From positions 744,001-808,000 of the forward strand of contig WIXG01000002.1 in NCBI GenBank assembly GCA_009869945.1: a stretch of 64,000 bases of DNA. The letters run 5' to 3'. A model generated the notes under the pieces. That model ran no database searches. It saw nothing but the letters and a program-made list of their open reading frames with translations, and was not told the origin of the DNA. Shown here piece by piece: positions 1 to 64,000 of the stretch. The translations under genes and the position numbers were made by a program. The first letter of the stretch is position 1. Every line of letters starts with the position of its first letter. The DNA comes from Mesaphorura yosii. Taxonomy: Eukaryota > Arthropoda > Collembola > Poduromorpha > Tullbergiidae.

Positions 1-640
1 CCGCGAGGCTCGTCCAGACCTGTCACCTAAATTGACAAGAAATTAATTGATGATTTGCAATATCATGTAATCGCGTTGATTTATCATGCGAAATCTTACA
101 ATATTCTGGATAGTTTCAACATTCCTCTTTTTCCTCATGAAATGCATCACATTGTTATTCTCCATCGGTCTGTAAAAGTATAAAACTGACTGGATCGCTT
201 TCAAGGTGGAACTTGTCCAGAAAATTCTGATTCCTCCGTCTGTGCCCAGGAAGTAATCCATGGACTCAATCTTTGAATCCGAGTTATCGTTGGACGATAC
301 AATTTGTGAAGAATCATTTCCGTAAAGCTTCTGAGGGTTGACTCGCTTCAGTTCGTTCTCACTCGCAACCACCATCACGGAGGGATCACCTGGCATTGCA
401 TTATTTGCCGTTACTTTACACCAACAGCAAAAACTAAAATCGGTTTTGGGCAAGCGAAGTCGTACCCTCTGAACGGCAGGTTGTGAGGTTCCCGTTTGTG
501 GTTAGAATATAGCCTGGTGCACATTCGCAAGAGAAGTTATGCCGGCTTGACGTTGAGTACTTCTTAACCACGCAAACTTGAGAACACGACGCAAATGGAC
601 AACGAACACAGTCCCTCTCATCACTAAGATTCATTGCCAC
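1..640 (-). other. LRP1 block: EGF and start of propeller 8 (cut by window edge)
   Basis: The EGF ([10 protein letters not shown] to CAPGYIL) ends in an exon that joins, across a 52-nt intron (about 411-462), to the first propeller-8 strand ([18 protein letters not shown]). After a second intron, exon 1-26 reads VTGLDEPR. Only one EGF is seen before this propeller, where human LRP1 has two. Confidence 0.82.
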
Positions 641-3600
641 AATTCAGTAGGACTCTTATAACTCAGCATCAGTGAAAGATTCAATATCAAACTTGTACCT
701 CAAATCTCCGCAATCATTGAATCCGTCGCAAGACAGACTCGCGTTTATGCATTTCTTGTTAGAGCACTGGAATTCACCCACAGGACAATGTCGTTTTCCA
801 ATGCAAAGCGAAGGATTTTCTAGTAACCGTTATTCAGACATGTAAGATAATTACTCAACAACAAGGTAATTAGCCTGAAGTAGTCTTAATTACCGTCAGA
901 CATGTCTTTACAGTCGTTTACACCATCGCAAGTTTTAGAGTATTGAATGCAGATGTTGTTTCGACACCTGAGAGTTCAGATGCAAAATTTCAAGCACAAC
1001 ATAACTTGTTACGGATTTATCAAGCAGGATTCTCTTTACCTAAAGCGGCCTGGCTCGCAAACTCGGGTGGCACAAAGAGCAGCATTTTCATCCCTGCGAA
1101 GAAAAATGAGCATGAATAGCATGACTTAAGCCATGATTTAACATAAGTTGGTCGAAGCTTACGATCCGTCGACGCAGTCCCGCATTCCTAAAAACAACAA
1201 TAAGTTGAGCAATTTCTATTCATTTAATTGTCTGACGTGTGAATCGGGACTCACCATCACAAACCCACGATTGACTAAGGCATTCACCGTTGCTGCACAT
1301 AAACTGATCGGAATTACACGCGTGTCTGGTGCAGTTTGCCTGGTAAAAACGTGAATTAATAAAAGAGTTGTTTGTATCGTAAGCGGAAGCTAAGGCTAAA
1401 ATAAATTTAAATTCTGACCTCGTCATTTCCAGATAGACAGTCCAAGTCTCCCTAAAGAGATAACAAATTCAAACTATATCCCTGTCAACTGATGCGGGCT
1501 GGTGCCTAGGTAAACTTACATCGCATCGCCAACTTGATGCGATACAGAATTGTGGATCCATACACTGGAACTCTTGATGACCACAAGTTGTGTTGCAGTT
1601 CTGCTCGTCGCTTCTGTCTTCGCAATTGTACTCTCCATTACACTTATAGATGCCTCGAATACATCGTCCGTCACCACAACGAAATTCCGACTCGCTGCAG
1701 TTTCGAGGCTCACAATGAGGCCCTTCGTCACTCCCATCCTGATGCACAAATTATTGTACAAGTGAATACTAAGAACAAGAACTGTATGGCCCTTAATCAG
1801 ACACGAACGAATACCTCGCAATCCAAATCGAACTGTAAAGGAAATAAATTCATGATTATAACAAAAACAGAAAGGTTCTTAACAATTTGTTACACACGCT
1901 TCGATGTCAACTTACATCGCACTTCCATCGACCAGGAATGCATTTGGTGTTGTTGCAGCGGAAGTACGTTGGATCACACTTGTGTCCTTCAGTTGACGCG
2001 CATTCGGCCGGTTCGTCTTCTCCTTGAATACAATCCTTTTCACCTGTTGCGGAAACAATAATGACTTTGTGAATAATTATATAAATACAACAAGTCAACA
2101 AGCACGATTTTCTGGGACGAACCATCACAGCGCCACGACATGGGGATGCATTTGCCAGACCGACATCGGAACTTGTTCTCTTCACACGTTCTCTGCGTGC
2201 AATTCTTAAACTCATCGCTTCCGTCTGACCACATTATCGTACAAACATTTATTAAGAAAGGCAATAATTACCACCAACAATTGTAATTTAATCAAATTTT
2301 TTATTCGTACCTCCGCAATCCGGGTCTCCTGTAGTTGCACACAAAAAGAGAGATTAGCATTATTAGAAGAAACATAAGCAAGAAGTTTGGCTAAATTCCT
2401 TACCGTCGCAAACCCACTCAGCCTGAATGCACTTTCCGTTATCACATTTGAATTGGGATTTTGGACAGGTGTGCGGAGAACAATTTTGCTCGTCTTGTCG
2501 CAAAGGGCAATCGAAATTTCCTATTCGAATTCAAGTTAATACATTAACATCCAAAGACTGAACATGCGGCATTCACCGGGTTATTTTCTGTACCGTCACA
2601 CTGGTTCGCTTGAGGAATGCAAATACTTTGCACTGTGCCATTTCCTTCGCACTTGAATTGATTGCTGAAGCAGGTGTGGTCGTCACAATTTTTTTCATCA
2701 GTTCCAAGCAAGCAATCGTTTTTCCCATCACAAAGTTGAGCTGGGTGAATGCAGTCTCCTCCGTCTGCGCATTGGTACTGTCCTGGCGTGCACTTGAACT
2801 CGGGGCAGTCATCCTAGAGATTAAAATATTTTCAGGGGTCAGCAACCTTCCAAATGTATTCCAAATCAATCAACACGCTCGCGCTCACCGGTTCATCGCT
2901 TAAATCCCCACAATCGTCTTGTTTCTTTGAATTCACAAAACAAAAATGAGTATTACCAACTTATACTGCGTGCGAAAGAATCAGTCTCAAAATGAGTGAA
3001 CTTACGTCACACTTCCACCATTTCGGAATGCACATGAAAGTGTTCTTGCACACAAATTGAGAAGATGTGCAATTTGGCTCGCACGTTTTGCCATCCGACG
3101 AAAGTATGAAATTCTCGGGGCACGCACATACTTTTCCGCCTCCGGATTGTAGAAGACAAAGTGTTGGACATTCACCGTTACCGTCGCATGGATTGGACGA
3201 CCCTACACAAGGTCGACAAGTTGAGAAGCTTTCAATCTCTCTCAATAACGTCGAAAATAATTTACTGGGCTTTAAAACTCACGCTTCGGTTGCCTGGCAG
3301 GGTGATAGACTTTAACATCCATCGGTCTATGAATTGCTTTTGTTACTGTGCTCTGCGAGTTGCCCGTGTATTTGTGGCATTTTTCAATGCTTTTCCTAAA
3401 TTCGACGGAAAAATGGAAAATTCAGACTGCAAAGGCTTGTTGATGGTGTACAGGTAGTTATTAAAAACTTACGTCTCCCAATCACTCCAGTAAACATAAT
3501 CTTCAAACACAGAAATAGCAAATATGTGGTGGACTTTCGCGTTTGGTGAGTTTGCTGCTTTAAACGTAAACCAAAGCAAAGCATATAAACCTTCATTCGG

Positions 3601-6600
3601 GAGTTGTTAAAATTAAGCAACCAACCTCTACTGTGAATGATTTTGATATTTTGGCCATTCATATCTGCAACCGCGATATAATCTTCCCTCGCGTCTGCCC
3701 AAAATATTTCATTCGTCTCGTACGACAGAGTTAGAGCATTCGGCCAGCCTAGATTTTCCGAGATGAGAATCGTGCTGCCGGATCCATCCATTCCGGCTTT
3801 TCCAATGTATGGCCTGTGAGAAACAGTCTCGTTTTTCAATGGTGCACTTTGTGATAGATTGTCAAAATCACGTACCTTTCTCCCCAATCGGTCCAATACA
3901 TAAATCTGCAAGACAATCAATGAAATCAAGAGATTAATAAACTCTGTTAGAAGGATGTCTTGTTGACTGTGAAATACCCGTGGAAGGGATCCAATCCAAT
4001 CGCGCGAGGTTCCATTAAACCTTCACTTATCAGTATTTTCCGGAAACGACCGTCCAATTTAGAGACTTCAATGGTGTCTGTGCCTTTGTCGCACCAGTAC
4101 AAATTCTTTCCGACCCAATCACTACAAGAAACGTGTAAATTGCAAAACACATTCAAATTCGAAGAACTCGAATTTTGATCTTACACAGCCAATCCATCCG
4201 GGCTTTGAACAGTGACGTGGTGTAGCACCTGAAACATTAACATTGATAATTTGTTAACATCAAACCGTCTTCCAGTTCCGTCATCCTCACAACAATCAAA
4301 GTTTCAATTACAGCTTACTTCAGGAGAACCCGTTGCACTGCCGTTGATAGAAATATTACAAAGTCGTTTGATGCTGCTCCCGAATGCTGTCACGTCAGAC
4401 CAATAAATGCAAGACGCTTCCCAATCGTAGTCGAGTGCAACAGAATTTGAGAGATTCTGAGCAATGATCACTTCGTCCCCGTCGGCGCCAACAAGTCGCA
4501 CGTAATATTGGTTCGAATACATTATGCTGACCTTCTTAGCTGTATGGAAATAGTTTTCTTTCAGACATTTGTCTATTTTGAAGATTCTCTGATGTAAACT
4601 CACGCGAGGTTGACATGCAAGAATGCATGTCGTGCGTTAGAAGATACCCGTCCACACAGTCGCATTGATATGCGCCAATCGAGTTTCTACAGACCTGAGA
4701 ACAAAGCCTTTCTTTGCACTCATCACGATCAATACAAATTTTGTTATCCAACGGGCTTGGCTTGAACCCTTTGAGACATTCGCATTTGTAGCCAACTGGT
4801 TTGTCAACACAAATATGCTGGCAAGTTCCGACTTGTTCACATTCGTTGATGCCTGTCAAATAATTGAGTGGACAGTGTACGGTTTCGCGGTCTTAACCTT
4901 CTACATACTACAATATACTTACCACAACCAATTTCGTCCGACGAATCCCCACAATCTGACAGATAGCAAGTTACAAAGTTAGTTCAGGGACATCAAAATT
5001 TGATTGAATCAAATTACCATTTTCTCCATTACAAGTTAGGCTTTCGTTGAGACAAATGCCATTCCCACAACGAAACATTTGGGGTCCATCACAAAGCGTG
5101 TCATTCCCTTCAAAGATTTTGACAGTACACAGTTTTAAGAAAACCTTCATTTAGGCACTGCACTTACCACATATCTTTTCTGCCTCATCTTCACCAGACT
5201 CGCAGTCTTTTATCTTGTTGCACGTCAAATTACGTGAGATGCAGTGTCCATTGTTGCATACAAAAGAACTGTTGTCACATTTGTGATAGTGGCACGACTC
5301 CGGCTCTGTACAAAGAAAGTTTCCATATAGTTGAGATTAAATTTAAAGAAAGCTGCAGGCTTACCATCAGACCCGTCTTCACAATCAAAATCTGAAAAGT
5401 TGCATTTTCAAAATTATTTTTAAAATCATGGTTTAGGTTGCGGAAGCTAATAGTTAAAGATACAACTCACAACTCACCTCTATCACAGTAATATTCTTTT
5501 ATGATACACTGACCACTATTGGCACACTGAAATTGATTGGCAGAGCACAAGCCCAGGAATGGTCTCGTAATATTGTGGCATCCGCCAGGTGGATGCTCAT
5601 CTTCGGCAGAATCATCCCCGCAATCAGAATCTCCATCGCAGATCCAAGCAGTCGGAATGCATCGACCAGTTGTGTTGCACCTGAACTGTGTGCTGTCACA
5701 CAATCTCTTAGCTGCAATATTAACGTCAGCTTATTGTAGTTATTCCGTATATTTGAATGGCAATGTTCCTATAGAATAACCTACCGCAATCCTCCATTTC
5801 GTCGGAATGGTCAGTACAATCAGGACTTCCTGGATAACGATAAAGAACAATCACGAATATTAAATTTAAAATGTCAAAAACTCGGGCGACTTTTTCGGAC
5901 TGACCATCACAAACCCAAAGTTGACTCAAGCATTCACCCGACTTGCAGAGGAACTGTCCAAGCCGGCATGTGTAGTCTAAGTCACAAAACGAACAATTAA
6001 AAACTCCAATTCATGTGAATGAAGTCAGTTACGCAAGTTAAACGCTTACCACAATTAGCTTCGCTCTCATCCTCGCCCCCTTCACAATCCCTGTATTCAG
6101 ACACCTTCCTTTGTGATTACAAACGGCGAGGCGCAGGTGCAAAAAAGAATGGGTTGAAAATTACCTGTCGTGATCACATTTCCAGGAGTTGAGAATGCAA
6201 GATCCGTCATTACACTGGAACGAGTTAGCTTGACATTCAACACGTCTTCTGTCAGGATTAAAAGTTGTGCAATTTTGATCGTCCGTCCCATAACACCTCG
6301 AGATTGTGTTTTCTTCACAGAGCTTCGGGTCGTTTACACATCGACCATCAATGCATCTGGCAGAAAGCTCGTGCAAATTAGTACCAATCGTCGTTAATGT
6401 ACACGCAAAGTTTAATTTCTCACCTTGCTTGAGATGATGTACAATTACAATTTTGTTCATCACTAAGATCGCCGCAATTGTTAATTTTATCACAAACTGC
6501 GCTGTTCGGGATACACCGATTTGATGGACACCGGAAAAAGCCATCTTTGCAATCTCTGAATGCACAATATGATTGGGATTCGTCGCTGAAATCGGGACAG

Positions 6601-9600
6601 TGTGGGATCTGCAATAGCGTCAGCAAGTCAGGTTACTGCCAGTGTCAAGTTAAGCGTGGACAACTATAAAGAAACGTACCTTGTCGCAGGTTAGAACGTA
6701 GTCGATGCATGCTCCAGAACTGCACTCAAATTGGTCTTTGGTGCAGGCAGTACGAGCAATTTCACCAACAACACATCTGCCTCCCTCCTTTGGAATCTTC
6801 CCTGGACTACACTGGCACTTGACTTTCCCGTACTCGTCCAGTGTGCATATTTCGCTGCACCCTCCGTTTCCAATTTCGCACGGGTTTGCAATACAGGCGA
6901 GCGTGTGATTGCTGACCGCCACAATGCCCATCGGCTTTGGAATGTCTTTTCGAAGAATTACTACATCATCCGCATTGTACTTGTTCGCACGAAGTACCGC
7001 TACGAGTTGAATAGAAAAATCATTCCAAACTCCACGGCTGAAATATTGTGCCAATGAAATCCTGTCACTAACCCAATAACACCCAGTCTGTCCAATAAAT
7101 GTAATCTCCAAAGACAGCAATCGCGAACGCATGCTTTGGCTTGTCTTTTCCAATCACTTTTCTGTTCCTTCCGTCAAAGTCGGCTCGTTCAATTTTGCTG
7201 TTAAGGTTAAGCCAAATTAGAATTGCTTGCAAGAACGATCCGGTATTTCCATTTCCAAAATGTCTTACTCTAGGCGTGCATCCACCCAGTACAACTTTTT
7301 AGCGACATGATCTAGCGTTATTCCATTCGGCATTCTAATCTCCGTTGTAATGATTGATTCGATCCCGTATCCACTCATGTAACTTCTCTGAATTGACGGT
7401 CTGTTAGCGTCCCAGTTGGTCCAATAAATTCTAAAGAAATATACATTTTGGATTAGCACAGGATTTAGCCCAGAAATTGTTCGCGATATTAATGGCTGAA
7501 GCATACCTGGATTCGCAGGGGTCAATGGCTAACCCTCTTGGCCGGTCATTGCTGTGAAGTTTTAGAATTTTCTCTACTCGCCCCTTGACACCATTCACCC
7601 TTAAGTACGGGTTTATGCGGTTGATCGATGCGTCGTTGGAACAAGTCCAATACAAATCGCTCTGTGAAGCCTCGAAGTACAGTCCTTCAACAGAGCCTTG
7701 CTTCTCGGCAATGACGGAAAACTGTGTGCCGTTGAAGAATACGCTGTTTATTGTCCCCAACTGAACATCGGAGTAGAAAATGGTTTGCCGAGAGTGGTCG
7801 AAGGCAAGTCCAATTGCGTTTCGTATGTGCTCGACTGATTGTATCGGTGGATATGGAGAATTTGGAGTAACGTTTGCAGTGACATGAACAGTTTCAATGC
7901 TTTGAACTCGGGAGAACACAAGAAATGCGTCGTAGTTTTCGCAGCTTTTGCCATCTTTGCCGACTTTTCCATGCGCACCTTTCAAAATAAAAAAATACAC
8001 ACATAGTCTTGTCGGATAAACAAACTTAACAGGAATGATAATCTATTTAAAACTTACACATGCAAACTGGCGATGTTCCATTGAACAGGCAAATATCTGT
8101 GCAACCTCCATTGTTGAATCGACACGGATTGCTGCCTTTTTGCCGGCTCTTACTGAGCAGTGCCAAATCTTTTATTGTCACTCCCAGGTTCTTCTTCACA
8201 ATCTGAACGTTCAGCGTGTTCGTCAGAGGCGCACTCATAATGCTTCCGCCATTTTGTCCCATATCAACCCAGTACAATTTTCCATTGCCAACGATCGGGG
8301 AGTGAATGTGCGACTCGGGTTGACCAGAGTAAACGACCTTACGATTTTTGCCGTCATAGTCAGAACTCTCAATTTTATCGGCAGTTGACACACACCAGTA
8401 TATCCTCGAGTTCTCAGTATCGAGAGTAATATCTGCTGCTCGCATGCCATCACCGTCAACAATCACTTTCCTGTTGGTTCCGTCAAGCTGAGCTCGTTCT
8501 ATCTGACCCTTTGCAATGTCACTCCAAAACAAATAACCTGTCTCACATATTGTGATTATTATTAATGAAAAAGGACAAAAATCTGAAGAACTTAAAGACG
8601 TATATCGCACCTTGGACAGGATCTACCGCCAGAGACATTGGCTTATCCAGGCCTTCCGTTATCAAAACATATCGACTGGATCCATTGACGTGAGCGATTT
8701 CAATCATCGAGTCTTTTGGATTCGCCCAATACATCAGTTCTGCAATACATTACCAATACATCAGTTCTACATCTAAATACAATACAATATCAGTTAGCAT
8801 GTAACAAAAATACCAATTTACGAACATACAAAAACATTACAAACAAACATTACTGTAAAATAATACAATATATGCCGCACTGAGGTTGAATCGTGTTTTA
8901 CCGAATTTGATACAATAATTTGACTTGACAACTTCTTTTTCATTAACCGTGTAAATTTTACTTAGAACAAGGTACTACTACATGTACTACTAACCTCCAC
9001 TCCAGTCAATAGCCAGACCCAGAACAGAGTCGAGGCCTGACAGGACGACCTCCTTCCCAGTCCCGTCTCTCTTGATGCGAGAAATTCTGCCCTTATCATT
9101 ATCCAGCCAGTAAAGATAATCAAAACCTGAAACAAAAATGTCCACCCCATGAATTATAAGTAAAATGAGACCTGCCATATGTTTTTAAAATAAACGCACG
9201 TTCGTCAACGTCGATGTCTGTAGCAAAGCTGACGAGGGGAATTGGAACCAGAAAGTCGTCGGGAGATTCAGTGCGGGGATTTATTCCTTTAATGCCGGTG
9301 GAGTCAGCATAGACAAGTACAGAGTCCAGGCCTGAGTTTAGAAACAAATAAGACACCAGCCATCAAGTTTAGAAATTCATGTCGCTGGCAGCAATTTACT
9401 TTTGCAACGCGTCGGGTCTCTTTCATCCGTGGTATAACCGAGGGCACACTTGCAGACGATTCGTTTGGAGGGTGTTAACGGTACAGGCAAGCACAAATGG
9501 TGACAGCCGCCCTTGTTTATGGCGCAAGGGTTTGTTCCGTTCTGTTCGTCAGGGTCGTAGATTCGCAATGAATATATATTTTCTGTAGGGACAGTAAAGA

Positions 9601-12600
9601 CTTTAAACACCTGCATATTCGATTGAAAAGCTTGCAATTCGCAATTACCAGTATTGTTTCGGAAGTATGAGTAGTCGTTTCCAATTGTCTTGTCCCCTCG
9701 CAAGATTGCGTCAACTTTGTCAGACGCGAAATAAATATGAGACTTGTAGACGGCGATCGTATTTGGTTTCAGGTCGCCAAAACTGATGGTTGTGACTGCC
9801 TCCCGAGCAAAATCGTAGAACTGAATGTGCTCGGTGTTGTAATTCACCCAGTACAGTCTGTCACCCGTGAAGTCATAAGTAACGCTGACTGGGTTGTCGA
9901 GATTGCGATTATCCCGACTGCTTGTCAAGACGGTTCGTTTGCTGCCATCCATCCAAGCCATCTGAATTGTAAACTGGGTTTTTTGACTTCCCTCAGGCCA
10001 GAATATCAAGCCCTTGTACGGGTTAACTGCAATAGAGTTTATCCCACGCAAGTCGTTCTTCCCATTAAGTATGACAGTAAAATATTGACCATCCAAATCT
10101 GTCACACAAATTGAGTTCCTTAACGGATTCTGTACCGCAATGAATATCAAGTTCGAGATCCAATCGACGCCAATTGCAAGAGGTTTCCCTGCAGCTGAGA
10201 AAAGAAAATGCAACCGTCAAATTCCGCGGAAGAAATCATCATTAGAGAGAAGTAGTGACGAGTCGTACGCACCAGCATCGATAAGGGTTTTAACGCTCGG
10301 GTTTGTGATGTTCGCCTTTTTCGTTTCACCAGATTGAGTATCACAGAAATATATTTGCTTGTACTTGGCCACAAAATGCAGGTTGGCTGGATTCACGATC
10401 AAGGTCAAACTGATCGGTGGGCTGCAAAATTTGAACATGCACAATCAATCGTTAGCAATTGCTGCATCATAAAATTCGGCAATGTGGGTGACTGCGTTGG
10501 ATTCTAGTACCTGGCATGATAATACGGCTGATTGAGGAACAATGCCCTAATTTCATTCAGTCTTGAGAATAGGAGCATTTTTTCGTACGGTACGCACGTT
10601 AAATTGGTTTCGCTAAGAGTCATGAGATGAGGACAACCGCACTTTCTCGTTCCATTGTAACTCAACAGGCAGAGGTGAGAGCAATTGCCGTTGTTAGTTC
10701 CGCATGGATTGAAAGTGGCGTTCGGCTGTCGTGAAGGGTGGACTACTTTAATGTCGAAAGGTTGAGTATACGTTCGGTGAATGGGGACGACGTGAGATCC
10801 ATTAAACTTGTTTGCCCTCATAACGGAATTTGACCGCCTGTAAATACAGAATAAACTTCATTACAAAGATGCCTAGACGTATTCCCAGGAGCAAAATGAT
10901 CACCCTTGTCACATGTAACCTACCAATCAGTCCAGAAGAGTTCGTTATTGAATATTGTGATGGCAAACGGGTGAGACAGCGCCTCGTGATCTTGCAAAAT
11001 TGTTCTAAAATCAGATCCGTCATATTTTATTGTGTGAATCGAGTCGAGTCTTGCGTCCACCCAATAAATCCTTCGCAAAACATAATCCAGCGTGAGTCCG
11101 TTGGGCCAGGCTCCCTCGTTATCCACTCCAACTTTCATGACAATCTCGCGATAGTCGCCACTCATACTTGCTTTCTCGATTCTGGGAGCATCTGATTGCC
11201 AGTCCGTCCAAAACAAGACCCTGCAATTCGAAGTGTAAAGTTGCAAAGGAGGGCTTAGAAAAGCGTAGCATTTAATTGGTCATGATTACATACCCTTCGC
11301 GTGGATCCACTGCAATTGATCTTGGTGACACCATTTCGCCTGAAATCAATGTCTTTCGAAAGCTCCCATTTAATTTGGCAACCTCTATTTGGTCGAGATT
11401 GCTCTCAACCCAGTACAAATTTTCACCAATCCAATCCACGGCCTACATGTTTCAAGCATTAACGAGTTATTGATGCTTATCGGTCGGACTCCTTAGTCTT
11501 TAGGCAGTGATCATAGTTTGAGAATCTTTGCTACATACCAATCCCTCAGCTGTCGCAAGCCCGGTCTGAATAACGACTTCGATATTAATGAGTGCTGCAA
11601 AAGAATTTATTTTAAGAATCGCACAGTTTATCCTTTCATAAATCAGAGGTGCAGTTAAAATTCTTACACCCACTGATGAGATTCCCTTTGTAAATTCTGT
11701 CGTCCACAACATCGGTCCAAAAGATCAAATTGGAATTGTTTGTGTGGTAGAAGTCCAGTGCTATAGAATTTCTCAAGTTGGAAATGAGCGAGTTGAACTG
11801 AAGAGTATGTGAATTAATCCCTCGTAATTCGTGTCTGTTGCTAAAGACCAAATACGGCAACTCGCTGTCAGTATTATTGCAAGTGAAGCCATCTTTTTGG
11901 ATGACGTAGCCAGGAAGGCAATCACAATAAAAGCGATCATTAGCTTCAATTCTTTTGCATATCTGTGAGCAGGTTCCGAAAATGTCGCATGGGTGTTCAT
12001 CCGTACAAGTTGTACCATCGCGATTTAAGTTTCTTTTGTCACGGCAGTAGCAGACGTGACCTTCCGGAGAGTTGTGGCAGTGATCAGAACAATTCACCTT
12101 TGGCGGTGATTCACACTGGCGACTACCTGTGAAGGACGACAACCTTTAAGCACAAGCACACTAAGAAAGTGTGTTTTAATGGATCAAGTTACATACTGCA
12201 TAATCCGCCTTCGTCAGACTTGTCGGCACAGTCCATCTAAAGAAAAAGACAAGAAAAATTGTATGGTTAATTAATTACTAATACAGTTATAACACACTGG
12301 CTTGAGTTGTGTCATAAATTACCTTTCCATCACAAAGTTGGTTTACGCCGACGCATTTCGTATCGCCATCACACAGTCTTGCTGGATGAGAACATCGAAG
12401 AACCCGGACCGGACAACTGGCTTCGTCACTTCCATCTTTACAATCCTTTGAACCATCACACCTCCAAGATCTGCAATTCATTATCCATCACACATCGTCA
12501 AGACCACATGTGCTTTAAGCAGTATTAAAATGAAACGGTACCTTGGAATGCATTCAGAATGTGGTTGGCTGTTACATCTCCAAGTATTCGGACCACAAGT

Positions 12601-15600
12601 GATATTATCTGAGAGGGCACACAGCACACAATGTCAGCCACACAGAAAAACACAGAATTAAGCCTAACTTACGGCAAATATCCTTCTCCACGTCGTCATT
12701 AAAATCCGTTTCCAGAGTGCATAAAGAACTTGACGGGTATCCTTTAGATTCAACGCAGGCAGGAATACCGCCTGGACAATTTAGTTCATCTTGTCTAGAA
12801 TACGAACAACATCTTATCTAATAACAACTCATCAATCCCAGTTTTCCCAATATGCCTAAACAACTCCACAGCTTCATACATACCCATCGGAACACTGACA
12901 CTCCCCATCACAAAGCTGGATGGGATCGATGCATTTCGAATCAAGGTTGCAGTACGTCTGCAAATGAAAAATGATCAAAGTATTGTATTTCCATTCATGT
13001 TGAAATTCCAAACTCAAAAATAAGACGCTACCTTATTCCGTTGTGTGCAATATGCTTCACAATTTTTCTCGTCAGATCCGTCGAAACAATCTACGACAAA
13101 AATTGCACGAGATAAAAATGTTGCTTCCGGCTTGCATCGAAGTAGATTCAAAAAGGCCGAAATCTTATTACCCGAAAATCCATCGCAAGTATTTTCCAGT
13201 GGAATGCAGATCTTATTTGTACACTTGAACTGAAGCGTGGTACACTCAGGGTGTACTATGCAAAGAAAAGTCTCATTCAATTCAGCTGTGAAAATGTCGA
13301 ATAATGGTCATGCCAATGGCTTACCACAAGTAGACGGCTCATCCGACGTGTCATTAGCACTTCCACAATCAAGTTCACCCTATTAATGTTTACTTTTAAG
13401 AAAACTATAATAAACGATATACACGTTATTCAGCTAACTCTTACGTCACAGAGCCACGACTTGGGAATGCATTTCTTCGTGGTCTCGCATTGAAATTCGA
13501 ACTCGTTGCAATATGAGTTTGAACTGTTGCACATCGTAACATTCTCGTCCTTTCCGGAAATGTTACAGTCAATTCTTCCATTGCAAACCAATCGTTGAGG
13601 AATACAAACGCGTCCGCCGCAATGGAAATTGTTGCGACCACAAAATCCAGGCTCGTATTCTGTAGAATCAGGACCTCATTGCAAAACGAACTGAAAACTG
13701 CAATTTGCAATCTGGCGAGTTTTGCTTACCGCATGGTCCATTAGCATTAGCATCCTCACTAAAAAGAAAACGACAAATGTTTCTGTTACAATCTGGGATT
13801 CTTATACAATTTAATCTTAATGCAATACTTACTCGCTATTGTCTCCGCAATTGTTCTCCGAATCACAAAGTTCCCTGTAATTAGAAATTGTAGTGAACTG
13901 GAACCGCATTTTGGCTTCGGCAGGGAATTCTTGTGTGTTTGTGTACTTACTCCTTTGGAATGCATTTTGGGAATTTAGCGCACGTGAACTGGGACGCATT
14001 GCAGGCCAGCGGATTTTTGTAATTCTCAACCTTTATGCATGTCTTTGCGTCGTCACTGACTTCAAAGCCATCACGGCAAGTGCACGCCGAATATGGAGCT
14101 GATGGAATGGCCAAGCACATTTCAGGACAGCCGTGATCTCCACTGCATTTATTTGACCCCTGTTGTAGGGTCGGATCATAAACTGTCATCTGAACCACAT
14201 CATCAGGACCAATGTCGATGAAGGATGCGTTGTTTAGTTTGGATGCACCACTGAGAGGAGAAACCTTGGTCTTCACCACTCTCCCTTGCACGCTGAGGTA
14301 CAAGGAATTGTTGAAAAATGACATTGCAAGGGGTTTCAGCTGATCTCCGACAGTGGATCGATAAAGTAACTAACGTCAGAAATGCAGAAATCATTAAGAA
14401 CTGATGAATATTTGACTCGAGCATTTTGACAAGTTGGACAAGTTCATACCTCTCTGGAATTGATGTTATTTATCCTGATTCTCTCAATTGTGAATTGATG
14501 AGAATCCGTCCAGTACAAGAAACTTGTCTGTGGATCGATCGTTAGTCCAAGAGGCCACATCAAGGCCTGCACCCACTTTTCTCTGTTATCTCCAGTCATC
14601 CATGCCCTCTCAATCACACCCGTCTTGCTGGTTCCAGTCGCCCAGCTAGACCAGAACATGTATCCACTCTGCGGGTGGACAGCAATTGATTTGACACGCT
14701 CGAGATCATTAGAGACTAGCAGTTTCTTCTGTTCTGGGTTGTCCAAAGCCGCTACGTGAATTACGTTGAGACTGTCGTCCGCCCAATACAAATTGCGACC
14801 CATCCAATCAATCGCAATTCCTTCACTGTGTGCGACCTTTGCCATGTACGTTTCTGGCTTCAGAGCAGTCAGAGTCTTTTTCATGATGCGGAAGTTTGTT
14901 GCGTCAAAGTAGTAGACGGTGGACGTCTTCACGTCGTAATCAATTGCCGAATGAACACATTTTTCGACGACGGGTACCATCACCTCGTCCCCGTTGTGCA
15001 CAAGTGAGAAACTTTTTATTCCACCAAGTCGAGCTTTGGCAAGCAACAGAAACTGTTCCGGATTCGGATCTGAAAACGAAATCAGGCCCATGAAACCTGT
15101 ATGCACTAATTGAGATAAAGGTAAAGATCATATAAAGCCATACCATCACATGATTTGTTCTCCGAGTTCAACAAAGTGCCTTCTCTGCACTTGCATTTCA
15201 CGGTGTCACCCCAAGTCAAGCAAATGCCGTCGCACGGCTCACGGATGCACGGATCCCTCGCTGTAGATAAACGAACAAAGCTCAGTTTCCTTCAAACAAC
15301 CTCCTATCAAATTCTTCAATTCGATTGCTCATTACTTACCTTGCTGAGGTTGTCGCTGTCGATGGTAGACGTGGAGTGCGAATGGCTTTGACAAATTCTT
15401 CGCAATCGGTGTGTGACTGGAGGTATCCAGTTTCTTGAGTACGTTGATGCTATTGTCAAGCCATGTAATTACGTACAAATGATTTTCAAAGACAGTGATA
15501 TCGTGGAGCTTTTGCATCTGAAATCAGAAGAAGACATGATTCACTGATCATTGTAGGATTCCTTCTTTAGTTTGGAATTTGCGATGCTTTACCCCTCGGT

Positions 15601-17823
15601 AGATTGTGCGACGGTTGCTACCGTCGTAGTTGATGCGCTCAATTGAGTCAAGGAACGTGTCTACCCAATACACTTGTTGGTTTGGCAGGTCAATCGTAAT
15701 TCCGTATGGGTACACTATTTTTGTGGAGACCAACGTTTTTCTGTTTGTTCCGTCCAGGTCGGAGGTATCCAATTTCGGTACACTGCGCCCCCAAATTGTG
15801 AAGAACATCGCCCTGATTGAGAACAAATCTTTTCAGAATGTGTGTCCTGTAAATGTTATTTGTGGTACAGCATTAAGCATTACCCATGGTTTGCATCTAA
15901 GGCGAGACCGCGTGGCTTGGCCGTGTCTACGTCTATAATTGAACTGCAGATGGAGAGATCGCTCTTGCACATAAATATAAGCTCCCGTACGTCATCCACA
16001 AAGTAATAATTCTGGCCAATCCAGTCGTAAGCAATCTCGAAAACGTCTGAAAGTTACACAAGCATTTTTATGGATAATAGAAATGCGTGACCCTGCGTGT
16101 GAAGTGTGAGTCATTATCGTACCTTCCAACGAGTACAAGTATGGCTCCATAACCCAAAACGCGCTCAGCTTATTGGCAGGCGCACACTTCATAGTGGAGG
16201 TATGATTGTAATTGTCATGGCTGATCCAACAAACCGTATTGTTGAAGTGATTGAATGTGAGACCAAGAAGAGCAACATGAGGAGGACTCTTGTAAGATCC
16301 ATAGTCTTCTACTCGCGAACCGTCTAAGTGAATCCAACTAATTTCATTTGAATCCTGGTAAATCAGCAATGGAGGGAATCCGACTGGCCCTGCAAACAAG
16401 AAAATTGGTGAGGCGCTCCCCTAAATCATCTTGAAAGTTAAGTGCTGCGTGGCTTACAGTTTATCCCAACGCATTGAGTTTCGTTGACGAGGTCGTAACC
16501 ATGAATACACTCGCACGCTTTCTGGCCGTCCGAATTATGGCAGATTTGTTCACAAGCTCCCTCGTACAAGCACTCGTTGGAATCTAACAATAATACCACC
16601 GACAATTATTGCTGGACCTTCACTTTTGTAGTTTGAAGCTTGGTAATCAGTAACTGCCGTACCTACGCAATCTTGACCATTATGCTGCTTTCCCTTCCCA
16701 CAAAAGCACACTGGACCCTTCTCTGACAGTTTGCAGCCATATTTACAGTTACTTGCTTTTGCACAAAGGGTTGTGTTGCCGCAATGATCGTGCTGCCGTG
16801 ACAAGTTAATTAGAGTCAGTATATTTATAATACGATTTTTAAGAATCTAGAGTTGGGCTAGACCGAACCTCATCCGAGTTATCTGGGCAGTCGGGATATC
16901 TATTTTGCACAACATTTTGCATTGCTCATTAAATTTCTAAAGAAACTAAACCTTCCAACAGCTGTGATGCCTTACCCATCGCAGAATTGGTACGCTGGTA
17001 CGCAAGTGACCCCGTCATTGCACTTCATGTAGTTGGCTTGACATGTATGGCTACTTTTACCTGAAAGTCAGAAGTCGTCGAGACGTGAATGTATTATAAA
17101 AAAACCTTCTACAAATCGCATGGCAAGCTTACATTTTTCATCCTCCTCATCGGACATGTCGTACAGGTGCCCTTGAACATAGCCACAGTCGGGTGACGAA
17201 TCGCAGACCCATCCCTGTATCAAGTCAGACAATTAATCATGAGTCCGCAGCGACTGCGACCTCTTGCGAAAGAAATCTTACCATTGGAATGCATTTCTTG
17301 GATTTTGCGCATTTGAATGTTCCTGGATGACATGGCTTTTCAACTAAGCGTGAAAATGAAACAATTGCTCTAAAGGTCATTGATGATTAGGGCCACGAAG
17401 GCGTTCGTGATTGAAAACTTACCACAATCGTCACTTTCGTCTGAACCATCAAAGCAATCGGGCGAAAAATCACAAACCTGTGATTTTTGAATGCACTTTA
17501 ACCCATCCTTGCATGAATACTCGTCTGGACCGCAACTGGACACTAAAATACAATGAAGGTTTTTAGATTTTTCACATGTCTAATTGCGAAATCACGTCAC
17601 ACGTAGCGGTGGGACACTCACCGAAGGGATCCGAAGGGAAATGATGGAAGTCATCGTGCTCTTGAATAAGTTGGACAATATCCTGGCCTTGAGAATTCTC
17701 CACCACCACCAAGGAAGTTGTGACAATCAGCGCAATGTAGCAGAAACTAAAAGGTTGCATCAGCCCGAGGAAAATTGGACGTGGATTTGTCATTTTTGAA
17801 CATGGCCTCTGCGTCAATACCAT
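1..17823 (-). CDS. LRP1: LDL receptor-related protein 1 (LRP1-type endocytic receptor), 3' end outside window
   Basis: Giant single-pass endocytic receptor; the family binds and internalises lipoproteins, proteases and inhibitor complexes at the cell surface. The gene is many small exons with short introns, one of them 52 nt. Start: ATG at 17823, with in-frame Mets at 17793 and 17760; a hydrophobic signal core ([15 protein letters not shown]) follows the last. The order from the N-terminus is LDLa cluster I, two EGFs, propeller 1, EGF, propeller 2, EGF, cluster II, two EGFs, propellers 3-6 separated by EGFs, cluster III, two EGFs, propeller 7, EGF, cluster IV, EGF, propeller 8. That is the LRP1 order and differs from LRP2/megalin and from LRP5/6. 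The last exon seen (1-26) begins with VTGLDEPR, a typical propeller strand. The transmembrane segment and NPxY tail must lie beyond base 1. Family call is very sure; LRP1 orthology rests on module order. Confidence 0.93.
690..3215 (-). other. LRP1 block: EGF and LDLa cluster IV
   Basis: An EGF at about 3215-3085 ([19 protein letters not shown]) is followed by about eleven to twelve LDLa modules. Examples are [102 protein letters not shown] and [17 protein letters not shown]. Human cluster IV has eleven. Confidence 0.85.
3250..4860 (-). other. LRP1 block: calcium-binding EGF pair and propeller 7
   Basis: Two EGF modules at about 4860-4610 ([15 protein letters not shown], then [14 protein letters not shown] with the DxDE calcium-binding start) precede propeller 7. 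Propeller repeats include [10 protein letters not shown] near 4100 and [10 protein letters not shown] near 3700. Confidence 0.85.
4930..6760 (-). other. LRP1 block: LDLa cluster III
   Basis: About nine to ten LDLa modules, beginning with [17 protein letters not shown] near 6720 and including [52 protein letters not shown] and [18 protein letters not shown]. Human LRP1 cluster III has ten. Confidence 0.83.
6770..12125 (-). other. LRP1 block: EGF pair, propellers 3-6 and linking EGF modules
   Basis: An EGF pair (about 12125-11890) leads into propeller 3 (about 11880-10780), then [17 protein letters not shown], propeller 4 (about 10600-9590), [17 protein letters not shown], propeller 5 (about 9345-8160), [17 protein letters not shown], propeller 6 (about 8000-6960) and [17 protein letters not shown]. 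Propeller repeats include [20 protein letters not shown] and LFWTDWQSD. Four propellers in a row without LDLa modules between them is diagnostic of the LRP1/LRP2 class. A duplicated splice acceptor lies at 8726-8768. Confidence 0.87.
12190..14020 (-). other. LRP1 block: LDLa cluster II
   Basis: A run of about seven to eight LDLa modules, many split by introns inside the module. Recognisable pieces include [47 protein letters not shown] and [19 protein letters not shown]. Human LRP1 cluster II has eight modules and is a main ligand-binding region. Confidence 0.83.
14025..16395 (-). other. LRP1 block: YWTD beta-propellers 1 and 2 with EGF modules
   Basis: Propeller 1 spans about 16395-15320, with degenerate YWTD repeats such as [19 protein letters not shown] near 15640. 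An EGF ([12 protein letters not shown]) sits at about 15265-15145. Propeller 2 spans about 15075-14180, with clear repeats [16 protein letters not shown] and FLYWTDS. A third EGF is at about 14155-14025. Much of propeller 2 is one long exon. Confidence 0.88.
16440..17823 (-). other. LRP1 block: signal peptide, LDLa cluster I, two EGF modules
   Basis: First coding exon 17622-17823 carries the signal peptide and an acidic/His linker. Next come three LDLa modules, with the usual six Cys and SDE-type calcium ends (for example [11 protein letters not shown] near 17430 and DMSDEEDE near 17150). Two EGF modules follow (about 16800-16670 and 16590-16456). Human LRP1 has two LDLa modules here; three are read in this gene. 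Confidence 0.85.
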
Positions 17824-19071
17824 GGAGGAGTTTGAAGCTGCATAGCTGTGTCGCGGAAAGCTGCCATTGCTTCAGCCTTAACTATTTAAGCAAATCTGGG
17901 GAAGCTGCAACGTTGATGGCTACAGAGACTGGATTGAAATCACAACCAACGCATTTTATAGCTGCCAAATTGTGGAGATTTTTTGCGGCGGATTTCCTTC
18001 AGGTATTTGACATCTGAATTGTTTGCTTGGCGTGAGCGCTGTGTCGCTTTGAGAGGGATCAAAATATTGAACGAGAACCTTGATTGAAATCAAAATACAG
18101 AACGACATCAGTGTTGCGAAATACAAACGGCTGCGGTGTATTCGTGCATTGAGAGAGAATATTGCCAATAATCTCATCTCATTGATTGCAATGTTGCTTG
18201 ATAACTCATGTTTACCCGAGATGCTTATTTAACTTACCCGCTTAATAAGTCAAAACCGCTACATGATGATGATAGTCAACTCCGCATTTGGCATTCGATT
18301 CGCGACAAGACGTCAAAATAATACAATCCACCAGGACACAAGATACAAGTGTTCCTCAACTTGACACTCTCACTTTCGTCGATTCACTTTCAGACTTTCA
18401 GGACTATCGGATTAATTTATTATTGCATAACATTTGCATCCACCAATAAAATGTATTCTTTTATTGCATGATAATTTGAAGTTTGTTATTCTTTTTGGCC
18501 AAGGGCAAGGTTCTTTTTTATGCGGTTGGTGTCAAGAAATTAAGCCAAGCCAGTGCAGTCCAATGCAATCAATTCTTGTTTCGCGCACAGGACGGACTTG
18601 TGTGCATCATCTTTCGTCTTGTGTCTTGTCTCACAACTACGAGCTTATTCGTTGTGTTGTGGTGCGCTTTCGCTCTGCACAATATATTCGTACTCATACT
18701 CATCGACAGAGGTGTATTATAACTTTTGCCGTCATTCGTATTAGACTTATCTCATCGTGGATACAATTAGTCATCAACATTTCGCACAGCCTAGCCAGCA
18801 ATGCGAATGAATTGAAATCGGATGGTTATTAATCATAGTTATCACTGCACTGGGTCGGAACACTGAAATTGATCATCCAGAATTCAATATCAAAATTCTG
18901 CTTAATGAATTTTTTTGTGCTTCAAAAGTGCTGACATCCGATCTGAGTCGTTTGTGTAGTTCAGTGTGAGTTATTCTCAAAATTATTAAGTTCGACCCAA
19001 ATCTGCAGCAACCTCTTGGCAAACATTGATTTCTTCTGGACAACTGATCCCGGAAATAATAATAATTAAGC
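17824..19071. other. Divergent intergenic region between LRP1 and VPS4
   Basis: About 1.25 kb between two head-to-head genes, so it should hold both promoters. AT-rich, with several pyrimidine-rich TCAGT-like initiator sequences but no clear TATA box that could be assigned. No coding exon was recognised. Confidence 0.6.
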
Positions 19072-20897
19072 ATGGCAGCGACGGGTAGTACGCAGGTATA
19101 TCTTTTACGTCTCCTTACGTCAGCTTGGAGTCTTTGTGACAATCTTAGGAAACCACATATTCATGTATCCGATTTCATTTGCAGAAAGCTATAGATTTAG
19201 TTACAAAGGCTACTGAAGAGGACCGCAACAAGAATTATGAGGAGGCTATGAGACTATATGAACATGGAGTTGAATATTTTCTACACGCGATTAAATGTAA
19301 GATGGCGATCAAATTAATAGTTGGAAATTCGCCGTATATACTATCTTAAGAAGTGTCTTCTTTCTTGCCATTCTCTAGATGAAGCACAGACTGAAAAGGC
19401 AAAGGAAACGATTAGGCAGAAGTGCATGCAGTATTTGGATCGGGCGGAGAAAATCAAAGAATACCTAAGGAAATCAGCCGGAAAAGATAACAAGAAGAAG
19501 CCAGTAAAATCTGGAGAAGCTGGTGGAAAGTAAGGGCCAAGATAAATAATAGATCAGTGCGTATGATACCTATCTCTGTGCTGGCACTGCGATGCCTCTC
19601 CTCTATCTGTCCACTTTTCGGTTTTAGGAAGGATAGTGAAGACGACAGTGATGACGATCCTGAAACTAAGAAGCTTCAAAGCAAACTGGAAGGAGCCATC
19701 GTGATGGAAACTCCAAATGTTAAATGGTCAGACGTGATAGGACTGGAGGGAGCTAAAGAAGCATTGAAGGAAGCTGTGATCCTCCCTATCAAGTTTCCAC
19801 ATTTATTCCAAGGAAAGCGAACTCCTTGGAAGGGAATACTTCTCTTTGGCGTAAGCTGAATTCTAAAGTTATGTCCTTACGATTGCAAGTTGCAAGTTCT
19901 AACATTTTACTGCAACATGAAAATTTCAGCCTCCTGGAACAGGAAAGTCTTTCCTTGCTAAAGCCGTTGCCACTGAGGCCAACAATTCAAGATTCTTTTC
20001 CGTCTCCTCATCCGATTTGGTGTCGAAATGGCTGGGAGAGTCTGAGAAGCTAGTGAAGAACTTATTCGAATTAGCAAGGACACATAAACCATCCATCATA
20101 TTCATTGACGAAATTGACTCGCTGTGCTCTTCGAGGTCAGACAACGAGTCCGAGAGCGCAAGAAGAATTAAGACAGAATTCTTGGTCCAAATGCAAGGAG
20201 TCGGGAACGACACTGAAGGAATTTTGGTGTTGGGAGCGACTAATATCCCATGGGTTCTCGACGCTGCTATTCGCCGACGCTTTGAAAAACGAATTTATAT
20301 TCCACTCCCTGAAGAACAACCGCGCGCTGGGATGTTTAAGCACAATTTGGGCGACACGTCGCACAGCCTAACAGAAGCAGATTTCAAAGTTCTTGCAAAG
20401 AAAACAGAGGGGTAAGCATAAAGCACTTGGTCTCGCGCTCGGGGAGTGTTAAAGTCAATTTTTTCGATCCGATTAGATATTCTGGTGCTGACATCTCCAT
20501 TGTGGTACGCGACGCCTTCATGCAACCTGTAAGGAAAGTCCAAACGGCGACTCATTTCCGTCGAGTACGTGGCCCATCCCGAACGGATCCTTCGATAATC
20601 GTTGATGACCTCTTAACGCCTTGCTCGCCAGCAACCCCAGGAGCCATTGAAATGACTTGGGTTGACGTACCCAGCGACAAGCTTTACGAACCTCCCGTGT
20701 CAATGGTTAGTGGACCGAAGTACTAATTACTAATGTTGATTAATGTGATTAAGAGCAGAGTACCATTGGTTCTAATTCTTTTACATTTTCTACAGAATGA
20801 CATGCTGAAATCGCTTGCTACATCAAAGCCTACAGTTAACGAAGATGACTTGAAGAAACTGAAAAAGTTTTCGGATGACTTTGGCCAAGAAGGATAA
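19072..20897 (+). CDS. VPS4: VPS4, AAA ATPase of the ESCRT pathway
   Basis: Hexameric AAA ATPase that disassembles ESCRT-III filaments during endosomal sorting, cytokinesis and membrane repair. Seven coding exons: 19072-19095, 19185-19296, 19379-19529, 19628-19850, 19931-20411, 20477-20706 and 20796-20897, giving 440 residues (human VPS4B has 444). The N-terminal MIT domain (about 1-77) starts after a tiny eight-residue first exon. An acidic linker ([12 protein letters not shown]) is followed by the AAA core with Walker A GPPGTGKS (Lys176) and Walker B IIFIDE (Glu231). Near the C-terminus are the beta domain and the helix ending [12 protein letters not shown], typical of VPS4. All key residues are present. 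It is head-to-head with LRP1. Confidence 0.97.
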
Positions 20898-21547
20898 AAT
20901 TGCTTTACTACCTTAATCTATTCACATATTCTTCATAATTAAGTATTCTGTATTCGGATCATGTATAATCTGGCAAAATTCCATGAAGTTCATGGCTGGT
21001 AGTTTCTGCAACTTTGTGATGCGAAAGTAACTTTTTAAACGGTTTTGTTTATAATTTTGAGAGTGAACTCCGAAATGTCCACAATGCCTACTGAGTTGTA
21101 ATTGTCAATAATGCTCATTTGCGTATGTGAATGAAATCTATAATAAAGTATCTTGCACTCTGTGTCCTAATCGTGAAAGCTGTACGAGACTTTTAATAGA
21201 TTGTGAAGGTCACACGCAGCCGACTCCAGCTGACATTTTATGAATTGGATTGATGGTCACAATGTTAGGCTTTATAACGCCTCCTACAGCACGTGTGTAG
21301 ACTACCCGTTAGCCACAATGTGCAACTTACAATCTGCAGGGTTAGCTATCGCACACAGCGTATTCATAACACGATAATCGTGAAAGGATCAAGATTCAAG
21401 AGTGTGCGTACTTTATACTGAAATCAGAGCCTACTCTTTGCAATGGACTTAAGAAAGGAGTCAATTCCAGTTTTGTTCAGTTGCATCCAACTGAATTTCA
21501 GTTTCAGTGTTTCAGCCGTTCGCTTGTAGCATTCTAAACCGTTAACA
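20898..21547. other. VPS4 3' UTR and ADH5 upstream region
   Basis: 650 bases without coding exons. The first 250 are probably VPS4 3' UTR, ending near an AATAAA at 21142-21147. The rest should contain the ADH5 promoter; no TATA box was assigned. Confidence 0.6.
21142..21147 (+). terminator. VPS4 poly(A) signal
   Basis: Canonical AATAAA, 245 nt after the VPS4 stop, the first canonical copy seen downstream. Confidence 0.65.
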
Positions 21548-24718
<3,171 letters not shown>

Positions 24719-25171
24719 CCAAAGTGAAGCCCAATTTGACCGTGTCTGTTCTGAGATGCCGAACATCATCGATAGAAACGATTAATAAAACCTGAGAGCA
24801 AATTTTACTTAATTTCATCTGTTTGCCTAGGATGACACTAAATTGTAGCTTTATCAGCTTGCTGATATCGCATTTAGACGACAGTCGATCAACGTCGTCG
24901 ATAGACATGGGCGTTGTTCTCGGTTATCTCGGACTGATGTCACCCACTTGAACAACTTGAAGTCTTAGTCCTGACTTCTGCAGTAGCACTGCACTGGCTA
25001 ATTATTCAATTGGGCTGTAATCGTAATCCTCTGCTGACACAATTGCAATCTATTGATCGGTTGCCTCACACAATCAGTGTGCAGGAGCGTCTGTTCGTGG
25101 TCGTCATTCGTTAATCCTCCGTCAGCATCTGCTCTGCGAATTGAAATCTGCATTCGAAGCACGAAAGTACG
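24719..25171. other. Carrier 3' UTR and amidohydrolase upstream region
   Basis: About 450 bases without coding exons. Includes the carrier poly(A) signal and the presumed promoter of the amidohydrolase. Confidence 0.55.
24784..24789 (+). terminator. Carrier poly(A) signal
   Basis: AATAAA 66 nt after the carrier stop. Confidence 0.7.
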
Positions 25172-27239
25172 ATGGCCAGGATGAAGATGAACAGTTTGAG
25201 TAAGTTAATCTCAAGGCGCAAGGCGCAAACCCGTGCCAGTCGTCTCTATCAACTTTCGCTTTCAGCTTGATTTATTAGCTGCTCTCTGAGTTTGAATCAT
25301 CGCGTTGCCTTGCATTGTTGCATCAATCGTGAGATGAAGTTGTGTGTTTTGCAGTCGCAGTGATCGTGGTTGACGTTGTCCTCGCCGTGGCTATCAAGAT
25401 CAATGCTCATCCGTTGCAAGAGGACACGTCCAACATGGTGCGCATGCGTAATTGTGACATTACCGCATTGAGCATTACATTGTTTGATTGACGTGCTGTA
25501 CGCGCGACTAACGAATATCAATCGAAATGGAAATTGAGACCTTTGCAGTTTCTATTTTTACTTTACACAGGCGAGACGCAACGCAGGCGAGTCGAAGGCG
25601 CCGGCTGTCTTGGATGGCACGAATTTCTACGGTATTTCCCTTTGCATTGGTCAATTGGTCTGCCTCCGCCTTGATGAGTTTGATGAATGAAGGCGAATCG
25701 GGGATTAATTTCTTTTTGTGGTCGATGAAGTGTGGAGTCTGACTGCTTTGCTTTCTCTTTTCTGGGTCGCAGTGCCTGTCCTCTACGACACGCTGATTCG
25801 GGGTGGACAGGTCCTTGACACGGAGTCGAGGACAGTGCAGCGAGCGGACATTGGGATTGTGGACGGGAAGGTGGCGGTCATCTCGACGGAGCCGCTGAGC
25901 ACGGGTCAGGCGCTGAGCGTCATCAACGCTGACGGGCTGTACGTGACTCCGGGCCTCGTCGACCTCCACACGCACGTCTACCACGGAGCCACCTACTGGG
26001 GCCTCGACCCCGAGCCCATCGCAGCCATCACAGGCGTCACCGTAATGCTAATACCCCTCAGACTCATGCGCCTCTCTTGCTCGCCTTTTGTAGTAGTGTT
26101 TGTAGCTCCGTTCTGTTGCTTTGCCGCAGACGTGGGTGGATGCCGGAAGTTCCGGAGCCTACAACTTCCCCGCCTTCAAACGGGACGTGATTGAGAAGAG
26201 CTCCGTCCGTATCTTCGCCTTCCTCCACATTTCTGGCATCGGGTTGACGGGCCGTACATTCGAGTCGTCGGTGGTGGACTTCCTCGACCAGGAAATGACA
26301 AACGTCACCATTCAGGAGAACAGGGCGATCATAAAAGGTATCAAAGTGCGAATGGACCGTGACTCTACGAACGGAACCGGGGTTTTAGCGCTGGAGAAGG
26401 CTGTTGAGGTGGCGGACTTTAACGGAGTGCCCATCATGACACACATCGGCTTCGCTCCACCGACCTTACCGGAGATCGTTGCCCTCATGCGTCCGAACGA
26501 CATTCTCACCCACGCGTTCAGCGGACACACGAACCGCCTCGTCGATGAGGCCGGGACTCCGCTGCCCGTCGTGCAGCAACTCCTCAACAAAAACATTGTG
26601 CTGGACGTCGGCCACGGCGGAGGCAGCTTCAGTTACCATTCTGCAGAGGGCCTCATGGCGGCCGGCGTGTTTCCTGACGTGATCAGCTCCGACGTTCATC
26701 AAAGTGAGTCTCCACTCTCTACCCCAACGTGCTCCTTTCGGTGAATATCGAATTCTTAACTATCGCCTTTCAATTCACGAGGTTCTCGACTCGGGCCGAT
26801 GTACGACCTGCCGACGACCATTTCCAAGTTCCTCAACATGGGAATGCCACTCGTGGACGCAATCGCCAAGTCGACGATTGTGCCTGCACGAATCCTGAAG
26901 GAGGAGTCACTAGGAGTGATCAAGGTCGGACTTCCGGCAGACATTGCCATCTTCAGACTCGAGAACGGCGAGTTTACGTTCAGGGACCCGCACGGCGAGG
27001 AACGAGTCGGAAGTTTCAAGCTGACAAACACGCGTGAGTGAAGAAACTTGGCATTGTATTTGCATTCTAATTATGCATTAAGTGCTGACGCTGAAGCTCT
27101 GCTCTGCTGCTCGACAGTGACGATGGTCGACGGAGTCCGCCTGGAGAGGAAACGAGAGGCTGGGCCTTCAGCGTGGATTCTGAGGGATTTGGACCTTATT
27201 TCAGGCAACGACACCAAAACGACTCACAACGAACTCTGA
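25172..27239 (+). CDS. Secreted amidohydrolase/deacetylase of the COG3964 (Atu3266-like) family
   Basis: Metal-dependent hydrolase of the amidohydrolase superfamily; bacterial relatives act on small N- or O-acyl compounds, but the substrate here is unknown. Seven coding exons: 25172-25199, 25355-25437, 25571-25631, 25773-26041, 26130-26703, 26782-27033 and 27118-27239; 462 residues. Residues 9-27 (LIAVIVVDVVLAVAIKINA) form a signal peptide or anchor absent from the bacterial enzymes, encoded by exons 1-2. All superfamily metal ligands are visible: HTH (His123, His125), the carboxylated-Lys site IKVR (Lys219), MTH (His252), LTH (His275) and SSD (Asp335). TWVDAGSSGAYNFPAF and YDLPTTISKFLNMGM are hallmarks of COG3964. 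This family is mainly bacterial as far as I know, so transfer is suspected; introns show it is a resident gene. Confidence 0.87.
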
Positions 27240-29283
27240 ACGAACGAACGAAGGCTAGGAGTTTAATTAATTGCAGTTCTAGTCTTCAAGCTTTGAGTGC
27301 GCGTGCGTAGCAAAACGCTGTTGATTTTAGCTGACTGTATTAAATCTTAATCTTAACTGCTCGTGTTCTTGTGTTCTTGCACGCTGTGGTCGAACTTTGG
27401 GGTAGCTCAAGTGTGAATGTGTCTTGTTTGTCAATTAGTGTGCTCGGTTGGGGATGAAATAGGCAGGCAGGTGGCTGAACGCTGAAACCGTGCTCATGCG
27501 CACAGTCCGTGACTGATTAAGTAAAGAGTAAAGTCAGATGCAGGCAGGTTGGCTGTCTGGCTCAATCGAGAGTGTTGTCCCAAATCATGTCTGTGGAACC
27601 GAATCATGGCTAAATTGATGAGTGCAGGGCACATAGACGCATTGAATTGTGGCATTGCAGACTTCGGGTGACCCACTTGCCACTTGCGAAAGGGACGACA
27701 GCGCGAGTCGGTCAGCCAGAGTAGATTAACGTTTAATGGCACCTTCACTTTTCTTCCGAGCCATACAACCTGCAATTTATCGCAATCGGCAATTGCGAGG
27801 CCGTGTTTCCAAATTGTTGACATGACCTCGTAGTAATGAACCACTGACTTCAGAACTCTGGCACTGCAAAGGAGAAGTCGTGCTCATCGGCACCGCCAGC
27901 GACAGCGACAGCGAGTTGAACGAACCCTGAAATTGAGGGCTGTCCACCATGAAAGCGGGGCAGGTAAAAATAGAAACGAATCTCGTCAAATATTTGCCCA
28001 ATTCATTTCGTAACACTAATTCTGAGCTTCTTTGTCTGGGCTCATTTGACTCTTGATCTTTGGCCACTCCGAGCTTCGAAAGTGAGTGTAAAAAATGGTG
28101 TGCCGGTTCAAAGATCAAATCCACAAACGAACCATGAGTGAGCCTCGACGGCTGGCTAAGAATGGGGAAAATACGGGGCAAGTGTCTGAAACATGACAGA
28201 CACAAAACGACGAGTTTCATTGTTTTATCGCCTTTACAACGTCTGCAATTGTCGGCTTTGGCTTTTATGGCATGGTGTGGCATGCATGACAATGGAAGAT
28301 GAATGACGGACACTGTTGCGACGATGGCAACGCAAGAAACTCGTGTTCTTTTGCGTCTTGTTCGCATCTCATTCACTATTCGCATTCTGTTAACAGCAGA
28401 TTAAAGTGAAAGTGAAGATTCCTGGCTCTGAGCAGCTATGTTGTGTGTAATTTGTCGTCAGTTAATATTTGGGTGTTTATTCCTGCTGAGCCGCCTCTGC
28501 GTGAGTTGCAACGCAGTGGATCGTAGATCTCGGTTTCAATTTCATCTTCATCTCATGCACCTGCTGTGGACGCGGTTGATTAGCGTAGCAGCTTGGATTT
28601 GACATGCAGAATGCATACACATGCAAATTATGAGGACCAGCAAATTAAAATGTGAAATGCCGTAACAGGATTGATTATACGAGTGCTCGTAAAGTAAGTA
28701 AACCTAACCTCATTCATTCTGGCCTTACGTAAAACAATGGTATGCGATCTCTCGCGCGACGACAATCCGAAGACTCAAGACCCACTCTATTAATCAGAAA
28801 CTCAGGCTTTGTTTTGTTCCTGCCCAAACGCCGAACGCTCTTAACGCGTGTTCATGTTGCATGCGAAAGTTATACTTAGAGGGTGCGTGCTAATTAAAGA
28901 CCTGTCAGCCCGCCTATGCAATGGCGAGGCTATGACCACGACGGGGCCGAGGTGACGGCACAGCGTGGATGACGAAGGAGAGTCTGCACGCGCATGGTGT
29001 AGGCTAGGAACAATGCAGCATTAAACATTGAGCCGATTAAAACGTGAGTTAATATTCCCGTGCTAAACTGTAAACAAGACTGCTACACTGTTGCGACATG
29101 TCATGGGTTATAAATTGACAAGAGAAAGAGCCTTTCATGCTTATTTGCCAGAATTAAAGCGCCGTGGTCAGTTCAACCACCTCTTCAACGTCCTCAAGCA
29201 AACGCAACAGAAACTTGTCGCGAATCGCCGATTGCATGCTGCACTTAATTGCCATTTGCCAGTGAAATCTGTACCCGTTCATC
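27240..29283. other. Intergenic region, no gene recognised
   Basis: About 2 kb with no exon that has both convincing splice sites and a recognisable product. The open frames here are unsupported. The final part should hold the promoter of the small secreted gene. Confidence 0.55.
27339..27344 (+). terminator. Possible amidohydrolase poly(A) signal (variant)
   Basis: ATTAAA about 100 nt after the stop; no canonical AATAAA was seen closer. Confidence 0.4.
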
Positions 29284-29628
29284 ATGAAGTGGCTGATTCA
29301 GTTAGGGGCCGTGCTCCTGGTCCTCTGCTCCGTGCTGCACTCCAGCCAGGCCACCTTCGAACTCATCTTCAACAGCCTCAACAGTCTCTTTAACGGAAAC
29401 GACGGACTCGACACGAGCGACGGCCGTTTCGAGAGATTCAACGGACCCGTGCGGGGACTTCCCGAAGGACACGGCGGCGGACGATTCGGTAAGCAGCTCG
29501 ACGGCGCACGGTGAGTATTTTCCTTGACTTGACACGGTTTGTTAAGTTCGGCTTTTGATTGCAGGTGCGGCCGATTGTCTCCTCTGTCCAGAAGGAATGC
29601 AGCAACAGGGATGAAAGCAGAACGATGA
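29284..29628 (+). CDS. Small secreted orphan protein with two possible splice forms
   Basis: Not recognised. ATG at 29284 opens a clear signal peptide (WLIQLGAVLLVLCSVLHSSQA), followed by a short Asn/Gly/Asp-rich chain (FNSLNSLFNGNDGLD). Two good donors lie 22 nt apart: 29488/29489 (GTAAGC) and 29510/29511 (GTGAGT). Both can join the acceptor before 29565, in different frames. The short form is 84 residues, ends CLLCPEGMQQQG and stops at 29614. The long form is 96 residues, ends in a basic tail and stops at 29628. Without splicing the frame stops just after the second donor. No domain assigned; it could be a peptide precursor or a cuticle- or matrix-type small protein, but nothing proves this. 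Confidence 0.6.
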
Positions 29629-29724
29629 AGTGTTCGACGCGACGGTTGAAGTGCTTCTTCCCAGTTCTCAACTTTAGTACAATAAGTTCCTCGTGCACTT
29701 TCTTACGGGCAAAAATTCTTAGCA

Positions 29725-29730
29725 AATAAA
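29725..29730 (+). terminator. Poly(A) signal of the small secreted gene
   Basis: AATAAA about 100 nt past both possible stops. Confidence 0.6.
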
Positions 29731-29893
29731 TTATTCTTTTACTTTGATTTTTAATCCTGTCTTTGTGATGGACGCTCCTTTCTTTTCTTAATATTCACTG
29801 TGACCATAGCAGAACGAAATGAGCTGAGAGTATGGATAGCTTAAATCAGTTCGAAGGAAGACTCGATTGATCTCAAAACATGAATCTGATGGA

Positions 29894-29899
29894 TTTATT
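29894..29899 (-). terminator. RpS5 poly(A) signal
   Basis: AATAAA on the minus strand, 35 nt after the RpS5 stop, giving a very short 3' UTR. Confidence 0.75.
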
Positions 29900-29933
29900 C
29901 TGAAAACCTCAACAAAGTTTGGAAAGCAAAGTA

Positions 29934-30869
<936 letters not shown>

Positions 30870-31300
30870 CTTGATTTCCCAGTTGTTTCTCGTATCTCGT
30901 TTCTTCTTAATCAGTTGTTAATTAATTGCAGCTCTCCGATTTAGCCGAACAGACTGTCTGTATCACGAACACGCTGTACTGTACAACTGTGCTGTGTACT
31001 ATGCGAATATGCCGGACCAGACATCACAGATTGCAGCGGAGCACACCGCACTCAATTCAAAAGACCCTGCATGAGAGAGTGTGTGGTAGTTCGGCGAGGG
31101 AGACGCGAGAGGCGGACATGTACCGTGCAGTGCAGTGTGTACAGAGACAGCAACAGCAGAGGATCGAGGAACTCATCTCAAATCAATCCGTAAGAGGACT
31201 CTTGAGCGGCCGCCGGCTGCGACTGACCGGCGAATTGAACTACCGACTTGGGCTGAAATGACTGCGGCTGCCGTGGGACTTGCAATTCCCAAAGGAAGAA

Positions 31301-31320
31301 TAGAATTAGAATTAGAATTA
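31301..31320. repeat. (AGAATT)n short tandem repeat
   Basis: Three tandem copies of a six-base unit; simple repeat with no visible function. Confidence 0.8.
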
Positions 31321-32611
31321 TGCAACTGGCTCCATGAGTAGAGAAAGAGCCTGCCGTGCCGTGATGGCGTTGGAGGATGTCCAACTCGACAATAATTTTA
31401 GACGAGTTGATCTATTTCGAGACACCTGTGCTTCTGCTCCTGCTGCCTGGCTACAAAGACAAAACAACGAAAAGACGAACAACGCTTTCCGTTCTCTGTT
31501 GGCTCCTTGCTTTCTTCCTATGTGGGTGGAATCAAAGCGGAATCAACGCCTAATTAATTCCGAACACTTATAATTCTTAAAAAGCTGAATGTTCTTCAAC
31601 TCAGCTCCCGGCGGGCGGGCTGGGCAAAGAACATTTCAGGTCCAAAAGTGACTTTCAGCCTACAAAAATCCAAGCCTACATCGAGCTGTGTCATCGTCAT
31701 CGTCACCGATCAACAAAGCAGCATGACGCATGGAGTGGTCGCACGAAGGCCGTGATTAAACATTGCTGTTTGATTCAGTCTCGAAATATTTAATGCGGTG
31801 CAAGGCAATGGCGTAATCAGGGCTGTAATCTGTAATAATGTGGAAGGAAGGACGGCGATGAGATCACATAGCTCGAATTTTATTTAGAAACTGCACTAAG
31901 ACGGCAACGGCAGAAACACTACGAAGGATTCTCATCGCGTTGAGGCTAAATTGGTTACATTCGCAGATCGCAGAGGAATTTGAAGGAAATCCGAGTTTGT
32001 CAAGCTTGACTTCCGGAGCTGTGTTGCGAGCCTGACTCTTATCAATCGACGTCTTCGATGTGGCCTGTAGCGTGGCATGAAATTGAGTCTGAGCCAAGGC
32101 GTTGCGTCATTATAATTATTCATGCATCGGAATCCACTTATCCGCTCCTGATTGATCCGCACATCAGCAACTTCAACGTCAGGCCTCGCATATCGCTATC
32201 GCATTTGATGAACCACAAAAGAAACTCGTTCCGGACGTTTTCCGTTTACGTTTCTAAATTGGAGCTGCGAAATGCTTTTAGTTTTTTCTCTGTGTGAAGA
32301 CGAGATTTGAGTGTAGAGTTCAGTTCGCTTTTACGGGCCAGTTGGAATTTTGGGTGATAAAAATCGAGGTGAATGCTTTGTTTATGCATTTTGTTGAAAT
32401 CTCCTGTACCAATGCGAATGCGAGACGCGTTGTAGCTAAATTGGAGAAGTTATTAGCAAACCGCTCGACTGCTGAAGACAACCGGCTTTAGTTTTAGATT
32501 AGTTGATAGATTTTGTTGCTGTTACTGAAGAGTACTACGCTACGCTGGTGGGGTATCTTTCAAGATATCGAAGCACCTCGACTCTCTCGGCTCTGCTATC
32601 GCGTTCGTGTC

Positions 32612-32617
32612 TATAAA
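32612..32617 (+). promoter_or_regulatory. TATA box candidate for paramyosin
   Basis: TATAAA about 900 nt upstream of the paramyosin ATG. With transcription starting some 30 nt later, a noncoding first exon could run to the donor at 33228/33229 (CCA|GTGAGT) and splice to the acceptor just before 33507. The ATG exon does begin right after a good acceptor (GCTGCAG). Inference from motifs only. Confidence 0.3.
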
Positions 32618-33513
32618 TGGTCTTCTAGTATAGTAATCTGAGATTCGCCAACCAAAAACATCGGTGAAGTCATCCTCTTGCAGAAGGCGAGTGCGAGTGC
32701 GAGCGACTATGAAAAGTAGGAAGAGGCAGACAGAGCCGAGAACGAGAAATTTGCCGACCCCGCACCAGCAAAGCCAAGCGGAGTCAGACACCAAGAATAG
32801 TTTCAGAGTATTCAGAGCACCACCACAATGTTGGCTTGCTCATCCGCCCAGCCGACCGACTCCCGAAGAATGCTGACTATCATCTTTCTTTTCTTGCTCC
32901 TCTGTCGTAATACCGAAAAGTATCTCAACCCGCACCGAAAAATGCCTGAACGATGAAACATTTTGTAAGCCGAGGCGGGGAGACGGCAGATTGTCGTTAT
33001 CTTTACCATGCCATGTCATGCCATGGTGCGACTGAGACTGTGAATGCGTGCCCCGTCCGGAGTCCCCGAGCCGCCTTCCTCCTGCCTGCCCTGCCTGAAT
33101 CGACTCGCTGCTGCTCAGTGACGAGATCCTCCAACCTGCGAGTTGATAATCGCCGACCTGAGCACCTTCTTCGCCACATTCGCCCATCAACACAGAGGAA
33201 TTGAATCATCGGCAGAAAAAGAAATCCAGTGAGTCAATTCCTCAATTCCCACTTCTTTTATCCACAATTGCTTGTTTTTGTTGACGAGTGGCTGTGGCTC
33301 GTCAAATTTCGATCCGGCATTCGTTCACTGATTTTGGGCTCGAAGAGTTATTAAAATCTCACTTTTTTAAGGAAGCGAAAGTGATTTCAGTTTAATTCAG
33401 GCCGAGCTTTTGTTTCTGCTGCCACACACCGCCGCTCTTCCGCTTTAATTGTGTTTTTTTCGGTGTTTGAGTAATTTAACTCGTGTTCTTGTTTTGTGGT
33501 GCTGCAGTTGACG

Positions 33514-36500
33514 ATGGCTTCGATGGCCAAGCAGATGCAGTCGAGCAAGTCGTACCAGTACTCCTCTTCCACCGGCGGCGGCGGAGCGGACGTGACCATC
33601 GAGTACACAAACGTCCACAGCATGTCGAGACTCGAGGTAAGAAATTCTTAAGTATTTTTATCGAGAGATCACCTGTAAATCAGCCAGCAGAGGAATCTGA
33701 GCTGGAACCGGAACAGATCTCCGATATTGGTCTCAATCCATGTCGACGTCCACGCAATTGCCAGCCCGCGTCATTCTCATTTCATTTCAAACGATGGAAT
33801 TTCAAGGGCGGAATGCGCTGCACTCGCTCGGGCATCTTAGAGTCCAACCAGCCTCATTAATGACGTGACGTGGCTGGTGGGTTGCGGTGTGTCAAAAATT
33901 GTGAGACGTTCATCCGCAGTGTTCAGTGTTCGCTGCGCGTTCATTAACGAGAAGACCTTAAACTACTTTTAGAAATATTTGTCTACTTCTGCCTTCTGCT
34001 ACTGTCGTGCCAGTGCCAGCTTCTTTCCTTTCCGCTTACGTATGCGCGCTTTAAAGTCTACGAGCCGAGATAAAAAAAACAGGCAGGAATCGGAATTTGG
34101 TTCATCTCAAACGAGCCCAACGATCTGCGTACGTAGTAAATGCAAAATGCATGGGCAGAGCGGAGGAGATTCAATCTCTCAGGCGCACGAGCCAGCTCGA
34201 ATCTCCTGTTCGAATCTTCTAAATACCAACACCTGTCTCGTGCTGAGTGTTTTTACTCTTTGCTGGAGTTGAGTCTTGGGACAACGGGAAGATTAACGGC
34301 AATGGCATGGCTCCATGCATTTCAGAAGATTCATAAATTCACGGCGACGGTGAGAGCGAATAGCGAAGCTTGCACTCTTGCTTTCCTCGAAACTCATCTG
34401 CAAAAGGCAGGCAAAAGTTGAGGCGTTGCCAACTTTCACGTTGTTTTCTGTACCTTTAAATCTCTTCGTCAATTTCCTCGTCCTCACACGCAGCCTGCCT
34501 GCATCTTATCGAGTCGCTCATCGGAAGGTGGAAACGATACGCTAAACGTGATCACGGTGAATGACTAAAATAATCGCGGCTGAGCAAAGCATCGACGGCT
34601 CCGTGTCCCGTGTCTTTCGTCTTTCGCATTCCAGTCGAGAGTAGAAGCAGAGCGCCCGTCGAATTGATTTCGAGTGTGCAGCCTCACATTTGGCGATTAG
34701 GCGATTCACTTGCTCTAAAATAACGCACGACTCTTCTGCCGTCGAGTGTCGAGTAAACTGAAACCAAAGCTTCATGCACCATGCGAGTCATAAACAACAG
34801 AATCAACACACAGACTAACGTATCGCGTTTGTTGTGCAGATGCCAAAGGAGATTAACTTAACTGTCGATCTCTCGATCTGCAATTCTGGAGAATACTAAT
34901 GCCTTCAACCCATGCTTATGATTATTCTTGTCTTTGCAGGACAAAATTAGGCTTCTACAGGACGATTTGGAGTCGGAACGAGAAATCCGCCAGCGGGTAA
35001 GACGCGACACACAAATCTGCAACTGTGTGAAATTAATTAAATATGAAATTGGGAAATTAGAAAGAGGGTGAATTAGAATTCAGGGGCAATTCGAGCTGAG
35101 CGCTTGTGTTTAGTTGGTTAACATTTTTCGTTGGCATGCGATTGGAATGCAGTCTTAATGCGCTGAACGTGTGTTCAGTGATTTGCACCAAATCACGGCC
35201 GACGGCCGGTGCCAAGCCGAGGCTCTTGTGTGCTAATAAATTGGATCACGCAAACGAGGTTAACAGTCGAAAATTTGTTTTATTTTTAAAACACTACGCA
35301 GACTCGGCCTGAAACGAGTCTTGACTCTTGACTCACGCTCCGAATCTCGCTCTCCGATTTCGTAATGACGCTCATAATTTATTGCTTAGGCAGGCGTTGC
35401 TCGAACTCGAATTAAGATGACTCACATAATTTCTGTTTGCAGATCGAACGCGAGAAGGCTGATTTGAGCGTGCAGGTCATTCAGCTGCAAGAGCGACTGG
35501 AGGAGGCTGAGTGCGGCGTCGAGGGACAAGTAATGACTCACTCTCCACCGATTCGATGACCGACTGGCTCAAACTTGCCTTGTTCTTGTCCTCTTCCTAG
35601 TTTGAGATCAACAAGAAACGTGACGCCGAGTTGGCGAAGCTGCGTCGTCTGTTGGAGGATGTGCATCTCGAGTCGGAGGAGACGGCCACCGTCCTCCGCA
35701 AGAAGCACCAGGAGGCCATCATGGACTACCAGGACCAGCTCGACCAACTCGCCAAGGCCAAGTCAAGGTGCGAATTGCGAATGGAATGCCACTGGCACCT
35801 TTGGAGTAGGGAATTGTGATTCAGATTCCATTGCATTAATCGAGTTTCCTCTCTTTCAGGGCTGAGAAGGAGAAGCAGAAGTTTCAACAAGAAATTTTTC
35901 AGCTAATGAGTGATATCGAAAACATCAACAAGGACAAGGTGCGTGAAACACAAACAATGATATAGCTGCTGATTCCCCAGATTAAATGATGATTAGCAAT
36001 CGTTCTTGACCTGAGAGACAATGATTTTCGATTAAATCGATCAAGCATATGAATTCTTTCTCTCACTCGCTCGCGATGTGACATGATGATGATAGATACA
36101 GAAATTAATAAATTCGATCTTTCTCTTTTGCCCGCAGTTGATGAGTCTGAAGCAGGTTGAGAAGTTGGAAATCACGGTGCACGAGCTAAGCATCAAGATC
36201 GAGGAGCTGAACCGGACGGTTATCGACGTGCAGTCGTCGAAGCAGCGGATTTCGCAGGAGAACATTCAGCTGACGAAGGAGGTGCAGGAGCTGAAGGTCT
36301 CCATCGAGAACATCACGTACTTGCGCTCACAGGTCATCACGCAGCTGGAGGAGACGAAGCGGAGGCTGGAGGACGAAGACCGCCGTCGGGCCACGCTCGA
36401 GAGCCAGCTGCACTCCGTCGAGATGGAGCTCGAGTCCGTCCGCGTCCAGCTGGAGGAGGAGGCCGAGGCGCGCCTCGACCTGGAGAGACAGCTCCAGAAG

Positions 36501-39500
36501 GCCAACGCCGATGTATCGCTCTACCGCTCCAAGTACGAGTCTGAGGTCCAGGCACGCGCCGAGGAGGTCGAGGATATCCGCAGGAAGTTCCAAATCCGAA
36601 TCTCGGAGCAGGAAGAACAAATCGAGGCGCTTCTCGCTCGGCTCACCGCACTCGAGAAGCAAAAGTCGAGGCTTCAGAGCGAAGTCGAAGTCCTCATCAT
36701 CGACTTGGAGAAGGTGACGCAGCACAAACACTAATTAATTAATTAGCCAAAGCCAACGAACAGAAGTGAGAGCTGTAAATGTAAACTTGTCAAATTACAG
36801 GCGAATGGAACTGCTCGGGAATTGCAAAAGCGAGTTGACCAACTGGACCGCCTCAACGCTGATCTGAAGGGTAAATTGGACGAACTTGCTGGACTGTACG
36901 AAGCTGCTCAACGAGACAACCGGGTCAAGGCCCAGCAGATTCAGCAACTCACTCACGAACTGGACAAGACTCGTGAGCAGAAGGACTACTTGACCAGGGA
37001 GAACAAGAAACTCAGCGGTGAGTCGGATTAATCGATTAATTGACCGGCCACTGGCGCACTGGAATAATTTGCAGAAGTACTCATAAAACTAGCAACAAAT
37101 TAAACTAATTTGTGGCAGATGACTTGCACGAAACCAAGAATACGCTGGCCGACATCAACCGTCGCTATCACGAACTGGAACTCGAGTGCAGACGGTTGGA
37201 GAACGAGCGAGAGGAACTGAGCGCCGCTTACAGAGAGGCCGAAGCCGTAAGTTACCAACTCCCTTTAATTAAAAGGAAGACAGCACGAGCAAGGAATTAA
37301 TGCGATCGATCGTTTGACCTGCGCAGGGACGCAAGTCGGAGGAGGCCCGGGCACAACGGCTGTCTCAGGAGCTGGCTCAGTTCCGCCATGAGGCCGAGCG
37401 CCGTCTACAGGAGAAGGAAGAGGAAATGGAGGCATTGCGGTAAGATTTCCTATTTATTTGACTGTTTTTGTGGAAGTGAGTAGTCGGCCAGTCGGAGTGA
37501 TCCCTCATCCTTGACCAAAATTCGGCCCAATCAATCGAGGATTGTTAGCCTGTCTGTTTTATGGGCCATGTGGGGTTCTGTGGTCATAACTCATGTTTTG
37601 GACCACTCGTGCTTTGCATTCCCACTTTTCTCAAGAGTGAACCTTGCCTGTGCCCGGCCGCCGAGACATTGAAAAACATACATTTTTCCTCTGAAATCTT
37701 GAAATCTCGGCAAGGATCCGTGACGGAAACCTTGACGTGAACAAATTATTAGACACTCCACCGTTACGTTATAAGTTGTTTGAATGAAATTCGGCACTAC
37801 TGGCAGGCCAGAAGACTAGAGCATCATCGTGTATAGTTTATAGTATCAAGATTACGTAATTCTGGCTGTAATGTTCGATTGAGCATGAACGGAGGCAGCC
37901 CCGCTAGAATTATTTATATTTTTAGCTTCTATTTTTTTTTAGAGAAAAGTAGTCTATTCAATTTTAGTTGGCACCGAGCAGTGAGCATCCAAAAGACAAG
38001 AACTTGACTCCGATCCGCTTGACATTTTATTTTTGTATCCTTTTCCGTTCTCAAAGTTTCAATGCATCGTCCTACTTCTACTACAAACTTCCATTCGGGC
38101 TCCGCGCGGCTGGTGAAGATGAAAATGGATGCTAGATTAGACACTTTGCATTTGCTATGAGCTTGTATCAAACTGACACATTTCATGTTGTAATGAGGCC
38201 GTCTCAAGCATCACATCTGCTCTTGTAAACGCAACGCAACAAGCGTTCATAATTTGTAATTCTGGAAGAATTCCGTAATTGTTCCTCATTTGCACTTGTG
38301 AGTCGCAAATCGCGATGCTGGCCATTTTCAGACAGAAGTCGTGTGAGTGTTGTAATAATTAGAAAGCGACTGAGTTAAAAATGGCTGGTTCATCGTCCGC
38401 GATGGCGCTCATCGCTGCGAGCCGGTGGGATTCCCGTGCACCAGCACCAGCTTCGGGCCCTGGCGGGCCGCGAGCCCTGCACACGGCGACCTACGAAGAC
38501 AACTTCAACTTTGGCTTCAGTGTCTACCAGCCAATGATTGACTATTTGGACAAGAAGCTGTCTAACATGACGACGAGTGACCCAGGCGCCGCCAGGACAA
38601 ACGGAGACGAGGAACTGCCGCACTTGCCCTTCTCCGACGAAATCGGCCTCCTGGACAACCGACCTGTGCGAAGAGTTAACTCGTACTCGAAGCGGGAGCT
38701 GGAGAGCTTCGTGAGGGCGGCTGACGAAGACAACTGGCAGAGGCAGGACGGGCTGGGCCGACGGGCGACGTGCACTCCAAGCACGCGCCACCTCCGTCGA
38801 TGGAACATCAACCCGTTGTCGGGGTCAAGCAGCTGTGGCGACCTGAACACTCAAAAATACACAGGGTTCAGAGTTGATGGCCGGGCGAAACTGACGAGTG
38901 GAAGCAAGAGTCCCGGTTCAGGGCTCTCGTCGCAGTATTCAATGAGCAAGGAGAGCATCAAACAAGCCGTCATGTCCACTTCACCGACCATCAACGCACT
39001 GAGAGAGAAAAGCAGAGAGATCGCGAGTCAGAATCTGACGAGGGCGAAGATGTACTCGTCGCCCACCTCGTCCGACCCGAGCGGAGTCAGGAAGTCACGT
39101 TCCTTCGGTGCTTTCACCGCCACGGAGAAATCTGTCAGAGATTTCGATTTTGACACGAAAATGACATACAATAAACCGGTGGTCGTTCAGGCTTCGGCCA
39201 GTGCGAATTCAATAAACAAGAGTTTGAGTTCTGTCGTGGCAGCCAGAAAGGTTCACTTTGAAGGAAGTGCGAGCTCCCTTCCAGCAAAATCCGCGTGGTC
39301 CTCGCCTTTCTCTGACATTCAGAGACGGCAGCGCGTAGCCAGTTTAGAAAGTCGAGGAGTCGGGGTCGTGACTCCGAGCGACTCAACTGAGACGGAAGCT
39401 CTCAGAGAGCAGTGGTAAGGAGTGGGTAGATTGTGAAAATGGGTTGGAACATAAACATTTGACCACGGACCTCATAAAACTGGAGCTTCAGCTCAATGGA

Positions 39501-41023
39501 ACGAATTGGAAGCTAATTTTTCTGCTTTCCTTTTTCTATTTCCTTCAGCAAGCAAATGGCGATTGAAATCGAGCAGCTGAACGGCCGGCTCGTGGAAGCC
39601 GAGACTCGTTTGAAGACGGAAGTTGCGCGGATCAAGAAGAAGCTGCAGATTCAAATCACGGAGCTGGAAATGTCGCTGGATGTGGCCAACAAGAACAACA
39701 TCACCTTGCAGCAAACCATCAAGAAGCAGAGCATCACCATCAATGTACGTCCTGAACGAGCCTGAGCTCCATGACTATATTTTGTGTGCTGGTGTTTGAC
39801 CTCTATTTCTGCTTTTTGTGTTGCAGGAGTTGACGGCGCAGTACGAGGAGGTGCAGCGGCAGCTTCAAATCGCCTTGGACCAATACGGCGCTGCTCAGCG
39901 TAGAGCAAACTCGCTTCAGGCTGAACTGGACGAAGTCCGCAATGGATTGGAATCCGTACGCTCCTTCCGTCTTCGCAGACTCCAACCGAATTGTCAATTG
40001 TTGAAATTAATTAATTCCACAGGCACTTCGTGCGAAGCGTGGAGCTGAACAGTGTGCTGAGGAGGCTCTCACGCGAGTGAATGAGCTCACGACCATCAAC
40101 ATCAACCTCGCCTCGACCAAGACCAAGCTAGAGCAAGAACTGTCCATCATCACTGCCGACTACGACGAACTGTCGAAGGAGCTCAAGGTATGTAATGCAA
40201 CCACCTTCTGTGCTCACTTTTGGGATGGATCGATTTCGATTTCATGATTTTGGAATCTTTGTTTCTTGTTTGGCAGTTGGCTGACGACCGCTTCCAGAAG
40301 TCTCAGGTAGAGTTGAGCAGGACAGTGGAGGTGTTGCACGAGGAGCAGGAGCGCATCGTGAAGATTGAAAGCATCAAGAAGACGCTGGAGATTGAGGTCA
40401 AGAACCTGACTGTGCGTCTGGAGGAAGTCGAGACAAACGCACTCGTTGGCGGCAAGCGAATTATTTCCAAGCTGGAAGCCAGAGTAAGCAACCTCCTTCT
40501 TCTACTTTTATTGTAGAAGAAAGTAAACTAATTGAGTCACATGGAATATTATTTAAGTTACGTGACTTGGAACTTGAACTGGACGAAGAGAAACGCCGCC
40601 ACGCCGAGACCACCAAAATCTTGCGGAAGAAGGAGCGCTCTGTCAAGGAAATCATGATGCAGAGTCAAGAGGATCAGACCAACATCGGCCTGCTCCAGGA
40701 AGCCCTCGACAAAGTCGGCCAGAAAGCTAATCTCTACAAGAGACAACTGCAGGAAATGGCAAGTCTTGCGAGTCTTGCGCCTTCGGAAGTGCGCCAATAA
40801 CCCGAAATCTATGTTGCAGGAGAACGTGTCCGCCTCGAGCGTGACGAGAGTCCGGCGATTCCAGCGCGAGTTGGAAGCTGCTGAGGAGCGCGCCGAGTCT
40901 GCCGAGAGCAACCTTTCTCTCATCCGCGCCAAGCACCGGTCTTTTGTGACGACCTCCGTCACGCCCGGCAACCAAAACCAGGTGTACGTGGTTCAGGAAA
41001 CAACACGAACAACCGAGTACTGA
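33514..41023 (+). CDS. Prm: Paramyosin
   Basis: Coiled-coil core protein of invertebrate thick filaments. Coding exons: 33514-33636, 34940-34996, 35443-35529, 35601-35767, 35860-35938, 36138-36713, 36801-37017, 37119-37246, 37327-37439, 39549-39744, 39827-39955, 40023-40187, 40277-40483, 40558-40758 and 40820-41023. They total 882 residues, the normal paramyosin length, with no frame break. A short non-helical Ser/Gly head ([15 protein letters not shown]) is followed by continuous heptad coiled coil ([19 protein letters not shown]) and a non-helical tail ([16 protein letters not shown]). The exon-14 donor is GC rather than GT (40759). The 2.1-kb intron after exon 9 contains the first exon of miniparamyosin. 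Introns 1 and 9 are the longest, as expected for promoter or enhancer sequence. Confidence 0.97.
33637..34939 (+). other. Paramyosin intron 1
   Basis: A 1.3-kb intron right after the head-encoding exon; much longer than most introns in the window. No exon recognised. Possibly holds muscle regulatory sequence, by position only. Confidence 0.6.
37440..38380 (+). promoter_or_regulatory. Candidate internal promoter region for miniparamyosin
   Basis: 940 bases of intron between paramyosin exon 9 and the miniparamyosin ATG, with no coding sequence. AT-rich stretches with TATA-like words occur near 37830-37920, but none sits at a decisive distance. Promoter role is inferred from the ATG exon that follows. 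Confidence 0.45.
38381..41023 (+). CDS. Prm: Miniparamyosin (alternative first exon inside the paramyosin gene)
   Basis: Exon 38381-39414 is one open frame of 344 codons plus two bases. It starts with ATG (AAAAATGG context), ends at a good donor (TG|GTAAGG) in phase 2, and joins in frame to paramyosin exon 39549 (LREQ-C-KQMAIE). The product would be 711 residues: a unique Ser/Arg-rich, probably non-helical N-terminus plus the last 365 or so residues of the paramyosin rod. Drosophila makes miniparamyosin the same way from an internal promoter, with a unique N-terminus I recall as about 114 residues and a similar shared part. Here the unique part is three times longer. Motifs in it include [16 protein letters not shown] and [18 protein letters not shown]. 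No acceptor in phase lies at its start, supporting a true first exon. Confidence 0.87.
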
Positions 41024-41647
41024 AGCATGAGGACGAGTATGGAAGATTAAGAAGGCCAGGCCATCTTCATCGTTATAGAACACCAATAATTATAAAACAC
41101 ACTGCACTGCTATTCTGCTATAGCGGTACACTAATTAAGAATAAGCCACTCTCATTCATGTTATTCGGAAATTGGAACTTTGTCCTCACTCACAATCGAT
41201 TGGAAGTAGCAATTCGAGCGCTTCAGGTTTTGTTTTAATCTGCTTCAGGAATTAAATGCCGGAATCCTTGTAAATTCTTTTAAGTAAAGTGCTCTGTACA
41301 TTTTATACAGCAGCATGCTGCTGCCTTCGTGCTGCCTCTTCGTCGTTTCGCCTTCTGCCTTCTGTACCTCGAGCATCCTTGCGATTATTAGGCTCTCAGA
41401 TTCATTGGCATGCAAATCAGCAAATCTCAGTACTCTTACTCAAGTTAGGCACAAATTAGGCAGGCTGCATAATGGAGTGTCGAGTGTTTGAGTTAAGATG
41501 CTCGTTAAGCCGCATTTTAAGTAGTTTATTCATGAGTTGGGTTGCAATTGTTTCACAATGGTGCCTTGTACAAATTGAATGTGGAATCAGGAGCCCCACG
41601 AAGACGTGAATTGATAAATTCGTAAATTCGTACGCATGCTTGTTGTT

Positions 41648-41665
41648 CTGCTGCTGCTGCTGCTG
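41648..41665. repeat. (CTG)6 microsatellite
   Basis: Six perfect CTG triplets, in the likely paramyosin 3' UTR. Confidence 0.85.
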
Positions 41666-41704
41666 GTGTGATCGCTTGGAAGTGTTAGGCTGTGATTTCA
41701 ACTG

Positions 41705-41710
41705 AATAAA
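41705..41710 (+). terminator. Paramyosin poly(A) signal candidate
   Basis: AATAAA 682 nt after the shared paramyosin/miniparamyosin stop. An ATTAAA variant near 41250 could be used instead. Confidence 0.5.
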
Positions 41711-42186
41711 AGCAAACCTCTTTAACTAATGACCGAAATCTTATCGATCAGTTTAAACAGTTGGAGTTCTGGGCCGATCTCAATGGCAATTAGTTATCGA
41801 AATGAAACTTCAACTACCACAGGCATGCATAAATCTTGTAAAAGGCCCGACCAACGTGTTGAACCGCAAATCATGAGAACGTTAAACCACAACGCAACGG
41901 AGGTGAATAGCATCAAGCATAGTTATCAAGTATGTGAGAGTTCAAACGCGGCATAAATATTTATGCTCACAGTTCACAGAATCGATTCTTTCTTGTTTCT
42001 TGTCCGCAGAGACGAAACGTAAACAATAAATCGGATACACGATACGATACGAATCTGTTCAGTTTACATTTACGAGGCTGTCTGTGACTGTAACGATTGA
42101 CTCCTTCTCTGGATGGAATCTGCCGATGTGATCAAACCATTTTAGATCTATTCATGTGAGTCGGTGCTTCCTTTTGAGTTCTAAGA

Positions 42187-43290
42187 ATGGTGTGTGCCGT
42201 GATTGAGACGATGCGCTCCCTGACGACGTTGTTCAGTGACCTCTGCCCTTTGACCTTGGTGGTGCTCTTGCTTTTCCTAATTCCACTGGCAATATTTTTG
42301 TATTCCCGGACAAAATCTGCTGACCTGACTCCGCCAAAGCAAGGGCAAGTCTCCTTCGAGAGTCTGGTGGCAACACAATTCAGCGACAGCTGCTCGGTGA
42401 ATTGGCCGTTGGCAGCCTACAACAGATTTCGGGTAGGTGGAAACGCCGACTTCTTCTTTCGCCCGGCAGATCTGCAGCAGCTACTGACGCTGCTGAAAAC
42501 GAAGCCACGAAGAATGAAAGTGACACCGCTGGGTCTGGGTTCCAACGTGCTGATCAGAGACGGAGGCGTGCCTGGCCTCGTCGTCCAGATCCTTGGGCGT
42601 GGATTCGCACACTTCGAAGTGATCAACGACCCGTCGGTTGGCTCAAATGCAAAGGTCGTCGAATGCGGCGCAGGAATTTCCCAATTGAAGTTCGCCAAGC
42701 TCTGTGCCAGGGCTGGAATCAGTGGCCTAGAATTCTTCTGCGGAATTCCCGGAACAGTTGGCGGTGCACTTCGCATGAACGCTGGAGCTCACGGAACGGA
42801 AGTGAGTGACTGTTTGATTGGCGTAAGAGTCGTGGATCCGAACGGAGGTCGCGTGCACGAGCTGACGGTGTCGGAGATGAAGTACTCGTACCGGCATTGC
42901 GGATTGCCCGAAGACTGGATTTTTGTGGGCGCCCGATTCCGGGGCGACTACCTCGTCAAGTCGCGGGAGGAGATCGAGAGTACGATCGACGAAATGATGG
43001 ACTACCGGGCGGGCACGCAGCCAGTGAACGAGAAGACGGCGGGCTGCACGTTTACGAATCCCCCAGACTCCGACTCCGCAGCTTGGCAACTGATCGCTGA
43101 GGCAGGTTGGCACGGTAGAGCACTCGGCGGGGCTCAGGTTTCTCCAAAGCACTGCAACTTCCTCATCAACACGGGCTCTGCCTCGGCCGAAGACTTGGAG
43201 GCTTTGGGAGACTCTGTCCGGGAAGACATCGAACGAAAGACGGGAGTTAAACTTAATTGGGAAGTGAGACGAATCGGCATTCGATTGTGA
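42187..43290 (+). CDS. murB: MurB, UDP-N-acetylenolpyruvoylglucosamine reductase, membrane-anchored; likely horizontal transfer
   Basis: FAD/NADPH enzyme that reduces UDP-GlcNAc-enolpyruvate to UDP-N-acetylmuramate in peptidoglycan synthesis. Single exon, 367 residues. Residues 21-39 (PLTLVVLLLFLIPLAIFLY) form a hydrophobic anchor followed by RTK; bacterial MurB proteins lack it. The FAD domain (about 75-255) has NRFRVGGNADFFFRP, PLGLGSNVLIRDGG and CGIPGTVGGALRMNAGAHG. The MurB C-terminal domain has AGCTFTNP and ALGGAQVSPKHCNFLINTG. Active-site matches are Arg236 (YSYRH), Cys287 where most have the proton-donor Ser, and Glu359 (NWEVRRIG). It lacks the type I (E. coli) insertion, and the last 100 residues look most like alphaproteobacterial MurB. 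Animals normally have no peptidoglycan pathway. The neighbours are animal genes, so contamination is unlikely. What it does in an animal is unknown. Confidence 0.93.
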   Translation: MVCAVIETMRSLTTLFSDLCPLTLVVLLLFLIPLAIFLYSRTKSADLTPPKQGQVSFESLVATQFSDSCSVNWPLAAYNRFRVGGNADFFFRPADLQQLLTLLKTKPRRMKVTPLGLGSNVLIRDGGVPGLVVQILGRGFAHFEVINDPSVGSNAKVVECGAGISQLKFAKLCARAGISGLEFFCGIPGTVGGALRMNAGAHGTEVSDCLIGVRVVDPNGGRVHELTVSEMKYSYRHCGLPEDWIFVGARFRGDYLVKSREEIESTIDEMMDYRAGTQPVNEKTAGCTFTNPPDSDSAAWQLIAEAGWHGRALGGAQVSPKHCNFLINTGSASAEDLEALGDSVREDIERKTGVKLNWEVRRIGIRL

Positions 43291-43379
43291 GGTAGTTTGT
43301 TTTTGTTCCCTCATTTATACAGTGACTATTATATTCAGTAGTTTTTCTTTTATCCATTGCATTCGTTTCAATTCGACTT

Positions 43380-43385
43380 TTTATT
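43380..43385 (-). terminator. Poly(A) signal overlapping the stop codon of the EB-like gene
   Basis: AATAAA whose first A is the last base of the TGA stop (43387-43385). Cleavage 10-30 nt later would fall between 43350 and 43370, leaving a 3' UTR of a few tens of bases and a gap of about 60 nt to the murB stop. Confidence 0.7.
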
Positions 43386-43840
43386 CAATTGCCAGCAGCC
43401 GGACAGCAAATGCGGGCGCTCGCACTTGTGAGATTCAACGAACTAGCCAGACCGTCGTTCACGTCGGAGCAGACCGTTTTTTGCACCGCCTGGAAGCCAG
43501 CAACGCATACACACTGCGGGGACGGATTTCCAAGCTCATCCGGGAGGTTCAGGCAGACTGCATTGTCGACGCATTCGAGGAATTTGACGTCTATATCCAA
43601 ATCACACATTTTTCCGACTGTAGACAGACACTTCGACTTGTCTTCGTTGTAAATCATCCATGAGTAAATGCACGAGCACTGGCCGCCGAGGCAGGTGGTG
43701 GCGGTGGACGGGTCGCACTCCCACGTGTCGCTGCAGAAGTTTCCGAAGGACTTCAGGCTCAGGCGAGCCAATGGTGATGAGGGAGCAGCAACAAAAATCA
43801 GGAATAACAGAAGCGCCTTGATCAGCCTGCAGTCAGCCAT
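43385..43840 (-). CDS. Secreted Cys-rich EB-module-like protein
   Basis: Single-exon frame of 151 residues starting at ATG 43840. A strong signal peptide (IKALLLFLIFVAAPSSPLA) is followed by about 14 cysteines in an EB/EGF-like pattern: CSDTWECD, CLGGQCSC and a later CVDNAVC with PQCVCVAGFQ. EB modules occur in secreted proteins of nematodes and arthropods, often in tandem. Function unknown; extracellular. Convergent with murB, with 94 bases between stop codons. The GxCxC-type spacing supports a real protein, but no close relative is recognised. Confidence 0.78.
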   Translation of the reverse strand: MADCRLIKALLLFLIFVAAPSSPLARLSLKSFGNFCSDTWECDPSTATTCLGGQCSCIYSWMIYNEDKSKCLSTVGKMCDLDIDVKFLECVDNAVCLNLPDELGNPSPQCVCVAGFQAVQKTVCSDVNDGLASSLNLTSASARICCPAAGN

Positions 43841-46800
43841 TGCAGGACAACAATTCTGAATGCAGCAACACCTGCGACCAGTAGTTAATTCCTAATCATC
43901 CTAAAATGATGGAGTATTTATTTTAAAGAGCCAGGCAGGCAGACAATTAGTAAAATTTCTCTCTCGCCAAGGCCGAAGGCCCGAGACTCTTCGAGATGGA
44001 AATGCGCGCGAATAACACACCATTGAATATTGATATTTCTCAACATGAACTGAATTTGTTTTGTTGAACAGTTGCGCTTGGGTGACTTGACTGGGTTGTT
44101 GATGAGAAGCTGATGGGGAAATAATACAGCTCTAACCGATTATGCAATAAAGTAAAGTTCATCATCATCATCGTCCTCACTCACATTATTCAGGCTTTCA
44201 TGAGTCTAGGCACACACACAGCAGGGTCGAGCAGAGCGAAACAACAACGAGGGTGGTTTGGTTGGAATTGGAAGGGAAGCGTGCCCGAAAAGAGCATCGC
44301 TAGTACAGGCGCAGCGCAGGTAGAACGCGATGTAATTATCCTCTTTCATCCCCACACAAATATTTGGCCATAAACACAATTCAGTCAATTCGGTGCCTGA
44401 CTTTCATTGAGCCGCACGACGAGGGGAGGTTTGGGTCGTCGCCTGGGTCTCGCGACGTGAGAAAAGTCAGAAAAGGTTTCCAGTTCGGGGTTACTCGTTT
44501 GGCGTTTGTATCACTTTTCAATAATTCGGAATGAATAAAACAACCTACAACGCATGCGAAGAGTCAGGTCGGTTCCCAGCAAGAGCGGCCACGCGACTCG
44601 GGAGCACGGCGTTAATTACTCCGACCCACGGCTGGTCTGGAGTGCAGTGCAGCTAAAAATGGCCTTGTTTCCAAAAGTCAATAATGCACTCGGTCGATGG
44701 GTCGACCGGTCGTCGGTGCAATGCTGCTGCAGGACAAGAAACGCACGCAATCGGCACGCGACTCGACTCCGAATTGTCCGAACGCAGGAATATACACTTC
44801 AATAGCGACGGTGACCTTTGTTCGATGTGTGTTTAGTTACTGTAAACTGAAATAAGGAAACAACGTCCCAAGTTCCCAGTCTCATTTTACCCCAACCAGC
44901 CGTTATTTAGCGAAATCCACAGCCAAGATTCCGTTTAGACTTTCTGAAATTCGTCAAGTCATCAGCTCGTCTTTCCTAGTTTATTTTCTTGTTCTATTGA
45001 ATTGAAATATAGTATTGAAAAATTATAGAATTTAAATTAAAAATCGTTGTCTGCTTTCTGCAGTCGAAACTCTGCGCAATTTTTCCACGACCACGACCAT
45101 CAAACAATCAAGAAATGTTGGAAGAAGCACGGCGCGCCGACGCCACCGTGGCCGGAGTGAAAAGTGAAATATTGTCTTGAGGGTTGCGAGGAAGCTTGAA
45201 GGCGAGAGCGCCCAGTGGGGCGTCGGTCGTTATCTCCCACTTTCACCGAACGCGAAAGCGAACGCTCGCGCCCTGCCAAAGAATAAAGAAGAGAAACACA
45301 AACACTCTGTAATACTGTAATTCGGTCTATTGAATCAAAATCAGAGTCGATACTTCCCCGTGTCTTTGCCCGTACGTGCGTGTGTGTGCTGTGAAGAGTA
45401 GAAAACAAACTCTGTAACATTTCAATGAAAAATCGGCGTACATCGCCCGATTTCAGGCTGTGACGTCTCCACTTTCTCGGCGTCGATTTTGTTGTAGTGC
45501 AGAATGGAATTTGGGAATTCCTTCTTGGGTAGAATGCGTAATTCAGGGCAATTATGGTTACAAGCCTACTGAACAAGTTGAGCGTGTTGCAAGTTACACG
45601 ACACGCGCGTGTGGTGTAATTCGAATTGCTCATTTTCTTTCGGATCGTATCGCAGTCGCAGTCGCCACAAAGCTATCAGATTTCATGCCATTCTTCAAAT
45701 GCTCACTTGACATGAATGCAGCCTTTGAATTGGTTCGTACTCGCGTTTTCAGCCGAATCGCTTCTCGAACGGGGCACGAAAACTGAAATTGAAGACAGGT
45801 TCCTCGATTTCAGCTTTTTCCATTGCGGATCGCGGCGCGGGACGAAAGCATTCACGTTCAGCCTTCGGAGAGAAAACCTGCCTCGATAAGAAAATGTGCC
45901 TGCCTGCCCGCGTCATGGTCGTATCACTGTGCCTAATGCGCTGTTGACATGAATCGAGACTGGAAACTCAAATATCAAATTCAAAGTGCCTAAACTTCTT
46001 GGAACAATTTCCACCACATTCTCAAGCATATAATTAGCCCTCATTTTCGCCAAGACGTGGACGGGTGGCCGACCGACCCAAAATTGCAGTCGAAGTCATT
46101 TGGATTCTGGCTAATTGCTAATTGCGTTCCACGCCGTGTGTGTGCCAGTTGCCAGTTGTCAACTGCGAACAAGAAACAATCCAAACCGGCACTCGCACGA
46201 GGTTTCGCGTTCGCGTTTCATGTCGGCTAATTTGTAATAAAGATCGAGCGATAGGAACGCGAACACGAGTCTTTCGCCGTTCTGACTTCTTGTGTCGTAG
46301 CCCGCAATTATGAGTTGTGCATAATCGTGCTATAATTTTATTCACTCGCAATTAAATACTTAGTAGTACGAATTTCGGAACTTGTAAATACGTTTGTTGT
46401 GTGCTCGGGAAGGAAAAAAGTCGTTGTAGTTTCCGCATGATTTCCGTACCCGTGCGAAAGCGTTTATAATAAGAAAAAAAGAAGCGCGAGAGGAGAAAGT
46501 AGGCTGCAGTGCCATTATAATAATAATCTAATGTAGTCGCAATTGGCAGGCAATTACGGGCGAGAGCAATAAAAGAAAGTGGCAGAGAAAAAACAGCCAG
46601 CGAAGGCGAAGAGAGCGGGCGGGCGGAGTCGGAGGCTGGGTGGAGTTGGCATTCAGTATTCGGCATTTGGCCTGCTTTGAGTCTCTACTGTTTTACGGCT
46701 CGGCTGCTGCTGCTGCTCGTTGTGTCCTCGCGTCTTCATTGGAGAGAGGGCGAGGGGTGGCCCTCCACAGAGTCGGGCAACAAGCGCGCACGGGAAAGCG

Positions 46801-47651
46801 TGTCCGCGTGTCTTGATGATCGAGAAAGAAAGCTCTCCTTTGCTTCAGGCTGTGTCGCTGGAATGAAAGCGGGTCTCTTTTGGCGAGCTGGTGAGAAGCA
46901 GCCTGGAACAGGAAGGAGGTACTTGTCCTCGACGGACGTTTGCAGGAAGTCACAAGAGTTTCCTTCTCCCGCTCCCGGCAGTTTTATCAACACCGGCAGA
47001 AATTACAGCACGACCTGCGAAAAACTTAAAATACGCGTTACGCGGAACGCCAGAACGGAAAAAGAAGAAAACGGAAAAGGAAAACCAACGCTCACACGCA
47101 AAAAGGCGAAAAGGAGAAACGTGCGTCGCTCCAACTACGACTACCGTGTTTGTGTTTGTGTGTCCCGGATCCGGATCTCCAATTTACAAAGGTAAGAAAT
47201 TCAAAAGCGCTGCAACTGTCTGTGAATTCACACTCGGTTGCAAAAATTTTGCGAATCTGTGAATCGAGAAATGCATTTCCGAGTGCACTACACTGCACTC
47301 GAAATGAACAGGCAGGTTGTTCACGCTTTTCCTTGCGTGCGTGTGCGTGTTGTGCGAGTGGAAGGCCACTTCCGTGCGGGTGCAGGTCGGGAGCGGATGC
47401 AAGAAAGTCTTCCGATCAGGAACAGGCGCATAAAGCAATCAAAACCGTGCCACAACCGCCATCCACTTCCATGTAGTATGTGGCCGTTGTCGCTGGGTTG
47501 ATCGCTATCAACAGCCAAGCGCTAACACAATGTCTTGATGCACGCTGCGAATTATTTACATTGCATTGCCAAAATTTGCATGAACATTCACACATCTTCT
47601 CTTTTACATGACTGTGCAGGAAAAGCAGAAGGCTGAAAGCGTTGAGTGCAA
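43841..47651. other. Intergenic/upstream region, no coding exon recognised
   Basis: 3.8 kb without a supported coding exon. The right part probably holds the promoter and 5' UTR of the gene starting at 47652: a GC- and purine-rich patch with a GCT repeat near 46703 and a strong donor at 47191/47192. Short ATC repeats occur at 44161. Open frames here lack known motifs or splice support. Confidence 0.5.
47191..47192 (+). promoter_or_regulatory. Possible 5' UTR splice donor for the gene at 47652
   Basis: TACAAAG|GTAAGAAA is a near-perfect donor, and ACTGTGCAG before 47620 is a good acceptor 32 nt upstream of the ATG. A noncoding first exon ending at 47191 would fit. Motif evidence only. Confidence 0.35.
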
Positions 47652-50600
47652 ATGATGTCGTCCGTGAGTGCGATGGTCACGAGTGCGCCTGGAAACAGTC
47701 TCCCGACGATGTATGACACGTCGTGCTCTTATCAGACAGCGTTGGAACTGAAGCGGATGTCAAGCGGAGGCGGAATGACGGGAGTCGGCGGTCCCATGAC
47801 TTCGGCCGTAGGTCAGCTCTCGCCTTTTGCGCCTTTGCACTTCCGGTCTCACGTTTCGCGTACCACGTGAACACTCATGCAATAATACACAAAACGCACA
47901 ATGTATTCCTTTGATTGCAGGTATGAGCCCCTTCAGCATCAAGGCGGAGGTTGAGTGCGACGGAGGCGGCGACTGGGCGCCCTACCGCCTCCCTGCCCTG
48001 CCTTGCAACGGCATGTCGACGTTCGAGCAGCTGAAGCAGTCCGTCGAGAAGGCCAAGGCCGTTCTCACGGCGGAGGCGGTCGTCTCGCGGGACAGTCGCA
48101 ATTACTTCAGCGCGAGTTTCGGCGCACTCCCTAATCTGGGCATGAACTTCCCTCCGCCGCCACCGACGACGACCAGTTCGAGCCACCACGCCCACGCGCA
48201 CCTTCACCATCACCACACTTCGGAGGGCGGCGGCCGAAGCGGCCTGAGTCTGGGCAACACCGAGCTGGGCGCCGCCAGCCACCGCCACGGACACGGACAC
48301 GGACACGAGTTGAGCATGAGCGACCTCAGCCCCGTTTCCCACCACGCCTCGCACCACCATCACGTGCTCGACGGACTCGGCGGCGGCAACGGCAGCGGCA
48401 TGGACGACGAACGCCTCTGCGGCAGAATTCTTGACGGAGTCTCGTCAGCGGAGAAAAGAAGCGGGCCAGGTAATTGATTGTCTTGTCGCCTGCGTTATTC
48501 TCGCTTAAGAGTGCGTGGGAGGTTGACTCCCAACAATCCATGTAATAATTCAATGCATGAAAGAATTCGGAGAAGGAGAAAAGAAAGCCGTGCGCTGCGC
48601 CTGCAGCTCGAAATGAAACCGTAGACTTTTCTGAGTATTGATCGATCCATCATTCATCATCATTTGAGTGGAAAATCAGCGGAGGAGATCTCCACTGCAA
48701 ATTACAGGCTGGACGCAATACAAGAGTTGTGTTGTCGTTCGTTGTTCGTTTCGTGGCTGAATGGAGTCCGACATCCGTGAAATTGTTTCTGACAGCGACG
48801 GGCAAGAAGAGCGAAGCATCTTCCTTTCCTGGTGACTGCATGCGCAACCAACAACAATGCGGATCAGATAAGATTCGTGCCTGCCTGCCGTTGTTGTCGT
48901 TCATTCACGCAAACGCAAACGGAGCAGCTTCATCAATCTTCTTTCATTTTTCTCTTCTTTCTTTTGCTCTTTCTCCTCTGCCTCCTCATTTCATTTGGGT
49001 GAGTGGAGAGTGATCACATCACTCCGGCTAAACACACAAGAGCGGCAGCAGTGGATAAATTCCAAGAAATGGCCGATCAAAAGCAGATTAGCTGCTTGGC
49101 TGAATCGTGTTTCTCCGAATTGTGTTTACATAATTTACAAGCCCGAATTGCCCTGCCGAGTTGGTGGGAGAAAAGTTGAAGAAAAGAGAGAAAAAACGAG
49201 AAGCACATATTGAGTTGGCATGAACATATTTCAAAAGTCATGAAGGCCTGATGGCTGTTGGCTGGTCTCAGTGGGTGATCTCTCGTGTGTCGTGTGCTTG
49301 TGCTTTATTGGGGCGATCTCAATTTGGAAGGATTGAAGCGAAGCGAAGCCCCTCCGTCGCTTTATGCACAATTGAACTGCGCCCTGTGCGTAAATATCGG
49401 CCGGCACAACACAAGCTTTGTTGTTGCGTCGCGGAAGGCCAATTCACTGGTCTCACGGGAAAAATGACTTTTGACTCTAAAACATTTTGACTTGACACAA
49501 AACATTCTGGTTGGTGTCAACTCGAAAAGGTCTTTTGTGAGGAGCCACTCAACCGAGTACAGCACAGGCTCATTATTGACATTCACTTGCCTGCCTTTCA
49601 GCCTTGCTTTTACGTACTTCTAAATTTCAAATGGTCAGTCATTCATCACTGCACGCCGTGCACGCATTCGCTACTTGCTGGGAACATCCAATTCAAAAGG
49701 ATTATGAGCACTTTCCCATGCAAGTGTAAAACACTCTCACTGGTAGTTTATCCTTCTCTGTTCATTGTTCTGGATCAGACCAATTTAAGTCGCGTGCCAG
49801 AATCATCATGTCAAGTGCCAACGCAATTTATCATGAACTCTGCACACGTCGGCGATTGGCCGCGCAATTTTCGATGGTAGTGCATTTCGAAATGCACGGT
49901 GCACGACGCGCCGATGATGAACAAATAATTTTAAGTTGTGACTCCACATTATCCAAGTCAAGTCAGAGTGAAAGACTAAAAGACATTGTACGGAAGAGAT
50001 TTTTAATGATTCAGCGTAGCAAATGAGTACAGTTTTTGAAAAGGTAAACCACGTTGGGTCGGTCGGCTGTCAGTCGTCGTAATTATCGACCAACCGCATC
50101 TTTCCTTCCACGGAAAAGCACGGCAAGTCATGGCACGGGGTTTGAATAAAAAGAAGCAGCCGGGCCGAGGTCGGTTCATTCATTGCAGGTTGATTGAGTC
50201 AATTGTTACAATGCGCAGTGTTCTTTATTTATGAATATGAATCGGCCGGCATCCCGCAGCAGCCTGTGCATGTATATGCGTTATGAGGTTATGACTGTGC
50301 GTGGTGTAATTGTGGCCCGTCACGCGAATCGAATGCCGAAATGAAGACTGATGGACGGGTGGATGACGATGACGAGCAAAGTGCAGCGGCGCGGCTCGGC
50401 GCATCTCTCTTTGCCTGCCCCCATTCGCCCCGTTCTATTATTACTCACTCAATTTCGATTCACAATCATTATTATTTACTCAATTATGAACCGCGATTGC
50501 GATATGAATCAGTTAATCAGCGATGAAATTTGGTAGAATGCGCAATTACTCAATCGCGATCATATCGAAACGCAAATGCAGGCGATCGGAGAGCCATTCT

Positions 50601-51053
50601 TTTAAATATGCATGACTTACAAATTGGATAATCAATTTCGACTGTTTTCCTCTTTTTTGTGCGTGCGCAGGGTTGTCATCATCGCATCATCGACACAACA
50701 ACCACAGCAAGCCGGGCGGCCTTTCATCGTCTTCGCCAATTAATTCTCTCGGTGAGCACCCCCGCTTTCGTGTCTTCGCGTCATCCATTTACTCATGACT
50801 GAATGAGCAGAGAGGCGAATAATTCGTATTCGTCTGTTGTAATGAATTTCAGGTGTCGAGGGTCCTTCGTCCTCGTCGTCGTCCGCATCGACCGCGAATG
50901 GAAGTGGCTTAGTGAAGGGGTCTTCGTACAGCTCATCCATTAGTTCGTCGACCAATATTGACTCTGATGCTAATAGCTCATCAACACCCAACAACAACAG
51001 CGCGAGCGGTGGCTCCGGTCGATCGCTCTCTTCGTCTGCAGTCACCAAATCAG
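47652..51053 (+). CDS. Ser/His/Gly-rich protein, probable transcriptional regulator N-terminus, 3' end not found
   Basis: Not recognised. Four exons join in frame, every junction in phase 1: 47652-47812, 47921-48469, 50671-50751 and 50853-51053. ATG at 47652 follows an acceptor; a GTG six bases upstream is not a plausible start. Visible features: a sumoylation-type IKAE (in PFSIKAEVE), one conserved-looking stretch (FEQLKQSVEKAKAVLTAEA), a Pro run followed by Ser, several His-rich tracts (HAHAHLHHHH, HGHGHGHE), then Ser/Asn/Gly-rich low complexity. This is typical of the disordered N-terminus of a transcription factor (nuclear receptor, zinc finger and others), but no DNA-binding domain is in the window. 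The last donor (51053/51054, G|GTAAAC) leads to exons that were not identified. The 81-nt and 201-nt exons are symmetrical, so could be skipped. Confidence 0.65.
48470..50670 (+). other. Intron 2 of the Ser/His-rich gene
   Basis: 2.2 kb intron with no exon recognised on either strand. Confidence 0.55.
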
Positions 51054-53336
51054 GTAAACATTCACCTCTTCGCGCGCGGGCTATGATTTATGGGGGCAAA
51101 TTGCATAACCGAAATTACCACACTGCAAATTGTAAATGGCCATGCTTCCTCAAGCGTTGGTCGTTACGGGTCGTGGCAGAATTTCTTCTTCGATCGCTCA
51201 TCGTTGAATTATGGATTTTGTTATAACGAGAGTCAAGAGTCAAGACACACGTAGTTGGGTTCAAAGAGTTGGCAATAAATAAATGGCCTCTTTCTCCTCT
51301 TCAGTTTTGCCTGCATTTTACCCCGAATCACCCATTCGCCTTCGTCTTTCGCGTTGGCGCGCTGCTCGCTTGCTCGCTCGTTGGTTGGTTCGGTTGTTGA
51401 GTTGACATTTCGTAAATGCCAAGACCCAAGCCGTAGTCGTAAATTTCCTGGCTGCGAGATAAAAACGGAGTCGGGACCATAAAACGAATTGTCCTTTGAC
51501 TCACGAGTCGACTCGCACGAAATTTGTTATCATCGCGAGTAAGAGAAATCCTTCGGCATAGAAAGTCAGAAAGTGTATTGATAAGTCGAGCTATTCAATC
51601 ACTTTCCCAAACTCGCTTTGTGCCACCGAACGCCGGTGCCAAAAGTGGCTGGAAGGAAAGTCGTTCATAATGGCAGCGTGCGTAATGGCGTAATGCAATC
51701 TAGTCCACAATGCCTGCACCAGCAGAGAGCGAGACGAGAGCGTCGTGCTTCGTGCATGATACATGACGCTGACGCTTTATTTGAAACCCGAAAATGCCAT
51801 TTCTTCCACTCAATCTGGCTGGCAGGAAGTGCAGAGTAACTCTACACTCAAATGAAAGAGATTGCGCCAGCCAACAATGCTAGCGCTACAGTGGCAGAGC
51901 TGTCATTAAAATGCCTGCTCCCATTTTCCTTAATCTGCTCTCCTTTTTCGACTCCTTCCTCGAAGCCAAACCTGCCATAATTTATAAATTCTTATTTTAG
52001 TCTTACATTTTCTCTCGTCTTAAAATAATAACGGTAAAATGCGTGTGTTCTTCATTTCGTGAGAGGTGTTGTGGAGAGAATGAAGATGGAGAATCGTGGC
52101 CATCCGTGGCCGTGCCAGGGCGTCTCACACGAACGGAGCAGTGGGAGCGTGGCTGGAATGCGAGAAGGAGCGAGCGAGCGAGCACGAAAGAAAGGCGAAA
52201 GACAAGCGTGGCGTGGATTGGACGATGGGTTTCGTGAGGGAAGGAAGAATTCTAAATTCTTCTCTCGCTTTGTGAGCACGGCATAAAGACAGAAGCGTGT
52301 TGGCTGTGCTGTTCTGCGTCTTGCTTTCTCTGCGTGCTTACGAAGCGCATCGCATCTCTTTTCATCGCATGGCTCGTTTCCGGACGGGAATGGGCTCACG
52401 TCAGCACTTCCGCTCAGCCAGCGCACGACAGCCGACTTTCTTCACCAGCGTTCTTTTCTCTGCTTCTGCCCTGCTTTATGGCAGGCAGGCAGTGGCGATG
52501 ATGACGCTACATTTTAACTTGCGATTAGATGATGACACTCCACTCCTTCTTCGGACGAGGAGGAAGAAAAGTTTCCATTCTTTGCCAAAGAAAGGGTAAT
52601 TTACTCCCTTCCACAATGCAGTGCGCCGCGCCAAAGCAAGCAGGCACGCACGCACGGCAAGAGAACTCACGCTAATGGACGACAGTTAACTGCTTTAGTT
52701 TCAAACAAATTCATTTCACGAAATTCATCGCCTTATCAGCAGACAGCCTGCGCACCCGGGTGCTGACGCAAATTGGAAAATTTCGCCCGTATTTTATTCT
52801 TTATCACCAAAATTAATTTGCTCTCTCTGCCTCTTCTTTTCCCAGACTTTTGCGCGGCGTGCCAAATTCCTGGTGCTGCCAAACGCTGTTTGCTAAGTTT
52901 TATGCTTTATGCTTTCTCGATGTTGTTGACCCAAGAAAAATGGTATCCATTTGTTGATGTCACTCTTGTTTATGGACAGACTCTGATTTAAATACTTCGT
53001 GAAGGCAGCACAGGCAGCATAACACATTTTAAAGTTAATGCGTTATGTAAATCGTAAATGGGAGGATGCTACATTTTTGGACAATGACTTATGACTTGTC
53101 ATTTAAATAAGTGCAGTGCAATGCAGTGCACACGAATGGAGCACGAATAACCGACCCGAAAACGACAAGTCGTGGGGCCAGGCAGAGCAGAATTTTATTT
53201 GGATGTCGTGCCCACTCATGCGTTCTCGAAAAGATTTATAATGATCCGAATTCTCGTCGGCGGGAGCCGCACAGTACTCCACCGACTCCTTTCGTTGTGG
53301 TTCCTCGACCGTGAGTTTGACTTCTTCGCTAATTAC

Positions 53337-53450
53337 CTGCGCTGCAAACTCTCGGCAGACTCGGAATAGAAATTGAGACTTGTCGTCACGCTCCTTGTGC
53401 AGCGACGTTCGGAGCGCCATGACCAACTTTTTCCACTTGTCACGGTCGTC
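53337..53450 (-). CDS. Isolated exon-like segment of unknown gene
   Basis: 114 nt flanked on the minus strand by a good acceptor (ATTTCAG) and donor (CAG|GTAATT), open in phase 0. It encodes 38 residues with protein-like composition (WKKLVMALRTSLHKER, then FLFRVCREFAAQ). The frame stays open past the donor for a further acidic stretch. No partner exon was found on either side. It may be one exon of a minus-strand gene nested in the long intron, a retained fragment, or chance. Confidence 0.3.
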
Positions 53451-56400
53451 CTGAAATATTGCCCTTGTTTCAAGTGTACAATAATCCGGGTCTTTTGAAG
53501 AGAAACGTGCAACTGATGATCCGACTCTTCTGCCTGCCTGCCTTCTTGTTTTGTGAATCTATGAATTTGCGATGGTGGATCATAAAACTTGTCTGTGCAC
53601 GCGACCTGTCAGAGGAGACCTCCCAGCCGCTTAGACCACCAAAGCACTGCACTGCACTGCATTGCTGAACTCTTGAGAGAAAAGAGATCAATCTGGCTGA
53701 TTATTAATGGCCTGCGGCTCGTGCACAAAAATTAATAGAATTTTCTTTATGGAATTACGCCACGCGTGGCTGTCATTTGTTGTTACTGGTTCGCATGCAC
53801 GGCAAATGCGTCTCTGAACCCGGTTTTTTTCCATTGAAACGAATACGTGAACGCGACGGAGATTCGAATCTTGCGTACCCGACATTCACTCATTCATTCA
53901 TGAGCTTCGTGCTCCGTACTGCTTGACGATAATGCGAAAGGGAAGAATCCATTCAAATAGAATCGCCCGGCCCTCGCATCACACGACCGAATTGAATAAG
54001 CAGATTATGAAAGTGATAATAAAACGATTGTCGCATTATCGCATCCACGAGAAGCAGTATGACAAGCAGTAATATCGTATTTTGTGATGGCCTCAATATG
54101 CTGCGTGTCTCGAGCGCGCATGCTTTTACGAGCATTTTCTAGAGAGGCATCTAAAAGTACTATTCTAATTGGAAATCATTCTCGCTAATTATTGATGAGC
54201 AGTGGAACAATAAGAGCAATGCAATGAGCATACTTCGATGGCATCAACGTGGTTTTATTTTTGCTAATCTCAAATGTAATCTTGTCAACATTTCCGTGCC
54301 GCAATTACGTTCAGTATAAACCGATTGGACAATTTGTCCGTGCACGAAACCTAAACTAAACTCCCGGGACCTCCATTGCCAAAGCGTACAAGCTGGAAAT
54401 GAATGGAAAGGGAAACCTGCTTATTGAAAGCGCTTATATCTCCCAAACCCACATTGTACAAATGGCGTGGGATGAACAGATATGGAGTACATTTTGTCTA
54501 ATTTCGGGATTTGAACTGGAAATGAACCCAGCTACAGTTTATGAATAAATGAATTAACTCGTTCACTTTGCCCATGAAGCCATCTACACTGCTGTGGATA
54601 AAAGAGTTTCCCGGTTCTCCGAAACAAAGGCTCCCACTCCTCCGGTCGGGTATTCGCTTCGCCTTCACTCAATAAGCAAGTGCGGCTTTCCCTTTCATTT
54701 TGCTAGTTGCTGGGTGTGAAACTTTCTCTTTCCGACGGCAGATTGCAGCCCGAATTCCCCTCCTCAGGCACGGACCTTCCAAAATCCAAACAAAATGCGG
54801 TCGTTTAACACTGAAATATTCTGAGTCCCGTTTTGTCTCTGCGTTTTGCAGCTGGGTAATCTGACGATCTGATCTCCGCAGAGGGGCTTTGCTTTGGTAG
54901 CACTTCAGGTTTCATAAACACCAAAGAAAGCTAATTAGCCGTAGTGTAGCCCAGTCTGGGCCGTACCTTTTTTGTTCCCGTGCATGATCCGTTGATCTGT
55001 TGAAAGATGAAGTCGCATGATATCGCTTATCGCATGTCCCCTTCCACTTGTGCGATGTGTCACGGCACTTGACTTTGACTTTTATTCCCAGGAGCTCTGA
55101 CCGACCGCATAACTGTAATAATCCGTAATACTTTCATGATCCGTCGTCCCCAGTGCCACCGTCATTGCTGTTACCTCATTACAAGTCCCCTTCGCCCTTT
55201 CACGCACTGAATTATTGATTTCCATTGTGAAAATTGTGTTTTGGGTGCTGACGCTGACTCGCTGCTTTGCATGAACTTAATTGCTGGCTACCTGCCTGAT
55301 TGGTAGGCAGGGAAAGTGGTCGAGTCGGTAATGATATATGTCAAGTAATCATAATCGTGTTTTCATGGCTTTTGGATTTTCATACTAATTTCTCGTGGGA
55401 ATCTGAAATTATGAGCGAGCCTGTAATTGCCTTGCCTTAAGACCAACTTGCATGCAGGAAGCCAGAGTCACGTTTAAAATAGTTACTAACAGCATTGCCA
55501 TCGGGATTCTTGCAGAGTTCACGTTGGCACCGCACCCTCGCAACATTTTCCATTGTGATGCATTGCCATCGCGTTTTGGGCCTAATGTATTGGTATTATC
55601 ATAAGTTCGGATGATGTGCTCACTTGAGCAGAAACAAAATGAAATCTCAACCATCACAACTCGACTCGACTCGTAACATAGCCCATTATAAAATACTCCG
55701 CTCGCCAGCCAGAATGCTGAGAATGCTCTCGCTTTCCAAAGTTTAAAGTAGCTTCCTACATTTCTCCGCGTTGTGCGCTGAATTTGGAGCGCAGTTGTCC
55801 AGTCGGGGAAAAGTGCGAAAGTCTCAATTTTCCGGCACGGCACTCTCACATGACAAGTAGACAAACTTCTCTTCTCTCCGTTATTAATTAGAAACTCGCG
55901 GCTGATGAGACGAAACTTTATTAAAGGCCCGCCCGCTGCAACAGCTGCCAAACACGCAGTGAGCGAACAACTTTAACTTCGTTCTAATTATTCACTTTAC
56001 TTCTTTAATATTACTGCTTTTCCTTTGCGCGATGCCTCCTCCACGCACACAGCACAAGCTCCCAAAGCCAAACTTTCTTTCCGAATTTTTATGAAGCAAA
56101 TGAATAATTTGGAGTCATTCAAGACTTTCATTAAAGTTACTTTGTCACTTGTTAGCGTCATTTGCATGTGCGACCCGGCTCACAGGCGCTCTTGAAGCCT
56201 TGAGTGGGCGCCTGAGAATGGAGTTCATGAGTTGGAAGAAATTAAAAGACTTTTCTTTTACAAACGCCTGGTCGAGCCGAAAAGTCCTTGTCGAGTTCTT
56301 TTTGTCTTTCGTCTCGTCGATGCGGAGACCGGAAGTGAGTGCTGTGCTGGGGTGTTGTGCTCATGTCTCACTTCGTTCCTCTCTCGGCTCAGATTGCAAA

Positions 56401-58580
56401 TGCAGTCCGCCAACGTCGCTGCTGCGTGAAGAATGAAGAATCGGCCAGCAGAAATTTGGTTTTAATGGATCGAGAATGGGACTGAATGGGTTTGGGAGAA
56501 AGCGGAAGTGAGGAGAAATTAAAAGGGAGACGCTGAGCACTGAGCAGTGGAGAGAAGAAGCGTGAAATGAATGAGCATTAATGGGCTGAGATTGAAAGAG
56601 TCGTCGGTTTATTACTCGTGCGCGCGCTTTATTAACTCACGCGCTTATTCTATTAATTTCTACAAAGTTGTCGCGCTGAAAGCCGAGTGCTCGGCTCGAA
56701 ATGATTAAAAGCACAACATTTTTGTTCCCTTTGGTGGCTTTGCTTGGCTAATGCGATGCCCGATTTCGTGGTGGTTAACTTCACATGCTTTTACTGCGGG
56801 CCGAATGAATGAATAGAAGTTGATTGACATAATTTGAGAGAAAAAGAAGTTGCGACTTGGGACTTTATTCACTCAATTCAATTCAATGCGACGCTGTGAT
56901 GAAGGAATTGGCTGAAACGCTGAAAGGAAGCACACAGGACGGAGAACAGAAGCTGAAAGCCGTAATGAGGGAAGAAATGGGAAAAAGAGAGCAGGAAAGC
57001 AGTTTAGGAAATTTTATCTTTCCGAACGGACATTAACAAGGTTTGCAAGGCAAAGAAAGAGGAAAGTCGGGAGATTGACTGCCGCCGCTGAACGCCGCGA
57101 CGCGACGCCGAGGCGGAGGCTGGGCGGATGGCGGTCGGAATTACAGCTTCCCTTTCCTTCCAGCAATCACAGAAATCGCATTAACCACAAAGACCGACGC
57201 GATGGTCTAAATGCGAATTTATTTGTTGCAAATCTTTCCGTGTTTGTATCTGTCGTGTTCATTTCGGAATCCAGTGGGTCGAATTTAACGTTTCGAGAGT
57301 CTCTGACCGGACGCTTTCCATTTCCTTCGACCTGCGCTGCGCGCGCCGTGGACAGAGAAATTAGCGAAAGTTGGGCCGCGATATCCTGAATCGTGCCGTG
57401 CCGTGTCGTGATTCAGTGGAGCAAGTTGCAAGTTGTCGAGCGCGTCGACCGGAGTGCAATGCAGTACATTTTAATGTCGCTCGCTTTCTTATCGGCGGAA
57501 ATGCAAATGGGAAACACAACTTCCTAACAACACTCACGCCAGCAGCCCAGCACAGCCGGAGCACAGCCATTTAGCATTCAGCATTCATGTCGCATTCTCC
57601 TCAGATTCACTTTCCTGTGCTTTCGCGTTGAATGCCAATTTATTGCGTTTCGTACCTCGCGAGACTCAGGACAACGATTAAAACGTGAGATTTGATGCGT
57701 GATTTCATCCGGTTTTTGTGCCTTCCGTAGTTGAGTAAACTAATTTCGGTCTGTACTGGCATTGTGTGCTCGGGCACCGATTTGTGCTGTGCTTTTTTTT
57801 TTAGACTGCTTGACTCTTCTGTCTGGCTGCCTTCTTGTTGCTCTCTGCTCTGCGGCAAAAGAATAAATCGATGGTTTCTTGTCTGCTTTCTCTGTTCCCA
57901 TAGGGATACTTCCGGTTTCCACTCTGCTTTCCACACCATCACGACGAGAGCAAGAGAGCGAGAACGAGTACGTGTACGGAGCAGATAAGTGCTCGATGCA
58001 CTGTTGAACTGACGACTCGACTACTTTTAGGGAGTCTGGCTAATGACTCTGCTCAGTCCTCTTTGCTTTTTGCTCTTTTCGCCCAAACATCGACTCTACC
58101 CGCCACACGAACCCACGGTTTGGCCAACCTTCGACTTGCTTCTTCGCGGTATCTTTTGTAGAATCACAATTCCAATTCGGCACCTCGACATGACGTGCTT
58201 CGACTCCTCGATGTTAGGTTAGATCTCTAAGCGGGCGGGAGAAGGTGAAGTCGACTTCTGCAAAAAGCGAAGTCTTTTTTTTGCGTTTGCTGGTCGTTGG
58301 TGTTTATTTCCATTTCAAGCTGCACTGCGTCCAAAAATCAATCTTGCAACGCGCACTTTACAATTTCACATTTGTACATTGTGCACTGTGCATTAACGCT
58401 GCTTAAAAAGAAACAATGGATTGCTTAATGAAATGCGGTGTGCACGCGACCGGCGCGTGTCTCGCGACTTCGACTGGTTCAGCTTTTACTTGGCAGGCAT
58501 GCGAGCATGCATTCATATTGCGTTTGTGAGTCCCCCACCTCTGTCCTGCCCTGGCCTTACTTGTCCAGGCTCAATTTCTG

Positions 58581-58620
58581 GTAATGCGTAATATGTAATG
58601 CATAATGCGTAATAATAATT
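58581..58620. repeat. Degenerate tandem TAATGCG/TAATATG repeat
   Basis: Four imperfect copies of a roughly nine-base unit (GTAATGCGTAATATGTAATGC and on), AT-rich. Simple-sequence drift is the likely cause. Confidence 0.6.
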
Positions 58621-60457
58621 CAAGAGTAATGTGTTGCAGTTGCAAGTTTAGGTTTTGACCTTCATGTACTGTGAATACTCACACGCACACGCACAGGCAT
58701 CATAATTCTGAATAACATTATTGATGTTGGCTCGAGTTAATCGGTGAGGGCATTCGCATTCCCTTCCCTCCCTGCGCTGCGTGCGAGTGTAAAAGCTGGA
58801 ATCAGAGTCAGGATCATATTTCATTCTCGATCACTTCAATTCGCTGTTCGCTCTCATTCGCCCGACTGTTTTGACTTTGGGTCGTGTCATGCCCCATAAA
58901 CCATGAAACAGAATACGAGAATATGCTCCGCGTCAAGTTCGGATGGAAGGTCACAGTCCAACACCCAGCACGGTGCTCTCCTGTGCTGTGCCCCGTCGAG
59001 TGTGAGCTGGGAAATGCATGAAATGCGTGAAATGCCACCAACAATTGGGGGATTAATGACTGGACGCATTTCCACTTGATCACGTAACTCACTGTGATTT
59101 ACTGTGAGAACATAATTATGAAGCCATTGTTCCCGTACAAGGGCTCGAGTGCCTTGTTGACTCGTGGGAATAACCGACTCTCGAATCAAAGCTCGGCGTG
59201 AACCTGCTGCGTTTTGAATGGCCGAAATAATTGAAAAGAGATTGCAATCTTTGAACTCTGCTGAAAAGTTTTGGCACCTGAATTTTGTTCCAGCGGACTC
59301 AAACGCGGAATCATGCGGAAATACATACAATACAAAAGGTGGCTAATTACAAGCTCCGTTGGCCGTCGAGTGCTTTCATTCGAACAAATTGCATTTGTTC
59401 CGTGCATAAATTAGCAACGTGTTTAATGTTTGAGTTGCGTGGTGGCGAAAGGAGGTAATTGCAAATGTTGTTTTGGTCGTAATGTGCCAAGTGTAGTGTT
59501 TGAAAGGTTGCGACGTCCGATTCCCTTTTTGGTTTCCTTCCTCTTCGGATATCTGGCTCACCGTTATCCAGTTCCGGGTCGCTTCCGCCTGCCAGCATGC
59601 GAGGCTCGGCGGGGCACGGCGCACAGCGCACGGCCGTCTTGTCGCCGTCGCAAGTTCAGCGTGGGCTCAGAGAAATGAATTGCGCCATGTACAATCTGGC
59701 CATGGCATGCGTCTCGGCATAAATCCTGACTTGTGACGTTGTGTGCTCAAGTCGGAGTCCGAGCCGGAGCACTCGCGTGCACGCTTTCTCAAGACAAGAC
59801 CCGAGATCGGTGTGGGGCATAAAGAGAAGAGCAGAGTGCGAGTTGTGAGCAACGTGGGGAAAGGAAGGAGGGTTTGGCGAGTACTTTCCCGGGTTCCATT
59901 GGTCTTTCCGGTTCTCTTGACACTCCCAGCCCCGCACTCACTCACTCTGGCCCGCTCTGGCCAGAGTAGAGCACAAAACCCATTTTTTCTCAACTCTCAA
60001 CCTTTCCTTTCACCGCTTCCTCTTCACACGCAGCGCCAGCCAGGGCACTTGCGACTTGCTGCAGCGTTGAACAAGTGCATGCACGGAATTGTAACGCAAA
60101 CGCAAGTGAGACCGTCGCAGTGATTTGGAAATCGTGGCCATCAGTCTCTTCGAGTGTCCCGTGAATACGCAAATTGCTTATGGTTATTGTGTCGGCCGAA
60201 AGTCGTAACGCGCCTGACGTGTCTCATTTTTCACTCCAAACGGCATATCTTCGGCTTCGGTTCAGTGTCGGTTTTGTCGGTGAACTCCTGTGAAAGTGAG
60301 CCATGCGATAGGAAGGCAACGAGCATCGAGGCAGTTTAGGTCTTTCTAGTTTCTGAAGTGTGGTGGAATATAAAACAAAACTCCCGCGATGTAAACCACT
60401 CGCCTACGCTACGCATACGCAAGCCAGTTAAATTCCGTTTCCGTTTCATTTTCAATC

Positions 60458-60693
60458 ATGCTGGACATCAAGACGTCCTCGGAGTACTTCGCGAGGACGG
60501 GCTCGCTCACTAATTTCTCAATGTTGCTGGCCGGTAATCAATCACAACCACAGCGAGGCCTGAGAGATTTCCTGTTCCTGACTGACCCGACTGACCTCAC
60601 TGATATTCGTGTTTGTGTTTGTGTTTGCAGATCCGGCAGCTTACAAATCTGCATGGGGCGCCGCGACGCACCCGACGAGCCAGTCATCTCAGA
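60458..60693 (+). CDS. Alternative first coding exons (ATG exon plus second exon), gene continues outside window
   Basis: ATG at 60458 opens a 76-nt exon (MLDIKTSSEYFARTG) ending at G|GTAATC in phase 1. A second exon, 60631-60693 (63 nt, DPAAYKSAWGAATHP), follows a GTTTGT-rich tract ending GCAG and ends at A|GTAAGC, again phase 1. Every junction of the upstream Ser/His-rich gene is also phase 1. The simplest reading is an alternative promoter and N-terminus of that gene, with common exons beyond 64000; a separate gene is also possible. Product not recognised. Confidence 0.5.
60607..60627 (+). repeat. GTTTGT repeat next to splice acceptor
   Basis: About three copies of GTTTGT form the polypyrimidine-like tract in front of the acceptor before 60631. 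Its length could affect splicing. Confidence 0.6.
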
Positions 60694-63600
60694 GTAAGCA
60701 AAGTATTCCTTATCACTCCTTAACAGCAGCCTCCCTGCCTGCTTTGCTTTCTTTGTGCTTCCGAATTTCGAATTCGTGCTGTAATTTTCACTTTTGAGTA
60801 ATGCAATCAGCGAGTACATTTCCTGTTTTAAATGGTTTGTGCCGTGCAAAGACACGCAAAACGCTCGACTTTTCAGTTTTCCCGTCCTGCTGCTCCTTAC
60901 CGAAAGAGATAACGCGTGTCTGTGCCTTGCCGTCTGTTCCCTTGTCTTTGCTCTGCCCGCCGTAGACAAGGTGAATGGAGGGAGTTTGGCGGAGAGGAAA
61001 GGCAGCGACAGCGGAGGGGTTTGGTTCGTTTCCTTCCGTGTGGTTGCTAACTTCATCCGCCGCGCCCGGCCCGCTGAATTTACTACCACTGCCAGTAAAA
61101 GGGAAAATTCGATTTAACTCATAAAAAGAGAAAACACATTTTCACATTTCAAGGCGAGCAGCGAGCGTGTGCGTGTGATGAGTTTTCCAGTGAGCAGATT
61201 GAATATTAACAAAAATACGGACGCGAGCGAGTTAAAGACTGGCGTTTGGGTCATAAAGTCGTCATCGTCGTCGTCGGCTGAATTCAATTTGAGAATGTAA
61301 TGCGATTTGCGATTTCTGTACGGCACAAAAACAACCTTTCCTCGTAAGCCATCGTCGACTGCCGAATCAAAGAAATATAAGCGCCTTACATATTTCGTAT
61401 TTATTTGAATCTGTGCTGGGCTGCTCTTCTTCTGGGCGAAGGGAAAGGAAAGTTTTTAACTGTCATGTCATTTCCGTCACAGTTTATGCTTCTGGCTTCA
61501 TTGTCCTCTTCTCTTCCGCGCCCGATGCGCCCTAAAAAATACACTCCCAATCTGCTGCTGCTGTGAGGAAAGTGTGAACTCGTGTATGAAACTTATGAAA
61601 CTTTCATTTTATCTCGCAACCAAACTCCAGGACCAAATTAAACAAATCGCAGATCGCACGAACAACGCACGCGTCAGCGCGTTAGTGTCAGCATGGAGTA
61701 ATCTTAAACTCTTAACTACTTTTCATTAAAACCCACTTACAGCACTGTACTGCATTGCACTGACAGCCGAAATTTTAAACAAAATGTGGTCCTTTGACAA
61801 AGTTTTGGGTTTGGTTATCATATCAAGTTAACGTGCGCTTTGATAATTCTGGTGTGGTTGTCATTGCATCAGCCACGCAATACGACGGGAGCGAAAGCGA
61901 CCCCGAGCGACAACTCACTTCAAAAGACGCGAATAAAAAGAATCCTGGCTGTTTATCTTGCCTTTCTCTTTTTGTGGTCGGATGGGCCGCCGAGGGCGCT
62001 AATAACGCTGTGTGTTGTGTTGACGCTCGTCATCGGCTGGCTGAGCATTTTCATCTCGACTTGCGTTTGCGTCATGTTTACAAATTCATCCGCCCTTGCT
62101 TGTCATCCTCAGTCGCAGTCGTGAAATTTTGAGCCGTGATTTTTGTTTGTGTGATTATTTTGGCTCGGCGCAGGTCGCCTGGCTGGTTGGAGCTCCTCGG
62201 GCCTTTGAGTTTCAAAGGAGGTGCTAGGCTGCTATGATGTTTGTGATCTACTTTCCAAAGTGTTTGCTCACTTTTCGTCGTCCGTCGTACTCCAAGAATA
62301 ATATTACATGTGGGAACATTGCTGCTGGTTGTTTACATACTTCGCTTTGCGCAACCCTCCAATTTATCTGGCGACACAAACAAATAATAAATAAAAAGCG
62401 CGGCGCTCCGTGCGCGTGGAAAGACAAATACTAAACACCAGCCATGTCATGGCCAACCAGCTACAGCCTGGCCAAGTCTTGCTGGGTTTAAGGACCTAGT
62501 CTGATAATTCAGAGTGAATCTTGCATTTGCATTTGTGCTGATCGATTTCCAGTCTCCTCTTTTAAATGCCTGGCCTAAATTTTTGTGCCGAGTGCGGAAG
62601 CGTTTGACGTCTGCGAGGGAAATTCACTCGGAACTCGTTAAGATTGTCTGACAGCCCTGCCCAGCCCAGTTCACCGTGCTCACGAATCTTTGAATCTTTT
62701 TATTCCTCTTCTATTGCGAACAGTTCTTCTCGACTGGACTACCAAACTTTTTCGTATTGCGTTGCACGCCGATAATCACGCCATCATTTTTACTTGCGGA
62801 GGTCCTTTCTCTTTCTCTTCATTGTTATGAGTTGTGCACACACAGAGCACGCACACTTCGGCGGAGGGCAGTTGAAGCCAATTTAATGGTCAAAGGACTT
62901 CAACAAATATAAGAATTATGATTGCTTTGCCATCGTGGCCGTGATTCGTGACGTGCCCGAACTCGGACTCGTTGGTGCGGAAGAACATCAAAACCTGCGT
63001 CGCTTTTTCCTTCCGTCCTTCTCGTGCAGTTGAATGTTGAATAAAAAGATTGTAATTTCATTATCGTGACGAATTGACAAAGTTCAGAGACACAAAAGCA
63101 GGAGGAAGGACGAACGCCAGGAGTCAATCGAGAACGTGTTTTGTTCGTGTTCGTTCGTTTTGTGCTTCAGATGACCTTGCAAACGAATTGGCTCTGAACG
63201 TTTACTCTCCACGCTTGCGAGTCCAGCAATGCAATGCAGACTGAAATTAGGAGGCAAATGGAATTACAGTTTGAGTAATTGGCGGCTGATATTTGTGGGG
63301 CTTCGTAGTGAGGATGCGAAAACCAATTTCCCTTCCCTTCTCAATTAATTCTCGTGCTGCTGGCGATGCTCAATATTTAAAGACGCAGCACTCTCATTTG
63401 TAATTTGTGGGAATATTCCGAAAATCTTTTCACGCATGAGACAGAAATCGTAAGACAGCAGCGATGAGTCGAGCGATCTTTGCTCTGCGTCAGATTCCAC
63501 TATTTCACTTTTTCTGTGCGCAAATTGGTCTCTCATCTCTTGACTTCCTCTCTTGTTTAGGTTGTGCGGTGAAGCGCGTCGACGACAAGAGATTCCTTTC

Positions 63601-64000
63601 CTGAGCGTCGACTCCTTCTCCCTCCCATCACTCGCCTTCTTCATTCATCCGTTCATCCAGCATCTCTCCTCCTCTCTCCGTAGTCCGTCATTATTGTGCA
63701 TGTCACACTTTCACTCGCATCCAACAATTCTTCCTCTCCTTTCAGCCAATTTCCGTCGCGTCCTTGCATTCGCGTCGGAATGGCATTTTCGTCTTTCCGA
63801 GTGGTGAAACGAGTTTCTGCATAGCTTTCAACATTTTATGCATGCCTTTGCTGTTTGCATGAATTCTTTCACGGAAAATTGTGTTGGAAGAATTATCCAA
63901 AGACAAATGTTCCCAGGCAATTGTTCCAAGAGAATTGTCCCCTTGCAATTGTATCAGGTAAATTGTTCCAAAACAACAAAGGCAATGGAATATTTGAAGC
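60694..64000. other. No gene recognised, probable intron
   Basis: 3.3 kb after the 60693 donor. No acceptor-exon pair with a recognisable product was found. A patch near 63880-63975 repeats AATTGT several times. Confidence 0.45.
63882..63974. repeat. Irregular AATTGT-rich repeat
   Basis: AATTGT recurs at uneven spacing of about 15-20 nt, with flanking TCC or CCAA. Too degenerate to call a satellite. Confidence 0.4.

Follow-up and report, generated by a model that had tools for sequence, protein, structure and literature searches.

How an arthropod chromosome comes to carry a gene of bacterial cell wall synthesis, and what such a gene could be doing there, is the question raised by a single open frame in the genome assembly of Mesaphorura yosii (93.0 Mb, 1127 contigs). 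Peptidoglycan synthesis is regarded as missing from animals. We analysed the 64,000 nucleotides around this frame (C2:744001-808000, hereafter the window) and searched the whole assembly for partners of its product.

Identification of MurB

The frame is intronless, 367 codons long (42187..43290, + strand) and encodes a type II UDP-N-acetylmuramate dehydrogenase, MurB. It runs from ATG to TGA with no internal stop, the nearest in-frame stop upstream lies at 42175, and the start codon has an A at -3 and a G at +4. Two Pfam domains were found well over their cut-offs, FAD_binding_4 (42448..42855, + strand, residues 88-223; 61.7 bits, cut-off 26.4) and MurB_C (42970..43275, + strand, residues 262-363; 107.5 bits, cut-off 27). 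The NCBIfam models NF010480 (329.6 bits, cut-off 259) and TIGR00179 (172.9 bits, cut-off 144.5) matched as well, and five further MurB models of NCBIfam matched under their own cut-offs. Taken together the domain and family scores are far beyond chance. An AlphaFold model built on a 44-row alignment had a mean pLDDT of 92.0, and when it was submitted to Foldseek the best PDB match was Brucella ovis MurB (9dtk; TMt 0.86, rmsd 1.5 A), with rows 1-18 among the 50 listed all being MurB structures. There is no reasonable doubt that the product is a MurB, for which the predicted activity is the NADPH-dependent reduction of UDP-GlcNAc-enolpyruvate. The whole-genome search returned this one murB match. 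A preliminary description of the locus had proposed an intact 367-codon MurB frame without introns or frame breaks, with FAD-site and C-terminal motifs and a GGAQVSxxHCNFLINTG region, and our open frame, domain, family and structural data bear out all of these points.

Active site and membrane anchor

The catalytic set of MurB is present. The Arg R236 (codon 42892..42894, + strand) and the Glu E359 (codon 43261..43263, + strand) are invariant in the 44-row alignment; we take them to be the equivalents of R159 and E325 of E. coli MurB and assume the catalytic roles of both. The position of the catalytic Ser, S229 in E. coli, is occupied by a Cys, C287 (codon 43045..43047, + strand). Ser is found at this position in 192 of the 196 MurB proteins collected, and Cys in P0001 (the window protein) and in P0002-P0004, which are 48-54% identical to it. 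Cys287 need not abolish activity, since type IIb MurBs likewise employ a Cys as proton donor, as stated in parts of PMC3689657. The window sequence differs from type IIb in being closest to the Ser-type alphaproteobacterial enzymes, so that its Cys looks like an independent change. With alphaproteobacterial MurBs such as that of Brucella ovis (9dtk, 40% identity) and of a Holosporales MAG it shares fold and domains, and its top bacterial matches are about 45-52% identical, but it departs from them by the Cys in place of the proton-donor Ser and by an anchored N-terminal extension of about 50 residues.

This extension contains one hydrophobic helix (42247..42318, + strand; residues 21-44 in the AlphaFold model), the top 19-mer being residues 19-37 with a mean KD of 2.83, and the helix looks like a membrane anchor. 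P0002 (2.62) and P0004 (2.12) have a clear anchor in the same arrangement, and P0003, which starts with V, retains only the end of the hydrophobic stretch (1.47). Among the 192 other MurBs the highest N-terminal hydropathy was 1.77 and two reached 1.6; both of these peaks of at least 1.6 (residues 35-53 and 52-70) belong by eye to the catalytic domain. Positive residues directly follow the helix of the window protein, which by the positive-inside rule suggests that the catalytic domain faces the cytosol. Since the Cys and the anchor recur in proteins of only about 50% identity the system looks old, and P0002-P0004 suggest a set that is not restricted to one species.

The precursor pathway

The preliminary description had been right about a horizontal transfer into an animal, but its reading of murB as a lone gene does not stand and is ruled out by six partner genes elsewhere in the genome. 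Whole-genome searches detected open frames for MurA, MurC, MurD, MurE, MurF and a D-Ala-D-Ala ligase (Ddl). MurA (C87:6939-8390, - strand, 483 aa) scored 422.4 bits against TIGR01072 (cut-off 392.7). A search for the Mur ligase family gave four matches on four contigs, C439, C1, C331 and C49, assigned by NCBIfam to MurF, MurE, MurD and MurC respectively. The spliced 559-aa frame of MurC (C49:57251-59004) reached 382.1 bits (cut-off 335.1) and MurD (C331, from a first ATG at about 19601 to 21136) 304.7 bits (cut-off 211.95). MurE (C1:67192-68853) scored 351.9 bits against TIGR01085 (cut-off 257.3) and 414.7 against the narrower NF001124, whose cut-off is 476, and MurF (C439, with its first ATG at about 43827 and its end at 45359) scored 276.7 bits against TIGR01143, just under the cut-off of 288.6. 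Ddl (C2:872216-873421) passed NF002378 (261.2 bits, cut-off 243) and stayed under TIGR01205 (211.8, cut-off 245.65); its gene shares the 883-kb contig with murB, at a distance of about 86 kb. As judged from their sequences the seven enzymes together span the route from UDP-GlcNAc to UDP-MurNAc-pentapeptide, and the predicted gene set stops exactly at the Park nucleotide. The completeness of the seven-gene set is strongly supported.

Alignments to solved structures showed the expected motifs to be kept in all seven enzymes. These include K22 and the PGGC loop of MurA, the nucleotide-binding loops of the ligases and the E, S and Y motifs of Ddl, all of which we take to be functional sites. The DNPR of MurE, presumably the DAP-type motif, is shared by all 120 MurE matches listed.

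Several features of these genes are noted in their own right. MurA (L002 1453-2904, - strand) has 483 aa where the aligned MurA chains have about 420-430, with the extra stretches in the C-terminal half (residues ~310-420). MurE (L011 1111-2772) and the protein P0197 read GKGAE where 117 of the 120 matches listed read GKGHE; P0221 also has Ala at this position and P0279 gave no pattern match. Third-position G+C is 0.64 in murB and 0.70 in ddl, both on C2, versus 0.45-0.56 in the other five genes. One protein of a Logan contig, P0149 (608 aa), combines a MurB domain with a D-Ala-D-Ala ligase domain in a single chain according to precomputed Pfam annotation. Two further candidates were rejected, namely a second EPSP_synthase place (C146), which is of the AroA type and not a MurA, and a second Ddl_C match (C551, 42.6 bits), an ATP-grasp protein left out of the count. 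The latter adjoins a frame that by eye is methyltransferase-like (C551, L015 1144-2181 and 2123-3022, + strand).

Chromosomal setting and intactness

The murB gene lies 3' of a myosin-tail exon (36138-36734, Pfam Myosin_tail_1) which we take to be paramyosin. On its other side a small, secreted-looking Cys-rich frame of 151 aa (43385-43840, - strand) converges with murB at 94 bases from the murB stop codon, and a Pfam scan of this frame gave no match. Besides the myosin tail, window frames passed the Pfam cut-offs for LDL-receptor class B repeats and an AAA ATPase, and others stayed under the cut-offs for an alcohol dehydrogenase, an LDL-receptor class A repeat and an LRP2-like EGF; an Rfam scan of the window found no match. 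The 883-kb contig with its animal-type frames thus agrees with the preliminary description, which had set murB in an animal chromosome between these same two neighbours. Across the genome we counted 66 stretches matching the cuticle domain Chitin_bind_4, presumably an arthropod-typical family, and none in 14 prokaryote controls, which points to an arthropod host; a search for COX1 gave no match.

On the other contigs, frames flanking the Mur genes include TRAPPC9 (C439), V-ATPase subunit a (C331), CLCA and DUF389 (C1) and CBM_14 (C87). Several flank frames scanned gave no Pfam match, as did the two scanned beside MurC on C49, so that the naturalisation of MurC rests on its intron. This intron of 74 nt has GT-AG borders (L013 1431-1504), falls within the GTHGKTT nucleotide-binding (ATP-binding) motif and is a strong argument against bacterial contamination. 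The other six genes are single open frames in which no intron was seen, as would be expected if bacterial genes had been stitched into arthropod contigs by contamination or misassembly. We regard such an origin as extremely improbable. The seven genes are spread over six contigs, five of them with recognised animal-type neighbours; the window has no Ns (46.5% G+C); and the G+C of the seven genes (0.44-0.57) is within the range of host exons (0.41-0.58 in eight exons). The spliceosomal-type intron of MurC, the animal-type neighbours and the absence of all bacterial marker families searched led us to reject contamination. The genes are nuclear and naturalised in an arthropod.

Genes transferred from endosymbionts are often dead, and the seven could be inactive remnants of an ancient transfer from an endosymbiont genome. 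This is hardly credible for the present set. At 0.3 neutral changes per site 12-22 stops would be expected per gene, yet all seven frames are open, which argues for selection, and motifs are retained at about 50% identity. The selection on murB that the preliminary description had presumed is likewise inferred from residues kept at this level of identity.

Steps absent from the genome

The penicillin-binding transpeptidase family PF00905 had no match genome-wide, and therefore no contig of a walled bacterium is evident. MraY was not found by PF00953, whose two matches both lie on C226, where the frame tested as MraY matched DPAGT1, the host member of the same Pfam family. MurG was not found among the 36 matches of PF04101, of which two were tested and 34 are weaker or partial. 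The best of them (C38) is ALG13, and the one with the widest domain coverage (C144) belongs to a frame of more than 900 aa, of which it forms an ALG13-like part. This long open frame (C144, L020 706-3441, + strand) has by eye an ALG14-like start and a further glycosyltransferase-like stretch.

Glutamate racemase (MurI), DapF and the alanine racemase C-domain (Alr_C) had no genome match either. The same six families were matched in 8-13 of 14 control genomes, showing that the searches work, although six-frame family searches of this kind can miss genes cut into many small exons. That the bacterial genes searched for are absent makes an admixture of a walled bacterium's genome to the assembly less likely, and no symbiont signal was seen in it in the form of a bacterial PBP, MraY, MurI, DapF or Alr.

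A lack of MurI, DapF and Alr_C would also fit enzymes that process pieces of peptidoglycan from the diet or from gut bacteria, for salvage or detoxification and not for de novo synthesis, as digested bacteria would provide D-Ala, D-Glu and DAP. Against this stands the presence of MurA and MurB, which make new UDP-MurNAc from UDP-GlcNAc and which salvage does not require. We consider this explanation improbable.

Origin of the genes

The four Cys-type MurBs formed one clade with support of 100/100 in both a 59-row and a 61-row tree, and this clade grouped with two further proteins (98/92 and 97/90) among alphaproteobacterial-type matches. The trees were built from high-scoring matches only, with neither a deliberate outgroup nor a plastid sequence. 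P0002-P0004 were the top three of the 120 relatives listed in both MurB searches. By title, 75 of the best 80 GTDB loci are alphaproteobacterial, one is Micavibrio and four are unspecific, in a search whose patterns and best-80 selection favour close relatives; the Micavibrio locus is filed under Bdellovibrionota in the tree labels and was counted as alphaproteobacterial in the title reading. When the four MurBs were placed singly a starred set was obtained for one of them only, and for this reason we speak of an alphaproteobacterial type of MurB and no more. For MurE, all seven of the matches listed with an organism name are alphaproteobacterial. MurE pairs with the JGI protein P0197 (100/98, on long branches), and each of the two moves when placed alone. 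P0166, a MAG protein labelled Verrucomicrobia, groups at 100/100 in the 61-row tree with two matches labelled Alphaproteobacteria and Proteobacteria and its label was taken for a binning error.

The data thus support an assignment of MurB and MurE to an alphaproteobacterial type as judged from their closest matches, with no order claimed within the class, and a horizontal origin of the genes is strongly supported. Named matches and MurB trees agree here with the transfer from an alphaproteobacterial-type source that had been proposed at the outset. The protein search and phylogeny suggested along with that proposal returned alphaproteobacteria and the P-numbered proteins as nearest rows, and no plastid or ancient eukaryotic placement in trees that held no plastid sequence. 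Nor did cyanobacterial or plastid ancestry appear among the named MurB and MurE matches, which are alphaproteobacterial or unspecific save for the Verrucomicrobia-labelled P0166. Viral contigs gave 44 pattern matches, none of them a relative.

Possible function and comparison with known systems

We know of only one animal with a whole precursor pathway, the mealybug. According to parts of PMC5664097 the host genes of Planococcus citri comprise murA-F and ddlB besides mltB and amiD, and a table there traces its transfers to several bacterial genera. In passages of PMC12176269 Candidatus Moranella endobia encodes the last precursor steps and host MurF is found in the Moranella cytoplasm; a signal peptide of about 20 aa is predicted for this MurF, and the host enzymes are described as helping to build the symbiont wall (parts of PMC5664097 and PMC12176269). 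The mealybug comparison made in the preliminary description was apt, since our genome contains the same seven genes, likewise of bacterial origin. MraY, MurG and the transpeptidase were not found in the host here by the searches above, which for MurG covered the two tested of the 36 PF04101 matches. The two systems differ in the alphaproteobacterial relatives of MurB and MurE in the present genome, in a MurB that is predicted to be membrane-anchored where P. citri MurF has a signal peptide and reaches the symbiont, and in that no symbiont was seen here. Despite the identical gene set it is very unlikely that the window represents the published case of a mealybug or another sternorrhynchan, since 93 Mb and a window G+C of 46.5% do not fit mealybugs, the P. 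citri transfers have several bacterial sources, and P0002-P0004 at about 50% identity suggest a wider and older group.

By analogy the seven genes may well serve a host-symbiont peptidoglycan mosaic as in the mealybug and Moranella; this is the explanation that we favour, with some reserve. The precursor set would then probably serve to nourish bacteria inside the animal or to keep them under control. The acquisition of the genes would lie far back in time, and the donor of MurB and MurE at least would be an alphaproteobacterium that was plausibly intracellular. The host would contribute the wall precursor or the enzymes that make it, and its partner bacterium would provide D-Glu, D-Ala and meso-DAP, take up the product or the enzymes and carry out the lipid-linked and polymerising steps. 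If the host is without D-Glu, D-Ala and DAP, the ligases would have no substrates. MurB, held at a host membrane by its anchor and with the catalytic domain toward the cytosol, would reduce UDP-GlcNAc-enolpyruvate with NADPH/FAD, Cys287 replacing Ser as proton donor. An anchored MurB facing the cytosol suggests precursor synthesis that takes place, in part or in whole, on a host membrane, and we speculate that this could be one around the symbiont. No signal peptide was obvious in any of the seven proteins (judged on the N-termini by hydropathy and by eye). The other six lack a comparably hydrophobic start from their first Met; in MurD a hydrophobic start lies upstream of the first Met.

The same observations could be read as a complete pathway that serves the animal itself, with UDP-MurNAc or its peptide form as a metabolite, as a decoy or as a unit that an enzyme such as DPAGT1 would transfer to a host lipid in the making of a glycan. 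Neither a symbiont signal nor import signals were seen, the anchored MurB domain is probably cytosolic, and DPAGT1, of the MraY Pfam family, is present. However, a bacterial wall accounts better for the retention of Ddl and of all four ligases, with a MurE of the DNPR (DAP) type and no source of D-amino acids found in the host. We know of no precedent for such a use by an animal, and we hold this explanation to be rather unlikely.

More broadly, it is possible, and we put it forward tentatively, that a lineage of non-hemipteran arthropods has a host-run soluble precursor pathway on the cytosolic face of a membrane, from which the nucleotide and not the enzymes would be passed on to a wall-building symbiont or organelle. 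Such a pathway would have been retained through a deep radiation, with an origin independent of the mealybug mosaic and perhaps much older. Returning to the host-symbiont mosaic, a second arthropod with the same seven genes would, if true, mean that the cytosolic half of wall synthesis is taken over convergently by hosts and would point to an undescribed obligate symbiosis. With a MurB and MurE of alphaproteobacterial type and an anchored MurB, the evolution of host control over the symbiont wall would become testable by comparison.

Two other eukaryotic systems invite comparison. In the plastids of plants and mosses, as described in parts of PMC9434261, Mur enzymes encoded by the eukaryote make a wall around a former bacterium. 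The likeness lies in eukaryote-encoded Mur enzymes; our genome is that of an arthropod without a plastid, its MurB and MurE are of alphaproteobacterial type, and MraY, MurG and PBP were not found. Aphids, symbiont-bearing insects, possess amiD, ldcA and rlpA, genes of bacterial origin for peptidoglycan metabolism (parts of PMC9116674 and PMC8689515). These recycle or modify the wall, whereas the set found here makes the precursor. An animal Mur pathway outside sap-sucking insects was not seen among the literature matches listed, with preprints and most subscription journals lying outside this scope; the word 'peptidoglycan' did not occur in a tardigrade genome paper, nor 'muram' in a 2026 paper on gene fusions in arthropods. 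The paper on the present genome may already report the Mur genes.

Some further loci deserve mention. Amidohydrolase frames in the window (25718-26744, + strand) score just under the Amidohydro_3 cut-off (29.3 bits, cut-off 29.7) and resemble bacterial deacetylases by eye, the second frame being without a match; this is possibly another acquired gene. Contig C146 carries shikimate-pathway genes, which are unexpected in an animal. They consist of a fusion of dehydroquinate synthase and type I dehydroquinase (L007 5270-7234, - strand) and, divergent from it, EPSP synthase exons with a shikimate dehydrogenase (L007 7990 to L008 1661, + strand), the latter being near the AROM type (193.5 bits, cut-off 196).
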